Below are positions 1-64,000 of a DNA stretch of 64,000 nt, piece by piece. Under the pieces are notes generated by a model. The model had not been told where the DNA came from, made no database searches, and saw only the letters and a program-made list of their open reading frames with translations. The stretch comes from Marinobacter sp. es.048 (GTDB taxonomy: Bacteria; Pseudomonadota; Gammaproteobacteria; Pseudomonadales; Oleiphilaceae). The DNA is taken from the NCBI RefSeq assembly GCF_900188435.1, contig NZ_FYFA01000001.1, positions 1,054,001 through 1,118,000 on the forward strand, in the 5' to 3' direction. The position numbers and the translations under genes are program-made. Positions within the stretch are counted from its first letter, which is position 1. Every line of letters starts with the position of its first letter.

Positions 1-147
1 CTGTCGGGAAATGTTGTCACAGGCGATAACAGTATTTCCGACAACGCGTTCGGCAATATGAGCGGGGTTGCCACGGTTATCCAGAACACCGGCAACCAGG
101 TGGTCATTCAGGACAGTACCCAGATCAACATACTGATCAATCACTGA
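1..147 (+). CDS. Partial secreted N/Q/G-rich repeat-type protein (C-terminal end)
   Basis: Only the last 48 codons are present; the gene enters from outside the window and ends with TGA at 145-147. The tail is rich in Gly, Asn, Gln, Ser and Val and contains short beta-strand-like units such as TVIQNTGNQVVIQ. That unit aligns with the C-terminal part of the protein at 858-1352 (TVIQN...VIQ...Q.NI), so the two look like paralogues on either side of the C39 peptidase gene, which starts 12 nt downstream. The composition resembles secreted amyloid or curlin-like subunits, but this is inference from a fragment and no named family was recognised. Confidence 0.75.
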   Translation: MSGNVVTGDNSISDNAFGNMSGVATVIQNTGNQVVIQDSTQINILINH

Positions 148-159
148 CGGAGGTGGGCC

Positions 160-852
160 ATGACCACGAGGGTTCTTGTTGCAGTCTGCGCGAGCACTGG
201 TCTGTTGTGGTCCACCGCCTTTGCCGGCTCGGTCATGTTGCCGGGCATTGGCGGTGATGTTCGGGTAAACGTTACCAGTTTTGAGAACCGCCGGTTTGAG
301 ACTGTGATGCGACAGCAATACGACTTCAGTTGCGGCTCCGCAGCGATTGCTTCCTTGTTGTCCTTCCACTACCAGGACCAGGTGACAGAGCACGATGTCT
401 TCGTTGAAATGTTCGCCCTGGCGGACGAGCAGAAAGTGCGACAGGACGGCTTCTCCATGCTTGATATGAAGCGCTATCTGGAGGCCAGAGGCTATCAGGC
501 CGACGGTTTCCGCATGCCGCTGAGCGGCCTGAAGGAGAAAGTGCGCCTACCCATGATTGTATTGTTGAACATTGATGGCTTCCGGCATTTTGTCCTGATC
601 AAAGGGATCAGTGACGATGAGGTCCTGGTGGGGGATCCGGCGCGGGGGTTGAAGGTTTATTCCTACTCAAAATTCAGCGAGTACTGGAACGGTACCGCCT
701 TTATTATTCGCAGTCATCTTGAACAGGGTCGGGGCGGATTTCTCGGCGAGGGACAGTGGCCGCAAGTGGCCAGGGCGCCGGTACAGAATGGCTTGAGTGG
801 TCCTTCGCTCGGGCACACATTGCCTTACTGGCCCTCTACAAGGGAATGGTGA
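160..852 (+). CDS. Secreted C39-family cysteine peptidase (FapD-like)
   Basis: A 230-residue protein with a signal peptide (residues 1-22, ending STAFA) followed by a single papain-like C39 peptidase domain. The C39 motif QQYDFSCGSAA places the oxyanion Gln at about 52-53 and the catalytic Cys at 58. His143 (GFRHFVLIKG) and Asp159 (VGDPARG) complete the triad. No ABC or membrane domain is fused, unlike bacteriocin-exporting C39 proteins, so it probably acts in the periplasm. It lies between two N/Q-rich secreted proteins with gaps of 12 and 5 nt, which implies one operon. The same arrangement of a stand-alone C39 peptidase beside amyloid subunits is known from FapD in the Pseudomonas fap operon. 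A role in processing or licensing export of the neighbours is inferred. Confidence 0.85.
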   Translation: MTTRVLVAVCASTGLLWSTAFAGSVMLPGIGGDVRVNVTSFENRRFETVMRQQYDFSCGSAAIASLLSFHYQDQVTEHDVFVEMFALADEQKVRQDGFSMLDMKRYLEARGYQADGFRMPLSGLKEKVRLPMIVLLNIDGFRHFVLIKGISDDEVLVGDPARGLKVYSYSKFSEYWNGTAFIIRSHLEQGRGGFLGEGQWPQVARAPVQNGLSGPSLGHTLPYWPSTREW

Positions 853-857
853 TAATC

Positions 858-1352
858 ATGATGCCCCGGATGTCAGCCATAGCGTTACTGGTTGTTTCAT
901 TTGCAGCGGTGTCGCCATCGGTCCAGGCAGAGCTGACGCTTGGTGTTGCACCACTGAGTGATCCGGAACTGTCTGAATATCGGGGTGGTTTCCTGATGGA
1001 TAATCTGGAGATCAGTATCGGTCTGGAGCAGGTTGTCGGTATTAACGGTGACACCCTGGTGGTCAATCGTCTGACCATTCCCAATCTCAACCAGGCGGTC
1101 AACGGCGGTCTGGTGGACCACCAAATGGACACCGTACTCGAAGTAATCAGCGCGAACCGCAGTGGCGGTGCGCGGGTAGCCAGCAAGATGGCGGGGCCTA
1201 ACGGCTGGATGACGGTGATTCAGAATAACCTCGATAGCACTGTGATACAGAATATGAACCAGCTGAACATTGAGTTGAACAATCTGGGTGTCGCCGGGAA
1301 CCAGTTCCCGGCAAGGTTCAGTGATCAGTTGATCCAGTTGCTTGGTCGCTGA
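858..1352 (+). CDS. Secreted beta-rich N/Q-containing protein, paralogue of the upstream gene
   Basis: The start is set at ATG 858, 5 nt after the peptidase stop, because it follows a purine-rich AAGGGA and gives a clean signal peptide (MMPRMSAIALLVVSFAAVSPSVQA). An in-frame ATG at 756 would overlap the peptidase gene and bury the signal. The mature protein is about 140 residues. It holds a short LSDPELSEYRGGF segment, a region of alternating hydrophobic and Asn/Gly residues, and a C-terminal block TVIQNNLDSTVIQNMNQLNI that matches the tail of the gene ending at 147 (11 of 20 positions identical). No named domain was recognised. It may be a minor subunit or nucleator of a surface fibre. Confidence 0.75.
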   Translation: MMPRMSAIALLVVSFAAVSPSVQAELTLGVAPLSDPELSEYRGGFLMDNLEISIGLEQVVGINGDTLVVNRLTIPNLNQAVNGGLVDHQMDTVLEVISANRSGGARVASKMAGPNGWMTVIQNNLDSTVIQNMNQLNIELNNLGVAGNQFPARFSDQLIQLLGR

Positions 1353-1371
1353 TAACCCCGTCGGGCCCTGC

Positions 1372-2451
1372 CTAGAGGCTGATGGGAAGCTTGAGCGTGA
1401 TCTCGCTGTTCGGGGCGTTTTCCGTAACCCCGATACTCACCGTAAGGTTCAGCGATGTGGACTGCGACAGACGCTGGGACAGGCCGAAGGATAGCGACCC
1501 GATCTGGATACGGTCGAAATTGGATTCAAAAAGATCAACGTTCCTCTCGAATGTGGTTTTTCGGATGATCGAGTGATCATAGCCCAGGCTGAAGGACGTC
1601 CGGTCGTTAAACGCAAACCCCATCCCGAAGCCAAAACGCACGATGTCGCCGGGATCGACTGTGCCTCCATTATCAAAGCCTTGCTCCTCTTTCAGGGTCC
1701 AGACATAGCTCAGGTTGCCGAACAGCACGGCCGGGTCGGTCGGGTAGATGAATGAGAGTCCGGGTTCGAATGCCCAGAAACCGGACCCCGTCGGCCGGCT
1801 TTCCAGCTCGATGCCAATCGGATTGCCCTGATTATCCTCGATGACCCTCTGGTCAACGTCGTAGGGACCCTCGCCGGTGGGCGCTCTCACTCGCAGCGCA
1901 CCAATCACGTAGGGCCAGCCACCCAGGCCATCGGTTAACTGATAGCGAGCTGAAACCTCAACATCACCGAGACCCTCTCCAGAGGATTCACGCAGAGTAT
2001 CCACCGGTGTGCCCTGGAAAACCTCGCGCTCTCTCAGGTCCTCATTGATGCTGAGGTAGGGAACTCGCACCGCCGCCTCGAGCTTGCTGGTGATCCCGTA
2101 TTTCAGTGACATGGCGCCGACGAAGATATCGCGCTGGATCTCCGAAATGTTGATCAGCCCGATCAGCAGGGCAGGGATCACTGTGTAGCCTTCTATCGCG
2201 ACCGCCGTCGAGTTGCTGTGAGCATGGGAAAAAGACGGTTCAATAGTGAAGCGGCCGGGTCGGGTCACTATGCCACGGTCTGCGGTTATAGAGGCAATGT
2301 CGGTCGCCGGATCGTGACTATCTTCCGGCGTTGTCCGGATGTCGGCGCTGGCAGTGGTCTGTTCAGCCTGTCTTTCGGCTTCGGTGGCGATTGCCGGCAT
2401 CGGTTGTGTCAGAGAGATCAAGGGGAAGACCCAAAGGATTCTTGCTGTCAT
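1372..2451 (-). CDS. Putative outer-membrane beta-barrel protein (phenol-degradation meta-operon transporter-like)
   Basis: A 359-residue protein with a signal peptide ending near residue 22 (PMPAIA) and a polar linker of roughly 40 residues. After that come repeated amphipathic strands with glycine and aromatic girdles (FTIEPSFSHAHS, GLGDVEVSARYQL, FWAFEPGLSFIYP, FRIQIGSLSFGL-like segments). This pattern fits the outer-membrane barrel family PF13557. The start has a strong ribosome site (GAAGGAGATTCACC before ATG). It is convergent with the secreted-protein operon and sits 12 nt downstream of the VpsR-like regulator on the same strand, so the two are probably co-transcribed. It could be the pore for the fibre subunits, analogous to FapF, although the FapF coiled-coil plug is not evident. 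Confidence 0.6.
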   Translation of the reverse strand: MTARILWVFPLISLTQPMPAIATEAERQAEQTTASADIRTTPEDSHDPATDIASITADRGIVTRPGRFTIEPSFSHAHSNSTAVAIEGYTVIPALLIGLINISEIQRDIFVGAMSLKYGITSKLEAAVRVPYLSINEDLREREVFQGTPVDTLRESSGEGLGDVEVSARYQLTDGLGGWPYVIGALRVRAPTGEGPYDVDQRVIEDNQGNPIGIELESRPTGSGFWAFEPGLSFIYPTDPAVLFGNLSYVWTLKEEQGFDNGGTVDPGDIVRFGFGMGFAFNDRTSFSLGYDHSIIRKTTFERNVDLFESNFDRIQIGSLSFGLSQRLSQSTSLNLTVSIGVTENAPNSEITLKLPISL

Positions 2452-2463
2452 GGTGAATCTCCT

Positions 2464-3846
2464 TCAGTTGTTTTTTGGCGGCCGCGACGGGGCGCCGTGC
2501 GGAAGCTGGTGTTTTTCCATCAGCCGGTAGAGCGAGACCCGTGAAATCCTCAGTAGTCTTGCAGCAGCCGACACGTTGTTGTGTGCAAGTGCGAGACTGA
2601 TCGAAATGGCCTGACGATCCGCGCGTGAACGAAATGCGTCGAGGGAAAGCTCGGTACTTCGCTTCTGGCTGTCGGCGGGTGCAACAGCGAAGCCCATATC
2701 CCCCGGTTCAATCGAGCGGCCTTCACCCAGCAGGAGCGCCTGCCGAAGACGGTTCTGTAGTTCTCTGAGGTTGCCCGGCCAGGGGTGTTGAGCAAGGCAG
2801 ACAAGGGCGCTATCGCTGAGATGCCGGGCTCCATTCATTGAAGGCGTTGTTGAGAGAAGCCGCTTGGCCAGTACCGGGATGTCTTCCCGCCGCTCCCGGA
2901 GTGGTGGTAAAAACACTCGCAGGCTGCCAAGCCGGTAAAACACATCGCTTCGGAAGCCGCCGGCTTCCACCAGCTCCTCCAGGGGCCGTGTGCAGGTTGC
3001 TATCAGTCGGACATCAACGGCAATGGCGTGATTGGCCCCCAGGCGCTCGATCACGCCCTCCTGAAGGAAGCGCAGGATGGCTGATTGCTGTTCTGCGGAA
3101 AGTTCATCGATGCCGATCAGAAGCAGGGTGCCGCCGTTGGCAGCTTCGATTCTGCCTTTGTGGGCACTCAGAGCATGGGTGAAAGCGCCTTTCTCGTGGC
3201 CAAAGAGTTCATTCTGGGTCAGTGCGCGGGGCAGGGCTGCACAGTTCACGACGATCAGCGAATTGTTGTGTCGGGGAGAATGCTGATGAATGAATCTGGC
3301 GGCCGCCTCCTTGCCGGTGCCGTTCTCTCCGTAAACAAGAACCGGTTCTTCCGTGAGCGCGAACTTCTGCAGTAGTCTCCTGACGTCCTGAATGGCCTGG
3401 GACTCTCCTTCAAGGGCAAAGTTGTGATAGCAGCCGGGTTTGTCGGAGAAGGCCCTCGATTGCAGCTCGGACATTCCCCAAAGATGCCCCAGGATGGCGT
3501 GCAGCCGGTCGTCGTCGAGGGGGTGGGTATGGTAGTCCTTGCAGAAGCGATTGATCAGCCCGCAGATCTCGGCGCTGTGAATGTGTTGCGGCTTCAGGAC
3601 AGCGACCCATTCCTTTACCGGGAGGTTGCCCAGCCAGTCGGGCAGGTGGGCAAGTTGATCGCCCTCAAGCGAAGAAACATCGAACACCCCGACGCGAGCC
3701 TCTGGGCATTCCCTGGGCTTCGGCCCTTTGCCGGGCTGGCCAGCAAGACCCACATGATAAATCTGCCAGTCCCTCAGCAAGGGACTGCTGGCAGAAAACA
3801 ACGGGTACACCGCCGACAACCAAACGAGCGGTCGTTTCTCCTTCAT
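2464..3846 (-). CDS. VpsR-like AAA+ regulator with degenerate sigma-54 activator motifs
   Basis: A 460-residue enhancer-binding-protein relative. Residues 1-130 look like a receiver lacking a clear phosphoacceptor pocket, as in VpsR. An AAA+ domain spans about 145-380 with Walker A GENGTGKE (173-180), the arginine-finger stretch RSDVFYRLGSLRV, and LPPLRER. A Fis-type helix-turn-helix ends the protein (SAAARLLRISRVSLYRLMEK). Two key motifs are changed. The sigma-54 contact loop GAFTGA reads GAFTHA (220-225), and the Walker B acidic pair is Ile-Gly at 244-245 (LLLIGIDEL in place of LFLDEIGDL). ATP hydrolysis and sigma-54 activation are therefore doubtful. VpsR of Vibrio, which likewise departs from sigma-54 activators and responds to c-di-GMP, is the closest known model. 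It probably controls the adjacent fibre-like genes. Confidence 0.85.
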   Translation of the reverse strand: MKEKRPLVWLSAVYPLFSASSPLLRDWQIYHVGLAGQPGKGPKPRECPEARVGVFDVSSLEGDQLAHLPDWLGNLPVKEWVAVLKPQHIHSAEICGLINRFCKDYHTHPLDDDRLHAILGHLWGMSELQSRAFSDKPGCYHNFALEGESQAIQDVRRLLQKFALTEEPVLVYGENGTGKEAAARFIHQHSPRHNNSLIVVNCAALPRALTQNELFGHEKGAFTHALSAHKGRIEAANGGTLLLIGIDELSAEQQSAILRFLQEGVIERLGANHAIAVDVRLIATCTRPLEELVEAGGFRSDVFYRLGSLRVFLPPLRERREDIPVLAKRLLSTTPSMNGARHLSDSALVCLAQHPWPGNLRELQNRLRQALLLGEGRSIEPGDMGFAVAPADSQKRSTELSLDAFRSRADRQAISISLALAHNNVSAAARLLRISRVSLYRLMEKHQLPHGAPSRPPKNN

Positions 3847-3882
3847 GGCGATTCTCCCTGAGGATAGGCCTGGAAAACGGAC

Positions 3883-3898
3883 TGCTGGACGTTCAGCA
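3883..3898. promoter_or_regulatory. Near-perfect palindrome upstream of the VpsR-like regulator
   Basis: TGCTGGACGTTCAGCA is a 16-nt palindrome with one mismatched pair, 37 nt upstream of the regulator start codon (3846, minus strand). Position and symmetry suit an autoregulatory operator. A related half (TGCTGGCGGACATTCAG) occurs about 95 nt further away, near 3979. The binding protein is unknown. Confidence 0.35.
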
Positions 3899-3992
3899 AA
3901 TTTTGGTAATACCGGAACTGCTCGATCCGATCACTGCCCTGTGACCGCATACGGCTGGGGGAAACAGGCAAAAACTCCTGCTGGCGGACATT

Positions 3993-4016
3993 CAGTTTAT
4001 ATGCCAGTTTATATAC
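3993..4016. repeat. Tandem 12-nt repeat in the divergent intergenic region
   Basis: CAGTTTATAT occurs at 3993-4002 and again at 4005-4014, a 12-nt period. The AT-rich copies lie in the 285-nt region between the VpsR-like regulator and the SLC13-type transporter. They could be part of a promoter or a tandem activator site. No other feature was seen in this gap except the palindrome at 3883. Confidence 0.35.
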
Positions 4017-4131
4017 TTGCAGACCTTTCAGGAGCTTATGGGCAACGGCTTCTGTCGTCCCGAGCTTCCTGTAAAGTTTGCCGACACGGGCCGTGGAGCG
4101 GCCGTGCGTTAGGCAAAGTCATGGAGGTACA

Positions 4132-5946
4132 GTGAGCGCCAGTCAGACACTTGTTTTTTTGATACTGGGGTTCGCCCTGGTGTTGTTCGTCTGGAACCGA
4201 ATCCGGTTCGATTTGGTCGCCCTGCTCGCGCTTCTTGCTGTCTCGATTGCCGGAATCCTGCCTGTGGATCAACTGTTCGACGGCTTTGGCCATCCCGCGG
4301 TTGTTACGGTGGCGGCGGTTCTGGTGATCAGCCAGGGGCTGGTCAACGGCGGTGTGGTTGACCGCCTGGCTCGCCTGCTCGGAAAGGTCGGGCACCGGCC
4401 GACCCTGCAGGTACTGATGCTGACCTCGGTGGTGGCCCTGTGCTCGGGCTTTATCAACAACGTCGGTGCGCTTGCACTTCTGATGCCGGTGGCGATCTGG
4501 ATGTCCCGGGAGGCCGGGCGGTCTCCTTCGCTGCTGCTGATGCCTTTGGCGTTCGGGTCTCTGCTGGGAGGGACCATGACACTGATCGGCACGCCTCCGA
4601 ACATCATCATTGCCAGTTATCGGGAAACGAGTTCCTTTGGCATGTTTGATTTCGCGCCGGTGGGTCTGGCGATTACCCTGGCGGGCATTGCCTTTATCAC
4701 ACTGGTTGGGTGGCGCCTGACGCCCAGGCGGGGTAAGCCCGATGACGGCGGCAAGCTGTTCAGTGTTGGGGACTATGTCACCGAGCTTCGCGTTCCGGAC
4801 GACTCCTCACACGTTGGCGCAACACTTCATGGGCTTCTGACACGCGCGGACGCCGAAAAGGATGTCGTTGTGCTGGCCCTGATCCGGGAGGACAAGCGGT
4901 CGCTGGCGCCATCAACGTTTTCCGTGTTGCGCGGCGGCGATCTGCTATTGGTGGAAGCTGATACAGACGCTTTGCAGGAATTTCTGGACAGCACCGGACT
5001 TGAGTTGGCGAATGTGGAGGAGTCGTCCTCCGAAGAGCCCGACGAAGACGGGAATGCACCGGAAAAACCGCGCGAAAAGTCACTGTCCGAGGGTGACGTC
5101 CGCTTGATGGAAACCGTCATCACCCCGGAATCCGGTTTGATCGGGAAAACCGCCAACAGGCTCAATCTGCGTGAGCAGAATGGTCTCAATATTGTCGCTG
5201 TTGCTCGTCAGGGGCAGAGGTTGCAGCGTCGCCTGGGTGACATTCGGTTTCAGGCCGGCGACATTCTTCTGGTGCAGGGCGAGGAGGAAACCTTGCGCGT
5301 CACCTTTCAGGGACTCGGTTGCCTGCCGCTGGCAGAACGGGGCCTCAGGTTCGGACGCGAACGCAATGCACTTCTCGCTGGCGGGCTGTTTGTCGCTGCG
5401 ATCGCTCTGATCGTCGTTGGCTGGTTGTCGCCGCCCGTCGCGCTGGTTGGCTGCGCTGTTGCCATGGTTCTCAGTGGTGTGCTCAGCAACCAGGAGGCTT
5501 ACCAGGCGATCGACTGGCCCGTTATTGTTCTGTTAGCGGCAATGATTCCGGTGGGGCAGGCACTCGAAACTACCGGTGGGGCGGAGCTGATTGCGTCCTG
5601 GATGCTAATGCTTGGCTCCGAGGGAGATGCCTGGGTGGTCGTTACGATTATTCTGATGGGCACCATGTTGCTGTCGAACGTTGTAAACAATGCGGCGGCT
5701 GCCATTCTGGTTGCGCCCATCGCCTTGAGCCTTTCCGGCCAGCTGGGCATTGCCGCCGATGCCATGTTGATGGCGGTGGCCATTGGTGCATCCTGCGCCT
5801 TTCTGACCCCGGTGGGACACCAGTCCAACGCCCTGGTTATGGAACCCGGTGGCTACCGGTTTGGCGATTACTGGCGCCTGGGGCTGCCATTGTCTGTTCT
5901 GGTAACCCTGGTGGCTGTCCCTGTCATTCTGGCTGTATGGAGGTGA
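4132..5946 (+). CDS. DASS/SLC13-type anion:sodium symporter with two RCK_C domains
   Basis: The start is assigned to GTG 4132, preceded by GGAGG with a 4-nt spacer. It gives 604 residues beginning at the first membrane segment. N- and C-terminal halves each hold hydrophobic helices with the family's re-entrant Asn-Thr motifs (NNVGALALLMP, GTMTLIGTPPN, LLSNVVNNAAAAILVAP, TPVGHQSN). Two cytoplasmic TrkA-C (RCK_C) domains sit in the central loop, roughly residues 205-300 and 325-400, separated by an acidic Glu/Asp linker. Proteins of this layout are annotated as SLC13 family permeases for sulfate, dicarboxylates or similar anions; the substrate cannot be told from the sequence. It stands alone, downstream of the region with 12-nt repeats. 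Confidence 0.85.
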   Translation: MSASQTLVFLILGFALVLFVWNRIRFDLVALLALLAVSIAGILPVDQLFDGFGHPAVVTVAAVLVISQGLVNGGVVDRLARLLGKVGHRPTLQVLMLTSVVALCSGFINNVGALALLMPVAIWMSREAGRSPSLLLMPLAFGSLLGGTMTLIGTPPNIIIASYRETSSFGMFDFAPVGLAITLAGIAFITLVGWRLTPRRGKPDDGGKLFSVGDYVTELRVPDDSSHVGATLHGLLTRADAEKDVVVLALIREDKRSLAPSTFSVLRGGDLLLVEADTDALQEFLDSTGLELANVEESSSEEPDEDGNAPEKPREKSLSEGDVRLMETVITPESGLIGKTANRLNLREQNGLNIVAVARQGQRLQRRLGDIRFQAGDILLVQGEEETLRVTFQGLGCLPLAERGLRFGRERNALLAGGLFVAAIALIVVGWLSPPVALVGCAVAMVLSGVLSNQEAYQAIDWPVIVLLAAMIPVGQALETTGGAELIASWMLMLGSEGDAWVVVTIILMGTMLLSNVVNNAAAAILVAPIALSLSGQLGIAADAMLMAVAIGASCAFLTPVGHQSNALVMEPGGYRFGDYWRLGLPLSVLVTLVAVPVILAVWR

Positions 5947-6014
5947 GGCTGTTGAACCCTGCTGCAAACTCTCTGATATGCTGAGTTAACCGTATTAATG
6001 ATGAGTGGTTGGCG

Positions 6015-7382
6015 ATGACGGCGATTGAGCGAATCGATCAGGCAAAGGCGGAATTGCTGGATCAGCTGCAATGGACAAGGAAGCGTACCGAGACTCTTGT
6101 GTGTTCTCTTCCCGAGACCGCGCTGGACGTTCCATACCATCCGGGCGTCAATCCGCCGCTTTGGGAAATGGGGCATGCGGCCTTCTTCTACGAGGTCTTC
6201 GTATTCAACCTGCTGGATGGCACACCGAGCCATGATCCTGCCATGGACGACCTTTGGGATTCGTTCCATATCGAACACCAGGATCGATGGAACCGGGAGT
6301 TGTTTCCCGGGCGGCGGAAAACCCTCGACTATTTCAATCTCATCTATGATCGAGTTGCAGAACGGATCGAGAAGCAGCCGTTAACCGACAAGGCCCGTTA
6401 CCTCTACCGCTACGCAATCTACCACCAGAACATGCACATCGAGTCGATGATCTGGTGCCGTCAGACCGTTGGCTACCCGGCTCCGCCGGGCACTGATTTT
6501 TACCGACCGGCGCCAGGTAAGTCGCATCAGGGAGATGCCTATGTTCCGTCAGGAGAGTGGCTGATCGGGATGCCGGGTGAGTCCGGGCATTACGCCAGTG
6601 ACGATTTTGCCTTCGACAATGAAAAGCCATGGTTTACTGTGAAGCTGGAGTCGTTCGCGATTTCAAAATGCCTGGTCAGTAACCGGGAATTTATGGAGTT
6701 TGTGGAAGACGGTGGCTACCGGCGGCCCGAGCTCTGGTCTTTTGGTGGGCGGAAATGGCTCCAGACCGAAACCGATGTTGCCCTGGTTCACAACAGTGAC
6801 GAGCCTCTTTTACGGACGCCCCGCCACCCGCTTTACTGGCGCTGGCATGATGAGCAGTGGCAGGAGCGCGTGTTCGATCGCTGGCAGCCGCTCAATCCCG
6901 ATGCACCGGTCACTCACGTGACATTCTGGGAGGCGGAGGCCTGGTGCCGTTGGGCAGGGCGTCGGTTGCCGACGGAATACGAGTGGGAAGTCGCGGCTCT
7001 GGGCAATCGCCCGGGCGAGCCCTTCCGGCGTTTTCCCTGGGGTAACTCGGCGCCGACCGGGCAGCTGGCGGATCTCAACGGGCGTGCCATGGCGCAGAAC
7101 CCGGTGTTCGACTTTCCTGCGGGTGACAGTCCCTTCGGCTGCCGGCAGATGACTGGCACGGTCTGGGAGTGGACCGGCGATCAGTTCCTGCCCTACGACG
7201 GTTTCAAGGTGGATATGTACCCTTTCATGTCCACTCTGCAGTTCGGTGATCACAAAGTCACCAAGGGCGGCAGTTGTGCAACGTCATCCTGCCTTATCCG
7301 GGGTACCTATCGGCAGGCCTATCTCCCGCTTCGGAACGACGTATACACTGGCTTCCGAACCTGCGCGCTCGAACAGGCCTGA
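6015..7382 (+). CDS. EgtB/SenA-like non-heme iron enzyme (sulfoxide or selenoxide synthase family)
   Basis: A 455-residue protein with an N-terminal DinB-like four-helix domain and a C-terminal formylglycine-generating-enzyme (SUMF1) fold. The iron ligands of EgtB are conserved with identical spacing: His54 in WEMGHAAFF, then His137 and His141 in the H-x3-H-x-E motif (HQNMHIE). The C-terminal core reads TGTVWEWTGD and GGSCATSSC...RNDVYTGFRTC. EgtB joins gamma-glutamyl-cysteine or cysteine to trimethylhistidine in ergothioneine synthesis, and the related SenA makes the selenium analogue. No egtD, senB or selD-like partner lies nearby, so the product is uncertain. The ATG at 6015 is preferred over the TTG six bases upstream. 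Confidence 0.75.
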   Translation: MTAIERIDQAKAELLDQLQWTRKRTETLVCSLPETALDVPYHPGVNPPLWEMGHAAFFYEVFVFNLLDGTPSHDPAMDDLWDSFHIEHQDRWNRELFPGRRKTLDYFNLIYDRVAERIEKQPLTDKARYLYRYAIYHQNMHIESMIWCRQTVGYPAPPGTDFYRPAPGKSHQGDAYVPSGEWLIGMPGESGHYASDDFAFDNEKPWFTVKLESFAISKCLVSNREFMEFVEDGGYRRPELWSFGGRKWLQTETDVALVHNSDEPLLRTPRHPLYWRWHDEQWQERVFDRWQPLNPDAPVTHVTFWEAEAWCRWAGRRLPTEYEWEVAALGNRPGEPFRRFPWGNSAPTGQLADLNGRAMAQNPVFDFPAGDSPFGCRQMTGTVWEWTGDQFLPYDGFKVDMYPFMSTLQFGDHKVTKGGSCATSSCLIRGTYRQAYLPLRNDVYTGFRTCALEQA

Positions 7383-7407
7383 ACGTCGGCTGTATGCGCC
7401 GATCCAG

Positions 7408-8982
7408 TTACTCAGGTTTGCTGACCACCAGGGATGGTTTGGCGGGCTTCTTATCGATCACGTGGCTGGCCAGGGCCACGCCGGTTTCGCTCATGGTCAG
7501 GTAGGCTTCATCCGCCCCGGCTTCCCGGATCTGTTTCGCCTCATCTTCATACATGGTGTGGGCCACGATAAAGCCTTTGAAGCCAAGTTTCCGGAGCATT
7601 CGTGCGGCAATCAGCTTGCCTTCGATGTCACCCATCGCAAGGATCACCGACTGCACCGCAGGCATGTGCAACCCGTTCCAGAAGGACGCATCCTCGGCAT
7701 CAGCAAAGACCACGTTGCGGCCTTCTTTCTGATGTTGCTCGGCCTTTGCCGGGTCTGAGTCGAGTCCAATCAGTTTGGGCTGATCATCACAGAGCCAATC
7801 GTAGGCAGCGGTTCCGGTGCGTCCCATGCCCATGATCAGTACCCGGGTATCGCCCAGTGACAGCGGCTGTTCATCAGGGTGGTGCTTGCTGCCCTCAAAC
7901 CGGCTGAGGTCTTGGGAGTAACGCTCGTAGAGGCCATGTGCGAAGCGGTTGATGGGGGCAGAAACCAGGAAAGACAGTGACACCGAAATGGCCAGAGGAA
8001 CCAGCCACTCAGGCAAGGCAACGCTCGCGACAATAAGGCCGAATTCGCTGTAGTTGGTAAGTGCCAGGGCACTCAGGAAGCCGCTGCGCGCCCGTAAACG
8101 GAAGGCCAGCAGCAGGAAGAAGAACAGGATGCCTTTCAGCGGCAGGACCAGCCCTGCAATGATTGCGAAAATGAGCGCATCCTCGTCGGGCAGACCGCCA
8201 ATGCCAATCTGTAGGAAGAAACCCACCAGGAACACTTCCTTGACGCTCCACAGCGACTTGGAGAGTTCCTGTGACCGGGGGTGATTGGCCAGCATGGCAC
8301 CGAAAACCAGGGCGCCCAGCTCTGAACTGAGACCGACCGCCTCGAAGCCAAGCCCGCCCACAACAAGCGCCAGAAGCAATCCCAGGAGCACCAGCAGTTC
8401 GTCGTGGCCGCTGGCATCGAGCAACCGGAACAGCAGCGGGCGAAGCAGGGGAAGCCCGAATACAATCAGGGCCCATTCGGAGGGCGTTTTGCCAGCGGCC
8501 AGGCTCATGACGACCAGGGCAATCAGATCCTGCATGATCAGGATGCCGATGGCGACTCGTCCGTGGAACGCCCGAAGTTCCCGTTTGGATTCAAGCACCT
8601 TGGCGGCCAGCACCGTGCTCGAGAATGACAAGGCGATGGCCAGCATCAGCGCAGTCGACCAATCGAGGTCCATCAGCAGGTAGACACCGGGGGTGAATAC
8701 CGCGCAGGTGATGCCAAAGTGCAGCAGGCTGCCGCCAATCACTTCCGGGCTGACGATGGATCGGAGCTTCAGCTTCAGCCCCACGGTGAACAGCAAGAGG
8801 AGGACGCCAAGGTGCGCGATGTGCTGGAGAACGTCGGTCTCCTCAATCACAACGCCGGTTGCCTCGGCAATGCCACTGAGCACGAAGCCGGCCGCCAGAT
8901 AGCCAACAAGGGGAGGGAGGCCAAAGAGCTTGACCAACAGGCCAAGGCCAAAGGCAAAGGTAATCCAGATCGCTTCAGGCAT
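7408..8982 (-). CDS. Kef/YbaL-type monovalent cation:proton antiporter
   Basis: A 524-residue CPA2-family antiporter. About twelve membrane helices fill the first 360 residues, with typical segments such as GYLAAGFVLSG, LLLFTVGLKL and GFFLQIGIGG. The C-terminal part is a TrkA-N (RCK_N) NAD-binding domain opening with TRVLIMGMGRTG, whose GxGxxG turn binds nucleotide, and containing an acidic strand end (LIGLDSDP). Homologues in the KefB/KefC/YbaL group exchange K+ or Na+ for protons under nucleotide control. No KefF/KefG-type oxidoreductase lies next to it. It is convergent with the EgtB-like gene, with a 25-nt gap and no visible terminator. Confidence 0.88.
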   Translation of the reverse strand: MPEAIWITFAFGLGLLVKLFGLPPLVGYLAAGFVLSGIAEATGVVIEETDVLQHIAHLGVLLLLFTVGLKLKLRSIVSPEVIGGSLLHFGITCAVFTPGVYLLMDLDWSTALMLAIALSFSSTVLAAKVLESKRELRAFHGRVAIGILIMQDLIALVVMSLAAGKTPSEWALIVFGLPLLRPLLFRLLDASGHDELLVLLGLLLALVVGGLGFEAVGLSSELGALVFGAMLANHPRSQELSKSLWSVKEVFLVGFFLQIGIGGLPDEDALIFAIIAGLVLPLKGILFFFLLLAFRLRARSGFLSALALTNYSEFGLIVASVALPEWLVPLAISVSLSFLVSAPINRFAHGLYERYSQDLSRFEGSKHHPDEQPLSLGDTRVLIMGMGRTGTAAYDWLCDDQPKLIGLDSDPAKAEQHQKEGRNVVFADAEDASFWNGLHMPAVQSVILAMGDIEGKLIAARMLRKLGFKGFIVAHTMYEDEAKQIREAGADEAYLTMSETGVALASHVIDKKPAKPSLVVSKPE

Positions 8983-9091
8983 GAGGTATCAGTTCGGACG
9001 TCAAAAGCACAATGGTTGCTAGGCTACCCTGTTTTGCCGTGCCCTTGTAGTCGCTGAAGGTGGAATGTGGATACGATTGCTTGAACGGGCA

Positions 9092-10030
9092 TCACTCAGC
9101 CTGCTGCCCGATAAATGTCCGGAACAGTTCTGCTGATTGTGTCGGGGCCTCCACCATCGGTGCGTGGCCGATGCCTTCCATCAGTTCCAGCCTGGCATCC
9201 GGGATTGCTGCCGCGAACACCTCGCCGTTTCGGTAGTTGATCACCCGGTCTTCCTTGCCCCAGATGATCAGGACCGGGGCCTGGATACGGGTAATGGCAT
9301 TACGGAAGTCTGACTCGAAACCGGCATCCCGGATTGCCGCAAAAATGACCTCGTTGACGTCCCGATTGGCGATGGCCCGTTCTTCCATGACACCCATGAT
9401 TGGCCAGGGCACAAAGGGCTCTTTCTCAAGTGCAAACTCCATGAGCCGCTCGAAGTCACCGGGCTTCTTGGGGATCAGGGGGTTGTCCCCCTCCATCACC
9501 AGATCCACCAGTTCGCTTTCATATTCCAGAATGCCGGCAGGATCGAAGAGTACCGCTGACTTCACTTTCCCGGGATAGTTGGCCGCATAGAGTGCGGTAA
9601 TCGCACCACCCATAGAGTTGCCCATGATGTGGGTATCCTCGACCGACAGTGCCTCCAGAATCTGGGCAACGTACCCGGCCTGGTCTTCCAGGCGGTAGCC
9701 GATGTCCAGTGGCTTGCTGCTCTCACCATGCCCGGGCAGGTCGATGGCATAGACGTTGAAGTCGTCAGTCAGGTGACCGGCCAGCCGGGTCCAGTTGTCC
9801 TTGTTGGCCCCGAAGCCATGGATCATCACAATGGTGTCGCCATTAACCGCCTGGTGGTTCCTCAGGTAGGCGATCTCCAGGTTATTGACGGCCACGGTAT
9901 CCGCTGTGAGGCCTGCCGAGGAGCGTTCAAGCCCGATGGCTGTCTCGTAAATACCCTGACGTGAACAGGCGCTCAAAAGCAGCGAGACAGTCACTACAAA
10001 AAAAAGATTCAGTATAAAGGGGCGCTGCAT
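9092..10030 (-). CDS. Lipoprotein alpha/beta hydrolase
   Basis: The start is set at ATG 10030, preceded by GAGGA, because it places a lipoprotein signal at the N-terminus with lipobox LLSAC (acylated Cys22). A longer frame to 10066 adds 12 unconserved residues. The mature enzyme is an alpha/beta hydrolase: oxyanion HGFGANKDNW, nucleophile elbow GNSMGG (Ser139), acid WGKEDRV and base GIGHAP. It resembles monoacylglycerol lipase or meta-cleavage-product hydrolase-like proteins tethered to the envelope. The substrate is unknown. It is a single-gene unit separated from purD by a terminator. Confidence 0.85.
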   Translation of the reverse strand: MQRPFILNLFFVVTVSLLLSACSRQGIYETAIGLERSSAGLTADTVAVNNLEIAYLRNHQAVNGDTIVMIHGFGANKDNWTRLAGHLTDDFNVYAIDLPGHGESSKPLDIGYRLEDQAGYVAQILEALSVEDTHIMGNSMGGAITALYAANYPGKVKSAVLFDPAGILEYESELVDLVMEGDNPLIPKKPGDFERLMEFALEKEPFVPWPIMGVMEERAIANRDVNEVIFAAIRDAGFESDFRNAITRIQAPVLIIWGKEDRVINYRNGEVFAAAIPDARLELMEGIGHAPMVEAPTQSAELFRTFIGQQAE

Positions 10031-10090
10031 TGCTGGGGTCCTCGCGGGCGGCTGATCGGCATCCATGGCGTGGCGTTTACATTACCCCAT

Positions 10091-10115
10091 AAAAAAGCCC
10101 GGTCAATGACCGGGC
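10091..10115 (-). terminator. Rho-independent terminator of the purHD operon
   Basis: On the minus strand a perfect 8-bp stem (GCCCGGTC / GACCGGGC) with a 3-nt loop is followed by six T residues. It lies 45 nt past the purD stop. Confidence 0.9.
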
Positions 10116-10159
10116 TGCGTTTTCGCGGACTGGTTTTAGCTCAGTCCCATTTTTCGGGT

Positions 10160-11446
10160 TCAGGACTGCTCTCGGGCAATGGCCCGGAAAGCGATGTCCT
10201 TGCGATAGAACGCGCCATCCCACTGGATCCGGGAGGCCAGTTCGTAGGCCCGTTTCTGGGCCTCGGTAACGGTGTTGCCAAGTGCCGTGGCACAGAGCAC
10301 CCGACCACCATTGGTAACCACCTGGTCGCCGTTGAGGCGGGTACCGGCATGAAACACTTTCTCGCCTTCGGTCTCGGTGTCCGGCAGACCGGAAATGGTA
10401 TCGCCCTTGTTATAGCTGCCCGGGTAACCACCCGCTGCCAGCACGATACCGACGGAGGCGCGGTCATCCCATTCGGAGTCGCACTGGTCGAGTTTGCCGT
10501 CGATGGCCGCGTCGCAGAGTTCCACAAGGTCAGACTTCATCCGCAGCATGATCGGCTGGGTTTCCGGGTCGCCAAAACGGCAGTTGAACTCGATCACCTT
10601 GGGGGTGCCGCTGTTATCAATCATCAGGCCGGCGTAGAGGAACCCCTTGTAGGGATAGCCCTCGGCCGCCATGCCGCGCACGGTCGGATAGATCACTTCA
10701 TTCATAATGCGCTGATGAACATCGGCGGTAACCACCGGGGCCGGCGAGTAGGCGCCCATGCCACCGGTATTCAGACCGGTGTCGCCATCGCCCACCCGCT
10801 TGTGATCCTGGGAGGTGGCCATGGCCAGAACATTCTCGCCGTCCACCATCACGATAAAGCTGGCTTCTTCGCCTTCCAGAAACTCTTCGATGACGACACG
10901 GCTGCCGGCATCGCCGAACGCGTTCCCGGCCAGCATGTCGCGGATTGCATCTTCGGCTTCTTCCAGGGTCATCGCAACGATCACGCCTTTGCCGGCAGCC
11001 AGGCCATCGGCTTTGACGACGATCGGAGCGCCCTGCTGGCGAACATAGGCCAGGGCTTCGTCCACATCAGTGAAGTTGCCGTAGCCGGCTGTCGGGATCT
11101 TGTGGCGGTCCAGGAAATCCTTGGTGAAAGCCTTGGAGCCTTCGAGCTGGGCAGCGCCGGCGCTCGGGCCGAAAACCCTCAGGCCACGCTGCTCGAATTT
11201 ATCCACAATGCCTGCCACCAGAGGAGCTTCGGGGCCGACGATGGTGAGTCCCACGTTGTTGGTTGCGGCAAAGTTGGCCAGGCCGTCCAGGTCCATCACG
11301 TCGATGTCGACATTTTCCAGACCGGTTTCCCTTGCCGTGCCGGCGTTGCCGGGCGCCACAAAAACACGGTCTGCCTTGGGGGATTGAGCGGCTTTCCAGG
11401 CCAGGGCGTGTTCACGGCCGCCGGAGCCAATAACGAGAATATTCAT
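10160..11446 (-). CDS. purD: Phosphoribosylamine-glycine ligase
   Basis: GAR synthetase, step two of purine synthesis: it joins glycine to 5-phosphoribosylamine with ATP. The 428-residue length is normal. It opens with NILVIGSGGREHALAW and contains the ATP-grasp core (VVKADGLAAGKGV, GFLYAGLM, EFNCRFGDPETQ). It lies 12 nt downstream of purH on the same strand, the usual purHD order in gammaproteobacteria, and ends before a strong terminator. Confidence 0.97.
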   Translation of the reverse strand: MNILVIGSGGREHALAWKAAQSPKADRVFVAPGNAGTARETGLENVDIDVMDLDGLANFAATNNVGLTIVGPEAPLVAGIVDKFEQRGLRVFGPSAGAAQLEGSKAFTKDFLDRHKIPTAGYGNFTDVDEALAYVRQQGAPIVVKADGLAAGKGVIVAMTLEEAEDAIRDMLAGNAFGDAGSRVVIEEFLEGEEASFIVMVDGENVLAMATSQDHKRVGDGDTGLNTGGMGAYSPAPVVTADVHQRIMNEVIYPTVRGMAAEGYPYKGFLYAGLMIDNSGTPKVIEFNCRFGDPETQPIMLRMKSDLVELCDAAIDGKLDQCDSEWDDRASVGIVLAAGGYPGSYNKGDTISGLPDTETEGEKVFHAGTRLNGDQVVTNGGRVLCATALGNTVTEAQKRAYELASRIQWDGAFYRKDIAFRAIAREQS

Positions 11447-11458
11447 GTTGGTAATCCC

Positions 11459-13039
11459 TCAGTGCCGGAAATGACGCATGCCGGTGAAGACCATGGCGAT
11501 GCCGTGTTCGTTGGCCGCATCGATCACTTCCTGATCACGCATGGAGCCGCCAGGCTGGATCACGGCGGTAATGCCCGCGGCTGCGGCAGCGTCAATGCCG
11601 TCCCGGAACGGGAAGAAGGCGTCGGAGGCCATCACTGAACCTTTCACTTCCAGGCCTTCATCGGCGGCCTTGATGCCGGCAATTTTGGCACTGTAGACCC
11701 GGCTCATCTGGCCGGCACCAACGCCGATGGTGCGACCGGCCTTGGCGTAGACAATGGCATTGGATTTGACGTACTTGGCCACTTCCCAGGCAAACAACAG
11801 GTCATTGAGCTCCTGCTCGGACGGCTGGCGCTCAGTCACCACCTTGACATCCTCCATGGCCACCATGCCCAGGTCCCGGTCCTGAACGAGCAGACCACCG
11901 GTCACGCGCTTGTAATCCATGGAGCGGGCACGGTCACCGTCAAATTCGCCGCAGGCCAGCAGGCGCAAGTTCTTCTTGGCGGATACCAGTTCCACCGCTT
12001 CCGGGGCCACAGTGGGCGCGATGATCACTTCCACAAACTGGCGATCTATGATGGCTTTGGCGGTTTCCGCATCCAGCTCGCGGTTGAAGGCGATGATGCC
12101 GCCAAAGGCCGACGTGGGGTCGGTGGCGAAGGCCAGATCGTAGGCCTGACGGATGTCGGCGCCGATCGCCACACCACAGGGGTTGGCATGTTTGACGATC
12201 ACGCAGGCCGGATCCGCGAAGGGCTTTACGCATTCCAGGGCGGCATCGGTATCGGCAACGTTGTTGTAGCTGAGTTCCTTGCCCTGAAGCTGTTTGGCCG
12301 TGGCCACGCAGGCTTCCTTGGGGTTGCGCTCGGCATAGAACGCGGCGCGCTGATGCGGGTTTTCGCCATAACGCATGTCCTGGACCTTCACGTACTGGGC
12401 GTTGAAGGTGCGGGGCAAATCAGCGTTGTCGTTATCCGGAGTGCGGCCACCCAGGTAGTTGGCGATGGCGCCATCGTAGCCAGCGGTGTGCTCAAACGCC
12501 TTGACTGCCAGATCGAACCGGGTGTTGTAGCTCAGTTGGCCATCGTTGGCATCCAGTTCTTTCAGGACCCGGCTGTAATCATTGGCGTTGACCACGATGG
12601 CGACGTCGTTGTGGTTCTTCGCGGCGGCGCGAACCATGGTGGGACCACCGATATCAATGTTCTCAATGGCGGTCGCCAAGTCACAGTCCGGCTTTGCCAC
12701 GGTCTCCTCGAAGGGGTAGAGATTAACTACAACCATATCGATGGGACTGATGCCATGCTCGGACATCACCGTATCGTCAGTGCCCCGGCGACCGAGAATC
12801 CCGCCATGGATCTTCGGGTGAAGGGTTTTTACCCGGCCATCCATCATCTCGGGAAAACCGGTGTAGTCAGAGACTTCAGTTACCGGGATGCTGTTTTCTT
12901 TCAGGAGCCGGTAAGTGCCACCGGTAGAGAGCAGCTCAACGCCGCGTTCGGTCAGGGCTCGGCCGAATTCGACGATGCCGGTTTTATCACTCACGCTGAT
13001 CAGGGCGCGACGGACGGAGGTGTTAGCCTGGTTTGCCAT
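11459..13039 (-). CDS. purH: Bifunctional AICAR formyltransferase / IMP cyclohydrolase
   Basis: Catalyses the last two steps of IMP synthesis. The N-terminal MGS-like cyclohydrolase domain (about 1-200) begins [20 protein letters not shown] and contains [15 protein letters not shown]. The C-terminal AICAR transformylase domain contains the characteristic KHANPCGVA segment. At 526 residues it is full length. It follows fis by 78 nt, in which a -10 element and a hairpin can be seen. Confidence 0.97.
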
Positions 13040-13071
13040 GGGTCACTTTCTTCGCTGGAGATGAACGAATA

Positions 13072-13102
13072 AGGGCCTCGCGAATGGTGTCCGGGAGGCC
13101 CT
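13072..13102 (-). terminator. Hairpin in the fis-purH gap (weak terminator or leader structure)
   Basis: Inverted repeat AGGGCCTC / GAGGCCCT with a 15-nt loop on the minus strand, between fis and purH. The following T content is low (TTATTCGTT), so it may be a weak terminator, a leader structure of the purH transcript, or both. Confidence 0.4.
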
Positions 13103-13116
13103 CTTCAAATGTCTGG

Positions 13117-13122
13117 ATTATA
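13117..13122 (-). promoter_or_regulatory. -10 element (TATAAT) likely for purHD
   Basis: A consensus TATAAT on the minus strand overlaps the fis stop codon, 78 nt before the purH start. No good -35 is evident, so the assignment rests on the -10 and its position. Confidence 0.4.
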
Positions 13123-13435
13123 GCAGACCGTACTGCTTCAGTTTCTTGCGCAGGGTCCCGCGGTTCAGGCCCAGCATGGTAGAGGCCTTGGTCTGGTTGT
13201 TGCGGGTGTATTTCATCACCTGTTCAAGCAGCGGCGCTTCCACTTCGGAAAGCACCAACTGGTAGACCTCGGTCACCGGAGCGCCGTCCAGCTGGGCGAA
13301 GTAGTTTTTCAGGGCTACCTCAACGCTGTCGCGCAGGGTCACGGTGTTGCCGCTGCTGTTCACCGTTTGCAACTGATGAATATCATCGTTGGCCGGGGTG
13401 CTCAGGTTGTCGTTTGCCAAAGTCTCAGCGCTCAT
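13118..13435 (-). CDS. fis: DNA-binding protein Fis
   Basis: A 105-residue nucleoid-associated protein that bends DNA and stimulates rRNA promoters and site-specific recombination. The C-terminal helix-turn-helix ([20 protein letters not shown]) is almost identical to that of enteric Fis. The N-terminal arm is a few residues longer than the 98-residue E. coli protein. Its start overlaps the dusB stop by 4 nt (ATGA), so it is translationally coupled to dusB, as in E. coli. Confidence 0.96.
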
Positions 13436-14430
13436 GCTGCGAATACCTCTCCATTTCGTAAGCCTGCAAAATACCGTTGAATCGTGTCTCTCTGCTCCAG
13501 CGCATCGTCGATGGCGTTGAAGCGTTTGCTGAACTGTTTACCCGGATCGTGGGACTGCAAGTACCAGCCCACGTGTTTTCTGGCAATACGCACACCCATG
13601 GTCTCGCCATAGAAGGCATGCAGGGCCTGGAGATGCTCGGTCAGAATATCCTCGACCTCATCCAGCTCCGGTGCGGCCATGTGGCTGCCGGTTTCCAGGA
13701 AATGCCGGATTTCCCGAAAAATCCAGGGGCTGCCCTGGGCGGCACGGCCAATCAGCAGGCCGTCGGCGCCGGTATGGCGAAGCACGTCCCGGGCTTTCTC
13801 CGGTGATGTAATATCCCCGTTGGCAAACACCGGGATGCGGATGCGGGACTTCACATCGGCGATGGTGTCGTACTCGGCGTTGCCCTCGTATTTGTCCGCA
13901 CGGGTCCTACCGTGAATGGCAACAGCCTGAATGCCGGCATCTTCCGCCATCCGGGCAATGACCAGTGCATTGCGGTTGTCCCGGTCCCATCCGGTTCGCA
14001 TCTTGAGCGTAACGGGGATTTCCACCGCCTGAACCACCGCCTCAAGAATCTCGCGAACCAGGGCTTCATCTTTCATCAGGGCAGAGCCGGCAGCCTTGTT
14101 ACAGACCTTTTTGGCCGGGCAGCCCATATTGATGTCGATGATCTGGGCGCCGAACTCTGCATTCTGACGCGCGGCGTCGGCCAGCATTTGTGGATCACCG
14201 CCGGCAATCTGCACCGAGCGGGGTTCCGGCTCACCCTGATGGTTAAGGCGTGTCCGGGACTTGCGCGTATGCCAGAGTTTGCTGTCCGCTATGACCATCT
14301 CCGACACCGCCAGACCGGCACCCAACCTCCGGCACAGCAGACGGAAAGGGCGATCTGTTACGCCCGCCATGGGCGCAACAATCAAAGGGTTGGGCAAGGT
14401 GTACGGCCCGATTTTTGCCGTTGGCAGCAT
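13432..14430 (-). CDS. dusB: tRNA-dihydrouridine synthase B
   Basis: FMN enzyme that reduces uridines in the tRNA D-loop. It begins [21 protein letters not shown], the FMN-barrel opening. The catalytic Cys lies in [18 protein letters not shown], followed by KMRTGWD and the [10 protein letters not shown] phosphate site. The ATG at 14430 is preferred because it matches the short N-terminus of the family; an in-frame GTG lies at 14448. First gene of the dusB-fis unit. Confidence 0.95.
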
Positions 14431-14511
14431 GATCTGAGTCCGTGTCACAGCGGGTTAAGCAAGGGTCGGGCTGAGCGGCTGTTCAATAAGTAACCGATCC
14501 AGCATCCGAAG

Positions 14512-14529
14512 GGCGGTAATGATACCGCC
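14512..14529. promoter_or_regulatory. Perfect inverted repeat upstream of dusB-fis
   Basis: GGCGGTA-ATGA-TACCGCC is a 7-bp perfect inverted repeat in the 224-nt gap between the DUF3426 gene and dusB. On the minus strand its centre supplies a TATCAT -10-like hexamer, about 85 nt before dusB. It could be an operator over the dusB-fis promoter. It has no T-run, so it is not a terminator. Confidence 0.35.
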
Positions 14530-14654
14530 GGGTGGACCATGATTGAAGGGGCTGGGCGGTGAAAAAACTGATTATTTTTCGCCCTGTCTGGTTGACTTTC
14601 GTTCTGTGCGATGACCGTCGGGAATAGCTGTCGAGTAAATACTTCCTTACTGCA

Positions 14655-15899
14655 TCAGGGTGCGTGGGGGCGGAAGAGGATGTTGTAATTGACCGCATCA
14701 CGGCCCGGATCCCGGATGTTGATGGCAATGCGCACGGGTGTATCCGTGGGCATGGCGTCCAGCTCCCGGCCTTCGCCGGCCAGGTATTCTTCGGGCGTGA
14801 ACAGGCTCTGGGCAACAACATCGCCATTCAGGTTGGAGAAGGTCAGTGCGATCGCGGGAAAGGGCTGTTCGAAGTCGGCCCGGTTGATAATGACGGCATC
14901 GACCACCAGTTGGGAACGGTTTTCCGGATCGGTCCGTACCACCAGTTTCCGGCTCTGTATCGCTTCAACATTGATCAGCGGTTTGAGTTCACAGCCGGCC
15001 AGTTCACAGCCTTTTTCATAGAATGGCCGCAGCTCGGGAATGGCCGACAGGCGGTCGAACTGGAACCAGGTGACCTGGGCGATAAGAACACCGATCAGGC
15101 CCAGCACAATAACGCTCCATACTATGGTCCGGACGCCGCCTCTGCCGGAATCGACGGCAACTGGGTCGCGACGCAGGTCCCGGAAGGGCGGGTCGGCATG
15201 GAAGGCGTCCGCTGGTCGATCCGGTTCATCGAAATCGAAACCGGATTCGTCGACAAAGTCATCGAACGGGTCGGAATCTTTGGCCGGCCGGGCGCCAGTG
15301 GAAGAGGGGGTTTCGGTCTGCTCAAACACCGGTTCCTCTTCGAGGCTCAGCTCAGGGCGAGGCTCTGGCCTCTGCTCCGGTTCAGGAGCGGTTTCCTCGG
15401 GCTCTGGTTCGGGGGCTGGCTCGGGGCGTTGGGGGACAGAGGGTTTCCGGGATGGTGGTTCGTCATCCTGAAGAATGGCTTCGGCCCAGCTTTCATCGAC
15501 TTGCTCATCGGAAGTGTCGGTGTCAGCGTCCCTGTAGTCTGCTTCGTCGCGCTCATCAAAGCTGCGAAAGCTGTCGCTTAACTCGTCATCAGAGAAGGTC
15601 AACTTGGTGCCGGCGTAACGGCCTTCTGCCGCATCCTCTTCCGGATTGTCGGCAAAGACAAAATCTTCCTCGCTGACACCGGAGCTGGCTGACGATGGGG
15701 TGTCTGCCGGTTTCTCGGGGGCGGGGGAAGTGTGTGGCTTCTCTCCACCGCCAGGGATAACCTGGTGTTCGATGGCATTGAACACTTTCATGCAGTTCCC
15801 GCAGCGCACCTTGCCCTTGGCAATGCCAAGCTGTTCTTCGGTTACCCGGAATCGGGTCTGGCAATTCGGGCACTGTGTCTGCAGGCTGCTCTGGGTCAT
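14655..15899 (-). CDS. Zinc-ribbon membrane protein with DUF3426 domain
   Basis: A 414-residue protein with an N-terminal MJ0042-type zinc ribbon (CPNCQTRFRV...VRCGNCMKVF). A long acidic, Pro/Glu-rich disordered region follows (about 50-250), then one transmembrane helix (IVWSVIVLGLIGVLIAQVTWF), then a periplasmic DUF3426 domain to the end. Such proteins are widespread next to prmA in proteobacteria, as here, 61 nt after prmA on the same strand. The function is not known; a link to envelope or gene regulation has been guessed from the zinc ribbon plus membrane layout only. Confidence 0.88.
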   Translation of the reverse strand: MTQSSLQTQCPNCQTRFRVTEEQLGIAKGKVRCGNCMKVFNAIEHQVIPGGGEKPHTSPAPEKPADTPSSASSGVSEEDFVFADNPEEDAAEGRYAGTKLTFSDDELSDSFRSFDERDEADYRDADTDTSDEQVDESWAEAILQDDEPPSRKPSVPQRPEPAPEPEPEETAPEPEQRPEPRPELSLEEEPVFEQTETPSSTGARPAKDSDPFDDFVDESGFDFDEPDRPADAFHADPPFRDLRRDPVAVDSGRGGVRTIVWSVIVLGLIGVLIAQVTWFQFDRLSAIPELRPFYEKGCELAGCELKPLINVEAIQSRKLVVRTDPENRSQLVVDAVIINRADFEQPFPAIALTFSNLNGDVVAQSLFTPEEYLAGEGRELDAMPTDTPVRIAINIRDPGRDAVNYNILFRPHAP

Positions 15900-15960
15900 G
15901 CTTCTTCCTGAAAGCGACTAGGCTACGAGTGTCGGAGTTTAGTCGTTAAGACCGGTTTCG

Positions 15961-16857
15961 TCATCTGTCGTGGCGCCGTCCTGTGAGGCGTATCCACTCT
16001 TCTCGCTGCTCGGGCTCGTCCATCACGAACCAGGGCTCATAGGCGGCCATGACTTCGCGGGCCTGGCTGGACAGTATGCCGGACAGCACCAGGTCGCCGC
16101 CAGGCCTGGTCCGGGATGCCAGGTGAGGGGCAAGGCCGATCAGAGGCTGGGCCAGAATGTTGGCGAGCATGATGTCGGCTTTGGTCTCGGGTTCGTTGTC
16201 TGGCAGGAACAGGTCGAGCCTGCTGTCTTCAACGCCGTTGCGACGGGCGTTTTCCCGGCTGGCTTCAAGGGCCTGCGGGTCAGTATCGACACCAATGACA
16301 TGGTCTGCGCCAATGAGCAGGGCCGCCAGACCCAGAATGCCGGAGCCACAGCCGTAATCGATCACCTGTTTGCCATGGGGGTCCTGACCGTCGAGCCATT
16401 CCAGGCAAAGTGCCGTGGTTGGATGAGTGCCGGTACCGAAGGCCAGGCCGGGGTCCAGCATCAGATTCGCCGCATCGGGGTCCGGGGCGTCATGCCAGCT
16501 GGGAACAATCCAGAGCCGCTCGCCGAATTTCAGGGGCTGGAAATCGTCCATCCAGGCCCGTTCCCAGTCCTTGTCCTCGACCAGCGCCACTTCGATTTCG
16601 GGAAGCGCCTGTTGGGTCTGCTGGTGCCAGGCGTCCCGGATATCGGCACAAAGCTGTTCGATATCCCGGCCGGACTCGAATAGTCCGGTCACGGTGGTCT
16701 GGCTCCAGAGAGGGGTGGTGCCGGGGTCCGGCTCATAAAGGGGCTGGTCGGCGGCATCCTCCATGGAGACGGCGTCAGAGCCCATCTCCATGAGCAGATC
16801 TTCCAGCTGATCCGCGTTGTCCGGATCAGCCGGGATCTGGAGTTGTATCCAGGGCAT
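15961..16857 (-). CDS. prmA: Ribosomal protein L11 methyltransferase
   Basis: SAM-dependent enzyme that trimethylates L11. It opens with PWIQLQIPADPDNADQLEDL, the L11-binding domain, followed by a class I methyltransferase core (QVIDYGCGSGILGLAAL, GVDTDPQALEASRENARRNG, DIMLANILAQPL). At 298 residues it is normal length. It lies 2 nt downstream of accC, suggesting co-transcription with the acetyl-CoA carboxylase genes. Confidence 0.96.
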   Translation of the reverse strand: MPWIQLQIPADPDNADQLEDLLMEMGSDAVSMEDAADQPLYEPDPGTTPLWSQTTVTGLFESGRDIEQLCADIRDAWHQQTQQALPEIEVALVEDKDWERAWMDDFQPLKFGERLWIVPSWHDAPDPDAANLMLDPGLAFGTGTHPTTALCLEWLDGQDPHGKQVIDYGCGSGILGLAALLIGADHVIGVDTDPQALEASRENARRNGVEDSRLDLFLPDNEPETKADIMLANILAQPLIGLAPHLASRTRPGGDLVLSGILSSQAREVMAAYEPWFVMDEPEQREEWIRLTGRRHDR

Positions 16858-16859
16858 GA

Positions 16860-18206
16860 TTAATCCCGCATCAGTTTCTCAAGGTAGTGGATGGTGAAGT
16901 CTACCTGTTTAAAGCCACCATCGCGTACCAGTTTCCGATGCAGGGGCTGGTTGGTCTTGATACCCTCGACCACCAGTTCGTCCAGGGCGTTCTTCATGCG
17001 CCGTCGTGCGATCTCACGGTCATCGCCCCAGGTGATCAGCTTGGCCACCAGGGAATCGTAGAAGGGCGGAACCGTGTAACCGCTGTATAGGTGGGAATCG
17101 ACGCGGACGCCATTGCCGCCGGGGGCGTGGAAATGGGAAACCTTGCCCGGGCTGGGAACGAAGGTTTTCGGGTCTTCCGCGTTGATCCGGCACTCAATGG
17201 CGTGGCCTGAAATGCGTATATCATCCTGGGTGTACTGCAGTGGCAGGCCGCTGGCGATGCGGAGCTGTTCGCGGACAATATCCACACCGGTCACCATTTC
17301 GGACACCGGGTGTTCCACCTGGACCCGGGTGTTCATTTCGATGAAATAGAACTCGCCGTCCTGGTACAGGAATTCGAAGGTACCGGCGCCTACATAACCG
17401 ATTTCCTTGCAGGCATCGGTGCACGCCTTGAGGGTTCGCTCCCGGGATTCCGGGTTGATGTTCGGGGCCGGGGCCTCTTCGATTACCTTCTGGTTCCGGC
17501 GCTGCATGGAGCAGTCGCGGTCGCCCAGATGAATGCAGTTGCCGTGCATGTCAGCAAGAACCTGGACTTCGACGTGTCGTGGGGTTTCCAGGAATTTTTC
17601 CAGGTACACGGTCGGGTCGCCGAAGGCATTCTTGGCTTCACTCTGGGTGATCTGGACACCTTTGAGCAGAGCGGCTTCAGAATGGACCACCTGCATCCCG
17701 CGACCGCCGCCACCGGAAGCCGCCTTGATCATGACGGGGTAGCCGATTTCGCGGGCAATCCGCAGGGTCCGTTCTTCGTCGTCATCCAGTGGGCCATCCG
17801 ATCCCGGCACGGTCGGAACGCCAGCCTTGATCATGGCATTGATGGCCGACACCTTGTTGCCCATCAGTCGGATGGTTTCGGCCTTCGGTCCGATAAACCG
17901 GAAGCCGCTTTTCTCAACCTGCTCGGCGAAATCGGCGTTCTCGGCAAGAAAGCCGTAGCCGGGATGGATACCGACGGAATCAGTGACTTCCGCAGCACTG
18001 ATAATGGTCGGGATATTCAGGTAGCTGTCGGTGGCACTGTTCGGGCCAATACAGACCGACTCGTCAGCCAGGCGCACATGCATCAGATCACGGTCGACCT
18101 GGGAGTGCACTGCCACGGTCTTGATGCCCAGTTCCTTGCAGGCGCGCAGAATCCGGAGGGCAATTTCACCCCGGTTCGCGATCAGTACTTTCTCTAACAT
18201 GGCCAT
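16860..18206 (-). CDS. accC: Biotin carboxylase subunit of acetyl-CoA carboxylase
   Basis: Carboxylates biotin on AccB with bicarbonate and ATP, the first step of fatty-acid synthesis. The 448 residues include [19 protein letters not shown], the glycine loop [12 protein letters not shown] of the ATP-grasp domain, and [17 protein letters not shown]. The ATG at 18206 is used because of a GGGGTAA 9 nt upstream; a second ATG two codons on would also give the usual [11 protein letters not shown] start. It follows accB by 18 nt. Confidence 0.97.
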
Positions 18207-18224
18207 GAGTAACTATTACCCCGT

Positions 18225-18683
18225 TCAGGAAATGGCGACCAGGGGCTGGTCAAACTCAACCGGCTGGCCATTCTCGACCAGGATCTCCGTGACGGTTCCG
18301 CTTTTGTCCGCCTCGATCTGGTTCATCATCTTCATGGCTTCCACGATGCAGACTACATCACCGACATTGACGGTCTGGCCGACTTCCACGAACGCCTTGG
18401 CAGTGGGCGATGGGGAGCGATAGAACGTGCCTACCATCGGGGACTTCAGGGTATGGCCGGTCGGGGCGGCAGGTGCGGAGGACTCTTCCTCAGCCGGAGC
18501 CGGGGCGGCAGGCGCAGCGGCCTGGGGTGCCGGGGCCGGATAATGGCTCATGTACTGAGGGGCGGCGGCCGGCTCGCGTCGCCGGGAGATGCGTACCGAA
18601 TCGTCGGCTTCGTGAATCTCCAGCTCCTCAACGTCAGATTCCTCGAGCAGCTCGATCAGTTTCTTGATTTTACGAATATCCAT
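18225..18683 (-). CDS. accB: Biotin carboxyl carrier protein
   Basis: A 152-residue carrier with an N-terminal helix region ([20 protein letters not shown]), an Ala/Pro-rich flexible linker (about 38-75) and a C-terminal biotinyl domain. The biotinylated lysine is Lys118 in the EAMKM motif. The thumb-bearing segment ([18 protein letters not shown]) is typical of acetyl-CoA carboxylase carriers. It lies between aroQ and accC, a standard aroQ-accB-accC order. Confidence 0.97.
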
Positions 18684-18710
18684 AGTCAGTTCAGTCCCGT
18701 TTTGTCAGGT

Positions 18711-19151
18711 CTATCGGTGAATGCGTTTCAGGGCCGCCTGGAGTGCGAGGTCGTACCCCTGGCTACCCAGCCCACAGATAACGCCTTTGGCGATATCCGA
18801 GAAATAGGAGTGATGCCGGAACGGTTCCCGTGCATGCACGTTGGAAAGATGCACTTCAATGAAGGGGATCCCCGAAGCCAGCATGGCATCCCGCAGGGCA
18901 ACACTGGTGTGGGTGAAAGCCGCCGGATTGATGATGATGAAATCCACGCCTTCCGCCCGGGCCTCGTGAACCCGCTCAATCAGTTCGTACTCGGCGTTTG
19001 ATTGCAGGTGCAGCAGATGGTGGCCGTGCTCTGCCGCCATTGACCGCAAGCGGTCGTCAATGTCCGCCAGTGTCTCGTAACCATAGACCTCCGGCTCGCG
19101 TGTGCCGAGCATGTTGAGGTTGGGTCCATGGAGTACGAGAATTGTCGACAT
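18711..19151 (-). CDS. aroQ: Type II 3-dehydroquinate dehydratase
   Basis: Dehydrates 3-dehydroquinate in the shikimate pathway. The 146-residue type II enzyme shows the [17 protein letters not shown] active-site loop, [15 protein letters not shown], and [20 protein letters not shown]. First gene of the aroQ-accB-accC-prmA run on the minus strand. Confidence 0.97.
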
Positions 19152-19464
19152 GGTTCTGTCTGCCTTGATGTCTTTTTACAGGATCGCCGAATTTAACGGC
19201 ATGTTCCCCCAATGGTGCGTGCTTGTTTTGTTCAGATCAACACTTTTTGACAATCTTCCCTGTTGTCCATTGGTCGTAAAAAGACGGCAAATGAATCGAA
19301 ACGGTATCTTTCCGCTGATGACAATCATTGTCGTGAACGGCGTCCTGAACTTCTATACGACGTTGGTTTCATAAAAGGTAGCAGCCGGGCAGCGCCTGGG
19401 CCACGCCCGACCGAAATTTGTCTGGAGAGTTCTGGGGAGAGATTGGTGTCGGCGCGGCCCGAAT
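19152..19464. other. Intergenic region upstream of aroQ
   Basis: A 313-nt gap between aroQ and the diguanylate cyclase gene, both on the minus strand. It must hold the aroQ-acc promoter. An inverted pair GTCTTTTTAC (19170-19179) and GTAAAAAGAC (19276-19285) is the only structure noticed. No convincing ORF, terminator or consensus promoter was identified. Confidence 0.5.
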
Positions 19465-21078
19465 TCAGGAATCGGCCAGCGTCACACAGTTGCGGCCAAG
19501 TTCCTTCGAGGTATAGAGCGCACGGTCCGCCCGCTCGCACAATGCCTGGGAGTTGTCGTCATCCCACGCTGCGATACCGCAGCTGAAAGTGACATTGAAC
19601 TCCCGGTCGCCGGCCGGCTGTTGCAGCTCGGAGAACCGCTCGCGGATTTCGTTAAGCACGTTGCGGGCATCGCTGGGGCGAGTGTTGGGCAGGATGATGG
19701 CGAATTCCTCTCCGCCATATCGGCCAATGTGATCGGTCTTGCGCAGGCGTTGTTTGAGGAACATCGACAGGCTTCTCAGTACCCGGTCGCCGATCGGATG
19801 GCCAAAGGTGTCGTTCACTTTCTTGAAATAGTCGATGTCGATCATCGCGAAGCACAGCGGTTGGTCTTTCTGGCGCGCCCGCACAATTTCCTGGTCCAGC
19901 AGGTGAAGGGTATGGGTGTGGTTGAACAGACCAGTCAGGCTGTCACGGATCATCAGCGCCAGCAGCGATCGGGCACGGCGCCCACGATTGTGGATCGTGG
20001 CTATCAGGTGCTTCGGGTCGATTGGTTTGGTCAGGAAATCGTCGCCCCCGAGGCTCATGGCATGGAGTTGTTTGCTGACGTCTTCTTCAGCAGACAGGTA
20101 GATAATGGGCACGCTGTGGAAGCGGTCCTGCTGGCGGATGACGCGGGCGATTTCCATGCCGGTGCAGCCCGGCATATACATGTCCAGGATGATGATCTCC
20201 GGAGAGAATTCCTCCAGGGCGTGGATGATCTGCATCGGATCGGTGATGATGTGGGCGGTCATGCCGGCTTTCTTCAACACCGTTTCCATGTACTTGGCCT
20301 GGGCCCGGGAGTCATCCAGAACCAGAACCTTGTAGGGCTCCACGGTGCTGCCGTGGGTGTAGGTCTCGATTTTTTCGATCAGCTGCCCGGGATCGACGGC
20401 AGGATAGAAGAACTCTTCCCCGCCGCAGCGGGAAGCCTGCAGACGAGTCTCGATGGAGCCATCTTCGTCACTCATGAAGATAATGGGGATGGGCGTGTCG
20501 TGCCGTTCCTGCAGGCGTTCGATGGTAGTAATGCCGCCATTGGGCGAGCCGCCAAAATTGACGTCTACCAGGATGGTTTCCGGCTTGTGCAGTGCGCAGG
20601 CTTCGGTCAGTTCATCGGCATTGGCAAAGGCCGATGCCCGGAAGCCGAAGAATTCCAGCTGGCGGATCAGGCGGGCTGCCATTTCCTGGTTGGCCAGGGC
20701 AATGTAGACCGGGGTGCGACGGAACTGGTGGGGCGACTCGGAACTGTTGAGGTCGGTCCTGCGCAGCGTGCTCTGGGACAGAGTCTCGATGGCATCCTGT
20801 AGCTGTCTCTCGAGGCTCTCGTTCAGGGCCGATCCTGGTTCCCACTGGTTGATCAGCTCCAGGGTGGTCTGCCCGGCCTTGGCGTGACTGTCCATTTCAA
20901 ACCGCTGGGCATAGCGCACCAGCTTGTCCGCAGCCGCGGCAAACTCGTTGCGGTGGGCGGCGGCCTTGTCCCGGTCTTCGTGAATTTTCTGCCAGGTGTC
21001 CAGGACAATCCGGGCCTGTGTTGTTACACGTCGGGCGAAATGCTGCCTGAGTTTTTCTTTCTGGCTTTCGTCGTTCAT
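19465..21078 (-). CDS. Dual-receiver diguanylate cyclase
   Basis: The start is set at ATG 21078, giving 537 residues; the open frame extends to 21291 but the extra residues are unconserved. An N-terminal helical region (1-110) is followed by two receiver domains. The first (ILVDVNFG) has a partly degenerate pocket. The second (LVLDDSRAQAKYMETVL, IIILDMYMPGCTG) is canonical. The C-terminal GGDEF domain has the active GGEEF loop at 455-459 and an RxxD inhibitory site (RKTD, 446-449), so it should make c-di-GMP and be feedback inhibited. No cognate kinase is adjacent. It lies beside a decayed GGDEF/EAL gene on the opposite strand. Confidence 0.92.
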   Translation of the reverse strand: MNDESQKEKLRQHFARRVTTQARIVLDTWQKIHEDRDKAAAHRNEFAAAADKLVRYAQRFEMDSHAKAGQTTLELINQWEPGSALNESLERQLQDAIETLSQSTLRRTDLNSSESPHQFRRTPVYIALANQEMAARLIRQLEFFGFRASAFANADELTEACALHKPETILVDVNFGGSPNGGITTIERLQERHDTPIPIIFMSDEDGSIETRLQASRCGGEEFFYPAVDPGQLIEKIETYTHGSTVEPYKVLVLDDSRAQAKYMETVLKKAGMTAHIITDPMQIIHALEEFSPEIIILDMYMPGCTGMEIARVIRQQDRFHSVPIIYLSAEEDVSKQLHAMSLGGDDFLTKPIDPKHLIATIHNRGRRARSLLALMIRDSLTGLFNHTHTLHLLDQEIVRARQKDQPLCFAMIDIDYFKKVNDTFGHPIGDRVLRSLSMFLKQRLRKTDHIGRYGGEEFAIILPNTRPSDARNVLNEIRERFSELQQPAGDREFNVTFSCGIAAWDDDNSQALCERADRALYTSKELGRNCVTLADS

Positions 21079-21276
21079 GTTGCTCGGGCCTGTCTCTTTT
21101 TCGTTATTGGTCGTCCTTCCCCGGTGCGGACGATTTTTCAACCTTAGTCGTTTTGCAGAGTCTATAGTGTTTAATGTTGTCGGCGTAGGTTGCGCTATGT
21201 AAATGTTTGTCAACTCTGCGGTGCAGGTCACAATCACCTGGCCGGCTGGCTCACAGCCAATCCGGAGAAGCTCCCC

Positions 21277-21955
21277 ATGGCACGGAAGCAAATCCCCATA
21301 AAGCGCGAGCAGCAGTGCGTGGTTACCCTTCGAACGATGCTTCTGGTGTTGACTGGAAGTCTATTGGTAACTCTGTCGGTCGCGGTTTTCATTACCAGCT
21401 ACGGGTATTTCCGGAACTATGTCTTGGATCAGTTGGCCGGTCATGCCCGTGACGGGCTGCCATCTGGCTGACCCCGAGAAGGGTGGTCATCACAATCTGA
21501 AAGCCTGGCGGGTGATCATCAGTCAGGCGATCCGCCAGCGGACGCTGTCGCTCTGGCTCCAGCCCATGGTCAACGAAGGCCGGCTCATGCCCGTCTATCA
21601 TCAGGTGTTCTCCCGTATTGATTCCGCCGAAGGGGCTTTGAAGGCAGGCACCTTTCTGCCAATGGCCGAGCGCTTCGGGGTTGGAGGTGTGCCATTCAGT
21701 TACCTGAGAAATCTGAGGTTTCAGGGTCTGCGTATCGATAATAGCTTCATTCACGATGTCGATACCCATGAAGATAACCGCTCCTGTATAGAGCCCGTTG
21801 TGGCAATCGCACATAGCCGCGGCTTGAAAGTGTTCGCCACAGGAGTGGAAACTGCCGCGGAATACTCTGTACTCTGTTAACTGGGTATCGACGGAGCCAT
21901 GGGTTACCATCTTGGCCAGCCGTTTGCCGCTGACAACCAACAGACAGGGGATTAA
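21277..21955 (+). pseudogene. Decayed LapD-like GGDEF/EAL protein gene
   Basis: The N-terminal 64 codons (21277-21471) read like a LapD-type membrane protein: LRTMLLVLTGSLLVTLSVAVFI, a transmembrane helix, then YFRNYVLDQLAGHARDG, ending at a TGA. A second frame (to 21880) carries EAL-domain pieces: LWLQPMV, FSRIDSAEGALKAGTFLPMAERFG, SYLRNLRFQGLRIDNSFI and GLKVFATGVETA. After an in-frame TAA at 21878-21880 the same frame goes on with LGIDGAMGYHLGQPFA, the usual EAL ending, to 21955. The periplasmic, HAMP and GGDEF parts and the EAL active-site region are missing. A remnant of a c-di-GMP receptor or phosphodiesterase after several deletions and a stop. Confidence 0.85.
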
Positions 21956-21962
21956 AAGTCAT

Positions 21963-23015
21963 ATGCCAGGCAAAATCAGACAGTACTTCAGGGACAAGAA
22001 AGACGATGTTCAGGATTATGCCGGTGGCAGTGGCGTTATTGGCAAACTGATTCTGGCGTTGGTTGTGGTCTACCTGCTCGTGGCGCTGGTGCTCGGCATG
22101 ATCTGGAGCAGCGAGCCGGACACCTTCTCGGTGCGGGAGCACACGAGGTCAGTGGCCAACACCATGGAAAGGGAGCCCATTACCGGCTTTGCCACCACGG
22201 TCACCATGATCCGCATTGCAGAAACCCTGCTGGACAAGCCCGGTGGCTATATTTCCAACGACATTTTCCCGCCGGGACTGTGGCTGGATAACATGCCTAA
22301 TTGGGAGTACGGCGTTCTGGTCCAGCTTCGGGACCTTTCGCGCGCCATGCGCAAAGACATCAGTCGCTCGCAGAGCCAGTCCGCGGAAGATCGGGATCTG
22401 ACGATTGCCGAGCCCCAGTTCCATTTCGACAGCGAGAGCTGGGCAATCCCGTCTACAGAGGCTGAGTACCGTCGGGGTATCACCGCTCTGAAACGTTACC
22501 TTGACCGCCTGTCGAGCCCGGAACAGGCCGACGCCCAGTTTTTCGCCCGAGCGGATAACCTGAGCAACTGGCTGGCGGACCTGGAGACTCGCCTGGGGAG
22601 TCTGTCCCGTACGCTTGGTGAGAGTGTTGGCAAAGCATCGGTGTCAGACTCGGTGATCACCATGAACTCCGGTGATCCTCTTGCTGAGGAAGCGACTGGA
22701 GAAGATGTGAAGACACCCTGGACCAAAATTGATGACGTTTTCTATGAGGCCCGCGGCAGCTCCTGGGCGCTTCTGCACATCTTCCGGGCAATTGAAGTGG
22801 ATTTCCGGAAAGTGCTGCAGGACAAGAACGCCATGGCCAGCGTGCGGCAGGTGATCATCGAGCTTGAGGGTGCTCAGGGCGAAATGTGGAGCCCGGTGAT
22901 TCTCAATGGCAGCGGCTTTGGCGTACTGGCCAACCACTCGCTGACCATGGCCGCCTACCTTTCCCGCGCCAACTCGGCGATCAGTGACATGCGGGACCTG
23001 CTGTCCCGGGGCTGA
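21963..23015 (+). CDS. DUF2333 family membrane protein
   Basis: A 350-residue protein with a basic N-terminus, one transmembrane helix (about 27-48, LILALVVVYLLVALVLGMIW) and a large helical periplasmic domain. The sequence (EPITGFATTVTMIRIAETLLDKPGGYISND, PPGLWLDNMPNWEYGVLVQLRDLSRAMRKD) is the DUF2333 family, found in marine gammaproteobacteria and pseudomonads, function unknown. The start ATG 21963 is preceded by AGGGG. It begins 7 nt after the pseudogene and ends at a bidirectional terminator. Confidence 0.9.
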   Translation: MPGKIRQYFRDKKDDVQDYAGGSGVIGKLILALVVVYLLVALVLGMIWSSEPDTFSVREHTRSVANTMEREPITGFATTVTMIRIAETLLDKPGGYISNDIFPPGLWLDNMPNWEYGVLVQLRDLSRAMRKDISRSQSQSAEDRDLTIAEPQFHFDSESWAIPSTEAEYRRGITALKRYLDRLSSPEQADAQFFARADNLSNWLADLETRLGSLSRTLGESVGKASVSDSVITMNSGDPLAEEATGEDVKTPWTKIDDVFYEARGSSWALLHIFRAIEVDFRKVLQDKNAMASVRQVIIELEGAQGEMWSPVILNGSGFGVLANHSLTMAAYLSRANSAISDMRDLLSRG

Positions 23016-23040
23016 TTACAGAAGAGTTTGATCCAGAAAC

Positions 23041-23070
23041 AAAAAACCGGGCGCGAAGCCCGGTTTTTTT
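23041..23070. terminator. Bidirectional terminator between DUF2333 and ppa
   Basis: A stem of ACCGGGC / GCCCGGT with a GCGAA loop, flanked by A6 on the left and T7 on the right, so it can end both convergent transcripts. Confidence 0.92.
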
Positions 23071-23097
23071 ATGCCATCAAGCCAAGAAGAGCCCGTC

Positions 23098-23625
23098 TCA
23101 GCCTTTGTAGGCGTTCACGGAATCCACGATGGCTTTCCTGGCGGCGTCGGCGTTGTCCCAGCCTTGCACCTTCACCCACTTGCCGGGCTCGAGAGTCTTG
23201 TAGTTCTCGAAGAAATGCTTGATCTGGTCGCGCAGCAGCTCGGGCAGATCGTCAATTTCCTTAACGTCGTGGTATGTGGTGGTCAGCTTGTCATGGGGAA
23301 CTGCAACCAGCTTGGCGTCGCCACCGGCTTCGTCTTCCATGTTCAGGACACCCACCGGGCGGCAGCGAATCACGGAACCGGCCTGGATCGGGTAGGGGGT
23401 CACAACCAGTACGTCCAGGGGGTCACCGTCGTCGGCCAGGGTGTGCGGGATGAAACCGTAGTTGGCCGGGTAGAACATGGGGGTCGCCATGAAGCGGTCT
23501 ACCAGCAGGGCGCCCATGTCTTTGTCCAGTTCGTACTTCACCGGGGAGCTGTTGGCCGGGATTTCGATAGCAACGTAGATGTCTTCAGGCGGGTTCTTGC
23601 CCGCGGGGATGTTGTCGAATTGCAT
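23098..23625 (-). CDS. ppa: Inorganic pyrophosphatase
   Basis: Family I soluble pyrophosphatase, 175 residues, hydrolysing PPi to drive biosynthesis. Hallmarks are [15 protein letters not shown], the [12 protein letters not shown] segment and the metal-binding [13 protein letters not shown] signature. Single-gene unit with its own promoter and terminator. Confidence 0.97.
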
Positions 23626-23683
23626 GTGCGATCCTTCCTGGTACGTTAAAGGTACGTTTAACTGCGGTTAAAAAGTGGGCGCA

Positions 23684-23689
23684 ATTATA
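23684..23689 (-). promoter_or_regulatory. -10 element of the ppa promoter
   Basis: TATAAT on the minus strand, 59 nt before the ppa start codon. The predicted leader carries two near-identical 11-mers in tandem (GGTACGTTAAA at 23640-23650, GGTACGTTTAA at 23651-23661) just ahead of the ribosome site GGAAGGA. A -35 near TTCGAA is weak. Confidence 0.55.
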
Positions 23690-23745
23690 CGGGAGTATCC
23701 TGCAGTTCGAAACTAAACCTTGGTCGTTGGCTTGGTTGCATGCGG

Positions 23746-24885
23746 CTACAGTTTTATCTGCTTGGCAATGAGCTCCTTCATGATTTCGGTGGTGCCTCCG
23801 CCGATGGAGAGAATCTTGGCGTCACGATAGAGGCGCTCGACGACGGTTTCCCGCATATACCCCATCCCACCGAACAGCTGCACCGCTTCCCGGGTGACCT
23901 TTTCGCAGACATCCACCGAGAAATTCTTGGCCATGGCAACTTCTTTTATGGGGTTCTTGCCCGCCTGCATCAGGGCGGCGCATCGGTAGGTGTATTCCCG
24001 GGCCACGTCGATCTGGGTCGCCATATCCACAAGCTTGTGGCGGGTCACCTGGAAGCCGGTGATGTTACGGCCGAAAGCCGTGCGTTGGCGGGTGTATTCC
24101 AGCGCCGCTTCGTAGGCCAGTTGGGCGGTCATGTAGGCCATGATGGCAAGGCTCAGGCGTTCGAACAGGAAATTGCTCATGATGGCAATGAAGCCGGCGT
24201 TTTCGGCGCCGATCAGGCGGTCGGCCGGGACACGGCAATCCTCGAAAAACAGCTCGGCGGTATCGCTGGCCCACCAGCCCATTTTTCGCAGCTTCTTGCC
24301 GGTGGAGAATCCGGGCATGTCCCGGTCAATCAGCAGCAGGCTGATACCACCATGGCCCTCGCCGCCGGTACGCACGGCCACGGTATAGTGGTCGGCGCGC
24401 ATGCCGCTGGTGATGAAGGTTTTGCTGCCGTTTACAATGTAATGGTCGCCATCGCGGACTGCCCGGGTTTTGAGGTTGGCGACATCGGAACCTCCGCCGG
24501 GTTCGGTCACTGCCAGGGCGGCAATCTTTTCGCCCCGCAGTACCGGCGGCACGATCTGTTCACGGATGTCCTTCTTTGCCCATCTGGCGACTGGCGGCAG
24601 CCCGATATCCAGAGACCCGAGGCCAGCGACGAGGCCGCCTGATGTGGAGCGCATAAGCTCTTCGGAAACGGCTACTTTCAGGAAAATGTCGTCTTCTCCG
24701 ATGCCCCCTAGTGCTTCCGGAAAGCCAATGCCCAACAAACCTGCATCCCCGGCTTTTTTGTATAGATCCCGGGGAAATTCGCCCGCTTCTTCCCAGTCGT
24801 CGATGTGCGGCAGCACGTGTGTTTCGATGAATTTGCGGGCGGTCGTGCGGACCTGCTGGTGGGTTTCGTTGAAGTAATCGGACAC
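23746..24885 (-). CDS. Acyl-CoA dehydrogenase
   Basis: The GTG at 24885 is taken as start because GAGGGAGGGG lies just upstream and the protein then begins (M)SDYFNETHQQVRTTARKF; the open frame runs to 24945. The 379 residues form a flavin-dependent acyl-CoA dehydrogenase: ALAVTEPGGGSDVAN, GSKTFITSGM, RTAFGRNITGFQ, the QLFGGMGYMRE loop, and the catalytic Glu in GGGTTEIMKE. It oxidises a fatty or branched acyl-CoA; chain length cannot be judged. No electron-transfer flavoprotein or beta-oxidation partner is adjacent. Confidence 0.93.
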   Translation of the reverse strand: MSDYFNETHQQVRTTARKFIETHVLPHIDDWEEAGEFPRDLYKKAGDAGLLGIGFPEALGGIGEDDIFLKVAVSEELMRSTSGGLVAGLGSLDIGLPPVARWAKKDIREQIVPPVLRGEKIAALAVTEPGGGSDVANLKTRAVRDGDHYIVNGSKTFITSGMRADHYTVAVRTGGEGHGGISLLLIDRDMPGFSTGKKLRKMGWWASDTAELFFEDCRVPADRLIGAENAGFIAIMSNFLFERLSLAIMAYMTAQLAYEAALEYTRQRTAFGRNITGFQVTRHKLVDMATQIDVAREYTYRCAALMQAGKNPIKEVAMAKNFSVDVCEKVTREAVQLFGGMGYMRETVVERLYRDAKILSIGGGTTEIMKELIAKQIKL

Positions 24886-24976
24886 AGTGCCCCTCCCTCT
24901 GATCGGAATCAATGCAGAGCAGTGTCGCTCAAATACTGCTACCAAGCAAGCGCTTGGTTGATGATGCGCCAGGCAA

Positions 24977-25004
24977 TAAAAAAGCTGGCCCGAAAGGTCA
25001 GCTT
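24977..25004 (-). terminator. Terminator of rpiA
   Basis: On the minus strand AAGCTGACC / GGCCAGCTT forms a 9-bp stem with one G-T pair and a short TTTCG loop, followed by a T-run. It lies about 27 nt past the rpiA stop. Confidence 0.85.
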
Positions 25005-25031
25005 CGACAGTCGAGGGCTGACAGGGAGCGG

Positions 25032-25712
25032 TCAGGCGCCTTCGCTCGAGATGCTCTTCACGCCGTCTTTGGTTCCGAGCAGCAGAAGATCCGCGCGGCG
25101 GCGTGCGAACAGGCCGTTGGTGACCACGCCCACGATGTTGTTGAGCTGCTCTTCTATCCGGATCGGTTGGGAGATATCCATGTTGTGGACGTCGATAATG
25201 ATATTGCCGTTGTCGGTAACAACCCCTTCGCGGTAAACCGGGTCGCCCCCCAGTTTCACGATTTCCCGACCAACATGGCTCCGGGCCATGGGGATGACCT
25301 CCACCGGCAGCGGGAAGTTGCCAAGAATGCCGACCATCTTGGAATCATCGGCAATGCAAACAAAGGTCTTGGCGACTGCGGCCACGATCTTTTCCCGGGT
25401 CAGTGCAGCGCCGCCACCCTTGATCAATTCCAGGCGCTCATTGGTTTCATCGGCGCCATCCACGTAGAACTCAAGCTCACCTGCGCTGTTGAGGTCGTAC
25501 ACCGGAATGCCGTGGCTTTTCAGGCGCTCGGCGGTGGCTTCGGAGCTGGCAACGGCGCCGTCGAATTCGGTTTTCAGTTCCGCGAGCATGTCGATGAAGA
25601 AATTAGCCGTGCTGCCGGTACCGACACCGATTACGCTCTCGCTATCGAGACGGGGGGCGATGTAGTCAATGGCGGCTTTGGCGACGGCTTTTTTCAGTTC
25701 GTCCTGGGTCAT
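25032..25712 (-). CDS. rpiA: Ribose-5-phosphate isomerase A
   Basis: Interconverts ribose-5-phosphate and ribulose-5-phosphate. The start at 25712 follows GGAG by 7 nt; the frame extends six codons upstream. The 226 residues include [13 protein letters not shown], the [25 protein letters not shown] active-site region and [10 protein letters not shown]. Divergent from ilvA, as is common in gammaproteobacteria. Confidence 0.97.
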
Positions 25713-25750
25713 CTCGGGCTCCGGCTGCAAATCAGGTTGGCTTTGTGGAG

Positions 25751-25756
25751 ATTATA
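25751..25756 (-). promoter_or_regulatory. -10 element likely for rpiA
   Basis: TATAAT on the minus strand 39 nt before the rpiA start, in the 147-nt rpiA-ilvA divergent region. The -35 is not clear. Confidence 0.4.
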
Positions 25757-25859
25757 ACGCCTAAGCGCCCTCTGCTTATAGACGGCTGCCGTGCAAACTT
25801 TCTACACTGTGGGTTTTTCTCAGCCAGCCATCACTCACCAACCAAAAGCCGGAACTGCT

Positions 25860-27395
25860 ATGCCGCAACGCTACATCAAGAAGATTCTCGATGCGCGCGT
25901 CTATGACGTGGCCATCGAAACACCCCTGACTGAAGCCCGTAGTCTGTCCAAGCGCTTTGGCAACAATATTCTGCTCAAGCGTGAAGACCTTCAGCCGGTG
26001 TTTTCCTTCAAGATTCGCGGAGCCTATAACCGGATTGCGCAGCTTTCCGAGGAGCAGAAGGCCAAGGGAGTGATCTGTGCCTCCGCCGGCAATCATGCCC
26101 AGGGTGTGGCGCTGGCTGCCAAGAATCTCGGGATCAAGGCGGTGATTGTGATGCCGCAGACCACGCCGGAGATCAAAGTGCGTTCGGTGCGGGATCACGG
26201 TGCGAAGGTGGTTCTCAAAGGCGATGCCTTCGATGAGGCAGCTGCCCACGCTCAGGAGTTGATCGCAAAGCACGGCTACACCTACATTCCGCCGTACGAT
26301 GATCCCGATGTGATCGCCGGCCAGGGCACGGTGGCCATGGAAATCATGTGGCAATTCAGCAAGCCGATCCACGCCATCTTTATCTGTGTTGGTGGCGGCG
26401 GGCTGATTGCCGGCATGGCCGCTTACATCAAGTATCTGCGCCCGGAAATCAAGGTGATTGGCGTGGAGCCAGAGGACTCTAACTGCCTGCAGGCTGCCAT
26501 GAAAGCAGGCAAGCGGGTGGTGCTGGACGAAGTGGGCATCTTCGCCGATGGCGTGGCGGTAAAGCAGATCGGCAAGTACCCCTGGGAAATCTGCAAGGAC
26601 CACGTGGACGAGGTGATCACCGTATCCACCGACGAAATCTGCGCGGCCATCAAGGATGTGTTCGAGGATACCCGCTCCATTGCCGAGCCGGCCGGTGCCC
26701 TGGGTGTGGCGGGTATCAAGAAATACATCGAGCGTGAGAAAGTCGAGGGCGAGAACCTGATTGCCACCCTGAGCGGTGCCAACATGAACTTCGACCGCCT
26801 GCGCTACATCTCCGAACGCACGGAAGTGGGCGAGAAACGCGAGGCGATCCTGGCAGTGACCATTCCGGAGAAACCGGGCGCCTTCAAGACCTTCATCAAC
26901 GCCCTGCACAAGCGCAGCATCACCGAGTTCAACTACCGCTACGCCGATGCCACCAATGCCACGATTTTCGTGGGCATTCAGATTGCCGCTGGCGGCCATG
27001 GCCGCGAAGATCTGGTTCAGGAGCTGCGGGAGAGCGGATACTCGGTGGTGGACCTGACCGACAGTGATCTGGCCAAGCAGCACATTCGCCACATGGTGGG
27101 CGGTCACGCACCGACCATCACCAACGAGAAAGTTTTCCAGTTCGAGTTTCCGGAACGCCCTGGGGCGCTGCTCAAGTTCCTGATGTCTCTCGGTACCCGC
27201 TGGAACATCTCCATGTTCCATTACCGGAACCATGGTGCGGCCTACAGCCGTGTTCTTCTGGGGGCGCAGGTAGAAGACGACGAAGTGCAGGATTTCGAGA
27301 AAATGCTGGACAAAGTCGGCTTCCGCTACGAAAACATGACGGATAACGAGGCTTATCAGCTGTTTCTTGGGCAGGGAAATGCACGCTCGAGCTAA
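25860..27395 (+). CDS. ilvA: Biosynthetic threonine ammonia-lyase
   Basis: PLP enzyme that deaminates threonine to 2-oxobutyrate, the first step of isoleucine synthesis. Length is 511 residues with the start at 25860 (MPQRYIKKILDARVYDVAIETPL). The PLP lysine is Lys51 in FSFKIRGAYN and the phosphate loop is SAGNHAQGVAL. Two ACT-like regulatory domains follow (about 325-505), each opening EKPGAFKTF or ERPGALLKF, which marks the allosteric, isoleucine-inhibited form. Confidence 0.97.
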   Translation: MPQRYIKKILDARVYDVAIETPLTEARSLSKRFGNNILLKREDLQPVFSFKIRGAYNRIAQLSEEQKAKGVICASAGNHAQGVALAAKNLGIKAVIVMPQTTPEIKVRSVRDHGAKVVLKGDAFDEAAAHAQELIAKHGYTYIPPYDDPDVIAGQGTVAMEIMWQFSKPIHAIFICVGGGGLIAGMAAYIKYLRPEIKVIGVEPEDSNCLQAAMKAGKRVVLDEVGIFADGVAVKQIGKYPWEICKDHVDEVITVSTDEICAAIKDVFEDTRSIAEPAGALGVAGIKKYIEREKVEGENLIATLSGANMNFDRLRYISERTEVGEKREAILAVTIPEKPGAFKTFINALHKRSITEFNYRYADATNATIFVGIQIAAGGHGREDLVQELRESGYSVVDLTDSDLAKQHIRHMVGGHAPTITNEKVFQFEFPERPGALLKFLMSLGTRWNISMFHYRNHGAAYSRVLLGAQVEDDEVQDFEKMLDKVGFRYENMTDNEAYQLFLGQGNARSS

Positions 27396-27413
27396 CGTGG
27401 AGTAGGTCAGGGT

Positions 27414-27506
27414 CTGGTAGAGCTTTCCAAAACTGTGCGGAGCCATGGATGGCGGAGCCAAGCGTACAGGGAAGTATCTACAGCGTGTTTTGGAAAGCTC
27501 TACCAG
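27414..27506. repeat. Long inverted-repeat element downstream of ilvA
   Basis: Two perfectly complementary 20-nt arms (27414-27433, starting CTGGTAGAGC, and 27487-27506, ending GCTCTACCAG) enclose a 53-nt loop containing GGCGGAGCCAAGCGTACAGG. The element is intergenic, 18 nt past the ilvA stop. It looks like a mobile or structural intergenic repeat, or a very stable transcript end. The rest of the 269-nt gap to the next small gene is AT-rich and probably holds that gene's promoter. Confidence 0.8.
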
Positions 27507-27664
27507 GCCTTGGCCGGTCGCCGAACACAAAGCTTACCTAATTTTAATCTGTCAAAAATTGTAAAAGTGCAGATAGGTGTTAGTCTTTTTTCTGATTCTC
27601 GAAGTCAAGAATAGCTCACTGATTTCCCGACAATTTCAAAACTGCATCTTGAGGAACTGAAGCC

Positions 27665-27826
27665 ATGGGCGGAAAGCCTGACATCATCAAAGCCATTGTG
27701 CTGATTTTTGCCGTCGGCCTTGTGATTACTGGTTTCACATCCATCCACACCTCCGAAGATAAAGACGCACGAGCGGCCAATCTGGTTGGCTTCGTTCAGG
27801 TCATGAATCAGCCGCTGAACCGGTAA
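27665..27826 (+). CDS. Small single-span membrane protein, 53 residues
   Basis: ATG at 27665 preceded by GAGGA with a 9-nt spacer. The protein begins MGGKPDIIKAIVLIFAVGLV, so a short polar N-terminus leads into one transmembrane helix (about 8-25), and a polar tail ends NQPLNR. The gene ends inside the last codons of the convergent 5-FCL gene (19-nt overlap). The ribosome site, an AT-rich upstream region and membrane-protein character support it. No family was recognised. Confidence 0.6.
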   Translation: MGGKPDIIKAIVLIFAVGLVITGFTSIHTSEDKDARAANLVGFVQVMNQPLNR

Positions 27827-28491
27827 CGTCGCTTATCGGTCACTACGCTGTGAAGGGGCACGTCCCAGGGCTCTATTGGCAGCTTCTTAACCTTCTGGAA
27901 ATCGTGGGCCAGGCCAATCAGCTTCGGCGCCAGCCTTGGCCGTATCCGGCTGAAGGCAAACGTCCTGTCATAAAAGCCTCCGCCCATCCCCAATCTTCCG
28001 CCCTGTTCGTCAAAACCCACTAATGGAAACAGCACGGCATCCAGTGCCCAAGCAGGGCGTCGCAGGCCTTTGCTGAAGGCTGGCTCGGGGATGCCAAACC
28101 GGTTGGCCGTGAGCTCTACGCCGTCGTAGTAGGGGCTGAAAACCAGCCTGCCTTCATGAATCGGATGCAGTACCGGCAGATAAAAGCGGATGCCTTTGCG
28201 ACTGGCGATGTCCAGAAAGAGGTGGGGATCAATTTCGCCGTCGTTGGGCAGGTAGATGGCAATGTGCCGGGCGCGGTGGAGGTCTGGATTCTTCAGGAGA
28301 TTGAGAGCGAGGTACTCGGAGGCCTGTTGTTGTTGCTCGAAACTCAGCGCACGACGGTGCTTTCGCAGGCGTTTGCGAAGTTCACTGCGTGAGAGGGTAT
28401 CAGGATGGGACTGGAAAGGTTGAGGCTCGATAAACTGGCTCAAAATAAAGCTTCCCGGGCTGCCGTTATCGGATGTGGCCCTTGAACCCAA
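27808..28491 (-). CDS. 5-formyltetrahydrofolate cyclo-ligase
   Basis: Converts 5-formyl-THF to 5,10-methenyl-THF with ATP. The open frame is 227 residues; the first 30 or so are unconserved and overlap the 6S RNA region, so the true start may be near DTLSRSELRKRLRKHRR. Family features are IAIYLPNDGEID, FGIPEP, and the phosphate/folate site LVGFDEQGGRLGMGGGFYDR. It directly follows the 6S RNA gene, the conserved ssrS-ygfA arrangement. Confidence 0.93.
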   Translation of the reverse strand: MGSRATSDNGSPGSFILSQFIEPQPFQSHPDTLSRSELRKRLRKHRRALSFEQQQQASEYLALNLLKNPDLHRARHIAIYLPNDGEIDPHLFLDIASRKGIRFYLPVLHPIHEGRLVFSPYYDGVELTANRFGIPEPAFSKGLRRPAWALDAVLFPLVGFDEQGGRLGMGGGFYDRTFAFSRIRPRLAPKLIGLAHDFQKVKKLPIEPWDVPLHSVVTDKRRYRFSG

Positions 28492-28630
28492 AGTTCAAGG
28501 TCGGTGGCCGCTGTGACATATTAGGCTTTCCCCTGTCGGGGACGTGCTCACAATGCCCTGAAGTAGCCACCTGGGTAGTGCGCATCGGCTCGAGGACGTA
28601 TCCGACTATCCCGAACAGCCCAGGAAGTTA
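28475..28630 (-). ncRNA. ssrS: 6S RNA
   Basis: On the minus strand the transcript would begin just after a TATAAT and read ACTTCCTGGGCTGTTCGGG, a close match to Pseudomonas 6S RNA. It contains GTCGGATACGTCC-TCGAGCCGAT and CCCCGACAGGGGAAAGCCT blocks, and ends in a hairpin CCTTGAAC-TTTGG-GTTCAAGG. The opposing 5' and 3' segments can pair to mimic an open promoter bubble. It lies between zapA and the 5-FCL gene, the conserved location. 6S RNA sequesters sigma-70 RNA polymerase in stationary phase. The ends are approximate. Confidence 0.9.
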
Positions 28631-28635
28631 TCTTC

Positions 28636-28666
28636 ATTATACGGGCAGTGTCGGGGCCGATTGCAA
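28636..28666 (-). promoter_or_regulatory. Promoter of 6S RNA
   Basis: TATAAT at 28636-28641 and TTGCAA at 28661-28666 on the minus strand, with a 19-nt spacer, 6-7 nt before the first conserved 6S nucleotides. Confidence 0.65.
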
Positions 28667-28691
28667 CACCTGTCTCAGATTCTCTGCGGAA

Positions 28692-28988
28692 TTATCGGCC
28701 GGAGCCATCGCCCAGGGCGCCGTCCAGTTTGTTGTCCATGGCACGCAGCAGAGTGCTGGTGGCATCTGACATGGTGTCGCGCTCGAGCAGTTCGTGGGTG
28801 ATGTTCAGGGCTGCCATAACGGCAATGCGTTCGGTGCCGAAAACTTTGCCACTGGCGCGGATTTCGCGCATTTTGCTGTCCAGGTGCCGGGCGGCCCGCA
28901 GCAGCGCTTCCTGCTCTTCTTCGGGACAGGCGACCAGGTATTCCTTGTCGAGGATTTTCACCTCAACCGTGGTGGATTGCTGTGCCAT
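28692..28988 (-). CDS. zapA: Cell division protein ZapA
   Basis: A 98-residue Z-ring stabiliser that cross-links FtsZ filaments. The N-terminal beta region (VEVKILDKEYLVACPEEEQEALLRAARHLDSKM) and the long C-terminal coiled coil (ERIAVMAALNITHELLERD) match the family. Its start overlaps the stop of the coiled-coil gene upstream by one base. Confidence 0.95.
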   Translation of the reverse strand: MAQQSTTVEVKILDKEYLVACPEEEQEALLRAARHLDSKMREIRASGKVFGTERIAVMAALNITHELLERDTMSDATSTLLRAMDNKLDGALGDGSGR

Positions 28989-29194
28989 CAGTGATGCTCC
29001 AGGGCCCGAAGGCGGCTGATCATGGCTTCGATCTTGTGCTTAGCGTGATCGTTTTTCTGCACCAGCTGGGCCCGTTCCCGGTTCCAGTCATCCTGCAGTT
29101 CCCGCAATGTGGCGTTGTCCCGCTCAAGTTTTTGACAGCGTTCAATCAGCCTGTCCAGCTTGTCCGCTAATGCCTGTACTTCGGACTGTTCCAT
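28988..29194 (-). CDS. Small coiled-coil protein (TIGR02449 type) next to zapA
   Basis: A 68-residue, almost wholly coiled-coil protein (ALADKLDRLIERCQKLERDN ...) with heptad Leu/Ile spacing. This short family regularly precedes zapA in pseudomonads and relatives. It resembles ZapB in size and coiled-coil character, so a role at the division ring is likely but inferred from context. Confidence 0.85.
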   Translation of the reverse strand: MEQSEVQALADKLDRLIERCQKLERDNATLRELQDDWNRERAQLVQKNDHAKHKIEAMISRLRALEHH

Positions 29195-29297
29195 GGCGTG
29201 CCCAGCAGTGGATTGAGGTAGTTGAGACTAACTATAAGTGTGGACGCTAAGTCGGTCAATTTACAGGCTTGTCATTGCAGTCCCTGCGTGATGCGTA

Positions 29298-30572
29298 TCA
29301 CTGATCCGCGGCCTCGCCAAAGCCCAGTCGGCGACTCTGGCGCCAGGTGCTGAAAGCCGGTATCAGCGCTACGGTAAAGGCGGCGACCGGCACCGAGGCC
29401 AGCAATGCCCATTCCTCGGAAGTCAGCGGGCGCAGTGTTATCTGCAGTCCGTAATTGGCCAGCAGCCAGGGGCTGGCCAGTGAGAGGCCAGCCATGCCAA
29501 TGACCAGCGCCAGCACGCAGGCCGCCAGGGCAAGGGCGACACACTCAAGAATATACAGTGAAGCGATCAATGCCGGAGAGGCGCCGGTCGCCCGCAGTAC
29601 GGCAATTTCATGGGCCCGCTGGGCCTGTAGGGTTAAAAGAACGGCAATCAGCCCGATCAGGCTGGTGATCACCACAAAGCCGGTGATGCCCAGCAGCGCC
29701 CGTTCAAACTGCCCCATAAGGCGCCAGAGTTCGCTCAGGGCAACGCCCGGGAGTATGGCCGACAGTGGCTCACCGGCAAACTGGTTGATTTCCCGCTGTA
29801 TCCGGAAGGTCAGGACCTGCCGTTCGATGCCGACAAACGCGGCGGTAATGGCATCGGGCGTGAAATCACGGCCTTCCGCCTGCTCCCGTGTGAGTGTCCG
29901 GCCGGGAATGGCGACCCCGGATTCCCAGCCCACGTGCATCGCCTCCATGCCATCCAGACCAATATACACAGCCTGGTCTACCGGCGTTCCAGTAGGCGCC
30001 AGTATGCCGGTGACGGTAAAAGGCGTGTCTTCGTGGTTGGAGAAGCTGGTTCGCCCACCGCCATGGGACAGGACAATCTGTTCACCCACCTGATGCGCCA
30101 GTGACCGTGCCACGCCCGTGCCCAACACGACATCAAAGACTCCTTCAAACCAACGTCCTTCTGCCAGCTCGAGCGGCAGGTCGCGACCGTAACGGAAGTG
30201 CCGCAAAAAGTTCTCGTCGGTGGCGACGACACGGTTACCCCGGTAGCTGTCTCCCAGGGAAATCGGAATAAGCCACTTGAGGCGGGCATCGTCTTTCAGG
30301 CTCTGGTAGGTCGACCAGCGAATATTGTTGGTGGCATCGCCAATATGAAACACGGTGTACAAAAGCAGGTTTAGCTGGCCACTGCGGGCGCCGACGATCA
30401 GGTCGGTACCGCTGATGGTGCTGGTGAAGGACTGTTTGACCTCGGTGCGCAGGTACTGGATGCCCAGTAGCAGGGAAACGCTCAGGGTGAGCGTCAGGCA
30501 CACCAAGGTCAGTACCTTTTTACGGTGCCAGAGGCTGGCCAGGGCCAGTGTCAAAGCAAGACGTGCTTTCAT
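29298..30572 (-). CDS. ABC transporter permease of the ZrgC/MacB-FtsX type
   Basis: A 424-residue permease with an N-terminal membrane helix (residues about 20-40), a large periplasmic domain (40-280) containing SGTDLIVGARSGQLNLLLYTVFHIGDATNN, and three C-terminal helices of the FtsX fold (FVVITSLIGLIAVLLTLQAQR, ILECVALALAACVLALVIG, and a final helix). It overlaps the ATPase gene upstream by 4 nt. With the DUF3299 and DUF2796 proteins nearby it fits the Vibrio zrgABCDE zinc-acquisition locus, where the ABC pair works with the His-rich ZrgA. Confidence 0.85.
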   Translation of the reverse strand: MKARLALTLALASLWHRKKVLTLVCLTLTLSVSLLLGIQYLRTEVKQSFTSTISGTDLIVGARSGQLNLLLYTVFHIGDATNNIRWSTYQSLKDDARLKWLIPISLGDSYRGNRVVATDENFLRHFRYGRDLPLELAEGRWFEGVFDVVLGTGVARSLAHQVGEQIVLSHGGGRTSFSNHEDTPFTVTGILAPTGTPVDQAVYIGLDGMEAMHVGWESGVAIPGRTLTREQAEGRDFTPDAITAAFVGIERQVLTFRIQREINQFAGEPLSAILPGVALSELWRLMGQFERALLGITGFVVITSLIGLIAVLLTLQAQRAHEIAVLRATGASPALIASLYILECVALALAACVLALVIGMAGLSLASPWLLANYGLQITLRPLTSEEWALLASVPVAAFTVALIPAFSTWRQSRRLGFGEAADQ

Positions 30573-31285
30573 GTCTGGTTACCCCGAAGCTCCAGCCGGT
30601 TGCCGAAATGGCGCGCCAGGGTCTGGTCATGACTGACGAACAGCACCGAAGTGTTGTGCCGGTGCGCAAGATTCAGCAGGAGTTCCAGGAACCGGTCCCG
30701 GTTGTCTGCATCCAGGGCGGAGGTCGGTTCGTCTGCCAGAATCAGGCCCGGGGCGCCAATGAGTGCCCGGGCTGCCGCGATCCGCTGTTGCTGGCCAATG
30801 CTCAGTCTGTTGACTTTCCGCTGCCAGTGGTCTTCGGGTATCGACAGGGCGGCAAGTAATCTCTCAGCTTCGTCTGCGACCGTCGGTTCGGTGCGCTGTT
30901 TGCGCAGTTCGGAAAGTCCGCAGGGCAGTGTGACGTTGGCCCGGGTATTCAGGTAGGGCATCAGGTTGAACTGCTGAAAGATGACGCCCATGTGATCGGC
31001 ACGGAACTGGTCCCGGGCGCCGGCACCTAGACGGTGGATGTCGGTGCCGAGTACGCGGACGGAGCCTGTGGCTGGGCGAAGCATGCCCGCCAGCAGGCTC
31101 AGCAGGGTGCTTTTTCCGCTACCACTGGGGCCGTGCAGGAACAGATGTTCACCACGTTCCAGAGTGATATCCGGAAAACTGAAGGGCTCTTGTATCGGGT
31201 TCCAGGAAAAGCCAAGCCCGCTGACTTCAATCGCGGTTTCCGTGTGCCGGGAACTGTTGCTGGCTGAGTCTGTCTTGCTGGTCAT
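30569..31285 (-). CDS. ABC transporter ATP-binding protein of the ZrgB type
   Basis: The start is placed at ATG 31285 (238 residues), because the longer frame to 31636 lies antisense to the DUF3299 gene. Core motifs are Walker A GPSGSGKST, signature LSIGQQQRIAAARAL, and Walker B GLILADEPTSALD. The LolD/MacB-like subgroup pairs with FtsX-type permeases, and the permease gene overlaps its stop by 4 nt. Divergent from the DUF3299 gene with a 67-nt gap. Confidence 0.92.
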   Translation of the reverse strand: MTSKTDSASNSSRHTETAIEVSGLGFSWNPIQEPFSFPDITLERGEHLFLHGPSGSGKSTLLSLLAGMLRPATGSVRVLGTDIHRLGAGARDQFRADHMGVIFQQFNLMPYLNTRANVTLPCGLSELRKQRTEPTVADEAERLLAALSIPEDHWQRKVNRLSIGQQQRIAAARALIGAPGLILADEPTSALDADNRDRFLELLLNLAHRHNTSVLFVSHDQTLARHFGNRLELRGNQT

Positions 31286-31352
31286 GTTGGTTGCTGTCTG
31301 CCCGGTGTATGATGGCGGTTTCTGAGTTTCAGTAACAGGAGCATGTGGTCCA

Positions 31353-31874
31353 ATGATGTTTGCCCCCGCGCGTTTGCGCTTTGCGCTGCCCTCTATCACT
31401 GCGCTTGCCCTGGCGCTCTTGCTCCCGGCAGCCGGCCGGGCCGAAACCCGCGAAATTGACTGGCTTGAGCTGATGCCCGCCGAGGACCTGGCGCTGCTGG
31501 AGAATATGCCAGAGATTGAGCATGAGGGCGATGGCCCGCCGCTGTTGCCGGATGAGATCATGACGGGCCGGGTTGTTCCGGAGATGGGCAATGTGGAAGG
31601 GCGAATTCCCGGTTTTGTTGTCCCTCTCAAGACCACTCAGGACATGCGCATTCTGGAGTTCTTCCTGGTGCCCTACTACGGCGCCTGTATTCATGTGCCG
31701 CCACCGCCCCCGAATCAGATCATTCACGTCAAGTACAAGGAAGGTTTAACGCTTGAAGCTCTTTACGACCCAGTCTGGATCGAGGGCAAGCTGGTGATCA
31801 ATCGCACCGAGAATGACATTGGCACCTCGTCCTATTCGATGGTTGCAACAAACGTCGAGCCCTACGCAGAGTAG
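31353..31874 (+). CDS. DUF3299 secreted protein (zinc-locus component)
   Basis: A 173-residue protein with a signal peptide ending near residue 30 (LLPAAGRA). The DUF3299 core is present: IDWLELMPAEDLALLENMPE, MTGRVVPEMGNVEGRIPGFVVPL, and FFLVPYYGACIHVPPPPPNQI with its Cys-His-Pro-rich loop. DUF3299 members are periplasmic or lipoprotein-like and occur with DUF2796 proteins and an ABC pair in zinc-regulated loci. It is convergent with the zrgA-like gene. Confidence 0.88.
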   Translation: MMFAPARLRFALPSITALALALLLPAAGRAETREIDWLELMPAEDLALLENMPEIEHEGDGPPLLPDEIMTGRVVPEMGNVEGRIPGFVVPLKTTQDMRILEFFLVPYYGACIHVPPPPPNQIIHVKYKEGLTLEALYDPVWIEGKLVINRTENDIGTSSYSMVATNVEPYAE

Positions 31875-31899
31875 GGCTTTAAACTCCCTTTGCGTTGCC

Positions 31900-32484
31900 T
31901 TATTGGCCTGTCAGGCTGAAGCTGCGTTCTGTGTGTTCAAGACGAGTCGATCCCTGACCTCCCGACCACACCCACTCGATACCAAGGTGCTCAATTTCTG
32001 GGAAGCGCTCGGTGAGCGGGGTAAGCAGTGTTTCTACCGAAGCCAGACCGGTGCAATTCAAAACCTGGGTCACTTCAAAATCTGAGTGGGTGTACCCTTC
32101 CGAATGCTCGTGCTCGTCATGCTTATGTTCGGCCTTATCATCATGCTCGTGGTGGTCATCAGAGTCGCCGCCGGCCTCGTGATAAACCTCAACACTCGCC
32201 ACGGTGCAGCTGGCATCCGGCGTGTTGATCAGCGGTGTGCGTTCAAGCCATTCGGTTGTTTCCCTGACCAGCGCCTTCTGATCGTCTGTCCGGGCACGGT
32301 GCTCGAAGCCCAGCAGGTTATAGGCTGGTGAAGTGAAAATCAGGTCAATCTGGTTTCCTTCGATGGCCAGTTGCAGCTCGGCATGACCATGCTGGTGAGC
32401 GCCGGGGTTGTCGCTGGCAAACGTGGAGCCGGCAGTCAGGATGGTCGCGGCCAGGATGGCGTTGGTTACCTTTGTAGAAGTCAT
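31900..32484 (-). CDS. zrgA: ZrgA-like His-rich zinc uptake protein (DUF2796)
   Basis: A 194-residue protein with a signal peptide ending TFA (residue 23) and an N-terminal HQHGHAE motif. A His/Asp/Glu-rich stretch at 102-133 contains nine histidines, suited to Zn2+ binding. The C-terminal part (FPEIEHLGIEWVWSGGQGSTRL) matches DUF2796/ZrgA. A 17-nt Zur-box-like palindrome lies 22 nt upstream of the start. In Vibrio, ZrgA is the periplasmic zinc-binding part of ZrgABCDE. Role here inferred from family, context and the Zur-type site. Confidence 0.88.
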   Translation of the reverse strand: MTSTKVTNAILAATILTAGSTFASDNPGAHQHGHAELQLAIEGNQIDLIFTSPAYNLLGFEHRARTDDQKALVRETTEWLERTPLINTPDASCTVASVEVYHEAGGDSDDHHEHDDKAEHKHDEHEHSEGYTHSDFEVTQVLNCTGLASVETLLTPLTERFPEIEHLGIEWVWSGGQGSTRLEHTERSFSLTGQ

Positions 32485-32505
32485 GGCAGTGTCTCGCGGT
32501 CTCTA

Positions 32506-32522
32506 ATGTTACGTTATAACAT
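32506..32522. promoter_or_regulatory. Putative Zur box upstream of zrgA
   Basis: ATGTTACGTTATAACAT has the arms ATGTTA and TAACAT separated by 5 nt. This is the geometry of the gammaproteobacterial Zur site (core ATGTTATAATATAACAT). It lies 22 nt upstream of the zrgA start on the minus strand, where a bound repressor would block transcription under zinc sufficiency. It is in the divergent region with ygfB, whose start is 100 nt away. Confidence 0.75.
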
Positions 32523-32621
32523 ATTGTTCTCTCCCCGGATAAAAATCAACAGGCAGTGCCTTGGCATCGCCTGAATGCTAAAGTAGTCCTTTAATTCATC
32601 AACACAGGATCCGCCTGTTTC

Positions 32622-33221
32622 ATGTCAGAAACCGACACTTCCGGTGCTGCCCGCGCCGCCGAATTCGAGCGCTGGGCCAACGTTTTTACCGCTCACAAGG
32701 CATTCAGCCACCCTTCCGAGCTGCACGGCGCGCTCTGTGGTCGCCTCGCGGCCGGATCGCGTATTGAAGAGCCGCAATGGCTGGCAATGGTGTGTGAGCA
32801 CATGGGGCTGGCTGAGGACGCGGCCGAGGAGTCTGACGATCTCGCTCCGTTCATGAACCGGGCCTATGAACAGACTCTGGAGCTCTTGAAATCAGCAGAC
32901 ATGAGTTTCCATCCTTTACTGCCTGATGACGACTACGCCATTGAGCAGCGGCTGGAGGCCCTGGTTTCCTGGGTGCGTGGTTTTCTCGAGGGTATGGCCT
33001 TATCGGCTGGCGAATCGCTTGGCCAGGCGCCCGACGAGATCCGGGAGCTGATCGAGGATATGGTGGCCATCAGTCAGCTGTCCGAAGAGGAAGAGGCCGA
33101 CGACGAGAGCGAGCAGCAGTTGCTGGAAATTACCGAATACATCCGGCTGGGGGCGCTCGCCGTGTTCACTGAATTCAACGCCCCTGAACCACCGAAGTCT
33201 GATTCGCCGACCCTGCACTGA
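32622..33221 (+). CDS. ygfB: YecA/YgfB family (UPF0149) protein
   Basis: A 199-residue acidic helical protein of the UPF0149 family (SHPSELHGALCGRLAAGSR, WVRGFLEGMALSAG, SQLSEEEEADDESEQQLLEITEYIRLGALAVFTEF). It sits directly upstream of pepP, the conserved ygfB-pepP-ubiH order. In Pseudomonas aeruginosa YgfB has been linked to control of the ampDh3/alpA axis. No enzymatic motif is present. Confidence 0.92.
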   Translation: MSETDTSGAARAAEFERWANVFTAHKAFSHPSELHGALCGRLAAGSRIEEPQWLAMVCEHMGLAEDAAEESDDLAPFMNRAYEQTLELLKSADMSFHPLLPDDDYAIEQRLEALVSWVRGFLEGMALSAGESLGQAPDEIRELIEDMVAISQLSEEEEADDESEQQLLEITEYIRLGALAVFTEFNAPEPPKSDSPTLH

Positions 33222-33247
33222 GCCGGGTCCTGATTGCAGGAGAGACT

Positions 33248-34567
33248 ATGAACTCCATGATTCCCGTAAAGGAGTTTGCCGAGCGCCGTCGCAAGCTGAT
33301 GGAGCGTATGGCGCCAGACAGCATAGCGATTATTCCGGCCGCCCCGGAGCGCGTTCGTAATCGGGATGTGCTGCATCCGTTCCGCCAGGACAGCGATTTT
33401 CATTACCTGTCCGGTTTTGGTGAGCCGGAGGCCGTGCTGGCACTGATTCCGGGCCGTGAACACGGGGAATCGGTACTGTTCTGCAAGGAGCGCAATCCGC
33501 AGAAGGAGCTCTGGGACGGTTTCCTGGTTGGCCCGGAAGGGGCCATCGAACGTTATGGCCTGGACGACGCGTTTCCAATCGCAGACATCGACGACATCCT
33601 GCCGGGCATGATCGAGGGTCGGAGTCGGGTCTATTACCCCCTCGGCAAGGACGATCATTTTGACGCGCGGGTCATGGACTGGGTGAAGATGATTCGCAGC
33701 AAGGTTCGTAGTGGCGCTCATCCGCCCGGCGAATTCGTGGCCCTGGAGCACCTGCTTCATGACCTACGGCTTTACAAGAGCGCCAATGAGATCAAGATCA
33801 TGGCCAAGGCCGGCCAAATCAGTGCCGAGGCCCACTGCCGGGCCATGAAACGGGCCCCCAAGGGCGGCTTCGAATACAACCTTGAGGCCGAGCTTATCCA
33901 CACCTTCATGGAGCATGGCGCCCGGTCAACGGCTTACCCCTCAATCGTGGGCGGGGGCGCCAATGGTTGCATCCTGCATTACATCGAAAACAGTGCGCCC
34001 CTGAAGGACGGCGATCTGGTGCTGATTGATGCCGGCTGTGAATACCAGTGCTACGCCTCCGACATTACCCGGACCTTCCCGGTCAGCGGAAAGTTCAGCA
34101 GTGAGCAGCGGGCCCTGTATGAGGTTGTGCTGGCGGCCCAGTATCAGGCTATTGAGGCAGTTTCGCCGGACAATCACTGGAACCGGCCTCACGAGGCGGC
34201 GCTGGAAGTGCTGACCCAGGGCCTGATTGATCTGGGGCTGTTGTCCGGCACGCTGGAAGACGCCATCGCCAACGAAGCTTACAAGCCTTTCTTCATGCAT
34301 CGCACCGGCCATTGGCTGGGGCTGGATGTACACGATGTGGGCGATTACAAGGTCGGTGATGCCTGGCGCCAGCTGGAACCCGGAATGGCCCTGACCGTTG
34401 AGCCAGGTCTTTACATTGCGCCGGATAACACCGATGTGGATGAGAAATGGCGCGGCATCGGTATACGCATCGAAGACGATGTGGTGGTGACCAAAGACGG
34501 CTGCCGGGTCCTGACCGAAGCGGTGCCGAAAACCATTGCCGAAATTGAAGCCCTGATGGCGGACTGA
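33248..34567 (+). CDS. pepP: Xaa-Pro aminopeptidase
   Basis: M24B metallopeptidase of 439 residues that removes N-terminal residues before proline. The N-terminal aminopeptidase P domain (RRKLMERMAPDSIAIIPAA, FRQDSDFHYLSGF) is followed by the pita-bread catalytic domain. The metal ligands lie in DAGCEYQCYASDITRTF, HRTGHWLGLDVHDVG, TVEPGLYIAP and GIRIEDDVVVT. Follows ygfB by 26 nt and precedes ubiH by 6 nt. Confidence 0.96.
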   Translation: MNSMIPVKEFAERRRKLMERMAPDSIAIIPAAPERVRNRDVLHPFRQDSDFHYLSGFGEPEAVLALIPGREHGESVLFCKERNPQKELWDGFLVGPEGAIERYGLDDAFPIADIDDILPGMIEGRSRVYYPLGKDDHFDARVMDWVKMIRSKVRSGAHPPGEFVALEHLLHDLRLYKSANEIKIMAKAGQISAEAHCRAMKRAPKGGFEYNLEAELIHTFMEHGARSTAYPSIVGGGANGCILHYIENSAPLKDGDLVLIDAGCEYQCYASDITRTFPVSGKFSSEQRALYEVVLAAQYQAIEAVSPDNHWNRPHEAALEVLTQGLIDLGLLSGTLEDAIANEAYKPFFMHRTGHWLGLDVHDVGDYKVGDAWRQLEPGMALTVEPGLYIAPDNTDVDEKWRGIGIRIEDDVVVTKDGCRVLTEAVPKTIAEIEALMAD

Positions 34568-34573
34568 CAGCCT

Positions 34574-35857
34574 GTGACCAAGCCCGATACCGATCTGATC
34601 ATTGCCGGTGGTGGACTTGCCGGAGCAACCCTGGCCCTGGCGCTGGCGCGGATGGTGCCATCGCTCCGTGTGACCGTGGTCGAGGCGTTTCCGCTCTCGC
34701 CCGATGCCCTGCCGGAGAGCTACCAGCCCAGTTACGATGCTCGCTCAACCGCGCTGGCCTGGGGCTCCCGGTTAATCTTCGAAGAGCTTGGGCTGTGGCA
34801 TCGGCTCGCCGAGCATGCCACGCCGATCGAACATATTCATGTTTCTGATCGGGGGCATTTCGGCGCCACCCGGTTGCATGCTGCCGAGCATGGTCAGAAA
34901 GCGCTTGGTTATGTAGCGGACAATCGCTGGATGGGTCTTTGCCTGATGCGTGAGCTTCTGGAGACCAACGTCCAGTGGCGTGCGCCGGCGGAAGTAACTG
35001 ACATGACGCCGATTCCCGGCGGCGTCCGGGTCCGGCTGTCTGAGGACGGCGAAGATGCCCCGGAACTGACTGCCCGCTGCCTGGTGGTGGCGGATGGCGG
35101 TCGCTCCGGGCTTCGGGAAAAACTCGGCTTCAGGCCCGATCGTCACAGCTATGGCCAGAACGCCCTGATCGCCAATGTCTCCACCAGTGACAGCCACGGT
35201 TTCACCGCCTTTGAGCGGTTCACCGACGCCGGTCCCATGGCGCTTTTGCCCCATGGTTCTCCCACGCGCGCCGGGCACCAGTCGGCGCTGGTCTGGACGT
35301 TATCCGATGAGGTCTTGCAGGAGGTTCTGGAGCTTCCCGACGACGAGAAATGTCGCTGGCTTCAGGACCGGTTTGGCTGGCGTCTGGGCCGCTTTACCCG
35401 CATCGGTGCCTGTCACCATTACCCGTTGACCCTGACCACGGTGGACGAGCCGGTGCGGCCCGGAGTGGCTCTGGTGGGCAATGCTGCTCACGCCCTGCAT
35501 CCGGTGGCCGGGCAAGGGTTCAATCTGGCGCTGCGAGGTCTGATGACACTGGTCGAACAGTTCCGGCTGGCGGAAGAGCAGGGCCGATCGATCGGAGATC
35601 TCGAGGTCCTGAAGCGATACCAGCACCTTCACCGCGAAGATTGGCAGCAGACGGTGCGCTTCTCTGATTCTCTCGTGCGCCTGTTCGGGCATTCCAAGCT
35701 GCCGGTAACCGCGGCCCGCGATGCTGGCCTCGTGGGCCTTGATTTGTTGCCCGGCGCCAAACGCTGGTTTGCGCGCAAGGCCATGGGTCTGGGTGGTCGC
35801 CGGGCGGTGATTGGCCGGCCCGGAAATCTGAACCGGGAGGCGCCTGGTCATGAGTGA
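34574..35857 (+). CDS. ubiH: UbiH-type 2-octaprenyl-6-methoxyphenol hydroxylase
   Basis: A 427-residue FAD monooxygenase of ubiquinone synthesis, starting with GTG (GTGACCAAGCCC). The FAD motif is DLIIAGGGLAGATLALALA, then the DG motif VVADGGRSGLREKLGF and the second FAD motif VALVGNAAHALHPVAGQGFNLALRG. The order pepP-ubiH followed by a second hydroxylase identifies it as UbiH. Its end overlaps the next gene by 8 nt. Confidence 0.93.
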   Translation: MTKPDTDLIIAGGGLAGATLALALARMVPSLRVTVVEAFPLSPDALPESYQPSYDARSTALAWGSRLIFEELGLWHRLAEHATPIEHIHVSDRGHFGATRLHAAEHGQKALGYVADNRWMGLCLMRELLETNVQWRAPAEVTDMTPIPGGVRVRLSEDGEDAPELTARCLVVADGGRSGLREKLGFRPDRHSYGQNALIANVSTSDSHGFTAFERFTDAGPMALLPHGSPTRAGHQSALVWTLSDEVLQEVLELPDDEKCRWLQDRFGWRLGRFTRIGACHHYPLTLTTVDEPVRPGVALVGNAAHALHPVAGQGFNLALRGLMTLVEQFRLAEEQGRSIGDLEVLKRYQHLHREDWQQTVRFSDSLVRLFGHSKLPVTAARDAGLVGLDLLPGAKRWFARKAMGLGGRRAVIGRPGNLNREAPGHE

Positions 35858-37073
35858 AGCGAAAACCTTCGATATTCTTGTGGCCGGAGGTGGCATGATC
35901 GGCTCCGCCCTGGCTCTCGAGCTCTCACGACAGGGCTGGCAGGTGGCACTGGTGGAGGGTTCCGATCATGAATCCCTGGTTCAGGCGCCGAACTCCGCCA
36001 CCACCGTTGCAGATTTCGAGCCCCGGGTCAGCGCCATTTCGGTCGCCAGCCAGCAGTTGCTGGAGCAACTTGGAGTCTGGTCCGAGGTTACTGCGGGTCG
36101 ACACTGTCCTTATCAGAATATGACGGTCTGGGATGGTGACGGTACGGGGCGCATACAGTTTGAGGCCGCCGAGCTGCAGGCGAGGGCTCTTGGAACGATT
36201 GTCGAGAACCGAAGCATTGTGCGGGCCCTGTTCAGGGCTCTGGAACACAGCCCGGTTGAGCTGATCGAGGGCGCGAGGATTACCGGCTGCAAACGGCTGT
36301 CTGAGAGTTACACGGTTGAGCTGGAGGATGGCCGATCCTTGTCCGCCGGACTGTTGGTGGGGTGTGACGGTGCCAATTCCCGTCTGCGTCAGTGGGTGGG
36401 TCTGCCAACCCGAGAGTGGGACTACGACCAACAGGCCATTGTGTGTACGGTGCGAACCTCTCAGAGCCACCGCTTTACCGCCTGGCAGCGGTTTTCAATG
36501 ACCGGGCCGCTGGCGTTTCTGCCTTTGCTGTCCGAGTCCGGAGATGAGCATTTCTGCTCGATAGTCTGGTCTCAGGACACGGAAGAATCCCGGCGCCTGA
36601 TGGCCCTGGACGACAGTGAGTTCGCCCCTGAACTTGAGCGGGCCATTGAGCGCGAACTTGGGGCTGTTCAAGCGGTTTCCCGCCGATTTGCCTTCCCGCT
36701 TCGCCAACGCCATGCCAAGGACTATGTTGCCCCTGGCTTTGCCCTGGTGGGCGATGCGGCCCACACTATCCACCCACTGGCGGGGCAGGGTGCCAACCTG
36801 GGCTACGGCGACGTTCGCGCCCTGCTGGACGAGCTTTCGCGGGCCAAGAAAGCGGGTCTGAGCCCGGCTAATGAGCTGGTTCTCGCGCGCTACCAGCGCC
36901 GGAGAAAAGGTGAGAATCTCGCCATGATGGCGGCCATGGAGGGCTTCAAGCAGTTGTTCGGTCGTGACGAGCTGCCTGTGCGCTGGTTACGCAACACAGG
37001 CCTGCGCTGGCTCAATCAACTGGGCCCGGTCAAAAATCGCATTGCTGCCGAGGCCATGGGTCTTAACCGCTGA
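35850..37073 (+). CDS. UbiI/UbiF/VisC-type FAD-dependent ubiquinone hydroxylase
   Basis: A 407-residue paralogue of UbiH with FAD motif FDILVAGGGMIGSALALELS, DG motif GCDGANSRLRQWVG and FALVGDAAHTIHPLAGQGANLGYGD. By position downstream of ubiH it corresponds to UbiI (VisC), the C5 hydroxylase, but sequence alone does not separate it from UbiF. It is translationally coupled to ubiH by an 8-nt overlap. Confidence 0.9.
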   Translation: MSEAKTFDILVAGGGMIGSALALELSRQGWQVALVEGSDHESLVQAPNSATTVADFEPRVSAISVASQQLLEQLGVWSEVTAGRHCPYQNMTVWDGDGTGRIQFEAAELQARALGTIVENRSIVRALFRALEHSPVELIEGARITGCKRLSESYTVELEDGRSLSAGLLVGCDGANSRLRQWVGLPTREWDYDQQAIVCTVRTSQSHRFTAWQRFSMTGPLAFLPLLSESGDEHFCSIVWSQDTEESRRLMALDDSEFAPELERAIERELGAVQAVSRRFAFPLRQRHAKDYVAPGFALVGDAAHTIHPLAGQGANLGYGDVRALLDELSRAKKAGLSPANELVLARYQRRRKGENLAMMAAMEGFKQLFGRDELPVRWLRNTGLRWLNQLGPVKNRIAAEAMGLNR

Positions 37074-37092
37074 ACAGAAAAAGGAATTAGTA

Positions 37093-38007
37093 ATGGCAGG
37101 AAGCAGTCTTCTGGTTCTGATTGATGACATTGCCACAGTGCTGGACGACGTCGCCCTGATGACCAAAACCGCCACCAAGAAAACTGCGGGCGTTCTGGGT
37201 GACGATCTGGCGCTCAATGCCCAGCAGGTGACCGGGGTAAAGCCCGCGCGGGAATTGCCGGTGGTCCTGGCGGTTGCCCGCGGCTCCATGATCAACAAGG
37301 CCATCCTGGTGCCGGCGGCCCTTGCGATCAGTTTTTTCATGCCCTGGCTGGTCACGCCATTGCTGATGCTCGGTGGTGCCTTCCTGTGTTTCGAAGGCTT
37401 CGAGAAACTGGTGCACAAGTTTTTGCACCAGGAAGAAGATCAGAAGCGCAAAGGTGAGCTGCGTGAAGCCCTGAAGAATCCGGAAGTCGATCTGCGTGCG
37501 ATCGAGAAAGACAAGATCAAGGGTGCGATCCGTACCGATTTCATCCTTTCTGCAGAGATTATTGCCATTACGCTAGGAACGGTAACGACCCAGACTATCG
37601 GCATGCAGTTCATGGTGCTGGCAGTGGTTGCCATTATGATCACAGTCTTTGTTTACGGCCTGGTGGCGGGGATCGTGAAGCTGGACGACGGGGGCCTCTA
37701 CCTGAGTCAGAAAGACAATCCGGTACTCCAGAAATTGGGCTCAGGCATTCTGTGGCTGGCTCCCTATCTGATGAAAACGCTCTCCATTCTTGGAACCCTC
37801 GCGATGTTTCTGGTGGGCGGTGGCATTCTCACCCATGGCATTACTCCGGTCTATGACGCCATTCATCACTTTTCGGAGGGTTTTAGCGGTGTGTTTGGCG
37901 TGCTGCTGCCAACAGTGGCCAACGGCCTGTTTGGTGTGTTGGCCGGTGCGTTACTGGTGGTCATTATCACCCCGTTGACCCGATGGTGGCAGGCGCGAAG
38001 CGCCTGA
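37093..38007 (+). CDS. DUF808 (YedI-type) inner-membrane protein
   Basis: The start at 37093 follows AAGGAATTAG. The 304-residue protein opens MAGSSLLVLIDDIATVLDDV and has about six membrane helices after residue 70. It includes the DUF808 signatures GVLGDDLALNAQQVTG and GGAFLCFEGFEKLVHKFLH. The E. coli relative is YedI; no function is established. Nineteen nt behind the hydroxylase gene, so possibly co-transcribed. Confidence 0.92.
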   Translation: MAGSSLLVLIDDIATVLDDVALMTKTATKKTAGVLGDDLALNAQQVTGVKPARELPVVLAVARGSMINKAILVPAALAISFFMPWLVTPLLMLGGAFLCFEGFEKLVHKFLHQEEDQKRKGELREALKNPEVDLRAIEKDKIKGAIRTDFILSAEIIAITLGTVTTQTIGMQFMVLAVVAIMITVFVYGLVAGIVKLDDGGLYLSQKDNPVLQKLGSGILWLAPYLMKTLSILGTLAMFLVGGGILTHGITPVYDAIHHFSEGFSGVFGVLLPTVANGLFGVLAGALLVVIITPLTRWWQARSA

Positions 38008-38021
38008 CCCCCGCCCAGGTA

Positions 38022-38741
38022 CTAAAGGCAGGCGTCGAACAGCCGGCTCACCAGTACCGATACCGCGGTCTCTACTCTCAGAATGCGGGGACCCAGGTGC
38101 ACACTCTGGCAGCCGGCTTCTTCAAGTTTGCCCACTTCGTAAGCCGTAAAGCCACCCTCCGGGCCAATGCAGAGTGCCGTGGGCTGGTTCGGGTGAACCG
38201 GGCAGGGTGTGCTGGTGCCGGGATGCGCTACCAGGGCCTGCTTGTCCGCCAATAGCGCCGGCAACTCGTCTTCCACAAAGGGTTTGAACAGCTTGCGGAT
38301 CTGCACCCGGGGCATCAGGGTGTCTTTTGCCTGCTCCAGCCCCAGGGCAAGGTTCTCCCGGAGTTGTTCCTCTGATAGCCACGGCGTCTGCCAGAAGCTT
38401 TTCTCCACCTTGTAGCTGTTGATCAGCCAGACATCTTTCACGCCCAGGGCGGCGCAGGTTTGCAGGATACGGCGGAACATCTTTGGCCGGGGCATGGACA
38501 GGATCAGGGTGAGCGGCAGTGGAGGCGGCGGAGCCTGATCCAGCGTCACCCGCAGTTCCGCCTCGTTATCGGAAAGTCGAACGACCTCACCGGTTCCCAT
38601 TTGGCCATCCACCCGGCCCACCGGCACCGCATCGCCAGCCACGACTCTGATAACGGACTGCAGGTGGGCCAGACGCCGGCCACGTAAGACGGCCCGGTCA
38701 GGCGCGACGAAATCCTCGTCAAACAGTAGCGCCAGATTCAT
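38022..38741 (-). CDS. rsmE: 16S rRNA m3U1498 methyltransferase
   Basis: A 239-residue SPOUT-class SAM methyltransferase. It has an N-terminal PUA-like RNA-binding domain and the trefoil-knot motifs CIGPEGGFTAYEV and LGPRILRVETAVSVL. It methylates N3 of U1498 in 16S rRNA. It is last in the ubi-his-tat run and overlaps the tatC stop by 4 nt; the two are convergent with the DUF808 gene. Confidence 0.95.
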   Translation of the reverse strand: MNLALLFDEDFVAPDRAVLRGRRLAHLQSVIRVVAGDAVPVGRVDGQMGTGEVVRLSDNEAELRVTLDQAPPPPLPLTLILSMPRPKMFRRILQTCAALGVKDVWLINSYKVEKSFWQTPWLSEEQLRENLALGLEQAKDTLMPRVQIRKLFKPFVEDELPALLADKQALVAHPGTSTPCPVHPNQPTALCIGPEGGFTAYEVGKLEEAGCQSVHLGPRILRVETAVSVLVSRLFDACL

Positions 38742-39523
38742 TCGCCGGCAGGCTCATCGCTGTCCGGGTCTGCGACTTCCCGTTTTGCCAGTCGCCCGAA
38801 CAGGATGCCGATTTCGAACAGGATCCACATGGGCACAGCAAGCAGTGTCTGGGAAATGATGTCTGGCGGAGTCAGCATCATGCCGATGATAAAACAGCCC
38901 ACAACCACGTAGGGTCGCTTGGCTGCGAGGTCAGCGGGCGTGGTGGCGCCGGTCAGGATCAGCAGTACGGTAGCGATCGGAATTTCGAAGGCGACACCGA
39001 AGGCGAAGAACATCTTTAGCACGAAATTGAGGTAGCTGGTGATGTCCGGCAATTCGACGATGCCTTCCGGCCCTATCGCGGTAAAGAAGCCGAACACCAG
39101 CGGGAAAACCACGTAATAGGCGAATGCGGCACCCGCATAGAACAGAATGACCGAGGTAAACAGCAGCGGGAAGGCCAGTCGTTTTTCGTGGGCGTAGAGG
39201 CCTGGCGCAATAAAGCTCCAGAGCTGGTAGAGGATGATCGGGATCGCGGCGAACACGGCCAGGACCAGGGCCAACTTCAGAGGCGCGAAGAACGGCGAAG
39301 TAACATCCGTTGCGATCATGGTCTGGCCAACGGGCAACAGGGAGCGGATGGGCTCAGACAGCCACAGGTACAGCTCGTTGGCAAATGGATAAATGGCAGC
39401 GAAGCATATCAGCACCGCAAGGACCATTTTCAGAAGGCGATTACGCAGTTCGAGCAGGTGCTCGATCAGTGGCATTTCCTGCTGTTCCGGAGGCAGCTGG
39501 TTGCCGTCGGGTTTTGCATTCAT
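38738..39523 (-). CDS. tatC: Twin-arginine translocase TatC
   Basis: Core receptor of the Tat pathway that exports folded proteins. The 261 residues contain six membrane helices and the conserved cytoplasmic N-terminus MPLIEHLLELRNRLLK, plus FAFGVAFEIPIATVLLI and GMMLTPPDIISQTLLAVP. It overlaps tatB by 4 nt. Confidence 0.97.
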   Translation of the reverse strand: MNAKPDGNQLPPEQQEMPLIEHLLELRNRLLKMVLAVLICFAAIYPFANELYLWLSEPIRSLLPVGQTMIATDVTSPFFAPLKLALVLAVFAAIPIILYQLWSFIAPGLYAHEKRLAFPLLFTSVILFYAGAAFAYYVVFPLVFGFFTAIGPEGIVELPDITSYLNFVLKMFFAFGVAFEIPIATVLLILTGATTPADLAAKRPYVVVGCFIIGMMLTPPDIISQTLLAVPMWILFEIGILFGRLAKREVADPDSDEPAGE

Positions 39524-39993
39524 GAACGATTATCCGGCGGACTTTGCGGGGTTTCGCTTTCGGGTTGTTCTTTTCCGGCTGAACCCGCATCAGGACTCTG
39601 CGAGGAGTCACTGGCATCAGCGTGATCCTGTGCCGGAGCCTCGGAAGCTTTCGATTGGCTGGACACCCGTCGTGTCGCGGGTGCTGGCCTTGGCTTCTGG
39701 GTCTCGTTTTCGGGCAGGATCATGTGCTCATACTTCTTGGCCTCGTCCAGAGCGCCGCGCACGGTTTTCTGCACGTCGTCCAGGCCAACATCTCCTGCCT
39801 TGCGAAGCTCGTCCCGGAGTTCGCCGGCTTTCAGTTCCCGGTCCAGCTCCGAGGTGAACTGGCCGACCATACGCCGTACCCCACCTACCCAGCGACCAGC
39901 CGCACGGGCGGCCGCAGGCAGGCGCTCGGGGCCGAGCACCAACAGCGCGATGACGCCGCAGATCAGCAGCTCAAGAAAGCCGATATCGAACAT
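39520..39993 (-). CDS. tatB: Twin-arginine translocase TatB
   Basis: A 157-residue subunit with an N-terminal membrane helix (FLELLICGVIALLVLGPERLP), an amphipathic helix (AARAAGRWVGGVRRMVGQF) and a long polar, Pro/Ser/Gln-rich tail. The GPERLP hinge distinguishes it from TatA. Between tatA and tatC. Confidence 0.96.
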   Translation of the reverse strand: MFDIGFLELLICGVIALLVLGPERLPAAARAAGRWVGGVRRMVGQFTSELDRELKAGELRDELRKAGDVGLDDVQKTVRGALDEAKKYEHMILPENETQKPRPAPATRRVSSQSKASEAPAQDHADASDSSQSPDAGSAGKEQPESETPQSPPDNRS

Positions 39994-40004
39994 TCAGCCT
40001 GATC

Positions 40005-40244
40005 TCAGCTGTGGGACTTGTCCCGGGGCTTGTCTTCGGCGGCAGCCTGTTGCTGAGGCTGCTCCTCGTCCTTGCCTTCCAGGGATTCCTGGTTCTCGGC
40101 CTTGGAGTCCTCATCGCTCATGGACTTCTTGAAGCCGCGAATGGCACCACCAAGATCGCTGCCGATATTGCGCAGTTTCTTGGTTCCGAACAACAGAATG
40201 ACAATGCCGAGTACGATAAGTAATTGCCAGATGCTGATACCCAT
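40005..40244 (-). CDS. tatA: Twin-arginine translocase TatA
   Basis: A 79-residue pore-forming subunit: membrane helix [19 protein letters not shown], the FGTKKL hinge, amphipathic helix [16 protein letters not shown] and a polar tail. Eighty-eight nt downstream of hisE, with an AT-rich gap that may hold an internal promoter. Confidence 0.97.
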
Positions 40245-40332
40245 TACGGGGTCCTCGTTTTAATGTTTCTTGTATATACCATTGTACGTTACCAGAACGG
40301 TTTTGCGGAAACCCCTTTGGAGGTATTACCGC

Positions 40333-40662
40333 TCACTTGTTCCGCGACGCTTTTTCTTCCAGGCCTGACAGGTCAAACCGGCTGGCCAGTTCGTCCAGGA
40401 TGTCTTTCGGGCCAAGGCCCATGCTCGACAGCATCACCATGCTGTGAAACCACAGGTCAGCCGTTTCATAAACCACGTCCCGGGTTTCACCGGAATGTTC
40501 TGCGTCCTTGGCGGCCAGCAGGGTTTCCGTGCACTCTTCCCCTACTTTTTCCAGGATCTTGTTCAGACCCTTGGCATGGAGACTGGCTACGTAGGAGGTT
40601 TCCGGATCTGCTTCTTTCCGGGCTTCCAGAACCCTTGCCAGGTTTTCCAGTACTTCGCTCAC
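40333..40662 (-). CDS. hisE: Phosphoribosyl-ATP diphosphatase
   Basis: A 109-residue all-helical MazG-like pyrophosphohydrolase catalysing the second step of histidine synthesis. Motifs [16 protein letters not shown] and [13 protein letters not shown] carry the metal-binding Glu and Asp residues. Follows hisI by 30 nt as a separate gene, unlike the fused hisIE of enterics. Confidence 0.96.
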
Positions 40663-40692
40663 TGTCCGTGCTCCTCAGTTGCTGCCTTAGCG

Positions 40693-41109
40693 TCAATTGC
40701 CGCTGTAGATAGTGCCGGGGTCCTTGATCACCGGGTCAACACTGACCCACTGACCGTCCTTCAAGGTCCGGTAGAAACAGCTGCGTCTGCCAGTATGGCA
40801 GGCGATGCCGCCTTTTTGTTCCACTTTCAGCAGGATGACGTCCTCGTCGCAGTCCAGTCGAATATCCCGGATTAACTGCTCGTGACCAGAGGATTCCCCC
40901 TTGCGCCAGAGTTTGCCCCGGGAGCGGGACCAGTATACGGCGTGACCCTCTTCGGCGCTCAGCCGGAGCGATTCGCGGTTCATCCAGGCCATCATCAGAA
41001 TGTCGCCGGTTTCGGCATCCTGGGCGATGGCCGGCACCAGGCCGTCTTCTGTCCAGCGAATGGCATCCAGCCAGTCAGGGCTCTCGACGTTATCCGAGCT
41101 ATTTTGCAT
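40693..41109 (-). CDS. hisI: Phosphoribosyl-AMP cyclohydrolase
   Basis: A 138-residue zinc enzyme for the third step of histidine synthesis. Signatures are [26 protein letters not shown] and the metal-binding [27 protein letters not shown]. Located between ubiB and hisE on the minus strand. Confidence 0.96.
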
Positions 41110-41136
41110 TTTTGTGAATCCTGAAATCTTTATCGG

Positions 41137-42780
41137 TTATCGGCTGCCCCGGAGCATCAGTCCACCGGCAAGGGCAAACAGGGCCCAGCTCCAGGTCGGC
41201 ACGCTCTCAATCCACTCCTGGCCCTCAGGCTGGGTGCCCAGAAAGCCGCCGACGATCAGCAGCACCGCCAGTGTGGCCCGTCGCCAGCGTCGCTCGGTAC
41301 GAACCTGCTGCTCACGGAGCAACTCCAGTGTAGCCCGGTTCTGGGGTTCGGTGGGCCCAGCCTGCCGCAGTTGCAGAAGGGCGTCGTGCACCAGCTGAGG
41401 CATCTCCGGCGACTGTTCCAGCCAGGACGGGAGGTGGGACTGCAGCGACTTGATCAGCCCCGAGGGGCCAATGCGCTTGCGCATCCAGGTTTCAAGGTAG
41501 GGTTGCGCGGTACTCCACAGATCCAGATCCGGATAAAGCTGGCGACCCAGGCCTTCCACGTTAAGCAGGGTTTTCTGCAACAGAACAAGCTGGGGCTGCA
41601 CTTCCATGTTGAATCGCCTCGCCGTCTGGAACAGGCGTAACAGGAAATGGCCGAAAGAGATATCCTTCAAAGGCTTCTCGAAAATTGGCTCGCAAACAGT
41701 ACGTATGGCCGCCTCAAACTGGTTCACTGGCGTATCGGGTGGTACCCAGCCGGACTGAATGTGCAGCTGCGCAACCTGCCGATAATCCCGGCGGAAAAAG
41801 GCGAGCAGGTTGCGGGCAAGGTAGCTCTGGTCATCCGGCGCCAGGGTGCCGACAATGCCAAAATCAATGGCGATATATCGGGGATCGGCAGGATTGGAAG
41901 TATCCACGAAAATGTTGCCGGGGTGCATGTCTGCATGGAAGAAGCTGTCCCGGAACACCTGGGTAAAGAAAATCTCCACGCCTTTCTCGGCCAGCACCTT
42001 CATGTCGACACCGGCGGCTTTTAAAGCGGCGGTATCGGCAATGGGGATGCCGTGAATCCGCTCCATCACCAGGACGGATTTACGTGTGTAGTCCCAGTCG
42101 ATAAAGGGAATGTAGATCAGGGAGGAGTTTTCGAAATTCCGGCGCAGCTGACTGGCGCTGGCGGCCTCGCGCTGAAGGTCCAGCTCATCGTGAATGGTGG
42201 AATCGTAGTCGGCAACCACCTCCACCGGGTGCAGGCGTTTGCCCTCGGACCAGTATTTTTCCAGCAGACCGGCCATCAGGTACATCAGGGCCAGGTCCTG
42301 GCGGATCACCTTTTCGATGCCCGGGCGGAGTACTTTCACCACCACCCTCTGGCCGTTGAGCAGAGTAGCCGCGTGTACCTGAGCAACCGACGCGGAGGCC
42401 AGCGGGTCCGGGCTGAACTCGGCAAACAGGTCCGAAACCGGCGCGCCGAGGGAGGTTTCGATAATGCCCCGGGCTTCATCGCTGGGGAAGGGCGGCACTC
42501 TGTCCTGAAGGTTTTTCAGGGATTCGGCCATGTCGTCCGGCAGCAGATCCCGTCGGGTAGAGAGTATCTGGCCGAACTTCACGAATACCGGCCCCAACTC
42601 TTCCAGTGCCAGCCGCAGGCGATCACCCCGGTCGAGCTTGGGTTTGGGGAACAGGTGCCAGGGAGCCAGCAGGAAAAACACCTTCAGGGGCGCTGGCAGT
42701 TCTGCGATTGGCAGGAACGTGTCCAGCCGATAGCGGCAGAATACCCAGGCAATTCGGAACAGGCGTTGCAGGCGGGTCAC
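41137..42780 (-). CDS. ubiB: Atypical kinase-like ubiquinone biosynthesis protein UbiB
   Basis: A 547-residue ADCK/UbiB-family ATPase needed for ubiquinone synthesis. It shows the family KxGQ motif ([18 protein letters not shown]), the Ala-rich loop [13 protein letters not shown] in place of the glycine loop, [22 protein letters not shown] and AIDFGIVG. The last 40 residues form one or two membrane helices. Its start overlaps the ubiJ stop by 4 nt. Confidence 0.96.
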
Positions 42781-43418
42781 AGGTTCTCCGATTCGTCAGT
42801 CTTGCCGTGGTTTTCAACCAGATTCAGCCGGGCCTCCAGTCTTTCGGTTCGCAGGCTCAATTCGTCGATGTCCTCGAACGTGGCTTCCAGCTCACGTCGC
42901 CCGGGCAGGGCACGGCTCTCTTCGTGCACATACTCTTCGATATTGGCATTCAGGGACTGAAAGGCCTGCCGGCTCCACCGGATAGCGCCGCGAATGCGCT
43001 GCCCCAGAAAATGTGCCGGCAGATCACCAATGTGCCTGGCCATGGCGGCTTCCCAGTCCGGCTCAAGCTGGTTCAGGGCTCGCTGCAGCTGGTGGGCCAG
43101 GGCCGTGTCGCCGGCCACGTCGAGGCGACCATCGCCGAAGACCCGGTCATCACCGGTGGCCAGCGCCGCAAAGGCGATGGGTTTGCCCGTAATCTCCAGA
43201 GCGGGCTGGTCGACCGGCTGACTGCCAACCCGGACGCGGTTTCCGGCCCGGTCCAGGGTGTAGGTCAGGGCAAGCGGGTCGGTGATATTGAACTGGACCG
43301 GGCCCGCCAACGCTTCCATCAAGGCACTATGCCCCGCCGGGTCCAATTCCAGCGCCCGATTCAGGGCACTTTCCAGGATGGCGGAGACAGCGGAAAGCAG
43401 GGTGGGGCCGGGAAACAT
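42777..43418 (-). CDS. ubiJ: Ubiquinone biosynthesis accessory factor UbiJ
   Basis: A 213-residue protein with an SCP2 lipid-binding domain ([30 protein letters not shown]) and a C-terminal coiled coil ([38 protein letters not shown]). UbiJ with UbiK helps assemble the soluble ubiquinone-synthesis complex. It lies between ubiE and ubiB, overlapping the ubiE stop by one base. Confidence 0.93.
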
Positions 43419-44209
43419 CAGGGCTTGATTCCCACGTGCAGGGCGACGATACCCCCGGTCATGTTGTAGTACTTGCAGTTCGCCAGGCCGGCGTTCTCCA
43501 TCATGCCCTTCAGGGTGTCCTGGTCAGGATGCATGCGGATGGATTCGGCCAGGTACTTGTAGCTTTCACTGTCGCCGGCAATAAGCTGACCCATTATTGG
43601 CAGAGCGGAAAATGAATAGGTGTCATAGGCCTTGCTCAGCAGGGGATTGGTCGGCTTTGAGAATTCCAGGATCATCAGCTTGCCACCGGGTTTCAGAACC
43701 CGGGTCATGTCGCGCAGGGCCTGGTCTTTATCGGTGACATTGCGCAGACCGAAGGCGATGGATACCGCGTTGAAGTTGTTGTCCGGAAACGGCAGGTGCT
43801 CGGCGTCCGCCTGTACGTACTCAATATTGCCGGCATAGCCGCGATCCGTCAGCCGGCTGCGGCCCACCTGCAGCATGGAGGCATTGATGTCGGCCAGCAC
43901 CACCTTGCCGGATGGACCCACAAGGTCTGAAAACTTCATGGTGAGGTCGCCAGTGCCGCCGGCAATATCCAGTACCTGGTGGCCAGGCCGCACGCCGGAA
44001 AGCTCAATGGTGAAGCGTTTCCAGAGCCGGTGGATCCCCATGGACATCAGATCGTTCATGAGGTCGTATTTGCCGGCCACGCTGTGGAATACCTCGGCCA
44101 CCTGGCTCGCCTTCTGGCTTTTCGGCACATTGCGGAAGCCAAAGTGGGTGACGTCGTCCTGGCCGTTGTTGTTTGCGGCCTGGCTGGCTGGCGTTTGCTG
44201 CTCGCTCAT
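43418..44209 (-). CDS. ubiE: UbiE/COQ5 C-methyltransferase
   Basis: A 263-residue class I SAM methyltransferase of ubiquinone/menaquinone synthesis. Motifs are [16 protein letters not shown] (SAM loop), [10 protein letters not shown], and [25 protein letters not shown]. First gene of the minus-strand ubiE-ubiJ-ubiB-hisI-hisE-tatABC-rsmE run. Confidence 0.97.
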
Positions 44210-44333
44210 GGGAGATGTCCTGTCAGAATCTGAACCCCGTATTCTAACCGCTGACGGGGTTGCTACAAGGGTGGCGGTGAGTTAAATACCGCCCTAAACT
44301 GTAAATCTAACCAAATCGAGAGAAAACTGTTTC

Positions 44334-44612
44334 ATGTCCGTTATTGATGTACACCGCCCGCATACCCTGGATAAAGAGCACGCAAGGCAGGCTGCCGAAA
44401 CCCTGGCCCAGGATCTGTCCAGCCAGTTCGACGTGAATTACCAGTGGGAAGGCGATCATCTGAAATTCAAGCGCAGCGGCGTCAGGGGGCACCTGAACAT
44501 TACCCCGACAGACCTGCACATTCACCTGGAGCTGGGCATGATGCTGCGGCCCTTCAAATCCCGGATCGAGCAGGAAATCCACTCCCAGCTGGACCAGATC
44601 ATCAAGGCCTGA
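44334..44612 (+). CDS. Polyhydroxyalkanoic-acid-system small protein (PF09650 type)
   Basis: A 92-residue protein beginning MSVIDVHRPHTLDKEHARQA. It contains LAQDLSSQFDVNYQWEGDHLKFKRSGVRGHLNI and LHIHLELGMMLRPFKSRIEQEI, typical of the PHA_gran_rgn family found near polyhydroxyalkanoate genes. No PHA synthase is in the window. The family function is unresolved. Confidence 0.85.
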   Translation: MSVIDVHRPHTLDKEHARQAAETLAQDLSSQFDVNYQWEGDHLKFKRSGVRGHLNITPTDLHIHLELGMMLRPFKSRIEQEIHSQLDQIIKA

Positions 44613-44632
44613 ACCGGCGGCCTACCTTCAGC

Positions 44633-45382
44633 TCAGAGGGTTTCCGGCAGGCTGAACGGGGCCGGGTGATGGTCGAGGATATTGCGCATCACCCGCTGCT
44701 CCCGGGAAACCAGCCGGTCAATCAGTAACTCCACATCGTCCATCTTCCGGAAGGCGGAATAGCCCCGATGCAGGAAGCTGTGCAGATCCGTCAGGTCGGC
44801 CATCTCTGCCGGCCCCCGGGTCATCGACAACAGCCAGCCAAGGGTTCGGTTGCGGACATAGCGATCAAGCTGCTGGCCGACGTCTGCTACCAGGGTAATC
44901 TGTTTCTCCCTCTGCTCCAGCCGCCGGCTTTTCCGGTAGGCGGCACAATAGTCTTCGGTGGTGATTGACTGGGCGGACACGCCCTGCTGGTGGAAAAGTT
45001 CGGCAAGCTCGAGGTCCAGTTGCTGGGTGGTCAGGTTCAGCTCCACCAGGCCGGCGAACGTGTCCAGCAGGTTTTCCGGCAGCCACTTCACCATCTTGGG
45101 GAATACTCGATCAATATTGTCGTCCCGTCGGGTCATTCCGGCCGGGGCGTAAAGGTCGGTCAGCAGAAACTCCAGGCCGTGGTGGTAGCCGGGATGACGG
45201 TATAGGTCCCCATGGGTCGATTTCAGCCGCTCCGCCTGCCAGTCGGCCACATGGATGGCGTGCTCCATCAGCGGATGCTCGGCTTTCAGGCGCCGGAAAT
45301 CATGGTAGTTCAGAAGCAGTTGCTGCAGCCGGCGAGCGCTTTCAGAGTGGGCTTCGGTAGCGACGAGGCGCTCACGGTACAT
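44633..45382 (-). CDS. Conserved hypothetical protein, FFLEELY-motif-like
   Basis: A 249-residue, mostly helical soluble protein. The stretch HHGLEFLLTDLYAPAGMTRRDDNIDRVFPKM resembles the FFLEELY-motif family of gammaproteobacteria (here FLLTDLY), assigned from memory. No signal peptide, membrane helix or catalytic motif is visible. Convergent with the PHA-system gene (20-nt gap) and behind the hydrolase gene on the minus strand. Confidence 0.65.
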   Translation of the reverse strand: MYRERLVATEAHSESARRLQQLLLNYHDFRRLKAEHPLMEHAIHVADWQAERLKSTHGDLYRHPGYHHGLEFLLTDLYAPAGMTRRDDNIDRVFPKMVKWLPENLLDTFAGLVELNLTTQQLDLELAELFHQQGVSAQSITTEDYCAAYRKSRRLEQREKQITLVADVGQQLDRYVRNRTLGWLLSMTRGPAEMADLTDLHSFLHRGYSAFRKMDDVELLIDRLVSREQRVMRNILDHHPAPFSLPETL

Positions 45383-45465
45383 TGGCTATGGCTCCACTAA
45401 ACCTGAGGAAAAGAGCGTAGTTTAGCGGAGCTGCATTGGTCTTGCAGTAGGGCATTGCCCGGGCG

Positions 45466-46389
45466 TCAGCCCTGCGCGGCAGCCGGAAGCGTTTCGAACC
45501 CCGGGACCCATTCCTTGCTGTCGAGGGTAATGAAGTGGCTTGGGGCCTCGGTTTCCACGATTCTCATGGTGGTCGGGCTCTGGCGGGCACTGGCCAGCAT
45601 GGATGATCGATCCAGAATACGGTCCACCGCCGGGATCAGGAAGGTGCCGTGGCGCACATGGCTGTAGACGCTGCTATCTGTCCGCGCCATCCAGTCCATG
45701 ATGTTCTCGATGTTACGAACAATGGTCAGATGATCCTTGGTGGCGGAAAACAGTTTGCTTAGCAGTTGTTTCTTGCGCGGGTTCATCTTGCCAAAGAAGG
45801 TCTGGCCGTAGGCCGAAGACGGAGCGCTGTTGATCAGCCTTATCAGCCAGGGCCACATGCCGTGGCTTACCGGTTCGAGAATGGTGGTCACCAGCGCCGA
45901 AAGCCTGCCGTCGGGGAGTACGGGCGCTTCCAGTACCACTTCCACGTCGTCATAAAGCTCTGGCCATTGCTTGATGGCCTCCAGGATCACAGCCCCGCCA
46001 CGGGAGTGGCCATGTACTCTTATGTTTTCAGTAGTGGGCAGACTGGAAAGCGCCTGGTTGAGAATGCAGGCATCGTATTCGATGGTGCCTTCCAGATGCT
46101 TGATCGGCACTTCCCAGTCCGGGGTCTCCGGCGTAACGCCGTTCACCGGGATGTGATAATTGCTGCAGGTGAGCAGGATCAGTTCGGTGGTGGGCGCTTC
46201 GTAGGCCTGGGTAAAGTAGCAGTGGTTTTCCAGAAAGCCGTGCACCCCGACAACGGTCTGCTCGGCCTTGCCGCTGTGGTTGCGAACGGAAACAGCGCCC
46301 TTGCCAACACGATACACCCGCCCGGAGAACATTTCCGAGTAGGCGCTCTCAATCGGTTTTATCAGCTTGCGAACATGGCTCGCTTTCAT
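45466..46389 (-). CDS. Alpha/beta hydrolase (lipase-like)
   Basis: The start at ATG 46389 follows GGTGGGAGAG; the frame extends seven codons upstream. The 307-residue protein has VVGVHGFLENHCYF as oxyanion region and the nucleophile elbow GHSRGG (Ser129). It lacks a signal peptide, so it is probably cytoplasmic. It is divergent from the WS/DGAT-type acyltransferase gene across a 362-nt gap. A role in neutral-lipid turnover is possible but rests on context. Confidence 0.75.
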   Translation of the reverse strand: MKASHVRKLIKPIESAYSEMFSGRVYRVGKGAVSVRNHSGKAEQTVVGVHGFLENHCYFTQAYEAPTTELILLTCSNYHIPVNGVTPETPDWEVPIKHLEGTIEYDACILNQALSSLPTTENIRVHGHSRGGAVILEAIKQWPELYDDVEVVLEAPVLPDGRLSALVTTILEPVSHGMWPWLIRLINSAPSSAYGQTFFGKMNPRKKQLLSKLFSATKDHLTIVRNIENIMDWMARTDSSVYSHVRHGTFLIPAVDRILDRSSMLASARQSPTTMRIVETEAPSHFITLDSKEWVPGFETLPAAAQG

Positions 46390-46751
46390 AACTGCTCTCC
46401 CACCCAGCACGGCAATGGCCTGTTATTGGAGTTCGGTTGTGCTGGTAAGCCTTTTGTACCCCGATCATCTCGCTATGTTACTGGCTCTGGGTACCGATTT
46501 TTCGGTGCCTCAGGGCCAATCGATCACGGATCGGCAGCGTGTAATAACCATTGCATCAAGGCTTATAACCAGTATAGGACTGAACAGTTACTCACGTGTA
46601 ATTTTTTGTAACAGCGTGCGCTGGTGCCGCATATGGAGCCTGGGGAGCATGTCTGGCACAATGCGGCGTTCGGTTTTTACTTAGGGCGCCTCCCATTCCG
46701 CAGTGAACCACAGGCTCCCTTTTTTCATTACTTCTCCAGGGACGTTCGGGT
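46390..46751. other. Divergent intergenic region between hydrolase and acyltransferase
   Basis: A 362-nt gap with no convincing ORF. It contains an inverted pair GGAGCCTG (46635-46642) and CAGGCTCC (46711-46718) and a poor promoter-like TTGTAA...CATATG upstream of the acyltransferase. It presumably holds two divergent promoters. Nothing else was recognised. Confidence 0.5.
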
Positions 46752-48158
46752 TTGAGTCACGAACAATCGCATCTCTTGCTACCCGCGGATTCGGCCTGGC
46801 TGGCCCTGGAGCGCCCGGAAAACCCGATGACCATCACCGTGATGCTGCGGGTTGATGGCCTCACCGCGCCACGCTTCCGGGAATTCCTCCGGGTTTACTG
46901 GATGGCCTGGGAGCGTTTCCGGTACATGCCGGTCAAGCGTTCGCCTGCCTGGTGGTGGGAGCAGGATCCGATGTTTGATGTCCGCCACCACCTTGACGTG
47001 GTCGTAGACAGGTTCACTCCCGAGAGTCTGCAGGAATGGGTGTCGGTGCGGCTGAACCAGCCTCTGCCCATGTATCGCCCGCGCTGGAAATTCTGGCTGG
47101 CGCCCAATGCCGAGGGCGGGGCGGTATTGCTGCTGCGCATTCACCACTGTTACGCCGATGGTCTGTCCTTGTTAGGCATTTTTGATCGCCTCTGCCCAGC
47201 CTCTCCCCAGCAGCATCCTGCCATCTACGGCGCCCCGGAAACCGCGGAGCTGTCACTCTGGACTGCTGCGGCAAAGGTCTGGCTCGGACAGTTGATGGCC
47301 TCCGGAGAGTCCGTAGATGAAGCCCATGGAGTTGCCGGAGAGAAGGAAGCCGATGGCAACCAGTGGCAGGATGCCGGGCGCCTGCTGGAGCGGGTCGCCC
47401 AGAAAAGCCTGAAACTGGTCAATGAATTCTCGGAATTCCTGGTGGAACCGGAAGACACCGCGACGGATCTCAGGCAGCCGCTGCTGGGGCGCCGGCGTTG
47501 TCGCTGGTCCGGGCCGGTGCCCCTGGAGCGTTTCAGTAATATCGCCCGAGTCACCAACGTAACGATCAATGATGTGTTGCTGAGCTGTGTGGCGGCGGCG
47601 GTCCGGACCCGCCTTGGAATCGACGGTGAAGACCTGGACCAAGCCGTTCTGCACGCGGCCGTGCCGGTGGATATCCGCAGCCGTCTGCCCGAGGAACTGA
47701 AGCCGGCACCTGGTGCCTTGGGCAATTATTTTGGAACCGTGTTTGTTCCCCTGCCGGTGGATGGCGAAAGTCCCCTGGAGCGGCTTTACCGTATCAAACA
47801 TGAAACCCGCCGCCTGAAGAAAAGCTGGCAGCCCGGTATTGCCTGGGGGCTGGCGGCCAGTGCCACGGTCGTTCCGGAGCCCTGGCGGGAACCGCTGGCC
47901 GATGTGTTCTATCGCAAGGCCAGTGCCGTGGTATCCAATGTGCCCGGTACCCCGGAGGCTCGCTACATTGCCGGTTGCCGGATTACCGAGCAGATGTTCT
48001 GGGTGCCACAGGCCGGAGATATCGGGCTGGGTATCAGCATTGTCAGCTACGCCGGCCAGGTGCAGTTTGGCGTCGTTGCTGATGAGGCCGTAATGGCCGA
48101 TCCCGAAGACTTTCTCAACGACTGCCTGCAGGAACTGGCCCAGTTCCCTGGCGATTGA
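46752..48158 (+). CDS. Wax ester synthase/diacylglycerol acyltransferase-type acyltransferase
   Basis: A 468-residue WS/DGAT-family protein. The TTG at 46752 is taken as start because the N-terminus LPADSAWLALERPENPMTI then matches the family; the next ATG is 25 codons in. The catalytic motif HHxxxDG is present as HHCYADG (131-137). Later family blocks are VTNVTINDVLLSCVAAAVR, AAVPVDIRSR, LGNYFGTVFVPLPV and SNVPGTPEARYIAG. Such enzymes make wax esters or triacylglycerol from acyl-CoA; Marinobacter is a classic source. The substrate preference of this copy is unknown. Confidence 0.88.
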   Translation: MSHEQSHLLLPADSAWLALERPENPMTITVMLRVDGLTAPRFREFLRVYWMAWERFRYMPVKRSPAWWWEQDPMFDVRHHLDVVVDRFTPESLQEWVSVRLNQPLPMYRPRWKFWLAPNAEGGAVLLLRIHHCYADGLSLLGIFDRLCPASPQQHPAIYGAPETAELSLWTAAAKVWLGQLMASGESVDEAHGVAGEKEADGNQWQDAGRLLERVAQKSLKLVNEFSEFLVEPEDTATDLRQPLLGRRRCRWSGPVPLERFSNIARVTNVTINDVLLSCVAAAVRTRLGIDGEDLDQAVLHAAVPVDIRSRLPEELKPAPGALGNYFGTVFVPLPVDGESPLERLYRIKHETRRLKKSWQPGIAWGLAASATVVPEPWREPLADVFYRKASAVVSNVPGTPEARYIAGCRITEQMFWVPQAGDIGLGISIVSYAGQVQFGVVADEAVMADPEDFLNDCLQELAQFPGD

Positions 48159-48345
48159 CCCGCCGGGTCGTACTCCCAAAGTTTCATTTCAAGTGCCTCC
48201 CAAGTGAGCAGAAAACCTGCTCCCTGGAAGCATTTTCCCCCTCCCTCGCATCACCGACCATGGAATTCAGGCGACAGACCGCGCCTGGAGAGTCCGGATA
48301 ACCCGGATCTCCGATCCCAGATTTCCAAAAACAACCGGGGGAACT

Positions 48346-49446
48346 ATGAAAAACAATAACGTCAGAAAGTCAGGGTTAGCGATTGCCATGGCAGCGGCCA
48401 TGGGAGCGAGCACAGGGGCCAACGCCGCTGTCGAGCTGTATAACGAGGACGGCACCAGCTTTTCCGTGGATGGCTACTTCAACGCATTCTACGTAAACCG
48501 CGACGACAAGCAGAACGACGTTCGGGATTCCCGCATCAAGATGGGCTTCCTGCCTAATACCATCGGCTTCAATTTCAGCAAGGAGATGGGTGATCTGACC
48601 CTGGGCGGACGTTCTTCGTTCTGGACCACCATCAATGACAGCCTCGATACACCCACAGACACCGCCATCGACGTGCGTCAGTTCTATGCCACGGTAGACG
48701 GCAATTTTGGTCAGTTGCTGATCGGTAAGGACTTCGGCCTGTATGCCCGCTCCAACATTTTCCTCGACGAAATCCTGATGGGATTCGGTTCCCCGGGCGT
48801 TGCCGGTGGCGTTTCCTTCGGCAATATCCGTGCAGGCTATCCGTACCCGACACCCTCTGCCCAGATCACCTACCGCTCGCCGGACATGAGCGGCCTCAAA
48901 GTGGCGGCCGGTGTGCTGGACCCCGCCGATACGGTGACCGGCGCCAACGATGAAAACGCCGCGCCCCGCTTCGAGTCCGAGGTAACCTACAACGCCAACC
49001 TGAACGACGTGGCCCTGACCGGCTGGGTGAACGGCCGCTATCAGTCTGCCGAAAATGGTAGTACGACCGTCGACAGTACAGGCCTTGGATACGGCATCAA
49101 GGCGTCGGTCGCAGGACTGACCCTGGCAGCTTCCGGTTTTACCTCCAAGGGTGACAACCCGGTTCTGATTGGCAACGGTGCGGTTACCGAAGATGACGCC
49201 GACGGCTTCCTGATTCAGGGCTCCTATGCCTTCGGCGCCAATCGCGTTGTGCTTTCCTACGGCGAGACGGACGCTGAAATCCTGAATCTGGAAACCGAGA
49301 GCACAACGCTCGGGTTCTTCCATGATGTAAACAGCAACTTCAAGCTGGTTGCCGAGTACAACATGTACGAAGACAACAACCGCACCACCGGTGCAACCAC
49401 CACTGAGGCGGACACCATCGCCCTTGGCGCCATCGTGATGTTCTAA
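48346..49446 (+). CDS. Outer-membrane porin
   Basis: A 366-residue beta-barrel porin with a signal peptide ending TGANA (residue 27). Alternating strands of the Gram-negative porin family follow: FSVDGYFNAFYVNR, DVRQFYATVDGNFGQLLIGKDFGLYARSNIF, SAQITYRSPDMSGLKVAAGV. It ends in the C-terminal Phe expected for BAM recognition (ALGAIVMF). Substrate not known. Single gene; GGGGG-AACT upstream serves as ribosome site. Confidence 0.9.
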   Translation: MKNNNVRKSGLAIAMAAAMGASTGANAAVELYNEDGTSFSVDGYFNAFYVNRDDKQNDVRDSRIKMGFLPNTIGFNFSKEMGDLTLGGRSSFWTTINDSLDTPTDTAIDVRQFYATVDGNFGQLLIGKDFGLYARSNIFLDEILMGFGSPGVAGGVSFGNIRAGYPYPTPSAQITYRSPDMSGLKVAAGVLDPADTVTGANDENAAPRFESEVTYNANLNDVALTGWVNGRYQSAENGSTTVDSTGLGYGIKASVAGLTLAASGFTSKGDNPVLIGNGAVTEDDADGFLIQGSYAFGANRVVLSYGETDAEILNLETESTTLGFFHDVNSNFKLVAEYNMYEDNNRTTGATTTEADTIALGAIVMF

Positions 49447-49574
49447 GCCCTACCTGGCGTTGCGGGTGGCAGGAGGCCTCTCGCCGCGCTGGTTTGTCTA
49501 AGACTAAAGTGCCGGTTTGCCTGAATGGGAACCGGCAGCGCCGCCAGGCATTGATTCAGGAGGCAGTTTAATCA

Positions 49575-50855
49575 ATGGCTTACGATCATTTCGGCGCGCC
49601 TATTAAAAGCACTGAAGTCGCATTGGCTGCGTTTACGGATGCCGTAGAATCGGTGAAAAGTCATCCGTTTTCGGGAACCGCGTTTATGAAGCCAGCGACG
49701 ACCCTGCCTGCGGTCCGGGTAGCGAGCTCCAGCGTTCGCGATCCGATGTTGGCCGCCACCAATCTCGCCAGCCAGCTCAGCCACGAGCATCTCGGCTGTG
49801 TGCTGTTTTTCTGTTCCGCGGAATACGATCTGAGGCGACTCGGTAGTGCCCTTGAGCACAGTTTCGAGGGCGTGCGCGTCTGCGGCTGTACGTCTGCCGG
49901 GGAGATCACGCCCGAGGGTTACGGTCGCGGATGCATCACCGCCATCGGGTTCGATCAACGCTATTTTGCCATCGACTGTGCGCTGATCCGGGAATTGGAT
50001 CGATTCACCTTGCAGGACGCCCAGGGGGTCATCGACGGCCTGCTTTCCACCTGTCGGGACGCCAGGCTGGCGCCAGTCAAGGGCAACACCTTTGCCATCA
50101 CGCTTCTGGATGGACTGTCGAGCCGTGAAGAGCTTGTGCTGGCAACGCTCAACTCGGCCCTCGGTACCATTCCCCAGTTTGGTGGCTCCGCCGGCGACGA
50201 TGAGCGTCTGGCCAACACCCACGTATTTTTCGACGGCCAGTTTCACACCGGGGCCGCCACAGTATTGCTGGTGAACACGCCCCTGGATTTCCGGGTGTTC
50301 TCCACGCACCACATGGTCGAGCGTAGTGAAAAGCTGGTGGTGACCGACGCCTGCGCGGAAAGCCGCACGGTGTTCGAGCTTAATGCGGAGCCGGCGGCCG
50401 ATGCGTACGCCCGTGCTGTCGGTGTGGATGTCGATGCTCTGGATCGCAAGGTCTTCGCGCTGCGGCCCATGGGGGTGAAAATCGGCGGCCACTATTTTGT
50501 CCGCTCGGTGCAGCGGGTGAACCCGGACAAGAGCCTGACCTTCTACTGCGCGGTGGAAACCGGGATCGTGATGACGGCCATGGAGCCGGAGTCCCTGCTG
50601 GACAGCGTTCGTACCCAGATAGAAGCGGCAGAACGGGTTGTGGGACCGCCTTTGGTGACCATCGGCTGCGATTGTTTTCTGCGTCGGCTGGAGGCAGAAC
50701 TGACCGGGGAAGTTGAAGCGGTTTCGGAATTCCTGCGTCATCACAAGGTGATTGGCTTTAACACATACGGCGAGCAGTTCGACGGTATGCACATCAACCA
50801 GACGTTTACGGGGGTGGTCATTGGCCAGCCTGATGTCCGTTCCGGACAAGATTGA
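49575..50855 (+). CDS. nosP: FIST-domain sensor protein NosP
   Basis: A 426-residue cytosolic protein with FIST_N (about 65-250) and FIST_C (about 255-400) domains. Features are GCTSAGEITPEGYGRGCITAIGF and FGGSAGDDERLANTHVFFDG. In Pseudomonas aeruginosa the FIST protein next to the hybrid kinase NahK is NosP, a heme-based nitric-oxide sensor that inhibits NahK. Here too the kinase gene overlaps its end. AGGAGG lies 12 nt before the start. Heme binding is inferred from the orthologous position, not seen directly. Confidence 0.85.
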   Translation: MAYDHFGAPIKSTEVALAAFTDAVESVKSHPFSGTAFMKPATTLPAVRVASSSVRDPMLAATNLASQLSHEHLGCVLFFCSAEYDLRRLGSALEHSFEGVRVCGCTSAGEITPEGYGRGCITAIGFDQRYFAIDCALIRELDRFTLQDAQGVIDGLLSTCRDARLAPVKGNTFAITLLDGLSSREELVLATLNSALGTIPQFGGSAGDDERLANTHVFFDGQFHTGAATVLLVNTPLDFRVFSTHHMVERSEKLVVTDACAESRTVFELNAEPAADAYARAVGVDVDALDRKVFALRPMGVKIGGHYFVRSVQRVNPDKSLTFYCAVETGIVMTAMEPESLLDSVRTQIEAAERVVGPPLVTIGCDCFLRRLEAELTGEVEAVSEFLRHHKVIGFNTYGEQFDGMHINQTFTGVVIGQPDVRSGQD

Positions 50856-53094
50856 AGCACCTGTTGAAGACGAGCGGGACCTCCGGATTTCCGAACTTGA
50901 GGCGGAGAACGAGCGCCTGCGGCGGATTCGAGATGCCCTGATTGTCCGGGTGGAATCCGGCTCTGCCCACAAGCCGGAGCCATACGCCGCCTTCGAGCAC
51001 TCGGTGGTGCTTGCCGAACAGGTCCGGGAGCGGACCGAGGCGCTGAACCAGGCCATGGAGCAGCTCAAGGGCAGTAACAAGGCCCTGAACCGCGCCCGCG
51101 AAGAAGCAGAAACAACCCGCCAGAGGCTGAATGATGCCATCGAGAGCATTGCTGACGGCTTCGTGCTTTTTGATAACCAGCATTGCCTGATCCAGAGCAA
51201 CAGCCGGTTCCGGAGCTACTGGCGCCATGCCGGTGTTGACGCGCCGGGCCAGGGTACCCGGATTTCAGAGGTGAAGCGGCAGGCGGTGGCCTGCGGTCTG
51301 GTCCTGGAGGAACACAGCCATCCGGACTCGGAAGGCGTGGTGTTTTTGCTGGCCAACGGGCGCTGGGTCCAGGTCACTGAGAGGCCGACCCGGGAAGGCG
51401 GGCTGGTCGTGCTATACTCCGACATCACCGATGTGAAGAACAGCGAAATGGCCCGGCGGATCAAAGCGCTGGAAGAGAGCGAGCGCTGGATTCGGGTAGT
51501 GACCGACCACGTCCCGGCGCTGATTGCCTACATCGGGGCCGACATGACCATCCAGTTTTGCAACAAGGTCTACGAGTCCTGGTACGGGCGCAAAGGCCAG
51601 TCCCCGCTCGGTAAACGTCTCAATGAAGTGCATTCGCCGGAGTTTTACCAGCGGCTACTCCCCCAGATTCTCGATGTCATGGACGGCCACAACGTCACGT
51701 TTGAATTCGAGGAGACCGGGGAGCAGGGTGAGGTGCGCCATATGCTGCGCTCCTACGTTCCGAACTTCGACGAACAGGGCGATATCATCGGTTTCTTTGT
51801 GCTGATCCGTGACATCACCGATCGCCGCAAGACGGCCCTGGCCCTCGAGCAGGCCTATGACAATCTGGAGCGACGGGTAAAGGAACGCACCGCTGCCCTG
51901 ACCGGCCTGAACAATCAGTTGCGTGAGGAAATCACCGAACGGGCGGCAGTGGAAGCCCGGCTGCGGGATGCCAAGCTGGAGGCCGAGCGGGCCAACCTCT
52001 CGAAAACCAAGTTCCTGGCGGCCGTCAGCCACGATTTACTGCAGCCTTTGAATGCCGCACGATTGTTCACCAGTGCGCTGCTGGAACAGTCGTTCGGACC
52101 CAAGGCCGAAGGCCTGGTTCGGTCAGTCAGTACCTCTCTGGATGACGTTGAAAACCTGCTGGGCACCCTGGTAGATATTTCCAAGCTGGATGCGGGCGTT
52201 ATCAAGCCAGATGTCACCGCCTTTGATCTGCGGGACCTGCTGAATAACATCGCCCGGGAATTCCGGCAGATGGCCATGGCCGAGGGGCTGCAACTGGATT
52301 TCGTTGCCAGCTCCGCGATTGTGGAGTCGGATTCCCAGTTGCTGGCGCGGATCCTCCGGAATTTCCTGACCAACGCCATCCGTTACACCGGCAACGGCCG
52401 GATTCTGCTGGGCTGCCGTCGACAGGGAGACCATGTTCTGTTGCAGGTGTGGGATACCGGTCCCGGTATTCCCGAAGACAAACTCACCGAGATCTTCCAG
52501 GAATTCAAACGCATCCGTCCGTCCGGCTCTCAACCCGATAAAGGCCTGGGGCTTGGCCTGGCGATCGTGGACAAGATATCCCGTATGCTCGGACACGAGG
52601 TGACGGTGAATTCGATTGAGGGTAGGGGGTCCGTTTTCAGCGTTCGGGTTCCCATTGGAAAGCTGAAGCCCAGGCAACCAGCACCCGATCAGAACCGCGC
52701 CGTGTCTTTTGATAGCGGTCTTGGCGGCGCCCGAATCTGGGTGATCGACAACGACGAGTCCATCTGTCAGGGCATGAAAACCCTGCTGGAAGGTTGGGAT
52801 TGCCGAGTGGTTACTGCCGTTTCCCTGGAGGATCTGGAGCGCCAGCTGGATCCTGCCAGCAGTGCGGTGGACCTGATCCTTGCGGACTACCATCTGGATA
52901 ACGATGAAAACGGCGTGGATGTGGTGGCGGAGATCAATGGCCGCCGGAGATGCCCGGCGCCGGTGGTGATGATTACCGCCAACTACACCAACGAACTCAA
53001 GCAGCATATCCGGGAGCTTGGGCACCTGCTGATGAACAAGCCGGTGAAGCCTCTCAAGCTGCGCAGTGCGCTGAGTCATCTGCTGAGGAATTGA
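50833..53094 (+). CDS. nahK: NahK-type hybrid sensor histidine kinase
   Basis: The start at ATG 50833 gives 753 residues and a 23-nt overlap with nosP. Domains in order: N-terminal coiled coil, PAS at about 90-210, PAS at about 215-345, coiled coil, HisKA with phosphoacceptor His400 in AAVSHDLLQPLNAARLF, and HATPase with N-box NFLTNAIRYT and G-boxes DTGPGIPE and GLGLGLAIV. A receiver domain at the end has Asp685 (LILADYHLDNDENG). No membrane helix, so it senses through NosP or cytosolic cues. In Pseudomonas NahK feeds phosphate to HptB and influences biofilm, and is linked with the ErbR-controlled ethanol regulon. Confidence 0.9.
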   Translation: MSVPDKIEAPVEDERDLRISELEAENERLRRIRDALIVRVESGSAHKPEPYAAFEHSVVLAEQVRERTEALNQAMEQLKGSNKALNRAREEAETTRQRLNDAIESIADGFVLFDNQHCLIQSNSRFRSYWRHAGVDAPGQGTRISEVKRQAVACGLVLEEHSHPDSEGVVFLLANGRWVQVTERPTREGGLVVLYSDITDVKNSEMARRIKALEESERWIRVVTDHVPALIAYIGADMTIQFCNKVYESWYGRKGQSPLGKRLNEVHSPEFYQRLLPQILDVMDGHNVTFEFEETGEQGEVRHMLRSYVPNFDEQGDIIGFFVLIRDITDRRKTALALEQAYDNLERRVKERTAALTGLNNQLREEITERAAVEARLRDAKLEAERANLSKTKFLAAVSHDLLQPLNAARLFTSALLEQSFGPKAEGLVRSVSTSLDDVENLLGTLVDISKLDAGVIKPDVTAFDLRDLLNNIAREFRQMAMAEGLQLDFVASSAIVESDSQLLARILRNFLTNAIRYTGNGRILLGCRRQGDHVLLQVWDTGPGIPEDKLTEIFQEFKRIRPSGSQPDKGLGLGLAIVDKISRMLGHEVTVNSIEGRGSVFSVRVPIGKLKPRQPAPDQNRAVSFDSGLGGARIWVIDNDESICQGMKTLLEGWDCRVVTAVSLEDLERQLDPASSAVDLILADYHLDNDENGVDVVAEINGRRRCPAPVVMITANYTNELKQHIRELGHLLMNKPVKPLKLRSALSHLLRN

Positions 53095-53108
53095 GCTTGC
53101 TGATGGCT

Positions 53109-53208
53109 GTCGGGTTACGGCTGCGCCTAACCCGACCTACACTCTGCTCGAAACGTAGGTCGGCTTAGCAATGTAGGTCGGATTAGCCAAAGGCGTAATC
53201 CGACAACC
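53109..53208. repeat. REP-like palindromic repeats (copies 1 and 2)
   Basis: Copy 1 (53109-53140) pairs GTCGGGTTACG with its complement CCTAACCCGAC. A half copy with GTAGGTCGGCTTAGC begins at 53155. Copy 2 (53173-53208) reads GTAGGTCGGATTAGCC...GGCGTAATCCGACA. A further stub GATAATCCGACA follows at 53219. The same unit recurs at 56714-56744. They fill most of the 154-nt convergent gap after nahK. Confidence 0.8.
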
Positions 53209-53248
53209 AGGCCAGACTGATAATCCGACAAACAAGGGTGAGCTTTGC

Positions 53249-54058
53249 TTACCGCTTCAAATACTGACTAAAATCCACATCACTGGCGGACAGAATCGCC
53301 TGTACCCGGTTGTGAACCCCGAGCTTGCGCAGGATCGCCGACACATGGGCCTTTACCGTGGTTTCGGCGATGTTCAGGTTATAGGCAATCTGCTTGTTGG
53401 ATTCGCCCTTGGACATGCGCTCCAGCACCAGCAGCTGACGGCGGGTCAGGGAGTTGAGCAGCTCCGGTGAAATCGGATTGTCTTCATTGCGACTACGGCG
53501 GGTATTGCTTTCCTTGCCGGTTCGGATGATGTCCGAGGGCAGATAAACATTGCCGTTCAGGATCTGCTGGATCGCTTCGGTCATCTGGGCCCGGGGCGAG
53601 GACTTGGTAATAAAGCCGCAGGCGCCGTAAGTAATGGCCTGCAGTACCACCTGTTTGTCCTCCTCGGCAGAGACAATCACCACAGGAATGGTCGGGGCCT
53701 CATTGCGCAGAGTGATCAGGCCGTTCAGACCATGCATGCCGGGCATGTTCAAATCCAGCAGAATCAGGTCCAGATCATCATTCTCGCGAGTGATGTCCAC
53801 GGCACTGTCCAGATCGTCGGTTTCGATGATCTCGCTGCCCTCAAAGCCAGAGGCGATAACGCTGCTGATGGCTTCCCTGAACAGTGGGTGGTCGTCGGCA
53901 ATCAGAATCTTGTAAGCCGGCTCCATGGAGGGGTCTACCTGTTTGTTTTCAGTATCTGGGATGGCTTCGGAATCATGATAGCGGTTTTCGGACGCATGAT
54001 GGCAGTTTTCGGAAGGGTAGTTCTCGGTAGAGAGTGCGGCTTCGAGCTCGTTCAGCAT
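53249..54058 (-). CDS. LuxR-family response regulator (ErbR/AgmR type)
   Basis: A 269-residue NarL/LuxR response regulator. The receiver (about 48-165) has acidic pocket ADDHPLF and phosphoacceptor Asp102 ([13 protein letters not shown]). The HTH domain (about 205-265) reads [25 protein letters not shown]...[14 protein letters not shown]. It matches the AgmR/ErbR regulators of PQQ-dependent alcohol oxidation. The start at 54058 has an excellent AGGAGG site and adds a 44-residue Ser/Glu/His/Asn-rich extension; an internal ATG at 53926 would give the usual size. Divergent from the ABC importer operon. Confidence 0.88.
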
Positions 54059-54227
54059 GGCGGCCTCCTGTGCAGAGAATCACCGATGGCGGTTTCGATC
54101 CTCTGTTTATTATTGTGATGGTTTCATTACACGCCATCTTGGTCTCGGGTTGAATGCGACCATCGCACCAAAAAACAGGCACCAAAGTACTATTCTTGCC
54201 GGGCTGCGGGCTTCGTATCGTGGAGCA

Positions 54228-55250
54228 ATGAGCCTCCAACCAACAATAACGCCTGTGTCCCAAGCCTCTCTTGCCGATCTCTTGATCAAAAAGGGCGTGG
54301 CCGCACTGATATGTCTTGTTATCAGTCTTTCTGTTGGTGTGCATGCCCGTGAAGGAGTCTCAGGGTTGCCCGCGCTGTCCATCAGCGTGCTGCAGTTCGG
54401 CACCGCCCATTGGGAGCTCGATCATATCCTGCACCGGGGACTGGACCGGGAGAATGGCTACCGACTGGAACTGAAACCGGTGGCCAACCTGCCGGCCTCC
54501 AGGCTGGCGGTCACCAGCGGCTCGGTGAACGGCGCTGTGGCCGACCTGCTGTGGGCGCAGTCCCGGTTCCAGGCGGGCACGCCCTACCGGTACGTCCCTT
54601 TCTCCTCCCAGATTGGCGATATCGTCGTCGCTGACAACTCAACGATTCGTTCCGTAGCGGATCTTGTGGGCAAACGCATCGGCGTTGCCGGCGGGCCGGA
54701 TAGCAAGGGCTGGATACTGCTCACGAAGGTCGCACAGCGGCGGGGAATCGACCTGGAGCAATCCACCGAACTCCAGTTCGCTGCCCCGCCGCTGTTGAGC
54801 CAGGCGTTAAAACGCGGGCAGGTGGATATCATCGTGACCTACTGGCATTTCGCGGCCCGGCTCAGAGGTGAGGCCGGCTGGCGGTCGGCATTCAGCATGG
54901 CCGATCTGCTTACAGAGCTGGACCTGGATCGCAACCTGCCGGTGCTTGGTTATGTGTTTCCCGAACGTTGGGCGCAAGATCATGGCCCCTTGATTGATGG
55001 TTTCGCAGCCTCCCTGCAACAGGCCAAAGCCGAGCTGGCGGACAGTGAATCACCCTGGCAACGCTTGCGTCCCCTGATGGGTAATCCTGAAGATGGCGTC
55101 TTCACGGCCTTGCGAGAGGGCTTTGTCGCCGGCACGCCTGCTCCACAAACAGACAAGCGTATTGCAGATCTGCAGCGTTTGATGACATTTACAGGTGCCG
55201 ATCCGGAGCACCTGATGCCCGCCAATCTGTTTTACCGGAGCCAACCGTGA
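54228..55250 (+). CDS. NitT/TauT-type ABC transporter substrate-binding protein
   Basis: The start at ATG 54228 gives 340 residues with a signal sequence ending GVHA (about residue 40). The mature part is a type II periplasmic binding fold: LSISVLQFGTAHWELDHILHRGL, VNGAVADLLWAQSRFQAG, ADLVGKRIGVAGGPDSKGWILL. It is the first gene of a three-gene importer, overlapping the permease by 4 nt. Similar importers occur in PQQ-alcohol oxidation loci; the ligand is unknown. Confidence 0.85.
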   Translation: MSLQPTITPVSQASLADLLIKKGVAALICLVISLSVGVHAREGVSGLPALSISVLQFGTAHWELDHILHRGLDRENGYRLELKPVANLPASRLAVTSGSVNGAVADLLWAQSRFQAGTPYRYVPFSSQIGDIVVADNSTIRSVADLVGKRIGVAGGPDSKGWILLTKVAQRRGIDLEQSTELQFAAPPLLSQALKRGQVDIIVTYWHFAARLRGEAGWRSAFSMADLLTELDLDRNLPVLGYVFPERWAQDHGPLIDGFAASLQQAKAELADSESPWQRLRPLMGNPEDGVFTALREGFVAGTPAPQTDKRIADLQRLMTFTGADPEHLMPANLFYRSQP

Positions 55251-56023
55251 AAGCCCGCACCGGACGACCGCCGCTCTGGAGCTACTGGATAGTTTTGCCC
55301 GCGTTCGTCCTGCTCTGGGCCCTGATTGCCTGGCTTTTGAAATCGCCCCTGCTGCCAACGCCCCTGAGCGTGCTGGATACCCTGATTCGGGAGGCCGCCT
55401 CCGGCGAACTCTGGCACCATCTGGGCGCTACCCTGGGACGGGTGATTGTGGCGTTCACGCTCGCCATGGCTATCGGCACCGCCATCGGCATTGTGATGGG
55501 CCGTTCACAAACCACCAATGCCTTGTTCGATCCTTTGCTGGTGTTGTTACTCAACCTGCCGGCGCTGGTCACCATCATCCTCATGTATGTCTGGTTCGGC
55601 CTGGTGGAAGTGGCTGCCGTGATGGCGGTAGTGATCAATAAAGTGCCCAACGTAGCGGTGACGGTTCGCGAAGGCGCCCGCAGCCTCGACTACCGCCTCG
55701 AGGAAATGGCCACCGTCTACGAGTTCTCCCGGTGGCAACGATTGCGTGAAGTCTGGGTACCCCAGCTGTTCCCCTATCTCATGGCTGCCACCCGGGGTGG
55801 TCTTGCCCTGATCTGGAAGATCGTCCTTGTGGTGGAACTGCTGGGCCGCTCAAGCGGCGTCGGCTTCCAGCTGCATATGGCGTTTCAGGTATTCGACGTG
55901 GCCGCCATTCTTGCCTACAGCCTGGCCTTTATTGCCGTCGTCCAGCTGATCGAACTGGCCATCCTGCAGCCTCTCGAACGCCGGTCCAGCCGCTGGCGCC
56001 AGCCGGAGGCCGCCCATGCTTGA
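55247..56023 (+). CDS. NitT/TauT-type ABC transporter permease
   Basis: A 258-residue permease starting with GTG inside the GTGA overlap. It has about six membrane helices and the EAA-like cytoplasmic loop VREGARSLDYRLEEMATVYEFSRWQRLREVWVPQLFPYLMAA. Belongs with the preceding binding protein and following ATPase; their 4- and 8-nt overlaps show one operon. Confidence 0.9.
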   Translation: MKARTGRPPLWSYWIVLPAFVLLWALIAWLLKSPLLPTPLSVLDTLIREAASGELWHHLGATLGRVIVAFTLAMAIGTAIGIVMGRSQTTNALFDPLLVLLLNLPALVTIILMYVWFGLVEVAAVMAVVINKVPNVAVTVREGARSLDYRLEEMATVYEFSRWQRLREVWVPQLFPYLMAATRGGLALIWKIVLVVELLGRSSGVGFQLHMAFQVFDVAAILAYSLAFIAVVQLIELAILQPLERRSSRWRQPEAAHA

Positions 56024-56687
56024 GCTCAGAATCGCAGGCCGCGATTTCGGCCAGCCGGTACTCGGGGAGGTTTTCGCAACCATAGAACGAGGCGACCGCA
56101 TCTGCCTTCTTGGCCCATCGGGAATCGGCAAGACTACGCTGCTGAACGCCATTGCCGGTCTCGATAAATCGGTTCCGGAAGAAGCTGTGATCGGGCGGGA
56201 CCAACTTCGCGTCGGTTACCTGTTTCAGGAGCATCGCCTGCTGCCATGGCGCAGTCTGGATGCGAATCTGAGGCTGGTTGGCGCCAGTGAAGAGGAGGCC
56301 GAGGGCTTGTTACGCCAGGTGGGATTGTCCGGTTATGGTCAGTATCTGCCGGACCAGCTCTCCCTGGGTATGGCCAGAAGGGCGGCACTGGCCCGTTGCC
56401 TGGCCGTGAAACCGGGCTTGCTAATGTTGGACGAGCCGTTTGCATCACTGGATCCGGTCATGGCGAGTGAACTCAAAGGGTTGATAGCCGGGATTCTGGA
56501 TTCGCATCCGGATATGGCGATGATCTGTGTAACCCATGATGGCAGGGATGCAGAGATATTGGCGAACCGCCTCTGGTATCTTGACGGTAAGCCTGCGCGT
56601 CTTCAGTGGGATGATACATTGGCAGACCCGGGATTGGTCGATGGGCTTCTTGGGAAGCTTCGTAGTCTGGATTTAGCCGGCTCCTAA
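56016..56687 (+). CDS. NitT/TauT-type ABC transporter ATP-binding protein
   Basis: A 223-residue ATPase: Walker A GPSGIGKTT, Q-loop YLFQEHRLLPWRS, signature LSLGMARRAALARCLA, Walker B LLMLDEPFASLDP and switch His in CVTHD. Third gene of the importer operon. The signature LSLGM departs slightly from LSGGQ, as often seen in the group. Confidence 0.9.
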   Translation: MLELRIAGRDFGQPVLGEVFATIERGDRICLLGPSGIGKTTLLNAIAGLDKSVPEEAVIGRDQLRVGYLFQEHRLLPWRSLDANLRLVGASEEEAEGLLRQVGLSGYGQYLPDQLSLGMARRAALARCLAVKPGLLMLDEPFASLDPVMASELKGLIAGILDSHPDMAMICVTHDGRDAEILANRLWYLDGKPARLQWDDTLADPGLVDGLLGKLRSLDLAGS

Positions 56688-56713
56688 AAGTTATCTGAAA
56701 AATGTTTGGGCGT

Positions 56714-56744
56714 CGTCGGATTACGCTTTGCTAATCCGACCTGC
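56714..56744. repeat. REP-like palindromic repeat (copy 3)
   Basis: GTCGGATTACGC-TTT-GCTAATCCGACCTGC, a stem-loop of the same family as the copies at 53109-53208. Lies in the 113-nt convergent gap between the importer ATPase and the pedC-like permease. The repeats flank the response regulator and importer genes. Confidence 0.8.
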
Positions 56745-56800
56745 AAAGATTTGAGGCTTGCATGGAATACAGGTGGAACCTTTTCCCCACTGACGCCAAA

Positions 56801-57607
56801 TCAAGCCGGCTTGGGGGGGCCAAGTATCTTGGTACGCTGAGGCCGGAAGCCTGCCGTCGCAAGCAGAGCCAGAACCACGGTGACAGTCGCAGTAATCCCG
56901 TAAGCCATCGGATTCCACTCCAGGTACAGTGAAAACCGGATCGCCTCCACCGCATGGGTGAACGGATTGAACTGGCAGATCCAGTACAGCCAGGGACTGG
57001 CCTCATTCATGCGCCAGAGCGGGTACAGTGCTGAGGACATGAAGAACATCGGAAAGATGACGAAGTTCATCACCCCGGCGAAGTTCTCCAGCTGCTTGAT
57101 CCAGGTGGCGATCAGCAGGCCCAGAGCACCCAGCATCAGACTGGTCAGAATCAGCGCCGGCAACACCGCCAGATACCCCCATAGCGGTGGCTCCACATCC
57201 ACCAGCAGCGCCAGTAACAAGAACACATACACCTGGCCGATGGACACCACACCCATGGCCAGCAGTTTGGTGACCAGCAGGAAAGGCCGGGGCAGGGGGC
57301 TCATCAGCAGCACCCGCATGCTGCCCAGTTCCCGGTCGTAGACCATGGACAGGGCGCCCTGCATGCTGTTGAACAGGATGATCATGCCGCACAGGCCGGG
57401 GGCGATGTAGGTCTCGTAGGTGATGTAGGTCTCGTAGGGCGGAATGATGGAAATGCCCAGTACCGCCCGGAACCCGGCGGCGAATACCACCAGCCAGAGC
57501 AGTGGCCGCACCAGGGCGCTGGCGAAACGGGTTCGCTGCTGCCAGAACCTCAGCCATTCACGTGTTTGTATGCCGACGAAACAGTGCCAGTAATGAGCTG
57601 CCTTCAT
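56801..57607 (-). CDS. pedC: ABC-2 type permease, PedC-like
   Basis: A 268-residue exporter-type ABC-2 permease with six membrane helices. It contains WQQRTRFASALVRPLLWLVVFAAGF, PGLCGMIILFNSMQGALSMVYDRELGSMRVLL and FPMFFMSSALYPLWRM. It matches permeases of the PQQ-linked alcohol loci (PedC). An 18-nt tandem duplication encodes a doubled YETYIT. It is 1 nt downstream of its ATPase. In Pseudomonas putida the PedA1A2BC transporter is needed for efficient lanthanide-dependent growth. Confidence 0.85.
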   Translation of the reverse strand: MKAAHYWHCFVGIQTREWLRFWQQRTRFASALVRPLLWLVVFAAGFRAVLGISIIPPYETYITYETYIAPGLCGMIILFNSMQGALSMVYDRELGSMRVLLMSPLPRPFLLVTKLLAMGVVSIGQVYVFLLLALLVDVEPPLWGYLAVLPALILTSLMLGALGLLIATWIKQLENFAGVMNFVIFPMFFMSSALYPLWRMNEASPWLYWICQFNPFTHAVEAIRFSLYLEWNPMAYGITATVTVVLALLATAGFRPQRTKILGPPKPA

Positions 57608-57608
57608 A

Positions 57609-58331
57609 TCAGCCGGCTCCGGTCAGGGAATGGAAAGTTTCGGCCAGATCCCGGGTGCCTTCGGCCTCGCAGATGGCCTGGCCATTGCCGTCGGCCAGTA
57701 ACTGGCCCTGATGCAGGATCAGGACCCGGTCGTCTGCACGGACTTCTTCGATCAGGTGAGTAGCCCAGAGTACGGTCAGGCCCTCTTCTTCGCACAGGGT
57801 TCGCACGTACTCGTTGAGTGCCTTGCGGCTGGCGACATCCAGACCCACCGTCGGCTCGTCCAGCAACAAAAGTGAGGGGTTGTGAAGAAGAGCCCGTGCT
57901 ATTTCCACCCGCCGACGATGGCCGCCGTTGAGCTGGCGGACGGCGTCGTTGGCCCGGTCCTCAAGGCTGAAGCGTTCCAGTTCCCGATCACCCCGAAGCC
58001 TCGCTTCCTTACGGGACAGGCCATGCAACGCCGCGTGGTATTGCAGGTTCTGGCGCACGGTCAGGTCAAGATCCAGGGCATTCTGCTGGAACACCACGCC
58101 GATCTGACGCATGGCCTCGGCCGGCTGTTTTTTCAGGGATTGCCCGGCCAGCAGGATATCGCCCTGCTGCAGGGCCAGCAGTCGGGTGAGCAAACCAAAC
58201 AGGGTTGATTTGCCGGCGCCGTTGGGCCCAAGCAGCGCATGAAAACGGCCAGAGGTCAGCACAAAGCTGACCTCCCGGAGCACCGGCTTGTCGCCGTAAC
58301 GAAAGCTGAGGTTGCTCGCTTCAATGGTCAT
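57609..58331 (-). CDS. ABC transporter ATP-binding protein of the PQQ-alcohol locus
   Basis: A 240-residue ATPase: Walker A GPNGAGKST, Q-loop VVFQQNALDLDLTVRQNL, signature LNGGHRRRVEIARALL, Walker B LLLLDEPTVGLDV. Partner of the PedC-like permease. Its start overlaps the beta-propeller stop by 4 nt, so propeller, ATPase and permease are one transcript. Confidence 0.92.
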   Translation of the reverse strand: MTIEASNLSFRYGDKPVLREVSFVLTSGRFHALLGPNGAGKSTLFGLLTRLLALQQGDILLAGQSLKKQPAEAMRQIGVVFQQNALDLDLTVRQNLQYHAALHGLSRKEARLRGDRELERFSLEDRANDAVRQLNGGHRRRVEIARALLHNPSLLLLDEPTVGLDVASRKALNEYVRTLCEEEGLTVLWATHLIEEVRADDRVLILHQGQLLADGNGQAICEAEGTRDLAETFHSLTGAG

Positions 58332-59302
58332 GAAGTCGGATCGATGACCACACCCCAGGGGTAGCGGCCTACCTTGATGGATTTGATGACCTTCAGGTTT
58401 TCTACATCAATCACGGATACATCGCCGGACACGCCGTTGGTGGTATAGAGATGCTTCTCGTCTTTGTCGAGGTCGAGCTGCCACACCCGGGCACCGACCA
58501 ACAGGTAGTCCAGCACTTCATAGGTCTTCGCGTCGACGACAGCAACATGATTGGAGGGGCCGAGCGCCACGAAGGCGTATTTCCCATCGGAGGTCAGTTC
58601 AATGCCTACTGGCTGGACCCTGTCCTGATTCACGCCGGGCACCTTGAAGGACATCTCGTGGATCTGCTCCAGGTTGTCCACGTCGATGATGTGTACGGTG
58701 CCGCCGATTTCAGCCGAGGCCCAGGCAATCTTGCTGTCCTTGCTGAACTCCACATGGCGTGGACGCTGGCCCACCACAATGTTCTTATCGATCTCGAAGG
58801 TCTCGGTATTGATCCAGTGCAGCATGCTGGTGGTTTCCGAGGTGTTCACCGCCCACTTGCCATCCGGGCTCACAGCCATCCCTTCGGGCTCGATGCCCAC
58901 ATCGATCTGGGCCAGTACATCTTTGGTCTGCACATCCACCACGGTCACGATGGCGTCGTCCTCGTTGGCGATGTACAGGTGCTTGTTGTTCGGGTGCAGC
59001 GCAAATTGCTCGGGATCCTCGCCCGAGGGCAGAGTGTCCACGATCTTGCGGGTGGCCAGATCCAGCACCTGAACGGTGTCGTCGTCACTGGCACAGATGT
59101 ACAGCTTGGTATAGTCCTTCGACAGCAGGATGCCCCGGGGGCGCTGGCCGACATCAATGGTTTCAATAACCTCCCGGGTTTCGGTATCGATCACCGACAG
59201 GGTGTTGTCCTTCTCGTTGGACACATAGGCCACGCTGGCCAGCGCCGGTGTCGACAGGCCGATCATGGCGGCCAGTGCGGTCTGTTTGAACAGGGTTTTC
59301 AT
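58328..59302 (-). CDS. YVTN-type beta-propeller protein of PQQ-dependent catabolism
   Basis: A 324-residue secreted protein with a signal peptide ending PALA (residue 22). It has seven or so YVTN repeats of the form D..T.EVI..I.VG..P.G.., for example AYVSNEKDNTLSVIDTETREV and TVQVLDLATRKIVDTLPSGEDPEQFAL. This family accompanies PQQ-dependent dehydrogenases and their ABC transporter and probably works in the periplasm with the transporter. The ligand is unknown. Confidence 0.9.
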   Translation of the reverse strand: MKTLFKQTALAAMIGLSTPALASVAYVSNEKDNTLSVIDTETREVIETIDVGQRPRGILLSKDYTKLYICASDDDTVQVLDLATRKIVDTLPSGEDPEQFALHPNNKHLYIANEDDAIVTVVDVQTKDVLAQIDVGIEPEGMAVSPDGKWAVNTSETTSMLHWINTETFEIDKNIVVGQRPRHVEFSKDSKIAWASAEIGGTVHIIDVDNLEQIHEMSFKVPGVNQDRVQPVGIELTSDGKYAFVALGPSNHVAVVDAKTYEVLDYLLVGARVWQLDLDKDEKHLYTTNGVSGDVSVIDVENLKVIKSIKVGRYPWGVVIDPTS

Positions 59303-59344
59303 GGTGTGACTCCTTTTTGTTGTAACCGGTTAGGCGACATCGGG

Positions 59345-60517
59345 TTAGCCGTTGATCCGGCACTCACTTTCCGGCCGGTCGAAACCGAGGGTGTCCATCT
59401 GGCTGTTGGGATGGAGAAAGCCTTCAAAAGGCGCGCGTGCCACCAGTCCCCGGGGATGAACCAGCGGAATCGGTTGTCTCAGCTGGCCATTCCAGTCGCG
59501 GAAGGTCAGTTTGCGGCCTTTGAATGCCGCCAGTTGGAATTTGTCGCTGAAAAGGTAATTCCGGATCTCGGCGGGACTGGCGGAGTTCAGGTCGGTGATG
59601 GCGGTACCGATGGAACGAACGGCTGTCCAGGCGGCGTAGTCCTCGCTGTTCATGTCCCTGCCGGCCAGCTCGCGGAAACGATTCTGGAGCTGGGCAGCAC
59701 CCCAGCTCTCCACCACCCGGTGCCAGGTAAATGGTGACATGCCCTGGGTACCCACCACCGGTCTCGGCAGCCAGGTGTTGAACGGCACATACTCGCCAAA
59801 ATCGCCCCGCACATCGGCAACCACCACCGCGTCATAATCGCTGGCCTGGGTGAACAGCGGCAGCTCTTTCGAGGCGGTGCGGCGCAGGTCAGCGTCAAAG
59901 GTCCAGGGCTTGTCCTCAACAATCTCCAGACCGAAGCGCTTGGCCGAACGGCGGAAAGCATCGGCCCAACCCTTATCGGCCTCAGTGGGCCCGGTAATCA
60001 GGAAAACCTCATCCCAGCGCCGCTGGTTCAGCCACTGGCCAAGGGCATCGGTGAGCATGGAATAACTGGGCATGGTGTGCAGCAGATTGACGTGGCACTG
60101 GCCGGTGCGCAGGGCATCGTCTTTGGCCCCGGCGTTGAAGATCAGGGTGTTGTCGCCGGCCTTCTCGGTAAGGGTTTTCAAAGTGGAGGCCGGCGCATTT
60201 ACTACAAACAGCTCCAGACCGTTCTCGCGCATGGCATCAAACGCTGCGATGGCCGACTCTTCCGAATCGGCGACGTCACTCTGAAGTGAGTAATTCTGGC
60301 CCAGAAACCTGCCGGTGGTGCTGTTGTCTTTAATGGCCAGTTCGGCTCCCCGAAGGCCAGCATCGCCCGGCTCGGGGATTACGTTGGACAGAACCGGGCC
60401 CTGGTCGGGCACCCATTGCAGATAGCCAATCCGCACCTCCAGCGATTCCGCCTGTAACGGGCTGGCTGCTACCAGGGCAATCAGTGAGGTGGCCGCTGTC
60501 CGGGTGACAAAAGACAT
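59345..60517 (-). CDS. Periplasmic binding protein of the PQQ-alcohol ABC system
   Basis: A 390-residue protein with a signal peptide ending PLQA (residue 23) and a type I periplasmic binding fold. Features are VRIGYLQWVPDQGPVLSNVIPEPGD, FVVNAPASTLKTLTEKAGDNTLIFNAG and EVFLITGPTEADKGWADAFRRSAKRFG. It resembles Leu/Ile/Val-type receptors dedicated to PQQ-linked ABC loci. It lies 42 nt upstream of the propeller gene on the same strand and probably opens that operon. Confidence 0.88.
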   Translation of the reverse strand: MSFVTRTAATSLIALVAASPLQAESLEVRIGYLQWVPDQGPVLSNVIPEPGDAGLRGAELAIKDNSTTGRFLGQNYSLQSDVADSEESAIAAFDAMRENGLELFVVNAPASTLKTLTEKAGDNTLIFNAGAKDDALRTGQCHVNLLHTMPSYSMLTDALGQWLNQRRWDEVFLITGPTEADKGWADAFRRSAKRFGLEIVEDKPWTFDADLRRTASKELPLFTQASDYDAVVVADVRGDFGEYVPFNTWLPRPVVGTQGMSPFTWHRVVESWGAAQLQNRFRELAGRDMNSEDYAAWTAVRSIGTAITDLNSASPAEIRNYLFSDKFQLAAFKGRKLTFRDWNGQLRQPIPLVHPRGLVARAPFEGFLHPNSQMDTLGFDRPESECRING

Positions 60518-60638
60518 GGGATTCTCCGTTTTGTTGTTGTACTTCCAGCTTATGGAAGGGGGAGAAGCCCGGAAATATTCAGAAAGTAGGAATCAGGCAG
60601 TACCAAAGGATGAGATTTCCTCTCGAAGAAGAAAAATC

Positions 60639-60648
60639 TACTACCAAG
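60639..60648 (+). promoter_or_regulatory. TACTACCAAG motif upstream of cytochrome c-550
   Basis: This 10-mer lies 130 nt upstream of the pedF start and recurs 140 nt upstream of the alcohol dehydrogenase start. A weaker relative (AGTACCAAAGG) lies about 45 nt further upstream. It is a candidate activator site. The surrounding 261-nt divergent gap (60518-60778) holds no other recognised element. Confidence 0.45.
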
Positions 60649-60778
60649 GAACTAAACCAAAAACCCCAAAGTGGCATTCGGATTGGGCAGGGGGATTCCT
60701 AGACTTGAGGTAAGCAAGTTGGCAACTGATAAATCCAATAGCCAACCACGGGGAATTCAAAAAACAGAGGTAATACCA

Positions 60779-61207
60779 ATGGCAACGTCCTTTTCACTCA
60801 AAGCAATCGTGGCTTCGGCCATGTTTGGCCTGGCCGGCTTCGCGATGGCGCACGGCAACGTCACACCACAGGAAGTGGATACGGGCAATCTGCCAGAGCT
60901 GGGCGATGACGTGCGCATTGAAAATCCGTTCCGTGAGGGCAATGAGTTTGACGAGTTCAATGCGCAGGCTGTCAAAATCGGCGAGAGCGCCTATGCCGGC
61001 AACTGTGCTGCCTGCCATGGCATCCGGGCAATGTCCGGGGGGCTGACGCCGGATCTTCGCGAGCTCACCGAGTGGGACGACGAGTATTACATCGGGCGGG
61101 TGATGAACGGTACCGATCGTGGCATGCCTTCCTGGAAAAAGAGCATGGATCAGAGCGCCATGTGGGCGATCCGCACTTATGTGGAATCTCTGCCGGCGCC
61201 GGAGTGA
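60779..61207 (+). CDS. pedF: Cytochrome c-550, PedF type
   Basis: A 142-residue periplasmic monohaem cytochrome. The start at 60779 follows AGAGG by 9 nt; signal peptide ends FAMA (residue 24). The haem site is CAACH (Cys76, Cys79, His80) and the likely axial Met is Met116 in RGMPSW. It is the expected electron acceptor of the PQQ-dependent alcohol dehydrogenase encoded downstream, passing electrons to the terminal oxidase. Confidence 0.92.
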   Translation: MATSFSLKAIVASAMFGLAGFAMAHGNVTPQEVDTGNLPELGDDVRIENPFREGNEFDEFNAQAVKIGESAYAGNCAACHGIRAMSGGLTPDLRELTEWDDEYYIGRVMNGTDRGMPSWKKSMDQSAMWAIRTYVESLPAPE

Positions 61208-61281
61208 TGAATCCGGATCGAGTCACAGACGCCTGAATACGGGTCGGCTTTGTGCCGGCCCTTCGTCGTTGGGAGAAAACA

Positions 61282-62238
61282 ATGAAAATACTGTCTCAAA
61301 TGCTTGCCCTGCTGATGTTCGCCCAGGTTGTTCTGGCCCAGGAAGTTAACGACGGAAACGAGCTTCTCAACCGACCTGCGGAACGCACCTACGACATCAT
61401 CCTGGATTCCGGTTACCTGAAAGTCGGCGTCTACGAGAACTTTCCGCCCTACTCCTACCAGGTGGATGGTGAACCGAGAGGTATCGACATCGAGCTCGGC
61501 CAACGGATTGCCGAGGAAATGGGTGTTGAGTTCAAGGTGCACTGGATCATCCCCGACGAAAATCTCGGCGACGACTTGCGAAACAACGTCTGGAAAGGCC
61601 ATTACCTGGCCAAGCAGAGGCTCGCCGATGTGATGCTCCGGGTGCCCTACGACAAGACCTACGCCTATATGCAGGATTCCACCGGCGAGTACATCAACGA
61701 ACAGGTCGTTCTGTTCGGCCCGTATCAGCAGGAAACCTGGCAGATTGCCTACAACCCTGAAAAGCTCGATTCCGTCGAAACCGTGGCGGTTTTTCAATAC
61801 AACCGTATTGGCGTCGAGATAGATACCTTGCCTGATTTTTATCTGACCTCCGCGTTCGGGGGCCGCATGCGGGAGCAGGTTCGCCATTACACCAATGTGG
61901 CGGACGCGTTCGAGGCCATGCGCAAGGGTGAGGTAAGTGCCGTCATGGGTATGCGCTCTGAGATCGATCACGAACTGGCGAAGCCCCAGAACGGGGCATT
62001 TGAAACCGCCGGTAATGGGTTTCCGGGTATTGGCAAACAGGTATGGGACGTGGGCATGGCAATCAAACACACCCATCGCCAGCTGGGCTATGCCCTTGAA
62101 GCCATCATCGACAGGCTGGTGAAAACGGGCGAAATGAACGAGCTCATGATCGCCCAGAAACTCCGTTACAGCGTGCCGGGTTATTACCGGGAATTCCTGG
62201 ATGAGCAGGCTATCGCCAGGGCTGAAGGGGATCTCTGA
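61282..62238 (+). CDS. MoxJ/PedG-like quinoprotein-associated solute-binding protein
   Basis: A 318-residue periplasmic protein starting at ATG 61282 after GGGAGAAAAC, with a signal peptide ending VLAQ (residue 20). The type II (family 3) binding fold shows YLKVGVYENFPPYSYQVDGEPRGIDIELGQRIAEEMG. Such proteins sit beside methanol/ethanol quinoprotein dehydrogenases (MoxJ, XoxJ). XoxJ is thought to help activate the dehydrogenase. Between cytochrome and dehydrogenase genes, so it probably serves the latter. Confidence 0.88.
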   Translation: MKILSQMLALLMFAQVVLAQEVNDGNELLNRPAERTYDIILDSGYLKVGVYENFPPYSYQVDGEPRGIDIELGQRIAEEMGVEFKVHWIIPDENLGDDLRNNVWKGHYLAKQRLADVMLRVPYDKTYAYMQDSTGEYINEQVVLFGPYQQETWQIAYNPEKLDSVETVAVFQYNRIGVEIDTLPDFYLTSAFGGRMREQVRHYTNVADAFEAMRKGEVSAVMGMRSEIDHELAKPQNGAFETAGNGFPGIGKQVWDVGMAIKHTHRQLGYALEAIIDRLVKTGEMNELMIAQKLRYSVPGYYREFLDEQAIARAEGDL

Positions 62239-62273
62239 GGACGCAGTCGGTGCGCCCGGGCCGGAATGTACGG

Positions 62274-62291
62274 GGTAGTCGTACTACCAAG
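62274..62291 (+). promoter_or_regulatory. Palindrome with TACTACCAAG motif upstream of the alcohol dehydrogenase
   Basis: GGTAGT-CGT-ACTACC (62274-62288) is a perfect inverted repeat and overlaps TACTACCAAG (62282-62291), the motif also found upstream of pedF. It lies about 141 nt before the dehydrogenase start, in a 193-nt gap. Candidate site for the response regulator or a further activator. Confidence 0.5.
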
Positions 62292-62431
62292 TGATGAGAA
62301 AACCTGTTCCGGCGAGCAATTGTTGGTTTTTTCCACAAAGCGAAGAATCGTATCAGAGGCGGGAAAAGTTCCCGGTTCGGCCTGAAACGAACTCAAGAAA
62401 ACTGAAAACAAGAGACTTGGAGAGCGCAACC

Positions 62432-64000
62432 ATGAGAACCAACAAGTTCGGGATTCGCATCGCGGCCAGCGCCCTGGCCATGGCAGTTTCCTGCGGGGCC
62501 CATGCGGTAACCGACGAAGACATCATCAACGATCACAAGACCCCTGAAGACATTGTCAGCTACGGCATGGGTACTCAGGGACAGCGCTACAGCATCCTGG
62601 AAGACCTGAACACCAGCAACGTTCAGTACCTACAGCCGGCCTGGGCTTTCTCCTTCGGAAGCGAAAAAATGCGCGGCCAGGAATCCCAGCCGCTGATCAA
62701 GGACGGCGTCATGTATGTGACGGCTTCCTATTCCCGAATCTATGCCGTTGATGCCAGAACCGGCGAAGAAATCTGGCAGTACGATGCCCGTCTGCCCGAT
62801 GGCATCATGCCCTGCTGCGACGTGGTAAACCGGGGAGCTGCCATCTACGGCGACAAGGTGATCTTCGGAACCCTTGACGCCAAACTGGTTGCCCTGAACA
62901 AGGACACCGGCAAGCCGATGTGGATCAAGAAAGTGGCGGATTACCAGGCCGGTTATGCGATCACCGCCGCACCCATGGTCATCAAGGGCAAGGTCATCAC
63001 CGGCGTTTCAGGGGGTGAATTCGGCATTGTTGGCAAGGTTGAAGCCTACGACGCCAACACCGGGGATCTGGTTTGGACCCGTCCGACGGTAGAAGGCCAC
63101 ATGGGCTACATCTACAAGGATGGCAAAAAGATCGAGAACGGCATTTCCGGTGGCAAGGCTGGCGTGACCTGGCCCGGCGAAATGTGGAAGAACGGCGGCG
63201 CTGCGACCTGGCTGGGCGGCACCTACGATGCGGACACTGACTCCCTGTTCTTCGGTACCGGTAATCCGGCCCCGTGGAATTCACACCTCCGCCCCGGCGA
63301 CAACCTGTTCTCCTCATCACGTCTGGCGATCGACCCGGACGATGGCAGCATCAAATGGCACTTCCAGACCACCCCGAACGATGGCTGGGACTATGACGGT
63401 GTCAACGAGCTGATCTCCTTTGACTACGAAGAAAACGGCAAGACCGTGAAAGCGGCGGCCACTGCCGACCGTAACGGGTTCTTCTACGTTCTGAATCGCG
63501 AGAACGGCGACTTTATTCGTGGCTTCCCGTTCGTTGACAAGATCACTTGGGCAGAGGGCCTCGATCCGGAGACCGGTCGTCCGATCTATACCGAAGGCGG
63601 GCGTCCCGGCAACCCTGCTGACATGGACGGCAGCAAAGGTGAAACCGTTCTTGCTCAGCCGGCTTTCCTGGGTGGCAAAAACTGGATGCCGATGGCGTTC
63701 AGCCAGCAAACCGGTCTGTTCTATGTGCCCTCGAATGAGTGGTCCATGGACATCTGGAATGAGCCGGTATCTTACAAGAAAGGCGCGGCCTTCCTGGGTG
63801 CAGGCTTTACCATCAAGCCGGCCAACGATGAATACATCGGTGTACTTCGGGCCATGGACCCGAAAACAGGCGAGGAAGTCTGGCGTTATGAGAACACAGC
63901 TCCGCTGTGGGGTGGTGTGATGACCACTGCCGGGGGCCTGGTATTCACCGGTACTCCAGAGGGTCACCTGAAGGCGTTTGATGCCAAGACGGGCGAAGAG
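62432..64000 (+). CDS. PQQ-dependent alcohol dehydrogenase with lanthanide-type D-x-D motif (3' truncated by window end)
   Basis: The first 523 codons are present; the gene continues past the window. A signal peptide (about 1-28, ending AHA) precedes an eight-bladed quinoprotein propeller. Vicinal Cys128-Cys129 ([10 protein letters not shown]) form the ring disulfide stacked on PQQ. Metal ligands are Glu196 (GGEFGIVG) and Asn278 (GTGNPAPWN), and catalytic Asp320 in GWDYDGVNE. The extra Asp322 two residues on is the mark of lanthanide-dependent enzymes (PedH, XoxF); calcium enzymes such as ExaA have Ser or Ala there. It oxidises primary alcohols in the periplasm and donates electrons to the cytochrome c-550. 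Confidence 0.93.

Follow-up and report, generated by a model that had tools for sequence, protein, structure and literature searches.

A Divergent Fap-Like Locus in Marinobacter With Candidate Second Leaders on Two Proteins Flanking a Stand-Alone C39 Peptidase

Organization and Conservation of the Locus

At the start of the window (the whole 64-kb stretch of Marinobacter DNA that was analyzed, to which all positions refer) lies most of a six-gene locus that extends beyond it. The block begins ~1.2 kb upstream of the window, where a gene for a 302-aa (Ser-Asp-Asn)n subunit is followed by the first 68 codons of a 116-aa secreted protein. The genes for the (Ser-Asp-Asn)n-rich subunit, the 116-aa secreted protein, a C39 peptidase and a 164-aa secreted protein follow one another in this order, and those for an outer-membrane barrel and a VpsR-type activator are convergent with them. 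The window opens on the 3' end of the gene for the 116-aa protein (1–147, + strand); the whole gene occupies 8797–9147 of locus L002 and starts 204 bases before the window. It is followed by the genes for a stand-alone, Sec-exported, FapD-like C39 peptidase (160–852, +), the 164-aa secreted protein in the position of FapE (858–1352, +), a FapF-like outer-membrane barrel of 359 aa (1372–2451, −) and a VpsR-domain AAA+ activator of 460 aa (2464–3846, −). Gaps of 12 bases precede the peptidase gene and separate the activator and barrel genes. After the peptidase gene there is either a gap of 5 bases or a GTGA-type overlap, the latter if the 164-aa protein begins at a possible GTG (849) that overlaps the stop codon of the peptidase gene.

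A first-pass annotation of this DNA had proposed operon spacing, a stand-alone C39 peptidase that carries a signal peptide, and an adjoining barrel and VpsR-like regulator, all of which are borne out. It had also described the proteins flanking the peptidase as two secreted paralogues; both are secreted, and their kinship is seen over a C-terminal motif. Its reading depended on the block being conserved elsewhere and on the upstream gene not belonging to a known unrelated family. The block is present in 15 of the 20 regions fetched, all 15 of which also contain isocitrate lyase, and the upstream gene has no significant family match in Pfam and NCBIfam profile searches.

A close orthologue of the peptidase (at least 59% identity) occurs in 69 of 120 same-genus genomes searched, own genome included. 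This frequency, together with the recurrence of the block in the fetched regions, led us to reject a chance neighborhood. From 117 peptidase loci we scored 98 peptidase genes, which include a tandem copy (L034) and a repeat of one genome (L038/L097), and on which the barrel and activator counts rest. A related barrel is encoded within 5 kb of 83 of these 98 genes, and a subunit candidate adjoins the peptidase in 106 of the 117 loci. Gene calling in the fetched regions hid some parts of the block. In L041 the barrel ORF was not seen intact, and in L037 and L043 the activator is fragmented. A PADLOC search for anti-phage defense gave no match for the three proteins submitted.

Relatives of FapD, FapE and FapF

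The peptidase matches Pfam Peptidase_C39 (1.7e-19), and its best NCBIfam match is FapD, at 151 bits (below the cut-off of 330). Residues Q52, C58, H143 and D159, corresponding to the catalytic Cys, His and Asp and the oxyanion Gln, are invariant among 22 aligned relatives; the catalytic codons lie at 331–333 (Cys58), 586–588 (His143) and 634–636 (Asp159) on the + strand. For the 164-aa protein, the best NCBIfam match is FapE, at 17 bits (cut-off 250; E 0.0019) and over residues 3–54 of the 162-aa form only. Its position and its leader (see below) agree with FapE, and it is ~100 aa shorter than FapE. A Pfam match of this protein to DASH_Dad1 (17 bits, cut-off 31) was taken as chance, and its predicted structure is poor (pLDDT 57) and was left out of the argument.

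The barrel likewise has FapF as its best NCBIfam match (152 bits, below the cut-off of 700), and it matches the FapF crystal structure 5o67 by sequence (5.1e-34). Pfam names it Phenol_MetA_deg, and the COG4313 channel 4rl8 is the next match in a fold search (E 6.7e-10), as might be found if the barrel were a MetA/COG4313-type channel for small-molecule uptake that stands here by chance. The FapF structures rank far above that channel (E 7.1e-21, TM 0.83 on target), and the repeated occurrence of related barrels near the scored peptidase genes also speaks against an uptake channel. We therefore rejected an ordinary MetA-type barrel on the fold ranking and regard this explanation as extremely improbable.

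FapF has a coiled coil, a linker and a plug helix, and FapF export depends on the coiled coil and the plug. Neither a coiled coil nor a plug helix was seen in the N-terminal 58 residues of the monomer model of the barrel, in which residues 15–58 are disordered and a trimeric coil would not show reliably. In L060 and L061 the N-terminus of the barrel is, by reading, Q/E-rich and coil-like.

These matches do not bear out the earlier description of the locus as unlike fap, given that the peptidase, the barrel and the 164-aa protein all have Fap families as their best NCBIfam matches. The Fil system of Acinetobacter (FilB C39 peptidase, FilC barrel) comes second to Fap. Membership in it was rejected, with 105 bits for the C39 peptidase (FilB cut-off 475), 56 bits for the barrel (FilC cut-off 630) and no other fil family match in NCBIfam.

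A Proposed Second Leader on Both Proteins Flanking the Peptidase

Both proteins that flank the peptidase carry a second leader directly after the signal peptide, resembling the leaders of C39 substrates; this observation is new. The consensus in the downstream protein is LSDxELxxLRGG|F. In the 164-aa protein the proposed leader, LSDPELSEYRGG, is encoded at 954–989 (+), with C39 cleavage predicted after the second Gly and before Phe. The counterpart in the 116-aa protein, MSADQLADSSGR, is encoded outside the window. The leader was found in 96 of 110 downstream neighbors of the peptidase, compared with 36 of 2372 other six-frame ORFs (≥150 aa) of the same loci, and in none of 106 subunit candidates. 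A looser form occurs in 83 of 96 upstream small proteins vs. 4 of 106 subunits.

The spacing of the leader was corrected after the alignments had been read, so the pattern is fitted to the data. An initial pattern with the wrong spacing recovered 0 of 74 downstream genes, 3 of 91 upstream genes and 17 of 687 others. The fitted pattern was checked by counting other proteins of the same loci, as given above, and by re-anchoring on RG[GRK] alone. In the 96 windows anchored in this way, L, I, M or V occupies −12 in 83%, −7 in 95% and −4 in 62%. The −1 residue is Gly in 82, Arg in 11 and Lys in 3 (86, 7 and 3 under the other anchoring). The double-glycine leader consensus has hydrophobic residues at −12, −7 and −4 and Gly-Gly at −2/−1, with which the leaders in these windows agree.

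Where downstream ORFs overlapped, one was selected with a model derived from Marinobacter sequences in which the leader is included; this model picked 81 of the 110 downstream ORFs, 77 of them with the leader. Among the ORFs chosen by length alone, the leader is present in 19 of 29. The 14 misses were kept in the count of 110. L110, L118, L131 and L133 have long or fused ORFs with an RGGF leader past residue 200; the sequence is RAGF in L113, L124 and L144 and RGAGF in L138. No clear leader was found in L115, L123, L127, L139, L147 and L164, where the ORF read may be in the wrong frame.

In four loci above the NCBIfam FapE cut-off, which come from same-order genomes taken as Pseudomonas by inference only, FapE has a leader ending in RG[R/K]|Y. 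Among the 15 proteins obtained by searching with FapE relatives, none bore the name FapE. The phylogeny of the peptidases splits 16 RG[RK]-type from 86 RGG-type enzymes (SH-like support 1.0, UFBoot 100), the latter forming a distinct group whose long branch has full support. The grouping of the peptidases thus matches that of the leaders (RGG vs. RG[RK]). The leader suggests what a Fap-type C39 peptidase cuts, with cleavage predicted from sequence. The loss reported for FapE, ~70 residues, extends further than cleavage at the leader (about residue 40) would require.

The leader spacing is also that of double-glycine peptides, and the nearest solved structures of the peptidase are domains of bacteriocin exporters. 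If the small proteins were secreted peptides of the bacteriocin or signal type, released by the C39 peptidase, the fiber reading would be wrong. We consider this very unlikely: no ABC exporter domain was found in the six block proteins with Pfam, the small proteins have Sec signal peptides, the locus encodes a FapF-type barrel, a FapB-like Q/N motif is common to the 116-aa family and the subunit, and a subunit candidate stands beside the peptidase in most loci. Compared with double-glycine C39-ABC transporters, with which it has the peptidase family and the leader spacing in common, the block has a free, Sec-exported peptidase and no ABC transporter, and the cut is predicted to occur in the periplasm.

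The Subunit and the C-Terminal Q/N Motif

The only strong repeat array of the block is in the upstream subunit gene, outside the window. The mature subunit consists mostly of Asp, Asn and Ser, with 56 Asp/Glu and 6 Lys/Arg, and has no FapB or FapC match in the NCBIfam profile search; no FapA was found in the block with NCBIfam. Most subunits of this kind combine one C-terminal motif with a low-complexity arm, vs. three spaced repeats in Fap. The N/Q-rich repeats that the first-pass annotation had assigned to the flanking proteins are not present as such; each has a single copy of a Q/N motif, at 64–144 (+) in the 116-aa protein and at 1203–1290 (+; GWMTVIQNNLDSTVIQNMNQLNIELNNL and following) in the FapE-like protein, placed by alignment and profile comparison.

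Profiles were compared with hhalign on motif-picked pieces and then on whole C-termini; seven FapB sequences, picked by a FapB-like pattern, were used in both rounds. The motifs of the two small proteins match in motif-picked pieces (P 1.4e-9; reversed control 0.18), and the 116-aa family matches the FapE-like protein over whole C-termini (P 1.2e-6; reversed control 0.34). Over whole C-termini, for which reversed controls range from 0.34 to 0.69, the subunit matches the 116-aa family (P 4.3e-7). The last FapB repeat matches the C-termini of the subunit (P 8.9e-5) and of the 116-aa family (P 9.3e-5). No match was obtained between the subunit motif and FapC (P 0.046 and 0.007), or between the FapE-like motif and either the subunit motif (P 0.023 and 0.14) or FapB (P 0.31) directly. 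The putative tie of the 164-aa protein to the FapB-like motif is through the 116-aa protein only. The earlier statement that recognized Fap or curlin repeats are lacking is correct for profile searches, whereas profile–profile comparison finds a FapB-like motif at the C-termini of the subunit and the 116-aa protein.

The composition of the subunit could also point to a soluble or hydrated coat, or an adhesin, in which the function resides in the acidic Ser-Asp-Asn arm and the motif serves only as its anchor. The excess of acidic residues fits such a product, as does the free variation of the arm in length and sequence between relatives. However, the C-terminal motif is the conserved part (by reading) and matches the repeat of an amyloid subunit, and two relatives (L054 and L055) have four copies of it. 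A non-amyloid coat or adhesin is, in our view, unlikely. Curli (csg) have in common with the locus the idea of a secreted fiber with a Q/N motif. Membership was rejected, with neither curlin repeats nor CsgG found among the six block proteins or in nine proteins from relatives. The UniRef name of one 116-aa relative reads "Curlin associated repea…".

The Activator and a Promoter-Like Element

The activator contains VpsR (39 bits, cut-off 23.7), Sigma54_activat (187 bits) and HTH_8 domains in Pfam, and its best NCBIfam matches are general sigma-54 activators. It adjoins an operon that bears a −24/−12-like element, as judged from domains, element and gene position. This conserved element, TGGCACGGGAATCGCT, precedes the subunit gene and occurs in 28 of the 29 block loci from Marinobacter (27 of 28 when a genome that appears twice is counted once). 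The promoter assignment rests on conserved position because genome-wide counts show no clear enrichment: TGGCAC-N5-TCGCW occurs 7 times and TGGCAC-N5-TTGCW twice, vs. 4 for the reversed-pattern control in each case.

In Pseudomonas fluorescens PF07, fap is described as having an RpoN promoter and an adjacent activator, BrfA (PMC9207406), which is reported to sense c-di-GMP (PMC9207406, PMC13101488). By position and domain type, the Marinobacter activator is the putative counterpart of BrfA, with a putative response to c-di-GMP. BrfA/VpsR-type activators and the Marinobacter protein have the VpsR domain, AAA+ core and HTH_8 in common, and the Marinobacter gene lies beside the operon in reverse orientation, as is reported for brfA. 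They differ in the loop, which is GAFTGA in the former, GAFTHA in the protein studied here and GAFT[H/S/N]A across Marinobacter. The suggestion of a related but distinct fiber or surface-protein system under c-di-GMP-type control can be upheld by inference from the distant FapD, FapE and FapF relatives, the conserved neighborhood and an activator in the BrfA position.

A Probable Divergent Branch of the Fap System

The locus has in common with Fap (fapABCDEF) a C39 peptidase, a FapE-like protein with a leader ending in RG, a FapF barrel, a neighboring RpoN-type activator, a −24/−12-like element and a Q/N motif resembling the last FapB repeat. It differs in the absence of FapA, in a subunit that combines a Ser-Asp-Asn arm with a single C-terminal motif, in a short FapE-like protein with RGG where Fap has RG[RK], and in an extra leader-bearing protein of 116 aa. 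The barrel is without a coiled coil in the model, the peptidase belongs to a separate clade, and the barrel gene is convergent with the operon.

An ordinary fap operon that has drifted past the profile models of its subunits, with the mechanism unchanged, would have the same kinds of parts, the adjacent activator and the RpoN-type promoter element. The very similar leader in FapE of loci above the cut-off and the resemblance of the last FapB repeat to the subunit C-terminus are also consistent with it. Simple drift is nevertheless improbable, in light of the long, fully supported branch of the peptidases, a FapE-like protein that is shorter by ~100 aa, mostly single-motif subunits rather than three spaced repeats, and the lack of FapA and of any FapB or FapC model match. 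The locus probably represents a divergent Fap branch for the export and assembly of a cell-surface fiber, both fibers and cleavage being predictions from sequence.

In such a divergent Fap branch, all secreted parts would cross the inner membrane by Sec, and the periplasmic C39 peptidase would cut both flanking proteins at the second leader; the cut would follow Gly-Gly in the FapE-like protein and Gly-Arg in the 116-aa protein. Cleavage may free the Q/N motif and license export through the barrel, in parallel with the need for FapD activity in FapC export. Outside the cell, each subunit molecule would add one cross-beta layer to a stack by means of its single C-terminal motif. The long acidic Ser-Asp-Asn arm would form a hydrophilic halo around the fiber, which the cleaved small proteins could nucleate or cap. 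RpoN and an activator of the c-di-GMP-responsive type would switch the locus on in biofilm growth.

According to one study, the catalytic Cys of FapD is needed for FapC export and the FapD target "remains unclear"; Fap proteins are stated there to be without canonical C39 sequences, and FapE is proposed as the target from GG/GA motifs and N-terminal peptides missing in mass spectrometry (PMC5557850). A GTDB survey required the known FapB/C repeat (PMC12392863), so loci like that of Marinobacter would probably not have been counted and Fap-type systems are probably more widespread than the survey indicates.

We see about an even chance that the locus represents a second widespread Fap branch, found in Alpha-, Beta- and Gammaproteobacteria and in relatives of Geobacter. 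In this branch a periplasmic C39 peptidase would process two Sec-exported proteins at genuine leaders of the double-glycine type. The enzyme and the residue that precedes the cut (Gly here, Arg/Lys in classical Fap) would have diverged together, and single-layer subunits of the fiber would carry a long disordered arm; the leader would then identify FapE as the FapD substrate in Pseudomonas. Present in most downstream neighbors of the peptidase and, with Arg/Lys, in FapE above the cut-off, and absent from the subunits, the leader provides an exact candidate for the FapD cut site, with a possible specificity switch between the two enzyme clades at the residue before the cut. This reading would turn the question of FapD's substrate into a direct test.

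Gene content and relationship to Fap

The Marinobacter sp. es.048 genome (4.06 Mb) is assembled in two contigs, with the window at positions 1054001-1118000 of contig 1. Following isocitrate lyase, the block encodes a 302-aa secreted protein rich in Ser, Asp and Asn (the subunit; positions 7834-8742 of L002, a stretch reaching upstream of the window, and thus outside it), a secreted protein of 116 aa (L002 8797-9147, stopping at window position 147), a C39 peptidase (160-852, forward strand) and a 164-aa secreted, FapE-like protein (858-1352, forward strand). The opposite strand carries the activator at 3846-2464 followed by the barrel at 2451-1372. Window positions equal L002 positions less 9000. 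Pfam families above cut-off among these six proteins are C39, Phenol_MetA_deg, Sigma54_activat and VpsR; the three secreted proteins match no Pfam family above cut-off.

In NCBIfam, the peptidase matches FapD best (2.2e-44, 151 bits against a cut-off of 330) and the barrel FapF (2e-44, 152 bits against 700), and the best match of the 164-aa protein is FapE (E 0.0019, 17 bits against 250); FilB and FilC rank below FapD and FapF. FapF crystal chains align to barrel residues 43-357 (5.1e-34), and structure prediction bore out the proposed barrel, as FapF chains are the top 18 fold matches of its AlphaFold model (mean pLDDT 78), followed by the COG4313 channel. Residues 15-58 are disordered, with neither coiled coil nor plug, in this monomer model, which is unreliable for a trimeric coil. 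The first-pass annotation had called the system unlike fap, which the FapD, FapF and FapE matches do not support, and distinct, which stands: the locus is a real, distinct branch of Fap.

Conservation and distribution

In earlier studies, fapD-fapF neighbors are reported from five more phyla (PMC6173800) and FapD and FapF are said to belong, most likely, to larger families (PMC3792158); therefore, a wider family is already known to exist. A further survey required the FapB/C repeat (PMC12392863). Of the relatives listed for the two small proteins (120 of 264 and 120 of 166), the ones bearing a source name are called “hypothetical” or have stray automatic names.

The best named relatives of the peptidase, top among the matches listed, are Marinobacter records (84% and 83% identity), and a close orthologue (at least 59% identity) occurs in 69 of 120 same-genus genomes. 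The suggestion that the genes are conserved together was upheld by a neighborhood survey, which found the block in 15 of the 20 regions fetched. The C39-barrel genes are of other types in four of the remaining regions, and the fifth region is a second pair from the same genome (L033 6230-8133; contig 1, 2207230-2209133), in which a 279-aa C39 protein and a 336-aa barrel are followed by 555- and 352-aa proteins. This more distant kind of C39 is listed for many same-genus genomes. One of the 15 block-bearing regions (L034, 2987-8369) carries a tandem duplication of the four-gene unit (subunit/small/C39/FapE-like); between its two copies, the peptidases are alike, the small proteins and the FapE-like proteins look identical, and the subunit arms differ. 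Among the relatives, no intact barrel ORF was found in L041, and the activator is broken into pieces in L037 and L043.

A barrel search of 274 genomes of the class gave matches in 31; annotation covered 20 fetched loci. The best 80 loci, retained from a larger number matching in a scan of named genomes, include Marinobacter, Aestuariicella, Ectothiorhodospira, Methylobacter, Halomonas, Massilia, Variovorax, Nitrosomonas, Sphingomonas, Brevundimonas, Photobacterium, Vibrio superstes and Geotalea. A related barrel lies within 5 kb of the peptidase gene in 83 of 98 scored, and a VpsR-type activator within 7 kb in 65 of 98.

The candidate subunit

The candidate subunits of the various loci combine a signal peptide with a low-complexity arm (Ser, Asp, Asn, Gly or Thr) and, in most cases, a single C-terminal motif (e.g., GVSVISQNNGFSSLIQQSVNVQSN). 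Two relatives have four copies: the subunits of L054 (4393-5304) and L055 (2558-3463 and 5958-6944) lack the long Ser/Asp/Asn arm and have a GISQVQQNNGNNNAMQQ-type motif four times, as counted in L054 and the first of the two L055 genes.

Using hhalign on whole C-termini, the subunit aligned with the 116-aa family (P 4.3e-7) and the last FapB repeat (8.9e-5), and the 116-aa family with the FapE-like proteins (1.2e-6) and FapB (9.3e-5); reversed controls gave 0.34-0.69, subunit versus FapC 0.007 and subunit versus FapE-like 0.14. With motif-picked pieces, FapE-like versus FapB gave 0.31 and the known relatives FapB and FapC 1.5e-8. From these alignments we infer that one cross-beta unit may be common to the compared motifs of a putative fiber.

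Predicted transcriptional control

The element TGGCA[C/T]-N5-TCGC[A/T] lies 78-126 bases ahead of where the subunit starts in 28 of the 29 Marinobacter block loci (27 of 28 when the L038/L097 repeat of one genome is left out; 26 of 30 subunit genes in a separate count), here at L002 7723-7738, outside the window. In P. fluorescens PF07, fapA is reported to have an RpoN promoter and an adjoining reverse gene, brfA, to be required for fap expression (PMC9207406); BrfA is reported to sense c-di-GMP (PMC13101488).

Marinobacter activators read GAFT[H/S/N]A (with one GSFTHA and one GSFTSA) as opposed to GAFTGA in most other clades. Marinobacter promoters have TCGC; in the GA/GSFTGA loci where a site was found (14), it reads TTGC (11), CTGC (2) or CCGC (1). 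Two Aestuariicella loci combine GAFTNA with CTGC, and no promoter site was found in most GAFTGA loci. The loop of the activator (2464-3846) and the -12 region of the promoter (L002 7723-7738) are a possible paired change; the Marinobacter pairing represents one clade and therefore may be a single event.

A predicted leader beside the peptidase

Within the first 200 residues of the ORF downstream of the peptidase, following a hydrophobic signal-like stretch, we found the pattern [LMIVAT]x4[LMI]x3RG[GRK] in 96 of the 110 loci having this ORF (five more of the 115 non-identical loci lack it), ending in Gly (86), Arg (7) or Lys (3). It occurs in 36 of 2372 other six-frame ORFs of at least 150 aa from the same loci. 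Of the 14 misses, four carry an RGGF leader deeper in the ORF, and another four have RAGF or RGAGF. With RG[GRK] as the sole anchor, the consensus is L-S-D-x-E-L-x-x-L-R-G-G-F, spaced as in double-glycine leaders (consensus LSxxELxxIxGG). The leader of the FapE-like protein in the window is LSDPELSEYRGG (954-989), with the predicted cut before F.

The small upstream protein (90-170 aa) has a looser form in 83 of 96 cases, here MSADQLADSSGR. This loose pattern appears in 4 of 106 subunit candidates, 7 of 117 peptidases, 6 of 81 activators and 17 of 110 barrels; the strict form appears in 30 of 96 upstream proteins, 5 of 110 barrels and none of the 106 subunits, 117 peptidases or 81 activators. 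Therefore, the leader distinguishes the two proteins encoded on either side of the peptidase, not the subunit. In a third C39-barrel type (L049, 5430-10541), three secreted proteins start LxxxxLxxITA[AGS] after the signal peptide, apparently a further variant of the leader.

Four genomes of the same order, by inference Pseudomonas, encode a FapE scoring 336-348 bits, over the NCBIfam cut-off of 250, and all four proteins start F[K/R]PIELKD[Q/A]E[L/M]AxLRG[R/K]Y right after the signal peptide. The same kind of leader, ending RGR, occurs in L067 and L065, relatives whose subunits score as FapC (212 bits against 195, and 181, slightly under). In an outgroup-free tree of 121 peptidases, from which the RG[RK] locus L062 is absent, 16 neighbors of RG[RK]-type leaders and 86 of RGG-type leaders are separated by a single long branch (SH-like 1.0, UFBoot 100), and the peptidases of 19 loci without a readable leader group with the RGG side.

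The portions of the open-licence PMC literature retrieved describe neither this Marinobacter locus nor the RGG branch, nor do they report a FapE leader of the double-glycine type. One study reports that FapC export requires the Cys of FapD, that the FapD target is unclear, that canonical C39 sequences are absent from Fap proteins, and that FapE has GG/GA motifs and may be processed, with its first ~70 residues unseen by mass spectrometry (PMC5557850). The leader would be a precise, conserved, predicted C39 site, but part of this 70-residue gap would stay unexplained. For the target of the peptidase, the locus offers an answer that can be tested.
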